A stretch of DNA of 38,305 nt from Rhizobium sp. Q54 (GTDB lineage Bacteria > Pseudomonadota > Alphaproteobacteria > Rhizobiales > Xanthobacteraceae). The stretch spans positions 1-38,305 of the forward strand of contig CAMDSH010000029.1 of assembly GCA_945907045.1 (NCBI GenBank), written 5' to 3'. Below the pieces are notes generated by a model, which had not been told where the DNA came from, searched no databases, and worked only from the letters and a program-made list of their open reading frames with translations. Below are positions 1 through 38,305 of this stretch, piece after piece. Position 1 is the stretch's first letter. The number at the start of each line of letters is the position of its first letter. The position numbers were made by a program, and so were the translations under genes.

Positions 1-232
1 GCTGAAGGTGCCTGGCTGAACCAGTTTGACGACGTTAGAATTCGACACGGCATATTACTCCTTCGGTGGAGAAGTGGAGGCTTCAACTACCCCCACGATA
101 TGCCGCCTTCCTGATCTACCCCGTCACCAACTTTCGACCATAGCTCACCGGCCGCGGCTACGCCGGCAGTTATGTTGCGTTGTTGCTAAAGCAGCTTCGC
201 GGGCCACGCCGGTCCGGCGCAATCGCCCGGTC

Positions 233-1156
233 TTAATCCTTCAGCGCGACGCCGAGCCGTCCGGCGAGATCCTGCACGAATTGCCATGCCACGCGCCCGG
301 AGCGCGAGCCGCGCGTCGTCGCCCATTCCAGCGCTTCGCGCTTTAGTTCTTCGCCGCGCTTGGGAATTTTGTAGTGTGCGACGTAGCCCTCGACCATCGC
401 AATGAATTCGTCCTGGCTGCAGCGGTGAAAGCCGAGCCAGAGGCCGAAGCGGTCGGAGAGCGAGACTTTTTCTTCCACCGTTTCACCCGGATTAATAGCG
501 GTCGAGCGCTCGTTCTCCATCATGTCGCGTGACATCAAATGCCGGCGGTTGGAGGTAGCGTAGAACATCACGTTTTCGGGGCGGCCTTCGATCCCGCCTT
601 CAAGCACGGCTTTGAGCGATTTGTAGGAGGTGTCGTCGGCGTCGAATGAAAGATCGTCGCAAAACACGATGAAGCGAAACGGCGCTGCGCGCGTGATCGC
701 CATCAGGTTGGGCAGGCTCTCGATATCCTCGCGGTGAATTTCGACCAGCTTGAGCGGCGCTTGCGAACCTTTTTTTTCCAGTGTGGCGTTGACCGCCGCA
801 TGCGCCGCCTTCACCAGCGACGACTTGCCCATGCCGCGCGCACCCCACAGCAGCGCGTTGTTGGCGGGAAGGCCGCGGGCGAAACGCTCGGTGTTCTCCA
901 CCAGCGTATCGCGCATCCGGTCGATGCCCTTGAGCAGCGACATCTCGACGCGGTTGACGTGCGGCACCGGGGCGAGGCGGCCTTCCGGCTGCCAGACGAA
1001 GGCGTCGGCGGCGGAAAAGTTGGGCGCTGCGGTCTCGCGCGGGGCAAGCCGTTCCAGCGCCGCAGCGATGCGCGCAAGGGTCGCGGACTCGCCATTGCCG
1101 GCGGTTTTGCCTTTGGCGGCCGAGGCCGGTTTGGAGCTGGATTTTTGTTTGGCCAT
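233..1156 (-). CDS. DUF815-family AAA+ ATPase
   Basis: Predicted cytosolic P-loop ATPase of 307 residues, of the DUF815 family. A Walker A motif GARGMGKS is visible at about residues 105-112, a Walker B strand FIVFCDDLSF at about 162-171, and a sensor-like TSNRRHLMSR at about 201-210. The N-terminal 45 residues are Lys/Ala/Ser-rich and probably disordered. The frame stays open 25 codons further upstream, but that extension is Arg/Ser-rich and unlike a protein start, so I chose the ATG giving MAKQKS. The gene is divergent from yajC, about 200 bp away, an arrangement I recall from other Hyphomicrobiales. The cellular role of the family is not established; no substrate can be inferred from the sequence. 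Confidence 0.88.
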   Translation of the reverse strand: MAKQKSSSKPASAAKGKTAGNGESATLARIAAALERLAPRETAAPNFSAADAFVWQPEGRLAPVPHVNRVEMSLLKGIDRMRDTLVENTERFARGLPANNALLWGARGMGKSSLVKAAHAAVNATLEKKGSQAPLKLVEIHREDIESLPNLMAITRAAPFRFIVFCDDLSFDADDTSYKSLKAVLEGGIEGRPENVMFYATSNRRHLMSRDMMENERSTAINPGETVEEKVSLSDRFGLWLGFHRCSQDEFIAMVEGYVAHYKIPKRGEELKREALEWATTRGSRSGRVAWQFVQDLAGRLGVALKD

Positions 1157-1354
1157 GCGGGTACTCGTCGTTGCGCTGCTCTTAGCGGGGCTCCGGCACG
1201 CTCGCAAGGCAGGGCGGCTGCAAAGGCCCAAAAACTGGCGTTTTTAGAGGGTCTGGCAGCGTTGCAATTGGGCCCACGGCAGCTATAGTCCGCGCGAATT
1301 TCGCGCAATTGCGGTCACTTCCGCGACCCGCGCCGGACTTAAAGGGAACATTCG

Positions 1355-1702
1355 ATGCTGATTACGCCCGCGCTCGCGCAAGGCGCTTCACCGTTCGGCG
1401 GCGACGGCGGCATGCTGATGTCGCTTTTGCCGTTCATCCTGATTTTCGTGATCATGTATTTCCTGATCCTGCGCCCGCAGCAGAAGCGGGTGAAGCAGCA
1501 CCAGGAAATGGTCAAGAACGTGCGCCGCGGCGACACCGTCGTCACTTCCGGCGGCCTTGTCGGCAAGGTCACCAAGGTGATCGACGACGATCAGGTCGAA
1601 GTTGAGATCGCGGACGATGTGCGGGTGCGGCAGATGCGGCAGATGCTCACCGATGTGCGCGCCAAGGGCGAACCGGTGAAGGACGAGGCTGCGTCCGGCT
1701 GA
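1355..1702 (+). CDS. yajC: Sec translocon accessory subunit YajC
   Basis: Small inner-membrane protein of 115 residues that associates with SecD and SecF and supports SecYEG-dependent export. One transmembrane helix lies at about residues 21-39, followed by the family signature RPQQKR at 40-45 and a cytosolic domain with the GDTVVTSGGLVGKV segment. The length is typical of the family. An AGGGAA ribosome-binding site precedes the ATG. It opens a co-directional yajC-secD-secF run, with secD starting 36 bp after its stop. A 15-base odd palindrome lies about 50 bp upstream. Confidence 0.96.
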   Translation: MLITPALAQGASPFGGDGGMLMSLLPFILIFVIMYFLILRPQQKRVKQHQEMVKNVRRGDTVVTSGGLVGKVTKVIDDDQVEVEIADDVRVRQMRQMLTDVRAKGEPVKDEAASG

Positions 1703-1738
1703 TCGCCGGCGCAGGTCGCACCGGAGTCGGGACGGTCA

Positions 1739-3343
1739 ATGCTTTATTTTACGCGGTGGAAGGCAGCGGCGGTCGTGTTCACGGCCTTCATCGTATGCCT
1801 GTTCGCCGTTCCAAATTTCTTTCCGGAAAAAACCGTGCAGAGCTGGCCGAAGTGGGCGCAGCGCCACGTTGTGCTCGGGCTCGACCTGCAAGGCGGCTCG
1901 CACATTTTGCTTGAAGTCGATTCCAACGCCGTGCGCAAAGAAAAGCTGGAGACGCTGCGCGACGACGTGCGCCGCGTGCTGCGCGAGGCGCGTGTCGGCT
2001 ATACCGGCCTTGCCGTTCGCGGCAACAGCGTGGAAGTGCGCATCCGCGAGGGCGGAGAACAGCAGGCGCGCACGAAACTGCAGGATTTGTCGCAGCCGCT
2101 CGGTGGCATTCTCGGCACCAGCGGTGCGCGTACCGTCGATATAACGACCGAGGCGGGCGGGCTGATCCGGCTCACGATGACCGAACCGGCGATCATTGAG
2201 CGCATCCGTCAATCGGTCGAGCAATCGATCCAGATCGTCGAGCGGCGCGTCAACGAACTCGGCACCGTCGAGCCGCTGATCCAGCGCCAGGGCGTCGATC
2301 GCATTCTGGTGCAGGTGCCCGGCTTGCAGGATCCGACACGGTTGAAGGAATTGCTGGGCAAGACCGCGAAACTCGATTTCCGCCTCGTCGATCTGACGAT
2401 GGCGCCGGAGCAGGCTCAAGCGGGACGCGCGCCGCCGGAGTCGGAAGTTCTCATGAGTTCGGCCAAGCAGGGCCAGCGGGCGCCGTATTTGATCGAGAAG
2501 CGCGTGATGGTGTCGGGTGGCGATCTTACCGACGCGCAGCCGGGCTTCGATCAACGCAGCAGCGAGCCGATCGTCAGTTTCCGTTTCAACACATCCGGTG
2601 CGCGCAAGTTCGCGCAGGTGACGCAGGAGAATGTCGGCAAGCCCTTCGCCATCGTGCTGGACAACGAAGTGATCTCCGCGCCGGTAATCCGCGAACCGAT
2701 CCTCGGCGGCTCCGGGCAAATTTCGGGCAGCTTCACGGTCGAGCAGGCAAACGATCTCGCCATCCTGTTGCGCGCCGGTGCGTTGCCCGCGCCGCTCACC
2801 ATCATCGAAGAGCGCACGGTCGGTCCCGGCCTTGGTCAGGACTCGATTGAAAAGGGCAAGCTGTCGTCTTATGTCGGCGCGGCGATGGTCATCATCTTCA
2901 TGCTGGTCACCTACGGCCTGTTCGGCCTGTTCGCCAACATCGCGGTGGCCATCAACGTCGCCATGATCTTTGGCATTCTCTCGCTGCTTAACGCGACGCT
3001 CACTCTGCCCGGCATTGCCGGCATCGTGCTCACTGTCGGCATCGCGGTGGACTCCAACGTGCTTATTTATGAGCGCATCCGCGAAGAAGTGCGCGGCGGA
3101 CGCTCGCCGATCAACGCCATCGACGCGGGATTCAGCCGCGCGCTCGCGACCATTCTCGATTCCAACATCACGACTTTCATCGCCGCCGCGGTCCTGTTTT
3201 ATATCGGCACCGGCCCGGTGCGCGGCTTTGCCGTCACGCTCGGCATCGGCATTCTCACGACCGTCTTCACCGCCTTCACTGTAACGCGGCTGATCGTCGC
3301 TTACTGGGTGCGCTGGCGGCGTCCGCAGCACGTACCGATCTGA
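1739..3343 (+). CDS. secD: Protein translocase subunit SecD
   Basis: Inner-membrane RND-type subunit, 534 residues, that uses the proton gradient to pull exported proteins through SecYEG on the periplasmic side. TM1 is at about residues 8-26 and is followed at 49-53 by the conserved DLQGG motif. A large periplasmic region comes next, then a C-terminal bundle of five helices (from about 375) containing the family signature GIAVDSNVLIYERIREE at about 434-450. secF begins 11 bp after the stop. Length and motif order match stand-alone alphaproteobacterial SecD; there is no SecDF fusion. Confidence 0.97.
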   Translation: MLYFTRWKAAAVVFTAFIVCLFAVPNFFPEKTVQSWPKWAQRHVVLGLDLQGGSHILLEVDSNAVRKEKLETLRDDVRRVLREARVGYTGLAVRGNSVEVRIREGGEQQARTKLQDLSQPLGGILGTSGARTVDITTEAGGLIRLTMTEPAIIERIRQSVEQSIQIVERRVNELGTVEPLIQRQGVDRILVQVPGLQDPTRLKELLGKTAKLDFRLVDLTMAPEQAQAGRAPPESEVLMSSAKQGQRAPYLIEKRVMVSGGDLTDAQPGFDQRSSEPIVSFRFNTSGARKFAQVTQENVGKPFAIVLDNEVISAPVIREPILGGSGQISGSFTVEQANDLAILLRAGALPAPLTIIEERTVGPGLGQDSIEKGKLSSYVGAAMVIIFMLVTYGLFGLFANIAVAINVAMIFGILSLLNATLTLPGIAGIVLTVGIAVDSNVLIYERIREEVRGGRSPINAIDAGFSRALATILDSNITTFIAAAVLFYIGTGPVRGFAVTLGIGILTTVFTAFTVTRLIVAYWVRWRRPQHVPI

Positions 3344-3354
3344 CGGGGGAACAC

Positions 3355-4290
3355 ATGAAACTCCTCCGCATCGTACCGGACGACACCAAATTCGATTTCA
3401 TGCGTTTCCGGCGCATCAGCTTTCCCGTGTCGGCGCTACTGTCGATCATGGCGATTGCGCTGTATTTTTTCCACGGGCTGAATTTCGGCATCGACTTCCG
3501 TGGCGGCACTTTGCTGGAAGTGCAGTCGAAATCCGGTCCCGCCGATATCGCAAAAATGCGCACGACGCTGGGCGGGCTCAATCTCGGCGAAGTGCAGCTG
3601 CAGCAGTTCGGCGGGCCGACCGACGTGCTGATCCGCATTTCCGAGCAGCCGGGCGGCGATGCCGCGCAGCAGGCGGCGGTGCAGAAGGTTCGCGCGGCGT
3701 TGGGCAGTGAAGTCGATTACCGCCGCGTCGAGGTTGTCGGGCCGCGCGTGTCGGGCGAACTTTTGTCCTACGGCGTGATCGGCCTCATTCTCGCGATCTT
3801 GTGTATTTTCATCTACCTGTGGTTCCGTTTCGAGTGGCAATTCGCGCTCGGCGCCATGATCGCCAACGTGCACGATCTTGTTTTGACCATCGGCTTCATG
3901 TCGCTGGCGCAGATCGATTTTGACCTCACCAGCATCGCTGCGCTGCTTACGATTTTGGGCTATTCGCTTAACGACACGGTGGTGATCTACGACCGTATTC
4001 GCGAGATGCTGCGCCGCTATAAGAAGCTTCCCATTGCCGATTTGCTGAATGCGTCGATCAACTCGACGCTGTCGCGCTCGGTCATCACGCACGTGACCGT
4101 GAGCTTGGCGCTCCTCGCGCTGCTGCTGTTCGGCGGGCAGGCGATCCACAGCTTCACCGCGACCATGATGTTCGGCGTCGTGCTGGTCGGCACCTATACG
4201 TCGATCTTCATCGCCGCGCCGATCCTGATCTATCTCGGCGTCGGCCTGGGGCGCGCCGAAGGCCGCGACGAAACGCCGGACAGGCCGTAA
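3355..4290 (+). CDS. secF: Protein translocase subunit SecF
   Basis: Partner of SecD, 311 residues, inner membrane. TM1 is at about 20-40, followed by the FGIDFRGGTLLEV motif at about 45-57, a short periplasmic domain, and C-terminal helices with GYSLNDTVVIYDRIRE at about 202-217, the SecF counterpart of the SecD proton-relay helix. A GGGGAA ribosome-binding site precedes the ATG. The next gene (Mth938-like) starts 10 bp downstream, so secF is probably co-transcribed with the two complex I assembly-factor homologues that follow. Confidence 0.97.
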   Translation: MKLLRIVPDDTKFDFMRFRRISFPVSALLSIMAIALYFFHGLNFGIDFRGGTLLEVQSKSGPADIAKMRTTLGGLNLGEVQLQQFGGPTDVLIRISEQPGGDAAQQAAVQKVRAALGSEVDYRRVEVVGPRVSGELLSYGVIGLILAILCIFIYLWFRFEWQFALGAMIANVHDLVLTIGFMSLAQIDFDLTSIAALLTILGYSLNDTVVIYDRIREMLRRYKKLPIADLLNASINSTLSRSVITHVTVSLALLALLLFGGQAIHSFTATMMFGVVLVGTYTSIFIAAPILIYLGVGLGRAEGRDETPDRP

Positions 4291-4300
4291 GTTATCCCCG

Positions 4301-4684
4301 ATGGCGGCTCCGCGCGATAAGCCGCATCTTCCCGAACAGACGCAGATCGATGCCTACGGCAATGGCGGCTTCCGCTTTGGCGGCATGTCGCATCGTGGCT
4401 CGCTGCTGTGCCTGCCCGACGGCGTGTGGGGGTGGCCGGTGACGTCCGTGGCCGAGTTATCCGAACAGTCGCTGACGAAGGTGCTTGGCTTCGCGGGGCG
4501 GATCGACTTCTGCCTGCTCGGCACCGGGCACGATCCCTGGGCGATGCCGGAGAGCCTGCGCGCGCATTTCCGCGAACGCGGGCTTTCCATCGACGCGATG
4601 CCGACGGGTGCTGCCGTGCGCACCTACAACATCCTGCTGGCGGAAGGCCGCCGCGTCGGTGCGGCGCTTATCGCAGTCGAGTGA
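4301..4684 (+). CDS. Mth938-like (DUF498) protein, NDUFAF3-like
   Basis: Small single-domain protein (127 residues) of the Mth938/DUF498 fold. Family-like features are GGFRFGGMSHRGSLL near residues 24-38, the central IDFCLLGTGHDPWAMPE, and a C-terminal AVRTYNILLAEGRRVGAALI. The mitochondrial member of this family is NDUFAF3, an assembly factor for respiratory complex I; bacterial members have no settled biochemical role. It is packed between secF (10 bp) and a second complex-I-assembly-like gene (24 bp), which supports a role in membrane or respiratory complex assembly by inference only. No catalytic motif is visible. Confidence 0.85.
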   Translation: MAAPRDKPHLPEQTQIDAYGNGGFRFGGMSHRGSLLCLPDGVWGWPVTSVAELSEQSLTKVLGFAGRIDFCLLGTGHDPWAMPESLRAHFRERGLSIDAMPTGAAVRTYNILLAEGRRVGAALIAVE

Positions 4685-4708
4685 ATGGCGCGCTAAGCTT
4701 GCTCCTAC

Positions 4709-5551
4709 ATGCAGGACGATCATTGCCAAAAGCTCGTGCGCGAGGCGGACAAAGACCGTTTCCTCGCTGCGCTGTTTGCACCCGCTGAGCGCCGCGCGGC
4801 GTTGTTCGCGCTCTACGCATTCAATGTTGAAATCGCGCGCGTGCGTGAGGTGGCGCGCGAACCGATGCCCGGAGAGATACGTCTGCAATGGTGGCGCGAT
4901 GTGTTGGGTGGTGAGCGGGCAGGCGAAGCGAAGGCGCATCCTGTCGCTTCGGCTCTGCTCGATACCATCGAGCGTCACGGGCTGCCGCTCGAGCCGCTGC
5001 TCGCTCTGATCGAGGCGCGCAGCTTCGATCTTTACGATGAGCCGATGGCGGGCCTCGGCGAGCTTGAAGGTTACGCGCGCAAGACCAATTCGGCGCTGAT
5101 CGAAGGCGCGGCGCGCATTCTTGGCAACGCGCAGAATTCCATCGCCGATCTGGCCGGGCACGCCGGTATCGCCCACGCCACCGCCGGGTTGCTGCTGGCG
5201 TTTCCGCTGCACGCCTCGCGGCGGCAGCTTTTCGTGCCGCTTGAAACGCTGACGCGCTATGGCGCAAAACCCGAAGACATTTTCGCCGGCAAGGCCACCG
5301 TCGAGTTGCGCTCCGCGTTCGCGGAATTGCGGCTGCGCGCGCGGCGGCATCTCGCGGCGGCGGGAGAGTTGATCGCCGCTGCGCCCGACACCGTGCTACC
5401 CGCGCTGCTGCCGCTGGCGCTGGTGCGCCCGATGCTCGATTTCATGGAGCGGTCCGCTTACGACCCGTTCAAGCCTGACGAACTTCCGCAATGGAGACGG
5501 CAGTGGCTGATGTGGCGCGCTTCGAAACGGCGGCGGCGCATCGCGGGCTGA
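4709..5551 (+). CDS. Squalene/phytoene synthase-like protein lacking Asp-rich motifs (NDUFAF6-like)
   Basis: A 280-residue protein with the all-helical squalene/phytoene synthase fold. At residues 35-47, where catalytic members carry the first Asp-rich motif after an ALYA(W/F) segment, it reads YAFNVEIARVRE with no DDxxD. The second motif (D-x-x-x-D before TNIxRD in true synthases) is also absent; the region reads HAGIAHATAGLLLAFP. Conserved stretches GEIRLQWWRD (55-64) and ELEGYARKTNSALI (about 118) resemble mitochondrial NDUFAF6, a complex I assembly factor. I therefore read it as a non-catalytic homologue, not a terpenoid enzyme. It sits behind secDF and the NDUFAF3-like gene and ends 2 bp from the convergent trmFO stop. 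Confidence 0.85.
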   Translation: MQDDHCQKLVREADKDRFLAALFAPAERRAALFALYAFNVEIARVREVAREPMPGEIRLQWWRDVLGGERAGEAKAHPVASALLDTIERHGLPLEPLLALIEARSFDLYDEPMAGLGELEGYARKTNSALIEGAARILGNAQNSIADLAGHAGIAHATAGLLLAFPLHASRRQLFVPLETLTRYGAKPEDIFAGKATVELRSAFAELRLRARRHLAAAGELIAAAPDTVLPALLPLALVRPMLDFMERSAYDPFKPDELPQWRRQWLMWRASKRRRRIAG

Positions 5552-5553
5552 AC

Positions 5554-6951
5554 TTATTCCGCCGCGGCGGCGTGTTCGCCCGCGATCCAGCGGTCGAGAT
5601 CGGCGAGCGCGCGCTGACATAGCGCACGCTTTTTCGCGATGGTCTTCGGCGTTCCGCGCAGCCGCTTGCCGTCTTCCCCAATTGCAGGTTCCTGCGTGAG
5701 TGGCGGAAACAATCCAAAATTCGCATTCATCGGCTGGAACGACGAAGGGCCCGCGTCGATGGTGTCGATGTGTCCGCCGGTGATGTGTCCGATCAGCGCG
5801 CCATGCGCGCTCGTCGCCGGCGGGAGCGACAATTCTTCGCCCAATCGTTCGGCGGCGGCGAAGCGCCCGGTGAGCAGCCCGATGGCGGCGGATTCCACAT
5901 AGCCCTCGCAGCCGGTGATTTGTCCCGCGAAACGCAAACGCGGCTGTGCTTTGAGCCGCAGCGTCTCGTCGAGCAGGCGCGGCGAATTCAAATACGTATT
6001 GCGATGCAGGCCGCCGAGCCGCGCGAACTCGGCATTCTCCAGGCCGGGAATTGTGCGGAAGATGCGAACCTGTTCGGCGTGTTTCAATTTGGTCTGAAAG
6101 CCGACCATGTTGAACAGCGTGGCGAGCTTGTTGTCCTGCCGCAGTTGCACGACTGCGTAGGGCTTCTCGTCAGGTTTGTGTGCGTTGGTCAGGCCCATCG
6201 GTTTCATTGGCCCGTGCCGCGGCGTCTCGCGTCCGCGTTCCGCCATCACTTCGATGGGCAGGCAGCCGTCGAAATACGGCGTCGATTCCCAGTCGTGAAA
6301 CTGCGTCTTCTCGCCGGCCAGCAGTGCGTCGATGAAGGCTTCGTACTGCTCGCGGTTGAGCGGACAGTTAATGTAGTCGGCGCCGGATTTGTCGTAGCGC
6401 GACTGAAACCATGCGCCGGTCATGTCGATGGAGTCGCGGTGCACGATCGGCGCCAGCGCATCGAAGAACGCCAGCGCATCCTCGCCGGTAAGCGCGCGCA
6501 CGGCACTCGCGAGAGCAGGCGAGGTGAGCGGGCCGGTCGCGATGATGACGCTGTCCCAGTCGTCCGGCGGCAATCCGGCGATTTCCTCGCGGCGAATGTC
6601 GATCAGCGGATGCGCTTCGAGCGCCGCGCCGATGGCGGCGGAAAATCCGTCGCGGTCCACCGCGAGCGCGCTGCCCGCCGGCACTTTGTTGACGTCGGCG
6701 GTGCGCATGATGAGCGAGCCGAGCCGCCGCATTTCCGCGTGCAGCAGCCCGACGGCGTTGCCGTCGGCATCGTCGGAGCGGAAGGAGTTGGAACAGACCA
6801 GTTCGGCGAAGCCATCGGTCTTGTGCGCGTCGGTCATCCGCACGGGACGCATTTCATGCAGGATAATCGGCACGCCGCGCGCCGCGATCTGCCAGGCGGC
6901 CTCCGAACCGGCGAGGCCGCCGCCGATGACGTGGACAGGCTTGATGCTCAT
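5554..6951 (-). CDS. trmFO: Methylenetetrahydrofolate-tRNA-(uracil-5-)-methyltransferase TrmFO
   Basis: Cytosolic flavoenzyme, 465 residues, that forms 5-methyluridine at position 54 of tRNA using methylenetetrahydrofolate and FAD. The FAD-binding [11 protein letters not shown] is at about residues 10-20. The two family cysteines appear in [12 protein letters not shown] (about residue 53) and in [14 protein letters not shown]. Further hallmarks are [40 protein letters not shown] and [18 protein letters not shown]. Length is normal for the family. It is convergent with the NDUFAF6-like gene and 99 bp downstream of the DUF1127 gene on the same strand, separated from it by a terminator. Confidence 0.96.
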
Positions 6952-7000
6952 GGCCGGAACCTAGGCGCAGGCCGCCGGCGCGGCAACCCGGGTCCCCAAA

Positions 7001-7027
7001 AACGAAAACGCCCGCACGGGGCGGGCG
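7001..7027 (-). terminator. Rho-independent terminator behind the DUF1127 gene
   Basis: A 7-bp perfect stem (CGCCCGC at 7009-7015 with GCGGGCG at 7021-7027) closes a 5-base loop. Read on the minus strand it is followed by a T-rich tract (TTTTCGTTTTT). It lies 24 bp past the stop of the DUF1127 gene and would separate that gene from trmFO. Confidence 0.8.
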
Positions 7028-7050
7028 CTTGCGAGAACTTGTGAGCGCGA

Positions 7051-7203
7051 TTAGCGGTTCGCGCTATTCCAGGCCACCGACGGAATGTCGGAGCGGCTGA
7101 TGCCGATATCGGCAAGCTCGCGGTCGCCCAGACGGGACAGCTCGCGCAGGCTTTTGTTGTAGAGCTTCCAGGTCTGCAGGAAGCGGAGAATGGCGACAAA
7201 CAT
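7051..7203 (-). CDS. DUF1127 (YjiS-like) micro-protein
   Basis: A 50-residue protein, below the usual gene-calling length, with the DUF1127 pattern: an amphipathic N-terminal helix, then LYNKSLRELSRLGDRELADI and GISRSDIPSVAW. The ATG is preceded by GAGG about 8 bases upstream on the minus strand and the gene ends at a rho-independent terminator, which supports it as a real transcription unit. DUF1127 proteins are Arg-rich and cytosolic, and several have been linked to RNA binding and to phosphate and carbon metabolism in alphaproteobacteria. The roughly 280 bp upstream up to the ModA-like gene has no other gene and must contain both divergent promoters. Confidence 0.9.
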   Translation of the reverse strand: MFVAILRFLQTWKLYNKSLRELSRLGDRELADIGISRSDIPSVAWNSANR

Positions 7204-7480
7204 GACGTAACCTCTTCAATTTCCCTCCGGCCCCAAGCCAGAGAATCGTGTTGGCGTGAACATAGGAGTCCATGTTGCGTTGCGGAAGAAATTTTATTGC
7301 GTCGCAGCTACGCCAAAAACGCATAGCTTAAGTAGCTGAATATTAAGGAAATACGGTCGATTACGTCTCAGTTTGAGGAAGAAATCGGGGAAATTTTCTT
7401 CACTTTCCCGCGCCAGTCCACCGCAGCCTTCAAGGCGCTCCGGATCGTGTAGATTGCCCGGCAAAAGCGGGAGGAATGTC

Positions 7481-8245
7481 ATGAGCAAGCTTGTCCTGTC
7501 AGCTATTGCCGCCGCGGTTGTTATTTTCAGCGGCACGGCCAACGCTGCCGAGATCAAAATTTTGACTGCCGGCGCATTCAAGCAAGTTGTGCTGGCGCTG
7601 GTGCCGGATTTCGAGAAGCAGACCGGCCACAAGGTGACGGTCGATAACGGCACAGCGGGCGAACTTTCCAAGCGCATCGAGGGCGGTGAAGCGTTCGACG
7701 TGGCGGTGATTACGCCCGGCGTCGTCGATGATCTCACGAAGAAAGGCAAGATCGCCGAGGGCAGCCGCGTAGCGCTCGCCAGCGTCGGCGTCGGCGTGAT
7801 GGTGAAGGCTGGAGCGCCCGTGCCTGATGTGAGCACTGTCGATGCATTCAAGCGCGCGCTCGTGAACGCCAAGACCGTCGCCTATATCGATCCGGCCAGC
7901 GGCGGCTCGAGCGGTGTGTATCTCGACAAGCTGTTCGAGAAACTGGGCGTCGCTGATGTGGTTCGCCCGAAGGCTAAGCTCAAGCGCGGCGGCTATGTCG
8001 CCGACCTGATTGTCAGCGGCGAGGCTGAACTCGGTATCCATCAGATCAGCGAGATCGTGCCGGTGAAGGAAGTTACGCTGGTCGGACCGCTGCCGAAGGA
8101 AATCCAGAACAGCACGACCTACGCGGCGGCACTGAGCGCATCGACCAAAGAGGGCGACGCCGCCAAGGCGCTGATCAAGGCGCTGTCCGGGCCGGCCGCC
8201 GCCGCGGTGCTCAAGTCGAAAGGCATGGACCCGGCGGGCTCTTAA
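7481..8245 (+). CDS. ModA-like periplasmic substrate-binding protein
   Basis: Exported solute-binding protein of 254 residues (type II periplasmic binding fold, ModA/extracellular family 11). An N-terminal signal peptide (about 1-22, ending GTANA-AE) is followed by EIKILTAGAFKQVV, NGTAGELSKRIEGGEAFDVAV and a GGSSGVYLDKLFEKLG segment. The ATG has a strong GGGAGGAA ribosome-binding site; the frame is open 36 codons further upstream, but that stretch does not look like a leader. Molybdate is the ligand of the best-known relatives, but no modB/modC is near and the ligand cannot be told from sequence. An MFS gene follows 15 bp downstream, an unusual partner for a binding protein. Confidence 0.85.
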   Translation: MSKLVLSAIAAAVVIFSGTANAAEIKILTAGAFKQVVLALVPDFEKQTGHKVTVDNGTAGELSKRIEGGEAFDVAVITPGVVDDLTKKGKIAEGSRVALASVGVGVMVKAGAPVPDVSTVDAFKRALVNAKTVAYIDPASGGSSGVYLDKLFEKLGVADVVRPKAKLKRGGYVADLIVSGEAELGIHQISEIVPVKEVTLVGPLPKEIQNSTTYAAALSASTKEGDAAKALIKALSGPAAAAVLKSKGMDPAGS

Positions 8246-8260
8246 AACGCGCGCCGCGCT

Positions 8261-9451
8261 GTGACATTTCGCGAGCCCGGCCGCCGCGCCGTCGTCGCGG
8301 CTTTGGGCGTGGTGCAAATCCTCGCCTGGGGCACTTCGTTTTATATTCCCGCCGTGTTTGCGGTGCCGATTGTCACGGACACCGGCTGGCCGCTGGCGTT
8401 CGTTGTCGGTGGCGTGTCGATCGGGCTGCTGGTCGCGGGGCTGATCTCGCCGCAGGTCGGGCGCATCATCGACAGGCACGGCGGACGGCCCGTGCTGCTT
8501 GCAAGCTCGTTTCTTTATGCGGCGGGACTCGCCGGCATCGGCCTTGCCCCTTCGCTGCCGTTTTATCTTGCCGCATGGATCGTGCTCGGTCTCGGCATGG
8601 GCACCGGCCTCTACGATGCGGTGTTCTCCGCGCTTGGCCGTCTCTACGGAAAAGAAGCGCGCGGGCCGATCACAAACCTGACGCTGTTCGGCGGATTTGC
8701 CAGCACGCTGTGCTGGCCGTTGAGTGCGTTCATGATCGAGAGCGTGGGCTGGCGCGGCGCGTGTTTCGTTTATGCGGCGATACATTTGTTTGTGGCGCTG
8801 CCGCTGATCGCCTATGCGATGCAGGCAAAGCCGGCTGCCGTTTCGCAGGCAGGCGCGGATGACGCTCCGGCCGCGGACGACACGCCGCTGCTCAAACACG
8901 AAACGCTGGTGTTCGCGATGCTCGCGCTGGTGATGACGATTGCCGCCGGCATCGGCTCGATCGTCGTTGTGCACCTGCTGATCTTCCTGCAGGCGAGGGG
9001 CGTCGAGTTCGCGATGGCGGTGACGTTCGGCACGCTGTTCGGCCCGGCGCAGGTGGGCGCGCGCATGGTCGAGCGCATCTTCGGTTCGCACTATCATCCG
9101 ATCTGGACCATGATCGCGTGTTGCGCGCTTATGGCCTTGGGCCTCGCGCTGCTGTTTGTCAGTTTTCCGCTTCTTGTTCTCGTGATCGTACTCTACGGCG
9201 CGGGTTACGGTATTTTATGGATCGCGCGCGGAACGTTGCCGCTCGCGCTGTTTGGGCCGGTGCGGTTTCCGCGCCTGATGGGAAAGCTCGCGTTCCCCAG
9301 CCTGATCGTGCAGGCGCTGGCGCCATCGATTGGCGCGCTGCTGATCGAGCGCTCCGGCGTGGATGCGACCATCGGCGTATTGACCGCGTTCGCATTCCTC
9401 AATGTGGTGCTGATCGGCGCGTTATGGGCTGCGTGCCGCGAACGGATTTAA
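8261..9451 (+). CDS. Major facilitator superfamily transporter
   Basis: Inner-membrane carrier of 396 residues with about twelve hydrophobic helices in two halves, split by a hydrophilic loop near residues 188-210. After helix 2 there is an MFS-type loop GRIIDRHGGRPVLL matching the family signature between TM2 and TM3. The start is a GTG without an obvious Shine-Dalgarno sequence, so the exact N-terminus is uncertain. It lies 15 bp behind a solute-binding gene and 9 bp before a MaoC hydratase gene, suggesting one transcript. The substrate is unknown; neighbours suggest an organic acid, which is only a guess. Confidence 0.86.
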   Translation: MTFREPGRRAVVAALGVVQILAWGTSFYIPAVFAVPIVTDTGWPLAFVVGGVSIGLLVAGLISPQVGRIIDRHGGRPVLLASSFLYAAGLAGIGLAPSLPFYLAAWIVLGLGMGTGLYDAVFSALGRLYGKEARGPITNLTLFGGFASTLCWPLSAFMIESVGWRGACFVYAAIHLFVALPLIAYAMQAKPAAVSQAGADDAPAADDTPLLKHETLVFAMLALVMTIAAGIGSIVVVHLLIFLQARGVEFAMAVTFGTLFGPAQVGARMVERIFGSHYHPIWTMIACCALMALGLALLFVSFPLLVLVIVLYGAGYGILWIARGTLPLALFGPVRFPRLMGKLAFPSLIVQALAPSIGALLIERSGVDATIGVLTAFAFLNVVLIGALWAACRERI

Positions 9452-9460
9452 GGACAAACG

Positions 9461-9913
9461 ATGCTGGCGCTGCGTACGCTGTTCTTCGAGGACCTTTCGG
9501 TCGGCATGACTGAAAAACTGTCGAAAACGATTTCATCGTCCGACGTGGTCGGCTTTGCCGCCGTGACCGGCGACCGCAACCCGATCCATCTTTCCGAACA
9601 TTTCGCCGCCAAGACGCCGTTCGGCACGCGCATCGCGCACGGGCTTTACACCGCGAGTCTCATTTCCGCCGTGCTTGGCACGCGCCTGCCGGGTCCGGGT
9701 GCGATCTATATTTCACAGACATTGAATTTTCGCGCTCCGGTGAAAATCGACGACGTGGTGGAAGTAAGCGTCACGGTGACGGAACTCAATTCCGAGAAAT
9801 TCCGTGCGCGGCTTAGCTGCACCTGCACCGTGGCGGGTGAGATCGTGCTCGACGGCGAAGCGCTGGTAAAAGTACCCTCATCGAGCGCGGAGCGTCCGCT
9901 GCCTCGGCTTTAG
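9461..9913 (+). CDS. MaoC-family (R)-specific enoyl-CoA hydratase
   Basis: Hot-dog fold enzyme of 150 residues. The segment FAAVTGDRNPIHLSEHFAA (about 32-50) fits the (R)-hydratase signature, with catalytic Asp38 and His43. FGTRIAHGLYTASLISAVLG and a later FRAPVKIDDVVEVSVTV are also typical. The predicted reaction is hydration of trans-2-enoyl-CoA to (R)-3-hydroxyacyl-CoA; related proteins feed polyhydroxyalkanoate synthesis or act in side-chain catabolism. An AAGGA site precedes the ATG. The downstream FAH-family gene starts 9 bp after the stop, and its ribosome-binding site overlaps this stop codon. Confidence 0.9.
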   Translation: MLALRTLFFEDLSVGMTEKLSKTISSSDVVGFAAVTGDRNPIHLSEHFAAKTPFGTRIAHGLYTASLISAVLGTRLPGPGAIYISQTLNFRAPVKIDDVVEVSVTVTELNSEKFRARLSCTCTVAGEIVLDGEALVKVPSSSAERPLPRL

Positions 9914-9922
9914 GAGATTGCG

Positions 9923-10768
9923 GTGCGTTTATTGCGTTATGGCGCGAGCGGGACGGAAAAGCCCGGCCTGATCGACAAGTCCGGGCGCTTGCGCGATTTA
10001 TCCGGCGCAATTGCTGACATCGCGGGCGATGTCCTCACGCCGGATGGATTGGCGAAACTCGCGAAACTGAAACCTGAAAATCTGCCGGAGGTCAGCGGCA
10101 AGCCTCGCCTTGGTCCGCCGTTAGCGCGCATCGGCAAGATCATCGGCGTCGGATTGAACTACAGCGACCACGCCAAAGAAGTCGGATTGCCGTTACCAAA
10201 AGAACCGACGCTGTTTCTCAAGGCCACCAGCTCTCTCGCGGGGCCGGCTGACGAACTGCGGATGCCGCGCGATGGCGTGAAGCTGGATTGGGAAGTGGAG
10301 CTTGGCGTCGTCATCGGGCAGGGCGGCGTTTATATTTCTGGGGCCGCTGCGATGGATCACGTTGCCGGTTATTGCCTCGGCATCGACTTCACCGAACGCG
10401 AATTTCAGTACAACCGCGGCGGGCAGGGATTCAAAGGCAAGAGTTCGGACACCTTCGGCCCGCTCGGCCCCTGGCTGGTGACGCGCGACGAAATTGCCGA
10501 CCCGCACGAATTGAAACTGCATCTCACCGTCAACGGCGTGACGCGGCAGAACGGAAATACGAGCAACATGACTTATTCGGTCGGCGAGCTGGTGTCGTAT
10601 TGCAGCCGCTTCATGAGCCTGCAAACCGGCGACGTGATCCTAACCGGTACGCCGGCGGGCGTCGCCAAGCGCGACGTGCTGGGAGATTTTCTAAAACCCG
10701 GCGACGAAGTTATTGCAACGATCGACGGCTTGGGCGAACAGCGCCACCGCGTCGCGGGCAGTATTTAA
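9923..10768 (+). CDS. Fumarylacetoacetate hydrolase family protein
   Basis: Cytosolic 281-residue protein of the FAH superfamily. The C-terminal catalytic domain shows the metal-binding set: Glu residues in KLDWEVELGVVIG and Asp in GIDFTEREFQ, followed by KSSDTFGPLGPWLV and DVILTGTPAGV. Members hydrolyse or decarboxylate acylpyruvates and beta-keto acids (fumarylpyruvate, acylpyruvate, 2-keto-3-deoxy sugars); the specific substrate is not readable from the sequence. The start is GTG with AGGAG six bases upstream. It is the last gene of the co-directional run from 7481 and ends 1 bp from the stop of the convergent binding-protein gene. Confidence 0.9.
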   Translation: MRLLRYGASGTEKPGLIDKSGRLRDLSGAIADIAGDVLTPDGLAKLAKLKPENLPEVSGKPRLGPPLARIGKIIGVGLNYSDHAKEVGLPLPKEPTLFLKATSSLAGPADELRMPRDGVKLDWEVELGVVIGQGGVYISGAAAMDHVAGYCLGIDFTEREFQYNRGGQGFKGKSSDTFGPLGPWLVTRDEIADPHELKLHLTVNGVTRQNGNTSNMTYSVGELVSYCSRFMSLQTGDVILTGTPAGVAKRDVLGDFLKPGDEVIATIDGLGEQRHRVAGSI

Positions 10769-10769
10769 G

Positions 10770-11801
10770 TCAGCTCCCGTTCATCCCGTGAATTTCCGGA
10801 AAGAAATAATCCTTCCACGACTCCGGCGGGGCTTTCAGCATGCCGTTCGTTCCCATGAAGCGCGCGAACTTCATGGTGTTTTCCGGCACCATCGTCCAGC
10901 GCACCTGCGGGCCGGAGACGACACGGGCGGCGAAATCGAGCGGCAGTTTGGAATTTGAATCCTTGATCCACAATGCCGCCGCTGCGCGCTTGTCCTTGTT
11001 GACGATGTCGGTCGCTTCCGTGATCGCCGCGACCAGCGCCTTGTAGAGTTTCGGGTTCTGCTCGCGGAATTTCGCCGTGGTCCAGGCGACGGTGAAGGAA
11101 TGCGGGCCGTCCATCACGTCATATGAGTTGAGCACCGTGTGGATGCCGTCTTTGTCGAGTTGCTGCTGCTGGAACGGCGGCACGCTGAACACGGAGGTAA
11201 CTTCCGAGCCCCCGCTGAGCAGCGCAGCCGTTGCATCCGGTGGCGGCATCGACACGGTCTGCGCATCCAGTTTGCCGAAATTCGCCGCGCCGAAGGTCTT
11301 GGCGGCGGCCATCTGCAGCATGATCGCCTGGATCGACACCTTCACCGCCGGCACGGCGATGCGGTCGCTCTCCTTGAAATCGCTGATCGTTTTAACCGCC
11401 GGATTGCGCGTGTTGAGCAGAAACGGCTGCGAGGAGAGCGCCGAGATGCCGCGCACTTCCTGCGGCGTTCCCTTGGTGCGGCCCCACAGCACGAGCAGGC
11501 CGGGCGTGCCGCCGGTCGCGATGTCGATCGAGCCGGAGATCAGCGCCTCGTTCACCGCCGCCGGTCCGTTGAAGGTGTGCCACGACACTTTCACGTCGCT
11601 CAAACCCAGCGCCGCGGCGTGTTTCTCGACCAGCTTCTGGTCTTCCATGACGTTGAACTGCAGGTATCCCATCGAATACTGCTTCGCGAGGCGGATCTCC
11701 TTTTCCTGCGCAAGGGAAGGCGAGGGAGCTGCAAACGCCGCGCCGAGCGCGAGCGCGGCAAAAATTTTCGCGGCGGAAAAACAACGGCGGTTATGGTTCA
11801 C
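10770..11801 (-). CDS. NitT/TauT-type ABC transporter substrate-binding protein (orphan)
   Basis: Exported periplasmic binding protein of 343 residues (SsuA/THI5-like fold). I chose a GTG start (VNHNRRCF) because GGGGAG sits just upstream and a signal peptide follows directly (LALGAAFAAPSPSLAQ-E); longer frames run through Arg-rich, non-leader sequence. Family features include SGSIDIATGGTPGLLVLWGR and FKESDRIAVPAVKVS. Relatives bind nitrate, taurine, alkanesulfonates or pyrimidine precursors. No ATPase or permease gene is next to it, so its transporter must lie elsewhere or it serves another purpose. The 296-bp gap to the divergent cold-shock gene holds both promoters. Confidence 0.85.
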   Translation of the reverse strand: MNHNRRCFSAAKIFAALALGAAFAAPSPSLAQEKEIRLAKQYSMGYLQFNVMEDQKLVEKHAAALGLSDVKVSWHTFNGPAAVNEALISGSIDIATGGTPGLLVLWGRTKGTPQEVRGISALSSQPFLLNTRNPAVKTISDFKESDRIAVPAVKVSIQAIMLQMAAAKTFGAANFGKLDAQTVSMPPPDATAALLSGGSEVTSVFSVPPFQQQQLDKDGIHTVLNSYDVMDGPHSFTVAWTTAKFREQNPKLYKALVAAITEATDIVNKDKRAAAALWIKDSNSKLPLDFAARVVSGPQVRWTMVPENTMKFARFMGTNGMLKAPPESWKDYFFPEIHGMNGS

Positions 11802-12097
11802 GGGCGTCTCCCCAGGCGGCTTTTGTTGGCTCTGCGCAGGCCTAAGGAAGGTTAACATCGCGCGAGCGCGCTTGCCCACTGCCGCCGTGGGCGCGCGAGC
11901 GGCCTTGCCGCCAAGCCCGCAAAGGCCTATATGGACGGCGCAACCAGTTTTCGGCCTGCCTTGTTTCGCCCCGACTTTGGGCTCCCAACGCAACCCCCAA
12001 AACTCGGATGTTACGAAACGCCGACTGCATACGCAGGTGGCGCGAAATCGCCTGCGGCGCACGATGTGCCGTCAGGCAGCAACGCAAGGAGGCCTAC

Positions 12098-12301
12098 ATG
12101 GCCATTGGTACCGTTAAGTTCTTCAACACGCAAAAAGGCTTTGGATTCATTCAGCCGGTGGACGGCTCGAAGGATGTGTTCGTGCACATCAGCGCGCTCG
12201 AGCGCGCAGGCATGTCCACCCTGAACGAAGGCCAGAAGGTCAGCTACGACGTCGTCACCGAGCGCGGCAAGGAAGCCGCCTCGAACCTGGCGAACGCCTA
12301 A
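12098..12301 (+). CDS. Cold-shock domain protein
   Basis: A 67-residue single-domain OB-fold protein of the CspA family that binds single-stranded RNA and DNA. The RNP-1 motif KGFGFI (about 13-18) and RNP-2 VFVHIS (about 27-32) are both intact. The ATG has a near-perfect AAGGAGG ribosome-binding site and a strong terminator follows 28 bp after the stop, so the gene is probably monocistronic. The long upstream gap could hold a structured 5' leader as in other csp genes, but I cannot show one. Whether it is cold-induced cannot be told from the sequence. Confidence 0.95.
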   Translation: MAIGTVKFFNTQKGFGFIQPVDGSKDVFVHISALERAGMSTLNEGQKVSYDVVTERGKEAASNLANA

Positions 12302-12328
12302 TACGTTTGAAGTTCTGAACTGACGAAG

Positions 12329-12363
12329 CGCCCGGCATTAACGTGCCGGGCGTTTTGCTTTTT
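12329..12363 (+). terminator. Rho-independent terminator of the cold-shock gene
   Basis: A 9-bp perfect stem (CGCCCGGCA at 12329-12337 pairing with TGCCGGGCG at 12344-12352) encloses a 6-base loop. TTTTGCTTTTT follows. It also lies just beyond the stop of the convergent GNAT gene. Confidence 0.9.
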
Positions 12364-12373
12364 GCGCACCGCG

Positions 12374-12649
12374 TCAGAGCAGCAGGCCGGCGTATTCCGC
12401 GTGCTTGCCGATGTAGGCGGAGACGAACGGACACTTCGCAATAACTTTAAGTCCGCGTGCCTTCACGATCTCCAGCGCGCCGCGCACCAGCGCCGAACCG
12501 ATGCCCTTGCCGTTGAGTTCTGGCGGCACTTCGGTGTGCGTGAAGGTGATGACGCCGCCCGCGAGCGTGTAATAGGCGAAGGCGGTTTTCCCTTCCGCGT
12601 CCAATTCAAAACGATGGGCGGCGGCGTTGTCGCGGACTTCGGCAGACAT
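12374..12649 (-). CDS. Small GNAT-like N-acetyltransferase
   Basis: A 91-residue protein of the short GNAT group (YidJ / At1g77540-like). The acetyl-CoA pyrophosphate-binding loop is visible as ELNGKGIGSALV (about 44-55; the family pattern is Q/R-x-x-G-x-G/A). It is preceded by the typical strand ITFTHTEVPP and followed by KVIAKCPFVSAYIGKHAEY. The substrate is unknown. I start at the ATG giving MSAEVRDN, because the upstream extension runs into the REP-like element. The promoter region therefore overlaps that repeat. Confidence 0.8.
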   Translation of the reverse strand: MSAEVRDNAAAHRFELDAEGKTAFAYYTLAGGVITFTHTEVPPELNGKGIGSALVRGALEIVKARGLKVIAKCPFVSAYIGKHAEYAGLLL

Positions 12650-12701
12650 GGGTATCGATTTAGTGCGCGCGGAACAAAAGGACAAGGTGAATTGTTTTCT
12701 T

Positions 12702-12815
12702 GTCATTGCCGGACTTGATCCGGCAATCCATGATGCATTTGCATTCGCACGGTCTTACGTAAGTCACGATTTGCCGCGCATCATCATGGATGCCCGGATC
12801 GGGTCCGGGCATGAC
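12702..12815. repeat. REP-like palindromic element, copy 1
   Basis: Composite palindrome of two hairpins: GCCGGA/TCCGGC on the left and GCCCGGA/TCCGGGC on the right, with outer ends gtcat and atgac inverted to each other. The left 28 bases (12702-12729) recur identically at 13455-13482. Elements of this shape are abundant between genes in Hyphomicrobiales. It lies between the GNAT gene and the GST gene. Confidence 0.85.
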
Positions 12816-12834
12816 AGGTTAGAGAGAACATCCC

Positions 12835-13455
12835 ATGCCGAACCTCACGCTCTATCACGCTTCGCCGTCGCGCTCGTCCATCGTGCTGTGGATGCTGGAG
12901 GAGTTGGGTGAGCCTTACGACATCAAGTTACTCAGGTTGAGCGAAGGCCAGCACCTCAAACCGGACTACCTCGCGATCAATCCGATGGGCAAGGTGCCGG
13001 CGCTTAAACACGGCGATACCGTCATCACCGAGGTGGCAGCGATCTGCACCTATCTCGCCGACGAATTTCCCGCGCGCAAGCTGAACATTCCGGTCGGCTC
13101 TCCGCGCCGCGGCGTTTATCTCAAATGGATGTTCTACGGGCCGAGCTGCCTTGAGCCCGCGATCATCGACCGCGCGTCGCCGCGCAAGGAAGAAGCGCGG
13201 CGTGGAATGCTGGGCTGGGGCGATTTCGATTCCGTCATGAACGTGCTGGCGAAGGCTGCGAGCGATGCCAGGCCTTATCTGATGGGCGAGCAGTTCACCG
13301 CCGCCGATGTGGTGATCGGTTCCGGCCTGCGCTGGGGCACGATGTTCAAGCTGATCCCGGAGCGCAAGGAGTTCGCCGATTACGTCGCGCGGCTGAACGA
13401 GCGCCCGGCGGCCAAGCGCGCACAGGAGAAGGACAAAGCGATGGCTTCTTCTTAG
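12835..13455 (+). CDS. Glutathione S-transferase family protein
   Basis: Cytosolic 206-residue GST-fold protein. The N-terminal thioredoxin-like domain has LTLYHASPSRSSIVLWMLEE (Ser in the active-site loop, about residues 11-15) and the glutathione-contacting NPMGKVPAL (cis-Pro) followed by ITEVAAICTYL. A C-terminal helical domain follows. GSTs conjugate glutathione or isomerise maleylpyruvate-like compounds; no specific substrate can be assigned. The gene is bracketed by two REP-like elements: one ends 19 bp before its start and the other begins at the last base of its TAG stop. Confidence 0.9.
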   Translation: MPNLTLYHASPSRSSIVLWMLEELGEPYDIKLLRLSEGQHLKPDYLAINPMGKVPALKHGDTVITEVAAICTYLADEFPARKLNIPVGSPRRGVYLKWMFYGPSCLEPAIIDRASPRKEEARRGMLGWGDFDSVMNVLAKAASDARPYLMGEQFTAADVVIGSGLRWGTMFKLIPERKEFADYVARLNERPAAKRAQEKDKAMASS

Positions 13456-13539
13456 TCATTGCCGGACTTGATCCGGCAATCCCGATAAGGGGCGCAGTGC
13501 CTTCCTAAACGGGATCACCGGGACAAGCCCGGTGATGAC
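13455..13539. repeat. REP-like palindromic element, copy 2
   Basis: The left 28 bases are identical to copy 1 (GCCGGA/TCCGGC hairpin). The right arm is a different hairpin, CACCGGG/CCCGGTG, again ending in atgac. The element begins on the stop codon of the GST gene and may stabilise or terminate its transcript. Confidence 0.85.
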
Positions 13540-13615
13540 GGCTGAGTGGTTTGGATTCGCCGCTTTCTACACGCTATGCTTTGCCGTCTCGCATTCGAAC
13601 CGGAAGGATCATCCC

Positions 13616-13816
13616 ATGAAGCTCATCTGTACCGTGCTCGGTCTCGCTCTGATCGTCGTTGCTGCGATTTATTTCCTGATGCCGGCGGATCAGCTGCCGA
13701 ACTTTCTTCCGGGATATGAAGCGGGCATGACGCGCATCCGCCTCAAGCACGGCATCGCCTCCGGCGCGGCGGGCGTCGTGTTGCTGGCGGTGGGGTGGTG
13801 GATGGGGAGAAGGTGA
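13616..13816 (+). CDS. Small two-helix membrane protein
   Basis: A 66-residue hydrophobic protein. A first helix spans about residues 4-22 (CTVLGLALIVVAAIYFLM) and a second about 47-62 (GIASGAAGVVLLAVGWWMG), linked by a loop MPADQLPNFLPGYEAG. A GGAAGG ribosome-binding site supports the ATG. Similar small membrane proteins occur in Bradyrhizobium-like genomes, from memory. Function is unknown. The reading frame extends upstream into the REP element, but that part is not likely coding. Confidence 0.75.
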   Translation: MKLICTVLGLALIVVAAIYFLMPADQLPNFLPGYEAGMTRIRLKHGIASGAAGVVLLAVGWWMGRR

Positions 13817-13825
13817 GGGAGGAGG

Positions 13826-13891
13826 GCGGGTAGAACGCAGCGAAACCCGGCGTGTTGTGTGCGTTGAGTTTCACGGCGCTCAACCCACCCT
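13826..13891. repeat. Imperfect inverted repeat (REP-like)
   Basis: Two arms of about 28 bases, GGCGGGTAGAACGCAGCGAA... on the left and ...GCGCTCAACCCACC on the right, are roughly 70% complementary to each other. It resembles the GGTGGGTTGAGCGC-type palindromes scattered through proteobacterial genomes. It separates the small membrane protein gene from the AT-richer orphan gene. Confidence 0.6.
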
Positions 13892-13919
13892 AGGGGGTTG
13901 TCATTAGGAAGATGGTTTA

Positions 13920-14579
13920 ATGGCGGTAGATATTTTTCACTTTTGGTCAAAGATCAAGCCACACGAAAGAATTCATCCTGATGACCGCGAGGTATTTCAA
14001 CGTGTGGGTCGTAAAGGTCATGGATTGGATTTGAGATGCCTACCTGCGTGCTTTGGCGGGCGGCTCAGGACGGCTTCGGTGGTTCTTTTATTTCTTTCTC
14101 CCGGGTTCAGCGCGCGAGATTTAAAAGATGCGCGCACATCGGATGGACGTGCGCGTTATGCGAAGCGGCGAACGGGTCGTCAGTCTGTATCCGAGAATAG
14201 TTCTTGGTTCCAATCTCGCATCAAAGCATTTGGATTAGACTTCAAAGACGTTAGTGCAAAAATTGCGATTTTAAATATTGGCGCGTATCATTCAAAACAA
14301 TTTACAGATTATCCGTTATTAGCTGCATTGCCCTCCAGTCGCGTTTCTCTGGATTGGGCTCAGAACGTTCTTTTCCCAAAAGCAATCCGAGGCGAGCGCA
14401 TTGTAATTTGCTTGAGGTCGGCTCATTTTTGGGGACTTAATGCTGGAAAGAAATATGGTAGGTCACTGTTTGCACCTCATGTTACGCGAGGCGGCCATAT
14501 GAGAAAGAAAACACCAGCGGAGAAGAAAATGCGCAATGCAATCATTCGCGCTGTTCGTAAGGCAATTCAAAATAATTAG
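13920..14579 (+). CDS. Hypothetical protein, AT-richer orphan gene
   Basis: A 219-residue protein that I cannot assign to a family with confidence. It has a His/Asp-rich N-terminus (HERIHPDDREVFQRVG), a hydrophobic strand VVLLFLSPGFSARD at about 55-68, a second strand KIAILNIGAYHSKQF at about 115-129, LPSSRVSLDW, then RIVICLRSAHFWGL, and a Lys/Arg-rich tail. The strand-Gly/Pro-loop order vaguely recalls uracil-DNA-glycosylase-like folds, but this is speculation. An AGGA lies about ten bases before the ATG. The second half is clearly AT-richer than its neighbours and uses A/T-ending codons often, which suggests lateral acquisition. It sits between a REP-like palindrome and uvrA. Confidence 0.65.
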   Translation: MAVDIFHFWSKIKPHERIHPDDREVFQRVGRKGHGLDLRCLPACFGGRLRTASVVLLFLSPGFSARDLKDARTSDGRARYAKRRTGRQSVSENSSWFQSRIKAFGLDFKDVSAKIAILNIGAYHSKQFTDYPLLAALPSSRVSLDWAQNVLFPKAIRGERIVICLRSAHFWGLNAGKKYGRSLFAPHVTRGGHMRKKTPAEKKMRNAIIRAVRKAIQNN

Positions 14580-14604
14580 ATTGCGTCTGCAACGGCAATT
14601 GCTC

Positions 14605-17547
14605 TCACTCCGCCGCCTGTATCCCTTTCTTCCGCTTGTTCTCCCGCCGCGCCAGCACCTGCGCCAGAAATTGCCCGGTGTAGCTGCGTTTCACCTTCAC
14701 AATATCTTCCGGCGTGCCTGATGCGACGATCTCGCCGCCGCCGTCGCCGCCTTCCGGGCCGAGGTCGATGATCCAGTCGGCGGTCTTGATCACTTCCAGA
14801 TTGTGCTCGATGACGACGACGGTGTTTCCCGTTTCGACCAGCTCGTGCAGCACGTCGAGCAGCTTCGCCACGTCGTGGAAATGCAGGCCGGTGGTCGGCT
14901 CGTCCAGAATGTAGAGCGTGCGGCCGGTCGCGCGCTTCGACAGTTCCTTGGCGAGCTTGACGCGCTGCGCCTCGCCGCCGGAGAGCGTCGTCGCCTGCTG
15001 GCCGACATGGATGTAGCCGAGGCCGACGCGCTGCAGCAGCTGCAACACGTCGCGCACGCGCGGCACCACTTTGAAAAACTCCGCCGCCTCGTCCACCGTC
15101 ATGTCGAGCACGTCGGCGATGGATTTCTGCTTGAACGTCACCTCCAGTGTCTCGCGGTTGTAGCGCTTGCCCTTGCAGACATCGCAGGTGACGTAAACGT
15201 CCGGCAGAAAGTGCATCTCGATCTTGATGACGCCGTCGCCCTCGCAGGCCTCGCAGCGCCCGCCTTTGACGTTGAACGAGAAGCGGCCGGGCTCGTAGCC
15301 ACGCACTTTCGCTTCGGGCAGGCCGGCGAACCATTCGCGGATCGGCGTGAATGCGCCGGTGTAGGTCGCCGGGTTCGAGCGCGGCGTGCGGCCGATCGGC
15401 GACTGGTCAATGTCGATCACCTTGTCGAGGTGCTCCAGCCCTTCGATCTTGTCGTACGGGGCGGGGGCTTCCGACGCGCCGTTGAGCTTGCGCGCGATCG
15501 CGGTGTAGAGCGTGTCGACCAGCAGCGTGGACTTGCCGCCGCCGGAAACGCCGGTGACGGCGGTGAACAGGCCAAGCGGGATTTCCGCCGTGACGTTCTT
15601 TAGATTGTTGCCGCGCGCGTTGACGAGCTTGAGCGCACGGCGCGGATTTTTCGGGCGGCGCTCGGGCACGGGAATGGTGCGCTCGCCGTTGAGATATTGC
15701 CCGGTGAGCGATTTCGGGTTGCTCATGATATCGCCGGGCGTGCCTTGCGCGACGATGTGGCCGCCGTGCACGCCTGCGCCGGGGCCGACATCCACTACAT
15801 AATCGGCGGCGCGGATGGCGTCCTCGTCGTGCTCGACCACAATCACGGTGTTGCCGAGATCACGCAGGCGCCGCAGCGTTTCCAGCAGCCGCGCGTTGTC
15901 GCGCTGATGCAGGCCGATGCTCGGCTCATCCAGCACATAGAGCACGCCGGTCAAACCTGAGCCGATTTGGCTTGCGAGGCGGATGCGCTGGCTCTCGCCG
16001 CCGGAGAGCGTTCCCGATGCGCGCGCGAGGGTGAGATATTCAAGGCCGACATCGGCGAGGAATTTCAGCCGCTCGCGGATTTCTTTGAGTACCCGAACGG
16101 CGATTTCGTTCTGCTTCTTGGTGAGATGCTTCGGCAGTTCGGTGAACCAGTCGACCGCGCGCTTGATCGACATTTCTGATACTTCGCCGACGTGCAGGCC
16201 GGCGATCTTCACGCACAGCGCCTCGGGCTTCAGGCGGTAGCCCTTGCAGGCGTCGCACGGAATGTCGGTGAAATATTTCGCGATCTCCTCGCGCGCCCAC
16301 TCGCTTTCGGTTTCGCGGTAGCGGCGTTCGAGATTGGTCATCACGCCTTCGAACGGCTTCTTGGTGGTGTAGCCCTTCAGGCCGTCGTCATAGACGAAGC
16401 GAATGTCGTCCTCGCCGGAGCCGTGCAGGATCGCGTCCTGCGTTTTCTTCGGCAGGTCCTTCCATTTCGCGTCGAGCGTGAAGCGGAAATGCTTGCCGAG
16501 CGCTTCCAGCGTTTGCGTGTAATAGGGCGAGCTTGAGCGCGACCACGGCGCGATGGCGCCCTTGCGTAAGGTTACGTCCTTGTCGGGAATGACCAGATCA
16601 GCGTCGATTTTCTGCTCGACGCCGAGCCCGCCGCATTTCGGGCAGGCGCCGAACGGGTTGTTGAAGGAAAAGAGTCTGGGCTCGATTTCCGGAATGGTGA
16701 AGCCGGAAACCGGGCAGGCGAACTTTTCCGAAAAGATCAGGCGGTTGTCGGTTTCGTTTTTCGACTTGTTGGCTTTGCTCCCCGCGGTCGTCGCCGCGCC
16801 GTCGGCGAATTCCACCACCGCGAGGCCTTCCGCGAGTTTGAGCGCGGTCTCCAGCGAGTCCGCCAGCCGCGTCGCGAGGTCCGGCCCCACCACCAGCCGG
16901 TCCACCACCACGTCGAGGTCGTGCTTGAATTTCTTGTCGAGCGTTGGCGCTTCGGAAATTTCGTAGAACTTGCCGTCGATCTTCACGCGCTGGAAGCCGC
17001 GCTTCATCCAGTCGGCGAGTTCCTTGCGGTATTCGCCCTTGCGGCCGCGCACCACGGGCGCGAGCAGATAAAGCCGCGTGCCGTTGGGAAGCGCCATCAC
17101 GCGATCGACCATCTGCTGCACGGTCTGGCTTTCGATGGGGAGGCCGGTCGCTGGCGAATAGGGCACGCCGATGCGCGCCCACAGCAGGCGCTGGTAATCG
17201 TAGATTTCGGTAACGGTGCCGACCGTGGAGCGGGGATTGCGCGAGGTGGTCTTTTGCTCGATGGAAATGGCGGGCGAGAGGCCGTCGATTTGGTCGACGT
17301 CCGGCTTTTGCATCATCTCCAGGAACTGCCGCGCATAGGCGGACAGGCTCTCGACGTAGCGGCGCTGGCCCTCGGCGTAGATGGTGTCGAACGCCAGCGA
17401 GGATTTGCCGGAACCGGACAGGCCGGTGAACACGACCAACTGGTCGCGCGGGATTTCCAGATCGACGTTCTTGAGATTGTGCTCGCGCGCGCCGCGGATC
17501 GAGATCGTGCGGGCATCGTGACGACGGGTGTTTTTCGTTTCGTTCAT
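14605..17547 (-). CDS. uvrA: Excinuclease ABC subunit A (UvrA)
   Basis: Cytosolic DNA-damage sensor of nucleotide excision repair, 980 residues, a tandem ABC ATPase that loads UvrB. Walker A of the first half is [14 protein letters not shown] (about 42-55) and of the second half [14 protein letters not shown]. Signature motifs [16 protein letters not shown] and [16 protein letters not shown] and Walker B strands [11 protein letters not shown] and [11 protein letters not shown] are present. The C-terminal zinc finger (CEAC...CDVC) is complete. The first zinc module has C278, C302 and C305, but Ser281 where E. coli has the second Cys. A short Lys/Asn-rich insert precedes it. A LexA box lies 65 bp upstream. 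Confidence 0.97.
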
Positions 17548-17611
17548 GACGGAAGGGCACGTTTCGCCGCCACCATGCTCGGCGAGAGCAGGGCGTGTTA
17601 GGAGGTCATGC

Positions 17612-17626
17612 GAACGTAGTGAGAAC
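17612..17626 (-). promoter_or_regulatory. LexA (SOS) box upstream of uvrA
   Basis: On the minus strand the site reads GTTCTCACTACGTTC, an exact match to the alphaproteobacterial LexA consensus GTTC-N7-GTTC. Its near edge is 64 bp upstream of the uvrA ATG, a normal operator distance. No other exact match was found by eye in this gap. Confidence 0.85.
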
Positions 17627-17674
17627 GGATGCGTTTCGCTAGGGTCGTCCGGCGATATTCAACTGAAAACGGGA

Positions 17675-17711
17675 ACCCGAAAAAGCGAAGGGCCGGCGCA
17701 ATGGCCGGCCC
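17675..17711 (-). terminator. Rho-independent terminator of the porin gene
   Basis: An 8-bp stem (GGGCCGGC at 17690-17697 with GCCGGCCC at 17704-17711) encloses a 6-base loop. Read on the minus strand it is followed by CTTCGCTTTTTC. It lies about 44 bp past the stop of the outer-membrane protein gene. Confidence 0.75.
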
Positions 17712-17754
17712 CTGCTCAGTTCCGTCAGCGCCGGATGCCGGCGCCTTCCTTGTC

Positions 17755-18435
17755 TTAGAAGCGATAGTTCAGGCCAGCGCGAACGATGCTGGTGTTGAAC
17801 TTCACGTCGGTATCGACGCCGCAGGTTGCCGCGCCGCAAGTCGTCTTGCCGAGATCGACATAGAGATATTCAAGCTTGGCAGACCAGGCACCCATGAAGG
17901 CATATTCCACGCCGCCGCCGAGAGCCCAACCGACTTTCGATTTGGTTTCGGAGGCAGTGCTGGCCGGTGTCATCTTGATGCCACCGAAAGCCGCGCCGCC
18001 AGTGATGTAGGGCAGGAAACGATCCCAGGCATAGCCAATGCGGCCACGACCGGTTCCGAGCCATGTATTCTTCGTTTCGCAGCCTGCAGTACCGCCGCAG
18101 ATGCCACCGCCGGTATTGTCGGAGCCCTTGATCCAGCTGTAGCCGAGATCGGCTTCAAGGCCCCAGACCCACACGCCGGTCTGCAGGTTGTAGCCGAGGG
18201 TACCGCCGAGCATGGCGCCCTTGACCTTGAAGCTGTCGGCCACAGTGGCATTGTTCCAGCTTGTATTGCCCCAGCCGTAGCCGCCGTTGATACCGACGTA
18301 GAGGCCGGACCAACTAAACGGCGCCGAGTAGAGGGGCGCCTTGTAGGCGGGCTTGGGCAAATCGGCGGCAAACGATGGCCCTGCCATCGAAAGCGCCAAA
18401 AGCCCCGCGCACGCCGAGATAGTGAAACGCTTCAT
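17755..18435 (-). CDS. Outer membrane beta-barrel protein (Omp25/Omp31 family)
   Basis: A 226-residue outer-membrane protein of the small eight-stranded barrel family typical of Hyphomicrobiales. A signal peptide at 1-23 (ends GPSFA-ADLP) is followed by the family start YSAPFSWSGLYVGINGGYGWG. Alternating hydrophobic strands follow, and the chain ends FNTSIVRAGLNYRF, with terminal Phe as required for BAM insertion. The ATG has an excellent AGGAGG ribosome-binding site; the longer upstream frame is not a leader. Two Cys pairs (CGGTAGC and CGAATCG) suggest disulfides in loops. It has its own terminator and is likely monocistronic. Confidence 0.92.
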   Translation of the reverse strand: MKRFTISACAGLLALSMAGPSFAADLPKPAYKAPLYSAPFSWSGLYVGINGGYGWGNTSWNNATVADSFKVKGAMLGGTLGYNLQTGVWVWGLEADLGYSWIKGSDNTGGGICGGTAGCETKNTWLGTGRGRIGYAWDRFLPYITGGAAFGGIKMTPASTASETKSKVGWALGGGVEYAFMGAWSAKLEYLYVDLGKTTCGAATCGVDTDVKFNTSIVRAGLNYRF

Positions 18436-18583
18436 CGTGAAAACCTCCTGGTTATTTCGGCCGAAACGAACGCGACTGGCGCGGAAGCTATATGTTGTGG
18501 ATGATTCGAACTGTGACTTGCATGCAACACTTGTATCAAAATAGCTCAACGAATCAGCTTGCTACGCCTGATTGGATAGTGTA

Positions 18584-18598
18584 GAACATAACAAGAAC
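18584..18598 (+). promoter_or_regulatory. LexA (SOS) box upstream of ssb
   Basis: GAACATAACAAGAAC is an exact GAAC-N7-GAAC site, the reverse complement of the alphaproteobacterial LexA consensus. It lies 177 bp before the ssb ATG, inside the 340-bp gap (18436-18775) shared with the divergent porin gene. The rest of this gap contains no gene that I can support. Confidence 0.8.
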
Positions 18599-18775
18599 AA
18601 TACCTCCGGCCACCTCTAGCCCATGTATGTCCAAGGATTGGGCATATGGATCAGCCGCAACGGCTCAAGCGTTGTGGATAAGGCCCTGCAACGCGGTCCG
18701 GCTGCTTGCCGGGTCTCAAGCGGGGACTAGGGTGGGGACGGCGGGCAACACATATTCGGCCGCGCGGAGAACATC

Positions 18776-19270
18776 ATGGCGGGCAGCGTCAACAAAGTGA
18801 TCTTGATCGGCAATCTCGGCGCGGACCCGGAAATCCGCCGCACGCAGGACGGCCGCCCGATTGCGAATTTACGTATCGCGACCTCGGAAAGCTGGAAGGA
18901 CAAAAACACCGGCGAGCGCAAAGAGAAAACCGAATGGCATCGCGTCGTCATTTTCAGCGAAGGCCTGTGCAGGATCGCCGAGCAATATCTCAAGAAGGGC
19001 TCGAAGGTTTACATCGAGGGCCAATTGCAGACGCGCAAATGGCAGGACAAAGACGGCCACGACAAATATTCCACCGAGGTTGTGCTGCAGGGCTTCAACT
19101 CGACGCTGACCATGCTCGATGGCCGCAGCGGCGGGGGCGGAGCCAGCGCCGGTTCGGATTCGTCCGACAGCGGTGAGTTTGGCTCGCCCGGCCCAACCGC
19201 TTCGCGCGAGCGCAAACCGGCGATGGCCGGCGCCGGCAAAGGCGAGATGGACGACGAGATTCCGTTCTGA
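18776..19270 (+). CDS. ssb: Single-stranded DNA-binding protein
   Basis: Replication and repair protein of 164 residues. The OB-fold occupies about 1-112 ([49 protein letters not shown] by parts). A Gly/Ser-rich disordered linker follows, and the acidic tail ends DDEIPF, which docks partner proteins. Length is typical. The gene sits divergently from the porin gene and carries an upstream LexA box, suggesting SOS induction together with uvrA about 1 kb away. Confidence 0.97.
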
Positions 19271-19317
19271 TCGGATTTTTGAAACTGGCGGCGGGCAGAC
19301 CGCCCCGTTAGTGCGCC

Positions 19318-19716
19318 ATGAGTTTCGCTCCGTTATTGCAGGCGAGCCCAGCCATCCAGATTCACGCTTTCGCGGCGATGAGCGCATTCGTGCTCGGCCT
19401 TGTGCAGTTCGCCGCTCCGAAGGGCACGATGCCGCACAGAACCATAGGCTGGATCTGGGTGCTGCTGATGCTGGTCGTGAGCATCACGGCCTTCTTCATC
19501 CATGAAATCAGGCTGTGGGGGCCGTGGAGCCCGATCCATCTACTGGCGATTTTTACGCTGGTTATGCTGCCTTTCGGCGTCTGGCACGCGCGACGGCATT
19601 CCGTTCAGAGCCATCGCTTCACGATGATCGGTATTTTCACCGGCGGGCTGGTCATCGCCGGCCTGTTTACCTTCGTGCCGGGGCGCATCATGCACGCGGT
19701 GATATTCGGCCCGTAA
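19318..19716 (+). CDS. DUF2306-type four-helix membrane protein
   Basis: A 132-residue integral inner-membrane protein with four predicted helices (about 13-31, 43-62, 73-90 and 104-122). Conserved polar residues include the His in QIHAFAAM, PHRTIGWIW and the HARRH loop, as in the DUF2306 / YoaK-like group that may bind haem or quinone. That role is only suggested by the histidines. It lies 47 bp downstream of ssb and ends 2 bp from the stop of convergent marC. Function unknown. Confidence 0.8.
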   Translation: MSFAPLLQASPAIQIHAFAAMSAFVLGLVQFAAPKGTMPHRTIGWIWVLLMLVVSITAFFIHEIRLWGPWSPIHLLAIFTLVMLPFGVWHARRHSVQSHRFTMIGIFTGGLVIAGLFTFVPGRIMHAVIFGP

Positions 19717-19718
19717 GC

Positions 19719-20345
19719 CTAGGTATTGAAGACCTGCCGCACACCGTCGATCACGAATTGCACCGCCAGCGCCGCCAGCAGCACGCCGAGCAGGCGCGAG
19801 AGCACTATATTGCCGGTGCTGCCGATCAGTTTCCCGACCCTCTGCGCGGCGGTAAAAACCAGTAAACACGCGGCGAGCACGGCGGCGATCACAGCCAGCA
19901 AAATCGCCATCCGCATAATATCGCCGCCGGTGCGGCCCGCGAGCAGCACGGTCGCGGTGATGGCGCCGGGTCCTGCCATCAGCGGAATGGCAAGCGGAAA
20001 GGCCGCGACGTTGCGCGCGTGTTCGTGCCGCGCCTGCTTGGCGGTTTTCGATTGCCGCGCGATGCGTACGCCGAACACCATTTCCGAGGCGATGGAAAAC
20101 AGCAGCAGGCCGCCGGCGATGCGGAAGGCGGGCAGCGTGATGGAGAGAGTACGCAGCAGCCAGTCGCCGATCAGCGCGGTGCCGGCAAGGATCGCGCCCG
20201 CGATCAGGCAGGCGCGCAGCGCCACGCCGCCGCGCGAGCGCTTCGGCAGATCGTTCGCGATCGCCAGATAGCTCGGCGCGAGGCCAATGGGATCGACCAC
20301 GACAAATAGAGTGATGAAAGCGGCGGCGATGTAATCGAACGGCAT
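19719..20345 (-). CDS. MarC-family integral membrane protein
   Basis: A 208-residue inner-membrane protein with six predicted helices. The N-terminal FITLFVVVDPIGLAPSYLAI is characteristic of the MarC/NAAT family, and MAGPGAITATVLLAGR in the middle is also typical. Although first tied to multiple antibiotic resistance in E. coli, marC itself was shown not to confer it; some archaeal relatives transport neutral amino acids. The substrate here is unknown. The gene is divergent from gyrA with a 217-bp gap. Confidence 0.9.
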   Translation of the reverse strand: MPFDYIAAAFITLFVVVDPIGLAPSYLAIANDLPKRSRGGVALRACLIAGAILAGTALIGDWLLRTLSITLPAFRIAGGLLLFSIASEMVFGVRIARQSKTAKQARHEHARNVAAFPLAIPLMAGPGAITATVLLAGRTGGDIMRMAILLAVIAAVLAACLLVFTAAQRVGKLIGSTGNIVLSRLLGVLLAALAVQFVIDGVRQVFNT

Positions 20346-20512
20346 GTGGCTGGCCTAGCGGGACGATTTTTTGCCGTCAAATGCAGCGCGCCAAGGCGTG
20401 TTCCGCGCAGCTGCCGCCAAGCGCTCTCCCGCACTCGAAAAAACACACATAACATATTGTAAATAAAACATAAAATAGATTGTACGGGGGGTGCTTTGAA
20501 GTGGCGCTGCCG

Positions 20513-20550
20513 GGATGAATCAGTTACAAAAAACACGCTGAAATTCATCC
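20513..20550 (+). promoter_or_regulatory. Inverted repeat immediately upstream of gyrA
   Basis: A perfect 8-base inverted repeat, GGATGAAT at 20513-20520 and ATTCATCC at 20543-20550, flanks 22 bases and can be extended by CAG/CTG with a two-base bulge. It ends 12 bp before the gyrA start codon and covers the area next to the ribosome-binding site. It could be an RNA hairpin or an operator. The AT-rich block at about 20440-20485 further upstream is a likely promoter region. Confidence 0.45.
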
Positions 20551-20562
20551 AGGATCGCCGTC

Positions 20563-23307
<2,745 letters not shown>

Positions 23308-23317
23308 CCTCGCTTCG

Positions 23318-24007
23318 TTATTTAGCGCCCGCGGCTTCCAGGATTTTGACCATTTCGGCGTAATTGCGCGAGCGGGCGAGCGCCAATGGCGTTGCGCCCT
23401 GGCGGTCGGCGAGCTTTGTGCTGGCCCCGGCATCGACCAGCGCCTTGAGCGTGTCGGTGTGGTTCTTGCCGCCGTTGCCGAGCACGATGGACTCGATCAG
23501 CGCGGTCCAGCCCAGATTGTTGACGTGATCGAGCGGTGCTTTTGCCGCGATCAGCGTGCGGACGACTTCCGCGTGCCCCAAGTGAGCCGCGGCGATCAGC
23601 GCGGTGCCGTCATAAGGGCTGGTGATGTTCGTCGCCTTGCCGCCGCCTTCAATTGCAAGCTTGAGCATCTCTACGTCATTGGCGACCGACGCGATGGTGA
23701 TGATGTCGTAGCGCTGCGCTTCCAGCGCGTTCGGATTGGCGCCGAGTTTAATCAGCGCGCGGGCGGCGGCGTGCTTTCCGGCGAAGGCCGCAACATGGAG
23801 CGGCGTGCGGCTCTTGGAGTCCTGCACGTTAGGTTTCTCGCCGGCTTTAATCAGCCGCTCGATCTCGGCCACGTCGCCCTTGGCGGCGGCGTGCAGGCCG
23901 GCATAGACGCGCAGTTCGCCCTCGGACGGCGGAATTTGCGCCAGTGCGGGAGAAGCGAAGGCGATCAGCATGAGTGCCATGCATGCGAACATCGGAAGAA
24001 ATGACAC
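23318..24007 (-). CDS. Secreted ankyrin-repeat protein
   Basis: A 229-residue protein with a signal peptide (about 1-23, ends SPALA-Q) and four to five ankyrin repeats: LHAAAKGDVAEIERLIKAG, TPLHVAAFAGKHAAARALIK, ALIAAAHLGHAEVVRTLIAA, WTALIESIVLG... and TPLALARSRNYAEMVKILEA. The start is GTG with GAGGA six bases upstream. Ankyrin stacks bind other proteins; the export signal places this one in the periplasm or outside the cell. No enzymatic domain is attached. It is convergent with gyrA (10 bp). Confidence 0.88.
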   Translation of the reverse strand: MSFLPMFACMALMLIAFASPALAQIPPSEGELRVYAGLHAAAKGDVAEIERLIKAGEKPNVQDSKSRTPLHVAAFAGKHAAARALIKLGANPNALEAQRYDIITIASVANDVEMLKLAIEGGGKATNITSPYDGTALIAAAHLGHAEVVRTLIAAKAPLDHVNNLGWTALIESIVLGNGGKNHTDTLKALVDAGASTKLADRQGATPLALARSRNYAEMVKILEAAGAK

Positions 24008-24161
24008 GGTGTTTCCTCGACTTTTTTGCGTTGCGCGTTTTTAGCAAACCGGTTCTGTAAAATCTTATCTATTTTCCTAAGCAGTTGCGCACCTATCGCG
24101 CGCTATCCCCAATTCAACAACGCGCCCGGTTGCGCGACCCGGCGCGGAGCCGCCTAAAAAC

Positions 24162-24968
24162 ATGATTGTGTCCCGGCAAGAAATTACACGCGCAGCGCCG
24201 ATGGTCGCCGCGATCGTCCTCGCGTCGATGGTCCTCGGCTATGCGGTCATCACCGGAATTCTTTTCTTCATTGGCTTTCACGATGCGGCGCTGCATTACA
24301 CGCTGGCGACGGTTATGCCGCTGCTGATCGGGACAGTGACCGTGTTTCCGCTGGTGATCCTCACGCAGCGCCTGCGCCACATGAAAGGCGCGCTTGAGGT
24401 TTTGACGCGCACCGACGTGCTGACCGATTTGCCGAACCGGCGCGGATTTTTCGAGCGCGCGGAAAAGGCGTTTGCCTCGCCCGGCGGCGCAATCGCGGTG
24501 ATGATGATCGACATCGACCATTTCAAGTCGATCAACGACCGGTACGGCCACGAGGCCGGGGACGCTGTGCTGCAATCTGTCGCGCGCACCATCCGCCGTG
24601 TCGTCTCGATGGTGCCGGGCAACGGGGAGAAGTATGCCGCGCGGATCGGCGGCGAGGAATTCTGCGTTCTGGCCTCCAGCGTCGATAACGCGCAGACGGC
24701 GGTGCTGGCAGAGGCGATTTTGCAACAGGTGCGGCAAACCATTTGCCGCCATCGCGGCGATATCATCAAGACGACGGTGAGCATCGGCGTTGCCTCGCGG
24801 CGTTCGGACGAGAGCGTCAATCTGGTGCTGCGCGCGGCGGATCACGCCGGCTACCGGGCGAAGCGGCTTGGCCGCGACCAGTGGCGCGATGCATCCTCGG
24901 TCGCGGATCGCGGTCCGCCCGATGACGATGAAGCGAATTCGGTCCGCCTGCACGCCCGCAACTCTTAA
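24162..24968 (+). CDS. Membrane-anchored diguanylate cyclase (GGDEF)
   Basis: A 268-residue inner-membrane protein. Two helices at about 13-38 and 44-66 anchor a C-terminal GGDEF domain starting DVLTDLPNRRGFF. The substrate-binding segment MIDIDHFKSINDRYGHEAGD and the active-site RIGGEEF (about 162-168) are intact, so it should make cyclic-di-GMP from GTP. The RxxD product-inhibition site expected just before the active site is replaced by NGEK. There is no sensor domain beyond the helices. It ends with a hydrophilic, probably disordered tail. Confidence 0.9.
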   Translation: MIVSRQEITRAAPMVAAIVLASMVLGYAVITGILFFIGFHDAALHYTLATVMPLLIGTVTVFPLVILTQRLRHMKGALEVLTRTDVLTDLPNRRGFFERAEKAFASPGGAIAVMMIDIDHFKSINDRYGHEAGDAVLQSVARTIRRVVSMVPGNGEKYAARIGGEEFCVLASSVDNAQTAVLAEAILQQVRQTICRHRGDIIKTTVSIGVASRRSDESVNLVLRAADHAGYRAKRLGRDQWRDASSVADRGPPDDDEANSVRLHARNS

Positions 24969-25007
24969 GCTGTCAACGCGATCCGTCTGCCATGCTATAG
25001 GCGTGGC

Positions 25008-26207
25008 ATGGGGGCGGACGGGAAAATCGTCATCATCGGCGGCGGCATCGGCGGGTTGACCGCGGCGCTGGCGTTGCTCCAGCGCGGCATCGATGTTGCG
25101 GTCTATGAGCAGGCTGCGGAACTTAAAGAAGTCGGTGCCGGCGTCCAGATCGGTCCGAACGGAACGCGCGTGCTCTATGCGCTCGGTCTCGAACACGATC
25201 TCGACCGCGTGCATGTGGTGGCGTCGGGCAAGGAAATTCGGCTCTGGAATACGGGACAAACCTGGACGCTGTTCGATCTCGGGCAGCAGTCGGTCGAGCG
25301 CTATGGCGTGCCGTATCTGATGCTGCACCGGCGCGATCTGCATGCGGTTCTCGCCGGCGCGATCGCGCACGCCGATCCGGGCGCGTTGCATCTCGGCAAA
25401 AAATGCGTCGCGGTGACTCAAAACGAGAGTGGCGCCATCGTCCGTTTCGAGGATGGCGAAACGGTGCGCGCCAGCGCGGTAATCGGCGCGGACGGCATCC
25501 ATTCCAAAGTGCGCGAGAGTCTATTCGGGAAAGATCGCCCGGAATTCTCCGGCATCGTCGCATGGCGCGGAATGGTGCCGGCCAACCGTTTGCCGTCCAC
25601 GATCAAGATGAACGTCGCGACCAACTGGGTCGGGCCCGGCGCGCACGTGGTGCACTATCCGCTACGGCGGGGCGAACTGCTCAATGTGGTCGGCATTGTC
25701 GAGGACGAAATGTGGCAGGTGGAATCCTGGACGCAACCCGGCAGTAAAGACGAGATGCACGAAAAATTTCGCGGCTGGCACGCCGACATCCATGCGCTCA
25801 TCGACGCCTTCGACGTTCCGTACAAATGGGCACTGATGGGCCGCGCGCCGATGCCGCGCTGGAGCGAGGGCTGCGTGACGCTGCTCGGCGACGCATGCCA
25901 TTCGATGATGCCGATGCTGGCGCAGGGCGCCTGTCAGGCGCTGGAAGACGGGCTGGTGATTGCGCGCTGTTTGGAAAAATACGCCGGCAAGCCGGAGATG
26001 GCATTGCGGCATTATGAATTGGCCCGGCGCGAGCGCGCAAACAAGGCCGTTCAGGGCTCGGCCGAAAACGCCAAACGTTTTCACAGCCAGCAGATGGCGG
26101 ACGCCGCGCAGGCGGATGCTTACGTCGCGGGCGAATGGCAAGAGAACAAGATCAAGGCGCGCTACGACTGGCTGTTCGATTACGACGCCAATTCGACGCC
26201 GGTTTGA
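25008..26207 (+). CDS. FAD-dependent aromatic-ring monooxygenase (salicylate hydroxylase-like)
   Basis: Class A flavoprotein monooxygenase of 399 residues. The dinucleotide-binding GGGIGG is at about 11-16, followed by VGAGVQIGPNGTRVL. The DG motif is IGADGIHSKVRESLFG, and the FAD ribityl motif is GDACHSMMPMLAQGACQALEDG. Relatives hydroxylate salicylate or 3-hydroxybenzoate using NAD(P)H and oxygen. The gene stands alone here, with a GGDEF gene upstream and a small secreted protein gene convergent, so the substrate is open. A second, related monooxygenase lies at 32495-33682. Confidence 0.88.
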   Translation: MGADGKIVIIGGGIGGLTAALALLQRGIDVAVYEQAAELKEVGAGVQIGPNGTRVLYALGLEHDLDRVHVVASGKEIRLWNTGQTWTLFDLGQQSVERYGVPYLMLHRRDLHAVLAGAIAHADPGALHLGKKCVAVTQNESGAIVRFEDGETVRASAVIGADGIHSKVRESLFGKDRPEFSGIVAWRGMVPANRLPSTIKMNVATNWVGPGAHVVHYPLRRGELLNVVGIVEDEMWQVESWTQPGSKDEMHEKFRGWHADIHALIDAFDVPYKWALMGRAPMPRWSEGCVTLLGDACHSMMPMLAQGACQALEDGLVIARCLEKYAGKPEMALRHYELARRERANKAVQGSAENAKRFHSQQMADAAQADAYVAGEWQENKIKARYDWLFDYDANSTPV

Positions 26208-26225
26208 AGCCACTTGAAAGGCGGA

Positions 26226-26468
26226 CTAGCGGCGGAGGGCCGGCAGGTCGGTCAGGCGGTCGATGACGATGACGCGCACAGTGCGTGCGTTATCCGTGCA
26301 CTGATAGGGCCAGCCGCGCTGCGCGCAGGCGTCCGGCGCCGCCCGCTGCGGCAGCAGCTCTTGAGCGATTGGCGCGCCGACGGCGGCCTCAGGCCCGAAA
26401 TCGGAAAATCCGGTAATTGCCCCGGCTACAAGCGCCGCGGCTACGATGGCGAAAAGACCCTTGAACAT
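26226..26468 (-). CDS. Small exported hypothetical protein
   Basis: An 80-residue protein with an N-terminal hydrophobic leader (about 4-20) and a short mature part containing two Cys (DACAQRGWPYQC) and a C-terminal VRVIVIDRLTDLP. I recall small proteins of this layout, with a Cys-Ala-Gln-x-x-WPY motif followed by a VRVI...DRL end, in Bradyrhizobium-like genomes. Function unknown. A GGGGG run lies upstream of the ATG on the minus strand. It ends 18 bp from the convergent monooxygenase gene. Confidence 0.7.
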   Translation of the reverse strand: MFKGLFAIVAAALVAGAITGFSDFGPEAAVGAPIAQELLPQRAAPDACAQRGWPYQCTDNARTVRVIVIDRLTDLPALRR

Positions 26469-26597
26469 TGATGCCCCCTGTTTTTGGCAGGGTTTTTCCC
26501 TGCTCTCCCGTTAGTCGCGGCGACGTGGCAAAAGGTTCACAGGATGGCCGGGTGGGCGGCCTTGCGGGCCGGAAAAGGGCAGGGTAGACCCCCCATC

Positions 26598-27101
26598 ATG
26601 CCGCGGATCGCCCTTTATGCCGGCTCTTTCGACCCCGTCACCAACGGGCATATCGACGTGGTGCGCCACGCAGCAAAGCTCGCCGACAAGCTCGTCATTG
26701 CCATTGGCGTGCATCCCGGCAAGGCGCCGCTGTTCACCCCGGACGAGCGGCTCGCCATGCTGGAAGAGACCTGCGCGCCGATCGCGCGCGAGGCGAAGTG
26801 CGAGCTGAGCTGCATCACGTTCTCGGATTTGGTGGTGGCTGCCGCGCAGCGCGTTGGTGCAACACTGCTGATCCGCGGTCTGCGCGACGCCACCGACTTC
26901 GATTACGAAATGCAGATGGCGGGCATGAACGAAACGATGGCGCCCGGCGTGCAGTCGGTATTCCTGCCGGCGTCTCCTGCCGCCCGCCCGATCACTGCCA
27001 CACTCGTGCGGCAGATCGCAGGCATGGGCGGCGACGTTTCGGCTTTTGTGCCGGCGAGCGTGGCTGTCCGGCTGAAGAAGAAGTTTTCCGCCAAGTTGTA
27101 A
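26598..27101 (+). CDS. coaD: Phosphopantetheine adenylyltransferase
   Basis: Cytosolic enzyme of 167 residues that joins ATP and 4'-phosphopantetheine to make dephospho-CoA, the penultimate step of coenzyme A synthesis. The nucleotidyltransferase motif is [16 protein letters not shown] (about 6-21, with the TxGH-type TNGH). [22 protein letters not shown] and the C-terminal [11 protein letters not shown] are family hallmarks. The chosen ATG gives the usual family length; the frame is open 38 codons upstream without a conserved start. It is followed at 44 bp by a secreted cyclophilin gene, a conserved order with queA and tgt in this group. Confidence 0.95.
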
Positions 27102-27145
27102 CGCTGATCTCCGGGGCGACCCGGCTCAACCGCATAAGGAACGTC

Positions 27146-27790
27146 ATGAATCTCCGTCGCAATATGCTGCTTGGCCTGACGCTGCTCTTCGCAGCATTCG
27201 CTACACCGGCATCAAGCCAGGGCAGCCTCGCCAATCCAGCTGCGCTGAATGAGCGCGCCCCCGCCAGCTACAAGGTCAAATTCGACACCAGCAAGGGCGT
27301 TTTCGTGATCGAGGTGAACCGCGCCTGGGCGCCGAATGGCGCCGACCGGTTCTACAATCTGGTCAAGAACGGATATTTCGACAACGTCCGCTTCTTCCGC
27401 GTCATCAGCGGATTCATGGTGCAGTTCGGCATCAACGGCGAACCGGCTCTGAATTCCAAATGGCGCGAGGCAAGGATCCCCGACGATCGCGTCACCCAAA
27501 GCAACAAGCGCGGTACGATTACCTTTGCGACTTCCGGAGCGAACAGCCGCACGACGCAGGTGTTCATCAATTTCGCCGACAACGCGGTTCTCGACGGGCA
27601 GGGCTTTTCCCCGTTCGGCCGCATCGTGACGGGCATGAATGTTGTCGATGCGCTCAACGCCGAATACGGCGAGGGCGCGCCGAGCGGGCGCGGGCCCGAC
27701 CAGGGCCGCGCGCAGATGGAAGGCAACGCCTATCTCACGAAGAGCTTCCCGCGCATGGACTTCGTCAAAAAAGCGACGATTGAGCAGTAG
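27146..27790 (+). CDS. Secreted cyclophilin-type peptidyl-prolyl isomerase
   Basis: A 214-residue protein with a signal peptide (about 1-24, ends PASSQG) and a cyclophilin domain. The active-site strand reads FFRVISGFMVQFG, keeping the catalytic Arg and the FMxQ of FHRVIxxFMxQ but with Phe in place of His. The hydrophobic pocket segment TQVFINFADN is present, and the Trp position reads SPFG. It should catalyse proline cis-trans isomerisation in the periplasm. An AAGGA site supports the ATG. It is paired with a cytosolic cyclophilin 51 bp downstream. Confidence 0.9.
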   Translation: MNLRRNMLLGLTLLFAAFATPASSQGSLANPAALNERAPASYKVKFDTSKGVFVIEVNRAWAPNGADRFYNLVKNGYFDNVRFFRVISGFMVQFGINGEPALNSKWREARIPDDRVTQSNKRGTITFATSGANSRTTQVFINFADNAVLDGQGFSPFGRIVTGMNVVDALNAEYGEGAPSGRGPDQGRAQMEGNAYLTKSFPRMDFVKKATIEQ

Positions 27791-27841
27791 CGCCCAATCA
27801 GGCGGCATGCGCGCAGAATATTATCTCGAAGGAAAACAGAA

Positions 27842-28303
27842 ATGGCCAAACCCGAAGACACGATGATTTTGGAAACAACCAAGGGCAAGGTGGTGATCGC
27901 CATGCGGCCCGATCTTGCGCCCGGGCATGTCGCGCGCATCAAGGAGCTGGTGCGCGAAGGCTTTTACGACGGCGTGGTGTTTCATCGCGTGATCGACGGC
28001 TTCATGGCGCAGACCGGCTGTCCGCAAGGCACCGGCACCGGCGGCTCGGGCAAAAAGCTGAAAGCCGAATTCAATCGCGAGCCGCATGTGCGCGGCACGG
28101 TGTCGATGGCGCGTGCGAGCGATCCCAATTCCGGCGACAGCCAATTTTTCATTTGCTTCGACGACGCGCGCTTCCTCGACAATCAATATACCGCGTGGGG
28201 CAACGTCACCGAGGGAATGGACAACGTCGACAAGATCAAGCGGGGCGAGCCGGTGTCGAGCCCCGACAAGATCGTGAAGGCGACCATCGCCGTCGGCACC
28301 TGA
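27842..28303 (+). CDS. Cytosolic cyclophilin (peptidyl-prolyl isomerase B type)
   Basis: A 153-residue cyclophilin without a signal peptide. The active-site strand VVFHRVIDGFMAQTG, the GDSQFFICFDD pocket and QYTAWGNVTEGMDNV match small bacterial PpiB enzymes, so it is probably active on cytosolic proteins. AAGGAAAAC precedes the ATG. It lies between the secreted paralogue and queA (35 bp downstream), consistent with a coaD-ppi-ppi-queA-tgt transcript. Confidence 0.93.
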   Translation: MAKPEDTMILETTKGKVVIAMRPDLAPGHVARIKELVREGFYDGVVFHRVIDGFMAQTGCPQGTGTGGSGKKLKAEFNREPHVRGTVSMARASDPNSGDSQFFICFDDARFLDNQYTAWGNVTEGMDNVDKIKRGEPVSSPDKIVKATIAVGT

Positions 28304-28338
28304 TCCTTCTCCCTGTCCGGGAGATTGATTGAGGACTT

Positions 28339-29424
28339 ATGCGTACCGACCTGTTCGATTTCGATCTGCCGCAAGAGCGGATCGCCCTGCGACCGGTTTC
28401 CCCGCGCGACGCCGCGCGGCTTCTGGTCGTTCGCCCTCGCGAGGTGCCGGAGCTTGCCGACCGCAGCGTGCGCGATCTGCCCGACCTGTTGCGCTCGGGC
28501 GATGCGATCGTGGTCAACGACACCAAGGTGATCCAGGCGCAGCTCTCCGGCCGTCGCATCGGGCGCGGCACGACGGAGCCGGACGTTTCCGTCACTCTGC
28601 ATCAGCGCGTCGATGGCTCGCGCTGGCGTGCTTTCGCGCGGCCGGCCAGGAAACTGGAAGCCGGCGATGTGCTGCGCTTCGGCTCCGAAGGCAAGGTGTG
28701 CTTGCTCGACCAGCTCGACGCCACGGTGGAGGCGAAAGGCGAGGGCGGCGAAATCACGCTCTCGTTCGCGTTTCACGGGCCCGTGCTCGATCAGGCAATT
28801 GCCGAACGTGGCGACATGCCGCTGCCGCCTTACATCGGGTTGCGGCGCGCACCGGACGAGCAGGATCGCAAAGATTACCAGACGATGTTCGCGAAAGAGG
28901 ATGGTTCGGTGGCGGCGCCGACGGCGAGCCTGCATTTCACTGAAGCGCTGCTCAAGGATCTCGGCCTGCGCGAGATTTCAATTCACAAAGTGACGCTGCA
29001 TGTCGGCGCCGGGACATTTTTGCCGGTGAAAGCCGAGGATACCGACGAACACAAGATGCACCCCGAATGGGGAACGGTGTCACGCGAGACCGCCGCCGCG
29101 CTCAACGCGGTGCGCGCGAAAGGCGGGCGCATCATCGCCGCCGGCTCGACCTCGTTGCGTCTGCTGGAAAGCGCGACGGACGAGATGGGGCAAATCCAGC
29201 CGTTCGAGGGCGAAACGTCGATTTTTATTACGCCGGGCTACCAGTTCCGCGCGGTCAATCTGTTCCTGACCAACTTCCATCTGCCGCGCTCGACGCTGTT
29301 CATGCTCACCGCTGCGTTCTCCGGACTGGACGCGATGCGCCGCGCCTACACGCACGCGATCGAGATGGACTATCGCTTCTATTCCTATGGCGATGCCTGC
29401 CTGCTGTATCCCGCTCCGCGATGA
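28339..29424 (+). CDS. queA: S-adenosylmethionine:tRNA ribosyltransferase-isomerase
   Basis: Enzyme of 361 residues that transfers the ribosyl moiety of SAM to preQ1 in tRNA, making epoxyqueuosine. Family landmarks are [14 protein letters not shown] at 5-18, [14 protein letters not shown], the [11 protein letters not shown] loop, and [18 protein letters not shown] near the C-terminus. The stop overlaps the tgt start in an ATGA junction, so the two are translationally coupled and supply consecutive steps of queuosine formation (Tgt first, QueA second). Confidence 0.97.
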
Positions 29425-30554
29425 CCGGCGCCTTTTCCTTCCGGTTGCACAAAACAGACGGCGATGCGCGGCGCGGCGAATTTTCAACGCCGCATGGCGT
29501 TGTGCAGACGCCGGCCTTCATGCCGGTCGGCACGCAGGCGACGGTGAAGGGGATCGCCCCCGCCGAGGTGCGCGCGACCGGCGCGGAAATCGTGCTCGGC
29601 AACACCTATCATCTTATGCTGCGCCCCGGCGCCGAGCGCATTGCTGAGTTGGGCGGCCTGCATAAATTCATGAACTGGCCGCATCCGATTTTGACTGACT
29701 CCGGCGGCTTTCAGGTGATGTCGCTTTCCGAATTGCGAAAGCTGGACGAGAACGGCGTCACATTCCGCTCGCATCTCGACGGCGCGATGGTTTCGCTCAC
29801 GCCCGAGCGCGCCATCGAAGTGCAGACGCTGCTCGGCGCGGATATCTCGATGCAGCTGGATGAGTGCCTGAAGCTTCCGGCCAAGCGCGACGAGATCGAG
29901 CGCGCCATGCGGCTCTCATTGCGCTGGGCGGAGCGCAGCAAGAAGGCGTTCGAGGCCACACCCAAGGGCCGCGCGCTGTTCGGCATCGTACAAGGCGGTG
30001 ACGATTTAGCTTTGCGCGCCGATAGCGCTCGTGCGCTGGTCGATACCGGTTTTGATGGATACGCCATTGGCGGGCTGGCCGTGGGCGAGCCGCAGAAGGT
30101 GATGCTGGCAACCGTCGCGCAGGTGACGCCATTACTTCCCAAGGAATGCCCGCGTTATCTCATGGGCGTCGGGACGCCGGACGATCTGATCGAAGCCGTT
30201 GCGCGCGGCATCGACATGTTCGATTGCGTGCTGCCCACCCGCAACGGACGGCACGGGACGGCGTTCACGCGCCATGGCCCGATCAATCTTGCCAATGCGC
30301 GACACGCCAACGATCCGCGCCCGCTCGATGCGGAAGCCGCGCACCCTTCAGCGCGCGATTATTCCCGTGCTTACCTGCATCACCTCACCAAGGCGAACGA
30401 GATGCTCGGCGCCATTTTGCTCTCGACCGTCAACCTTGCATATTACCAGGATCTGATGGCGGGCATGCGTGCCGCCATATCGGAGGGGCGTTTTACGGAT
30501 TTCCGGCAAGCCACAAAAGAAGGCTGGGCGCGCGGCGATATTCCTGCGTTATAG
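29421..30554 (+). CDS. tgt: tRNA-guanine transglycosylase lacking the canonical zinc ligands
   Basis: A 377-residue enzyme that swaps guanine-34 for preQ1 in tRNAs with a GUN anticodon. The catalytic residues are Asp93 in [11 protein letters not shown] and the nucleophile Asp268 in [15 protein letters not shown]; their spacing equals that of E. coli Tgt. [12 protein letters not shown] is also intact. The C-terminal zinc site (E. coli Cys302, Cys304, Cys307, His333) reads Ala306, His308, Ala311 and Val337 here, so all four ligands are replaced while the flanking [11 protein letters not shown] is conserved. The enzyme is probably still active, with a structure no longer held by zinc; this is inference. 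The start overlaps the queA stop. Confidence 0.95.
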
Positions 30555-30584
30555 TGCCGCCCGCTCAGCCACTGGAATTTCGCA

Positions 30585-31439
30585 ATGACGACGCCGACCA
30601 CTTTCGAACATCGCCGCAAGCCGAACTACAAAATGCCGCCGGGCAGCACCGACGCGCATTGCCACGTGTTCGGACCGGCGTCGCGCTTTCCTTACGCGCC
30701 CAATCGCCGCTACACGCCGGACGATGCGCCGAAAGAAGCGCTGGCGGCGTTGCACAAGCATCTTGGCATCGAGCGCACGGTGATCGTGCAGGCAAGCTGC
30801 CACGGCACCGATAATCGTGCGATGCTGGATGCCATTGCCGCCAACCCAGCGCGCTTTCGCGGCGTTGCGTTGGTGGACGATAAATTCACCGACGCCGACT
30901 ACGCCAAGCTGCAGGACGGCGGCGTTCGCGGTGTGCGATTCAATTTCGTCAAGCATCTCGGCGGCGCGCCTGACATGGGCGTGTTCAACCGCGTGCTCGA
31001 CCGCGTCAAGGGAATGGGCTGGCACGTTGTGCTGCATCTCGATGCGCCCGATATAGCTTCTCTTTCGGACATGATCCGCAAGCTGCCGCTGCCTGTTGTC
31101 ATCGACCACATGGGGCGCGTGCCGGCTGCCGGCGGCGTCGAACAGCCGGCGTTCCGCGCGCTGCTCGAACTCGTGAAGATGGAAAGCTGCTGGATCAAGG
31201 TTTGTGGTTCCGAACGTATTTCCATGCCGCCTTATACGCCGGCCATCCCCATCGCGGCCGCGCTGATGAAAGCATCGCCTGACCGCACGCTGTGGGGCAC
31301 GGACTACCCGCACCCCAACGCGACCCACGATGCGGATGAGGCCGATCTGGTCGATCTGGTGCCGCAATTCGCGCCGGACGCTGCGGCGCAAAAACGGGTA
31401 CTGGTGGACAACCCGGCGCGGCTTTATGGTTTCGTCTGA
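30585..31439 (+). CDS. Amidohydrolase-family metal-dependent hydrolase (LigI / PDC-hydrolase-like)
   Basis: A 284-residue TIM-barrel hydrolase of the amidohydrolase superfamily (amidohydro-rel type). The N-terminal motif STDAHCHVFGP supplies a first-strand HxH-like metal site. Later landmarks are HLDAPDI, PVVIDHMGRVPA and the terminal WGTDYPHPN with the catalytic Asp. Closest known functions are 2-pyrone-4,6-dicarboxylate hydrolase of aromatic-acid degradation and related lactonases; the exact substrate is uncertain. A TctC/Bug binding-protein gene follows 52 bp downstream and a 3-hydroxybenzoate-6-hydroxylase-like gene lies beyond, suggesting aromatic acid catabolism. Confidence 0.85.
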   Translation: MTTPTTFEHRRKPNYKMPPGSTDAHCHVFGPASRFPYAPNRRYTPDDAPKEALAALHKHLGIERTVIVQASCHGTDNRAMLDAIAANPARFRGVALVDDKFTDADYAKLQDGGVRGVRFNFVKHLGGAPDMGVFNRVLDRVKGMGWHVVLHLDAPDIASLSDMIRKLPLPVVIDHMGRVPAAGGVEQPAFRALLELVKMESCWIKVCGSERISMPPYTPAIPIAAALMKASPDRTLWGTDYPHPNATHDADEADLVDLVPQFAPDAAAQKRVLVDNPARLYGFV

Positions 31440-31491
31440 CGCTCAAGAACAAACGCAACAACAGCTTAAAAAACGCACAGAGGATATGCAT

Positions 31492-32481
31492 ATGCACAAA
31501 GGCAACATCGAACGCCGTACGCTTATTCTAACGCTGGCGGCCGCGGCGCTTTTCGCAGCAACGCCGCTCACCGCACAGGCGCAGAAATATCCCGATCGTC
31601 CGGTGCGGATGATCCTGCCCTTCGGCGCGGGCGGAGTGGCGGATATTTCCTCGCGCGTCATCGCCGACAAACTGGGCGAGAAACTCGGCCAGCGTTTCGT
31701 GGTCGAGAACATGCCGGGCGCCGGCGGCATCACCGCGGCGAACGCGGCGAAGTCCGCCACGCCGGACGGCTACACGCTGGCGCTGCTCACCAATGGCACC
31801 GCCATCAGCGTGCCGCTGTTCAAGAGCCTGCCGTTCGATCCGCTGAAGGATTTCGTGCCGATCTCGACCTTCGGCTATTTCGATTGCCTGTTCATCGTCA
31901 ATTCGGATTCGGAATTCAAGACGCTCGCCGATTTCGTCAAGACTGCGCGCGCGCAGCCAGGCAAACTCAATATCGGCACCATCACGCGCGGCGGAACGCA
32001 AAATCTCACCGCCGAATTATTCAAATCGACGGCAGGGCTGAATCTGGAAATCGTTCCGTTCCGCACCTCGCCGGAAGCCGTCATCGCGCTGCTGCGCAAG
32101 GACGTGCACATGGTGATCGACTTTTACGCCGCATTGAAACCGGGCCTCTCGGACAACAAGACCCGCGCGCTGGCCTGGAGCGGCCCGCATCGCTCGCAGG
32201 CGCTGCCCACGCTGCCGACCGCGCAGGAAGCCGGCGTGAAGGGCTTTGAGGTCACATCGTGGAACGGCCTTTACGCGCCGGCCGGAACGCCGCCCGCCGT
32301 CATCGCGACGATCAACAAGGCGCTGCGGGAAATTCTCGCCGACAAAGACGTGAAAACGAGGCTGCTCGATCTCGGCATCGAAGCCCGCGCCGGTTCGCCG
32401 GCCGAGATGGACGCGCAGATGCGCGCGGACATCAAGAAATGGGGCGCGGTGATCGAGAAAGCGGGAATTCCGCAGCAGTAA
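31492..32481 (+). CDS. Tripartite tricarboxylate transporter binding protein (TctC/Bug family)
   Basis: Exported solute-binding protein of 329 residues. A signal peptide at about 1-30 (ends PLTAQAQ) is followed by the Bug opening YPDRPVRMILPFGAGGVADI and ENMPGAGGITAANAAKSATPDGYTLAL. Two in-frame ATGs lie six bases apart; I chose the second because GAGG is then eight bases upstream. Bug proteins bind dicarboxylates and aromatic acids; orphan copies without TctAB are common in relatives, as here. Its place beside ring-cleavage-type genes suggests an aromatic or dicarboxylic ligand. Confidence 0.92.
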   Translation: MHKGNIERRTLILTLAAAALFAATPLTAQAQKYPDRPVRMILPFGAGGVADISSRVIADKLGEKLGQRFVVENMPGAGGITAANAAKSATPDGYTLALLTNGTAISVPLFKSLPFDPLKDFVPISTFGYFDCLFIVNSDSEFKTLADFVKTARAQPGKLNIGTITRGGTQNLTAELFKSTAGLNLEIVPFRTSPEAVIALLRKDVHMVIDFYAALKPGLSDNKTRALAWSGPHRSQALPTLPTAQEAGVKGFEVTSWNGLYAPAGTPPAVIATINKALREILADKDVKTRLLDLGIEARAGSPAEMDAQMRADIKKWGAVIEKAGIPQQ

Positions 32482-32494
32482 CCGGAGCCGCGTC

Positions 32495-33682
32495 TTACAC
32501 GCCGCCACCGTACAGCCAGGCGATGCCATCCCAGGCTTCGCTCGGCGTGCGCTTCGAAAGCATCTCGTTGCGAAGCTCCGCCGTGGGTCCGCGGGCGTGA
32601 TAGAACTCGCCGTAGACGCGCGCCATGATCTGCACGCGCGCGGTGCGTAAATAGCGTTGCTGCTGATAGGCGAGGAATGCCGCCGCCGGATCGTCGGGCT
32701 GCTTGGCGATCGTTTCCGCCAGACAAACGGCGTCCTCGGTGGCCATGCAGGCGCCTTGCGCGAGATATTGCAGCATTGGATGTGCGGCGTCGCCGAGCAG
32801 CGTGACGCGGCCCTTCGACCAGTCCTTCACTGGCTCACGGTCGCAGAGCACCCACATGCGCCAGGTGTCGATGCGCTCGAGCATGCGCAAAACTTCCGGC
32901 CGCTGTCCCTTGAAATGCTGCCACAGCAATTCCTTGCTGCCTTCCGCGTTCCAGCCTTCCTCGTAATGGTCGGAATGGAAAACGGCGACGAGGTTGTAAA
33001 GCTCGCCGCGCCGCAGCGGGTAATGCACGAAGTGCGTGCGCGGACCCGCCCAGAGTACGACATCCGGATTCCACAAATCGTCCGGCACCTGCTCGCGCTT
33101 GAGCACGGCGCGATAGGCGATGTGGCCGGAGACGCGCGGCTTGCCGTCGCCGACGATGCGGTCGCGGATTTTCGACCACATGCCGTCGCAGCCGATCAGC
33201 GCGCGGCCCTGAACCGTCTCGCCGTTCTGCATCGAGAGGCTGACGCCATCACCGTGATCCTCATAACCCTCGACCAAGCGATTGTTCTCCAGCGTGACGA
33301 GATTGTTGCCAAGACAGGCGTTGAGGAAAGCCGCGTGAATATCGGTGCGATGCGTCACCGCGTAGGGCTGCTTGAAGCGCTTGCCAAATTCGCCGTCGAA
33401 GTCGCCGCGCGTGATCAATTTGCCGGTGAGCGCGTCGCGCATTTCCATTCCGTTGGGAACGTGCGCTTTGCTCAGCACCTCGTCCTTGAGGCCGATGCGC
33501 TCCAGCGCGCGGAAGATATTGGGGCCGAGCTGGATGCCGGCGCCAACCTCGCGGAATTCCGGCGATTGTTCCAGCACGCGCACGGGCAAGCCCTGACGCG
33601 CCAGCGAATAGGCAACCGCCAGTCCGCCGATCCCGCCGCCCACCACCAGAAACGGCTGCGAGCCGCCGTTCGTTTTTGCCAT
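32495..33682 (-). CDS. FAD-dependent monooxygenase, 3-hydroxybenzoate 6-hydroxylase-like
   Basis: A 395-residue class A flavin monooxygenase. GGGIGG lies near residues 16-21, followed by VGAGIQLGPNIFRALERIGL, HRTDIHAAFLNAC, the DG motif IGCDGMWSKIRD and GDAAHPMLQYLAQGACMATED. The pattern, including FVHYPLRRGELYNLVAVF, resembles 3-hydroxybenzoate 6-hydroxylases that make gentisate. The start is uncertain: an upstream GTG six bases earlier is possible, but the ATG has better spacing to GGGG. It is convergent (13 bp) with the TctC/Bug gene. It shares family with the monooxygenase at 25008-26207. Confidence 0.88.
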   Translation of the reverse strand: MAKTNGGSQPFLVVGGGIGGLAVAYSLARQGLPVRVLEQSPEFREVGAGIQLGPNIFRALERIGLKDEVLSKAHVPNGMEMRDALTGKLITRGDFDGEFGKRFKQPYAVTHRTDIHAAFLNACLGNNLVTLENNRLVEGYEDHGDGVSLSMQNGETVQGRALIGCDGMWSKIRDRIVGDGKPRVSGHIAYRAVLKREQVPDDLWNPDVVLWAGPRTHFVHYPLRRGELYNLVAVFHSDHYEEGWNAEGSKELLWQHFKGQRPEVLRMLERIDTWRMWVLCDREPVKDWSKGRVTLLGDAAHPMLQYLAQGACMATEDAVCLAETIAKQPDDPAAAFLAYQQQRYLRTARVQIMARVYGEFYHARGPTAELRNEMLSKRTPSEAWDGIAWLYGGGV

Positions 33683-33770
33683 TTCCACGCCCCGGAAAAA
33701 TCCACGCTGGTGGGCAAGGTTTTAAGCCGCCGCGCGCGCCGCGCCAAGGGCTTGATGGTGCGGGCGGCAA

Positions 33771-33801
33771 TGCGAAAACCCGCCGGTTGCAGCCGGCGGG
33801 C
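33771..33801 (-). terminator. Rho-independent terminator behind the zinc-ribbon gene
   Basis: An 8-bp stem (CCCGCCGG at 33779-33786 with CCGGCGGG at 33793-33800) has a 6-base loop and outer GCGAA/TTCGC pairing. Read on the minus strand it is followed by TTTTCGCATT. It lies about 50 bp past the zinc-ribbon stop. Confidence 0.65.
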
Positions 33802-33849
33802 TTCGCGTCCGAACGCGGCTCAGGGGGCAACTGGAGTCGCGGGCGGCTG

Positions 33850-34044
33850 TTAATGCGGCAGCGGGACCGATGTTTGGGAAACCCCGCCGCAGGATTCACA
33901 CGACCAGTGATGGCGTATTTTTTCGCCATCGATGAGTTGCGAGAGTATCGGCGCGAGCAATTTCTCCCTGCAATAGGGGCAAGCGGGCAGCGGCAGGTAA
34001 CGCAAAAACGCGGAGTTGCGGAGCGTATCGGAGTGAAGCCGCAT
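33850..34044 (-). CDS. Zinc-ribbon micro-protein
   Basis: A 64-residue protein with two CxxC knuckles, CPYC near residue 22 and CESC near residue 49, separated by about 24 residues (REKLLAPILSQL... IRHHWS). This is the geometry of a single zinc ribbon. The ATG has an unusually good GAGGAGGAG ribosome-binding site, and a terminator follows. I recall similar 60-residue proteins in Bradyrhizobium and relatives. Function is unknown; nucleic-acid or protein binding is likely for a ribbon of this kind. Confidence 0.82.
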   Translation of the reverse strand: MRLHSDTLRNSAFLRYLPLPACPYCREKLLAPILSQLIDGEKIRHHWSCESCGGVSQTSVPLPH

Positions 34045-34239
34045 GATCTCCTCCTCGGTTTGTGCTTATTGAGCGGGGACCGTAAACGTACTTTGTGGCG
34101 CTCAGAGGATGCTTTCGTGAAACTTGAGTGACCGGAACCTTGTTTGCAGATATCCGTTTAATGCACGAACGAATGGAGATAGATTGATCCATTCCAGTTG
34201 CCGGACGGTGTCGTTATAATTTTTTACGAGGTGATGCGT

Positions 34240-34659
34240 ATGCGCTGGCTTCCCGCTGTAATCATTGTTTTGTCCATTTCATTAACGGCATGCGGCAAGA
34301 GCCCCGAGGGGCCGCAAGGCGCGCAAGGTCCGGCAGGACCGGCGGGTCCAGCGGGCCCCGCAGGTCAAGCAGGGCCCCCGGGTCCGCGCGGCGAAGCAGG
34401 TCCGCCGGGACCGAAAGGCGAATCCGCTCCGCCCCCGTCGTCAGCGCAATCGATACCGCGCTTGCGGCGTCTGACGCAGACCTGCGTCGAGCCGGGATGC
34501 CGCGGTTCATGCGCCAGCGACGAAGTGCTTGTGAGTGCCTATTGCGCGGTCGACAGCGGCAACGCGCGCTCGCCCGCCGTGAACATCGACGCGCTCGGCA
34601 GCGCGAGCTGTCCGCAAGGTTTGCAGAACACGCTCACGCTGATCTGCGGCAAAATCTGA
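34240..34659 (+). CDS. Collagen-like lipoprotein
   Basis: A 139-residue exported lipoprotein. The signal sequence ends in a lipobox LTAC (Cys18). Residues about 22-61 are a run of roughly twelve Gly-X-Y triplets ([16 protein letters not shown] and on to GPPGPKGE), a collagen-like stretch expected to trimerise. A C-terminal domain with six Cys ([27 protein letters not shown]) follows and is probably disulfide-bonded. I chose the ATG at 34240, eight bases after GAGG; two upstream starts are possible. The gene stands alone upstream of tRNA-Lys. Confidence 0.82.
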
Positions 34660-34684
34660 ACGCGGGTCTGATATCGGGTGAGGG

Positions 34685-34760
34685 TGGTGAGCGCGGCGGG
34701 ACTCGAACCCGCGACCACCTGATTAAAAGTCAGGTGCTCTACCAACTGAGCTACGCGCCC
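34685..34760 (-). tRNA. tRNA-Lys (UUU)
   Basis: A 76-base cloverleaf read on the minus strand, beginning GGGCGCGTAGCTCAGTTGG. The anticodon loop CTTTTAA gives anticodon UUU. The T arm contains GGTTCGAGTCC. The acceptor stem GGGCGCG pairs with CGCGCTC (one G-U), followed by discriminator A and an encoded CCA. Confidence 0.95.
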
Positions 34761-34770
34761 TCTGTTTTCA

Positions 34771-34816
34771 CGCATGATCTTATCCCAAAACCGCTACCCG
34801 CCTTGAGGATCATGCG
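34771..34816. repeat. Short intergenic palindrome (GCATGATC type)
   Basis: A 46-base element with perfect 9-base inverted ends, CGCATGATC and GATCATGCG, around a core TTATCCCAAAACCGCTACCC. It resembles the GCATGATC-TTTTCCGAAAACC palindromes repeated between genes in many Hyphomicrobiales. It starts 10 bp upstream of the tRNA-Lys 5' end, so it overlaps the region where the tRNA promoter should lie. Confidence 0.7.
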
Positions 34817-34956
34817 CTGCGCGGGGGTTTACGGGCGCGCTTGTGTCCGGTCAATAGCTTGCCTGCGTTATAGGCGGCTTAGCGCACAACGTGACGCGCA
34901 GTTGATCTCGCGCGGGCCTCGCGATTTGCTACACTGCCGGGAACGCAAGGAACTCA

Positions 34957-36129
34957 ATGCCGATCGTCAACCGCATCGCCGACCTTCATTCCGACATCAC
35001 CGCGTGGCGGCATGACCTGCATGCCCACCCGGAGTTGCTCTACGACGTGCACCGCACCGCTGCGACCGTTGCCGAGAAGCTCAAGGCGTTCGGCTGTGAC
35101 GAGGTGGTGCCGGGGCTGGGACGCACCGGCGTCGTCGGCGTCATTCGCGGACGAAAGCCCGGATCAGGGTCGCGCAAGGTGATTGGTCTCCGCGCCGACA
35201 TGGATGCGCTCCCGATCGATGAAGCCAACGATCTTCCCTACAAGTCCACAGTGCCGGGCAAGATGCACGCCTGCGGCCATGATGGCCACACTGCGATGCT
35301 GCTGGGAGCTGCGCGCTATCTCGCCGAGACGCGCAATTTCGCCGGCACCGCGGTCGTTATTTTCCAGCCGGCGGAAGAAGGTGGCGCTGGCGGCAAGGCG
35401 ATGATCGATGACGGCATGATGGAGCGTTTCGGCATCGAGGAAGTCTACGGCATGCACAATTATCCGGGGCTGCCGCTCGGACAGTTCGCGATGCGCTCAG
35501 GCCCGATCATGGCCGCCGCTGATCATATCTCCATCCAGATCGAAGGCGTTGGCGGACACGCCGCGCGGCCGCATTTTTCCGTCGACACGGTTCTGGTCGG
35601 CGCGCAGATCGTCAACCAGATTCAATCCATCGTGTCGCGCAACGTCGATCCGCTGGAATCCGCCGTCGTGTCGATCTGCATGTTCGAAGCGGGCCGGACC
35701 GACAATGTCATTCCGCAATTCGCCAGGCTGCAAGGCACCGTGCGCAGCCTCAAGCCGGAGGTGCAGGATCTGCTAGAGAAGCGGCTGCACGAAGTGGTTG
35801 AAGGCACGGCAAAGCTTTACGGCGGCAAAGCCAAGCTTACCTACCGGCGCGGTTATCCAGTGGTGGTGAACCACGAGCGGCAGACGGCGTTCGCGGCTTC
35901 AATCGCGTCAGAAGTCGCGGGCAAGGATAAGGTCGATACCGACGTCGCCCCGGTCATGGGCGCGGAAGACTTCTCGTTCATGCTCAATGCGCGGCCGGGC
36001 GCGTTTATCTTTGTCGGTAACGGCCCGAGCGCGGGACTGCATCACCAATCCTACAACTTCAATGACGAGGTGATCCCGTTCGGGACGTCGTATTGGGTGC
36101 GTTTGGTGGAAACGGCGCTGCCGGCCTAA
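34957..36129 (+). CDS. M20-family amidohydrolase (hippurate hydrolase-like)
   Basis: Cytosolic metal-dependent aminoacylase of 390 residues. It opens with ITAWRHDLHAHPELLYD. The metal ligands are in KMHACGHDGHTAMLLGAA, QPAEEGGAGG and GMHNYPGLPLG, and the last in APVMGAEDFSFML. The inserted dimerisation domain contains GVGGHAARPHFSVD. The family hydrolyses N-acyl amino acids (hippurate, N-acetyl amino acids, indole-acetyl-amino acids). AAGGA precedes the ATG. The stop codon abuts the convergent GH17-GT2 gene with no intervening base. Confidence 0.92.
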   Translation: MPIVNRIADLHSDITAWRHDLHAHPELLYDVHRTAATVAEKLKAFGCDEVVPGLGRTGVVGVIRGRKPGSGSRKVIGLRADMDALPIDEANDLPYKSTVPGKMHACGHDGHTAMLLGAARYLAETRNFAGTAVVIFQPAEEGGAGGKAMIDDGMMERFGIEEVYGMHNYPGLPLGQFAMRSGPIMAAADHISIQIEGVGGHAARPHFSVDTVLVGAQIVNQIQSIVSRNVDPLESAVVSICMFEAGRTDNVIPQFARLQGTVRSLKPEVQDLLEKRLHEVVEGTAKLYGGKAKLTYRRGYPVVVNHERQTAFAASIASEVAGKDKVDTDVAPVMGAEDFSFMLNARPGAFIFVGNGPSAGLHHQSYNFNDEVIPFGTSYWVRLVETALPA

Positions 36130-38305
36130 TTACTTTACCAATTCAACTTGTTCAGCGGCTGCGACAGGCGCCTGTACTTCCACGGCGGCGGGGCGCTTGA
36201 ACGAGATCTTGGGCACCATATCGGCAAAACGCGTCTCCAGGCTGCGCCAATAGGCGAACTCGTTGAGCTGCGTGCGCTCGATCATTGCGAGTATCACAGC
36301 GGCCACGAACGGCACGCTCTGGATCAGCAGCACGGCCGCGAAAATATTAATCTCGCGGATTTCCTTGAAGTTGGTCGCGATCAGTACGATCGCGCCGAGG
36401 ATCAGCAGGCCTGCCAGCACCGCTTCCCAGAAAGCGTGGAAGTCGCTGCTGCGCCGCAAGCCGCCGCCCTTGGCGGTGCGCACGAAGGGGAGATGGTCTT
36501 TGATGAGGCCGTAGCTGACCGCGCGCGCCACCGTCCATTGCACCGACATCGCGGCGCAGACGGAGCCAAGCATCTGGCTCGGGCGCATCGGCACGCGCAG
36601 GCGGTAGAGCGCGACGAAATGGATCACCGACACCGCGAAGCTCGCGATGATGGGAATGGTGAGGATTTTGTCGGGTACGGCGATGCCGGCGAAAGCAACG
36701 ATGGGCACCCAGACCAGATTGAGAATGGCGACTGCGACGCCAATGCTCTCGGCGCCGAGCCAGTTGAGCCAGCCGAGCGCGAATTCGCGCTTCTGGTCGC
36801 GCGCCAGCAGGCTCGCGCCGGGGAGGAACCGGCGCCAATGCTTCTTCACGATCTGGAATCCGCCGTAGGCCCAGCGGTGACGCTGCTTCTTGTAGGCCTC
36901 GAAGGTGTCGGGCAGCAGGCCGTGGCCGTAGCGCCGGTTGGTGTAATGCGCCTGCCAGCCGAGTTCGAGAATGGTGAGGCCCAAGTCGGTATCTTCGCAA
37001 ATGGTTTCGCTCGACCAGCCGCCGGCGGCTTCCAGCGCTGTGCGCCGGATCAGGCACATGGTGCCGTGCGCGATGATGGCGTTGAATTCGTTACGCTGCA
37101 CCATGCCGATATCGAAGAAGCCGGCGTATTCGCCGTTCATGGCGTAATGCGTGACGCTGCGCTCGCCGTCGCGATGATCCTGCGGCGCCTGGATCAGGCC
37201 CACCTTCTGATCGGCGAACACGGGCGCGAGGGATTTAAGCCAATCGGGCTGCACGACGTAATCGGCATCGATCACGCCGATGATCTCGGCATCGCTTGCC
37301 GTATGCACCAGCGCAAGCCGCAGCGCGCCGGCCTTGTAGCCAATAAGGTTGTCGGCGTTGACGAATTTGAAGCGCTCGCCCAGCGCGCGGCAATGTTCCT
37401 CGACTGGCAGCCAGAGCGCCGGATCGGGCGTGTTATTGATGACGACGACGCATTCGAAATTCGGATAATCGAGCCGGGCCACTGCATCGAGCGTTTGCTT
37501 GAGCATCTCCGGCGGCTCGTTATGCGCCGGGATGTGGATGGAAACTTTCGGCAGAAAGCCCGCCGGAGCCAGCGGCGGCGAGGCGACATCGATCAGCCGG
37601 CGCGGCTTGCGGCCGAACGCAACGGCGGCGATTTCTTCCACGCGCGCGAGCGCGATCAGCACCAGCGGAATGAGTAGGATGATTCCGAGCACCAGCGCGA
37701 TGGCGGCGCCGGTCACGAAGTAATGCGCGTTCCAGAATTCAAAGACGGTTGCGAACCATGCGCCGGCGACGTGCGCTGCGCCCGCGAGCAGCACGGCCTG
37801 GCCGGTGGTGACAGCGGTCATCGCGAGAAGAGGGAGCGAGAGCAGCAGGCCGAGCAACAGCGCGAGCCCCGCGAGCTTCCAGTAGTCCGCGTCGTAGATC
37901 GGGCCAGTCCAGCTGAATTTGGCGTGGCGCGAGGTATCGAACACGCCCCAGTAAGGACCGACGCCGCCTTCGAAAATCTTCCACGGCTGGTCGATCGCTT
38001 CGACGATGTTGTAGTCAATGCCGAACGCTTCGGCGCGCGAGACGAATTCGCGCAGCACCTGCGCCTGCTCGAGGCGGCCGGGGTTGGCGAGCTTGAAGTT
38101 GTAACCCGCGCTCGGCCAGCCGAACTCGGCGATCACGATGCGCTTGCCGGGATAAAGACGGCGCAGGGTTTCGTATCCGCCGATGGCGGCATCGACCGCG
38201 CTCTTCTCGGGGACGCCTTCCCAGTAGGGGAGAATATGCACGGCGATGAAGTCGACCGCCGACACAAGTTCCGGATGATCGCGCCAGACACTCCAGATTT
38301 CGCCG
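36130..38305 (-). CDS. GH17-GT2 fusion beta-glucan synthase (NdvB-like), 5' end outside the window
   Basis: At least 724 residues; the frame is open to the right edge, so the N-terminus is missing. The first part is a glycoside hydrolase family 17-like domain with FIAVHILPYWEG and the probable nucleophile Glu in IVIAEFGWPSAG. Hydrophobic helices follow, then a GT2 glycosyltransferase: HIPAHNEPPEML, the DAD metal site in GVIDADYVVQPDWL, ICEDTDLGL, and the QRHRW acceptor motif. More helices close the protein. The layout matches NdvB-type proteins that make and remodel beta-1,3/1,6-glucans at the inner membrane in Bradyrhizobium and Pseudomonas. Product is inferred, not shown. Confidence 0.9.
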   Translation of the reverse strand, partial: GEIWSVWRDHPELVSAVDFIAVHILPYWEGVPEKSAVDAAIGGYETLRRLYPGKRIVIAEFGWPSAGYNFKLANPGRLEQAQVLREFVSRAEAFGIDYNIVEAIDQPWKIFEGGVGPYWGVFDTSRHAKFSWTGPIYDADYWKLAGLALLLGLLLSLPLLAMTAVTTGQAVLLAGAAHVAGAWFATVFEFWNAHYFVTGAAIALVLGIILLIPLVLIALARVEEIAAVAFGRKPRRLIDVASPPLAPAGFLPKVSIHIPAHNEPPEMLKQTLDAVARLDYPNFECVVVINNTPDPALWLPVEEHCRALGERFKFVNADNLIGYKAGALRLALVHTASDAEIIGVIDADYVVQPDWLKSLAPVFADQKVGLIQAPQDHRDGERSVTHYAMNGEYAGFFDIGMVQRNEFNAIIAHGTMCLIRRTALEAAGGWSSETICEDTDLGLTILELGWQAHYTNRRYGHGLLPDTFEAYKKQRHRWAYGGFQIVKKHWRRFLPGASLLARDQKREFALGWLNWLGAESIGVAVAILNLVWVPIVAFAGIAVPDKILTIPIIASFAVSVIHFVALYRLRVPMRPSQMLGSVCAAMSVQWTVARAVSYGLIKDHLPFVRTAKGGGLRRSSDFHAFWEAVLAGLLILGAIVLIATNFKEIREINIFAAVLLIQSVPFVAAVILAMIERTQLNEFAYWRSLETRFADMVPKISFKRPAAVEVQAPVAAAEQVELVK

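Follow-up and report, generated by a model that had tools for sequence, protein, structure and literature searches.

Mutants of E. coli Tgt, the tRNA-guanosine(34) transglycosylase of the queuosine pathway, in which the zinc ligands are altered have been reported as impaired. Extracts of PMC6165067 name two hallmarks of the Tgt class, of which the zinc domain is one, and extracts of PMC9508795 state, from work on E. coli, that TGT requires zinc for activity, which counts against a metal-free reading of the protein described here. No report of a Tgt without zinc ligands was found in the literature searched, which comprised open papers. Mutants of S. meliloti in queF, queC and tgt were strongly defective in symbiosis, with little or no defect in a queA mutant (extracts of PMC3568095); the word zinc is absent from the main text of that paper.

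The window, by which we mean the whole stretch of 38,305 nucleotides analysed, carries a tgt gene encoding a protein without the canonical zinc ligands, in a same-strand row with a cyclophilin gene and queA. The features referred to in the text are as follows.

27842-28303, + strand: cyclophilin gene
28339..29424, + strand: queA, queuosine pathway (PF02547, 389.6 bits; ORF coordinates)
29421..30554, + strand: tgt, 377 aa, without canonical zinc ligands (TIGR00430, PF01702)
29697..29699, + strand: catalytic Asp93, codon GAC, Asp in all aligned rows
30222..30224, + strand: catalytic Asp268, codon GAT, Asp in all aligned rows
30252..30254, + strand: His278, compared between site-less and zinc-type rows below
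30336..30353, + strand: former Cys-x-Cys-x2-Cys loop, now Ala306-x-His308-x2-Ala311 (translation, alignments)
30429..30431, + strand: former His ligand (E. coli His333), now Val337, codon GTC (alignments)
14605-17547, - strand: UvrA, four-Cys cluster (Cys765, 768, 788, 791) intact by reading of the residues

By ORF coordinates, the 3' end of queA and the start of tgt overlap by 4 bases. Downstream lie an amidohydrolase gene (30585-31439, + strand) and then a gene for a TctC-type receptor (31330-32481 as the longest ORF, + strand), and the sole tRNA gene found in the window is a tRNA-Lys (TTT) at 34685-34760 on the - strand.

The protein scored 482.7 bits against TIGR00430, above the curated cut-off of 306.75 that marks the bacterial Tgt family, and carries both of the aspartates looked for in a bacterial Tgt (Asp93 and Asp268); the zinc site is not required for the family score. 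Only a single PF01702 match, and thus no second, zinc-type copy, was found in the host genome, which is 91% complete, so that the protein was rejected as a Zur-switched zinc-free paralogue. A Tgt match was present in 59 of the 60 genomes searched, the host included. Queuosine partner genes are found in the host genome, namely QueG (447.3 bits), QueC (230.1) and QueF (108.2), in addition to QueA upstream of tgt. Some of the near Tgt relatives at 81-82% identity in the protein search are named Pseudolabrys sp., which makes the host a probable member of that genus.

A preliminary description of this DNA had claimed that all four zinc ligands of Tgt were replaced while both catalytic aspartates were kept, and this was confirmed by the translation, by the codons and by a gap-free alignment with the Z. 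mobilis Tgt chains, in which Ala306 (30336-30338, GCC), His308 (30342-30344, CAC), Ala311 (30351-30353, GCG) and Val337 fall on the Cys, Cys, Cys and His columns. The same alignment bore out the exact spacing and the conserved flanks that had been noted, and the protein accordingly lacks the Cys-x-Cys-x2-Cys-x25-His site. The zinc ligands were retained in 5/5 of the PDB chains read in the alignment (56 PDB sequences matched), and the zinc motif is also intact in the E. coli-like chain 10fb. Sequencing error, which had been judged unlikely, is excluded in practice because relatives have the same loss, with 34/34 further genus genomes read also lacking the full set. The residue at 308 is a His, itself a possible ligand type; as residue 308 varies among near relatives (His in 98 of the 117 read among the best 120 matches listed; Tyr, Cys, Asp, Phe or Asn in 19), His308 is not a strict substitute.

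When Tgt was aligned across the order, as had been proposed, the loss of ligands proved common to the whole order as sampled. Cys-Cys-Cys-His was found in 0/101 genomes of the host's GTDB order in which the site was read, the host included, a sample made up of 58 genus and order genomes (host included), three more (L140, L141 and L143) and a further 40. The genus contributed 35 other genomes, of which 34 sites were read and one (G027) was left out as it gave a partial match only. The further 40 were drawn from the listed matches among the 151/199 order genomes with a RAYLHHL-coding pattern, and therefore a strongly diverged Tgt would escape that set. One order row with a one-residue gap (L229) was read by eye as Ser-Cys-Ala-Ala. 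In the other orders of the class, the full set was present in 59/77 rows and absent from 18/77; the class search gave a match in 356/386 genomes, from which 80 regions of 79 genomes were taken, all better-scoring, so that these 77 rows also come from better-scoring matches with the weaker ones left out. In many alphaproteobacterial genomes (e.g. G071, G192 and G215) the sole Tgt match was far more remote, with E of about 1e-50 to 1e-90. The outgroup, consisting of beta- and gammaproteobacteria and two rows of unclear class, was zinc-type in 17/17 rows.

Protein searches gave a similar picture. The zinc-type site occurred in 0/117 near relatives read (119 stood among the best 120 matches listed) and in 0/120 of the matches listed to a Rhizobium Tgt query, the named ones of which were mostly Rhizobium, Allorhizobium and Agrobacterium. 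These best 120 matches carried Ser-Cys-Ala-Asn (41), Ser-Cys-Ser-Asn (32), Ser-Cys-Ser-His (25) and Ser-Cys-Thr-Asn (22), so at least two ligands are missing from the Rhizobiaceae Tgt read here. The Tgt of S. meliloti, which we take to be a member of the Rhizobiaceae, was sought and was absent among the best 120 matches listed for this query. The protein of the window is an order-wide variant of a known enzyme, with the full ligand set absent across the order as sampled, and since the full set is lacking order-wide, the loss is lineage-typical rather than special to this host, contrary to the suggestion that it was unusual here. The zinc-independent clade that had been proposed is supported as a group without the zinc site, and is far larger than suggested; the clean loss that went with it was unsupported.

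Partial sets contradicted the idea of four coordinated changes. In 91 site-less rows (genus thinned), 3, 2, 1 and 0 of the original ligands were kept in 2, 20, 49 and 20 rows respectively, with the first Cys remaining in 3, the second Cys in 68, the third Cys in 2 and the His in 22; common partial sets include Ser-Cys-Ser-His and Ser-Cys-Ala-Asn. Rarer sets were also seen, namely Ser-Ser-Cys-His (L095), Cys-Cys-Leu-His (L183), Cys-Cys-Ser-His (L166) and Ser-Asn-Cys-Ile (L041). Within the genus, no original ligand remained in 33/35 rows and one remained in 2/35, with His308 and Ala311 in 35/35 and Ile or Val at 337 in 35/35. On these alignments the loss looks graded.

How often it occurred was addressed with trees, and the counts of losses based on them disagree with one another. 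A quick tree of 194 rows needed 11 changes, at least 5 of them forced by starred branches, and a quick tree made without column 278 (186 rows) needed 8, while a careful tree of 94 rows, in which the bootstrap had not settled and one outgroup row was misplaced, needed 10, with at least 3 forced. Constraining the 69 His278 rows of the 186 together gave a tree 167.8 log units above the free quick search (p-AU 0.954, not rejected); as the constrained tree outscored the free search, the quick trees are poor. In the careful tree, two Erythrobacter rows with Ser-Cys-Ser-His cluster, with full support, with Erythrobacter and Porphyrobacter rows of the zinc type, and because of this grouping the outer cysteines were likely lost separately in these two rows. 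Our reading of the trees, which is not a demonstration, is that one main loss and a few separate ones may have taken place.

One explanation is neutral drift, in which zinc became redundant once other contacts had been made and the ligands were then lost for no adaptive cause. The graded loss with its many end states and the probable several separate losses in the class favour this explanation, but the new states are constrained, with Ser at 306 in 77/91 site-less rows, Ala, Ser or Thr at 311 in 85/91 and Cys or His at 308 in 80/91, and we would give drift a little under even odds.

Selection to save zinc in zinc-poor habitats appears unlikely as the cause of the loss. Alphaproteobacteria have swapped almost all zinc ribosomal proteins for zinc-free forms (extracts of PMC3087516), and in the host genome a single L31 and a single L36 were found (loci L265 and L266, contig C5), both free of cysteine. 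The last L36 Cys is gone in 10/15 site-less genomes (a single one being left in 5/15) vs 1/15 zinc-type genomes (at least one Cys in 14/15), a difference that is inseparable from ancestry and may reflect nothing else. Against zinc saving, a motif of at least three Cys was missing from L36 in 15/15 site-less and 15/15 zinc-type genomes and from L31 in 14/14 and 15/15; across both Tgt groups, 0/30 further L36 and 0/29 further L31 of alphaproteobacterial genomes had three or more Cys. As the motif is absent whatever the state of Tgt, the loss of ribosomal zinc sites came without the loss in Tgt, and a joint loss of the two was unsupported. Cysteine clusters are moreover kept in UvrA, encoded in the window, and in QueC of the host, so that some structural zinc sites are gone and others kept in this genome. 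Zinc limitation had been offered as a possible cause in the preliminary description; the results did not bear this out, as the L31 and L36 motif is lacking regardless and tgt, present once and overlapping queA, is no spare paralogue.

A second mark of the site-less proteins is His278, which was present in 77/91 site-less and 0/86 zinc-type alphaproteobacterial rows, raw counts that are confounded by ancestry. The 86 zinc-type rows have Thr, Asn or once Met at this position, and His278 was found in 237/237 relatives read among the best 120 matches of each protein search. A covariation test of pairs had 5 of them on starred branches, a number too small to reach significance, and a role for His278 as a helper of site-less Tgt is suggested by correlation only. 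The residue just before it, Arg277, is presumably one that contacts tRNA, as in the Z. mobilis Tgt complex. Column 278 was the only one that is mostly Cys or His in the 91 site-less rows while not so in zinc-type rows; a relocation of the ligands was rejected on these columns, and the loss stands against the possibility that the four Cys and His had shifted to another position.

His278 would be the centre of a rival explanation in which a metal is still bound near the old site through other residues, for example His278 together with residue 308, a His here and a Cys in most relatives, and some group nearby. The distribution of His278 speaks for this, as does the frequency of Cys or His at 308 given above, with His in all genus rows. 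However, no further column gained Cys or His in this way, several rows with His278 carry Trp, Ser, Thr, Val, Asn or Glu at 308, and His278 itself is missing from 14/91 site-less rows, all of which make such a replacement site quite improbable.

The window tgt is under purifying selection: dN/dS had a median of 0.20 and a maximum of 0.33 over the 557/595 genus pairs with dS under 1.2, and was 0.097 between the window gene and its nearest relative. An AlphaFold2 model of the window Tgt (57 aligned sequences) had a mean pLDDT of 92.3, with the blocks of residues 301-340 at 95-98, comparable to a zinc-type Sphingomonas control (mean 92.1; the same blocks at 95-98), although AlphaFold2 models no metals and high confidence is no proof of stability without zinc. 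Foldseek matched the predicted model best to Z. mobilis Tgt 1efz (TM 0.94), and the 50 matches listed were all TGT entries (TM 0.92-0.95). This suggested that the Tgt fold is retained, and the ligand loop was predicted just as confidently as that of the zinc-type control. That the protein is decaying or without exchange activity, as the impaired ligand mutants of E. coli might suggest, is scarcely credible given the low dN/dS, the full-length frames, the catalytic Asp in all rows and the presence of the pathway genes.

Because the catalytic residues are kept and the gene is under purifying selection, this Tgt likely works without zinc. Our main reading, to which we give a probability of roughly three in four, is that the sole Tgt found in this genome probably inserts preQ1 in place of guanine 34 of tRNA, its zinc subdomain being held by packing and no metal, after a loss shared by the order as sampled and probably stepwise. 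No zinc would be bound and activity would be retained, with packing as the substitute: Ala, Ser or Thr at 311 and, in the genus, Ile or Val at 337 could fill this role, and in a large alphaproteobacterial group protein packing may thus have replaced the structural zinc clamp. A wider claim, that this group (the order and its neighbours) makes queuosine with a metal-free Tgt that has a clamp of protein alone, anchored by a His278 that has newly become fixed, zinc being replaceable and not required, is tentative and we consider it doubtful. Together with the natural intermediates, a lineage that lacks the ligands forms a series in which the dismantling of a structural metal site in an enzyme under selection can be followed, and it is a warning that the zinc requirement of Tgt should not be transferred to site-less proteins.

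Compared with the known systems, the window protein is a real variant of a known enzyme, likely zinc-free and active. It resembles the Tgt of Z. mobilis and E. coli in predicted fold, catalytic aspartates and TIGR00430 membership, and its flank reads RAYLHHL where that of Z. mobilis reads RAYIHHL, but it differs from them in having no Cys-Cys-Cys-His site and in having His278 in place of Asn. With QueD2, a predicted Zur-regulated second copy (extracts of PMC9508795), it has in common that zinc supply and the queuosine pathway are connected, but the window Tgt is the only copy found in its genome. The zinc-free (C-) ribosomal proteins of alphaproteobacteria (S4, L31, L36 and others; extracts of PMC3087516) are similar in the lineage-wide loss of a zinc site from a sole retained copy of a translation-related protein, whereas Tgt is a tRNA-modifying enzyme, has lost the site in only part of the class and has no C+/C- paralogue pair in the host genome.
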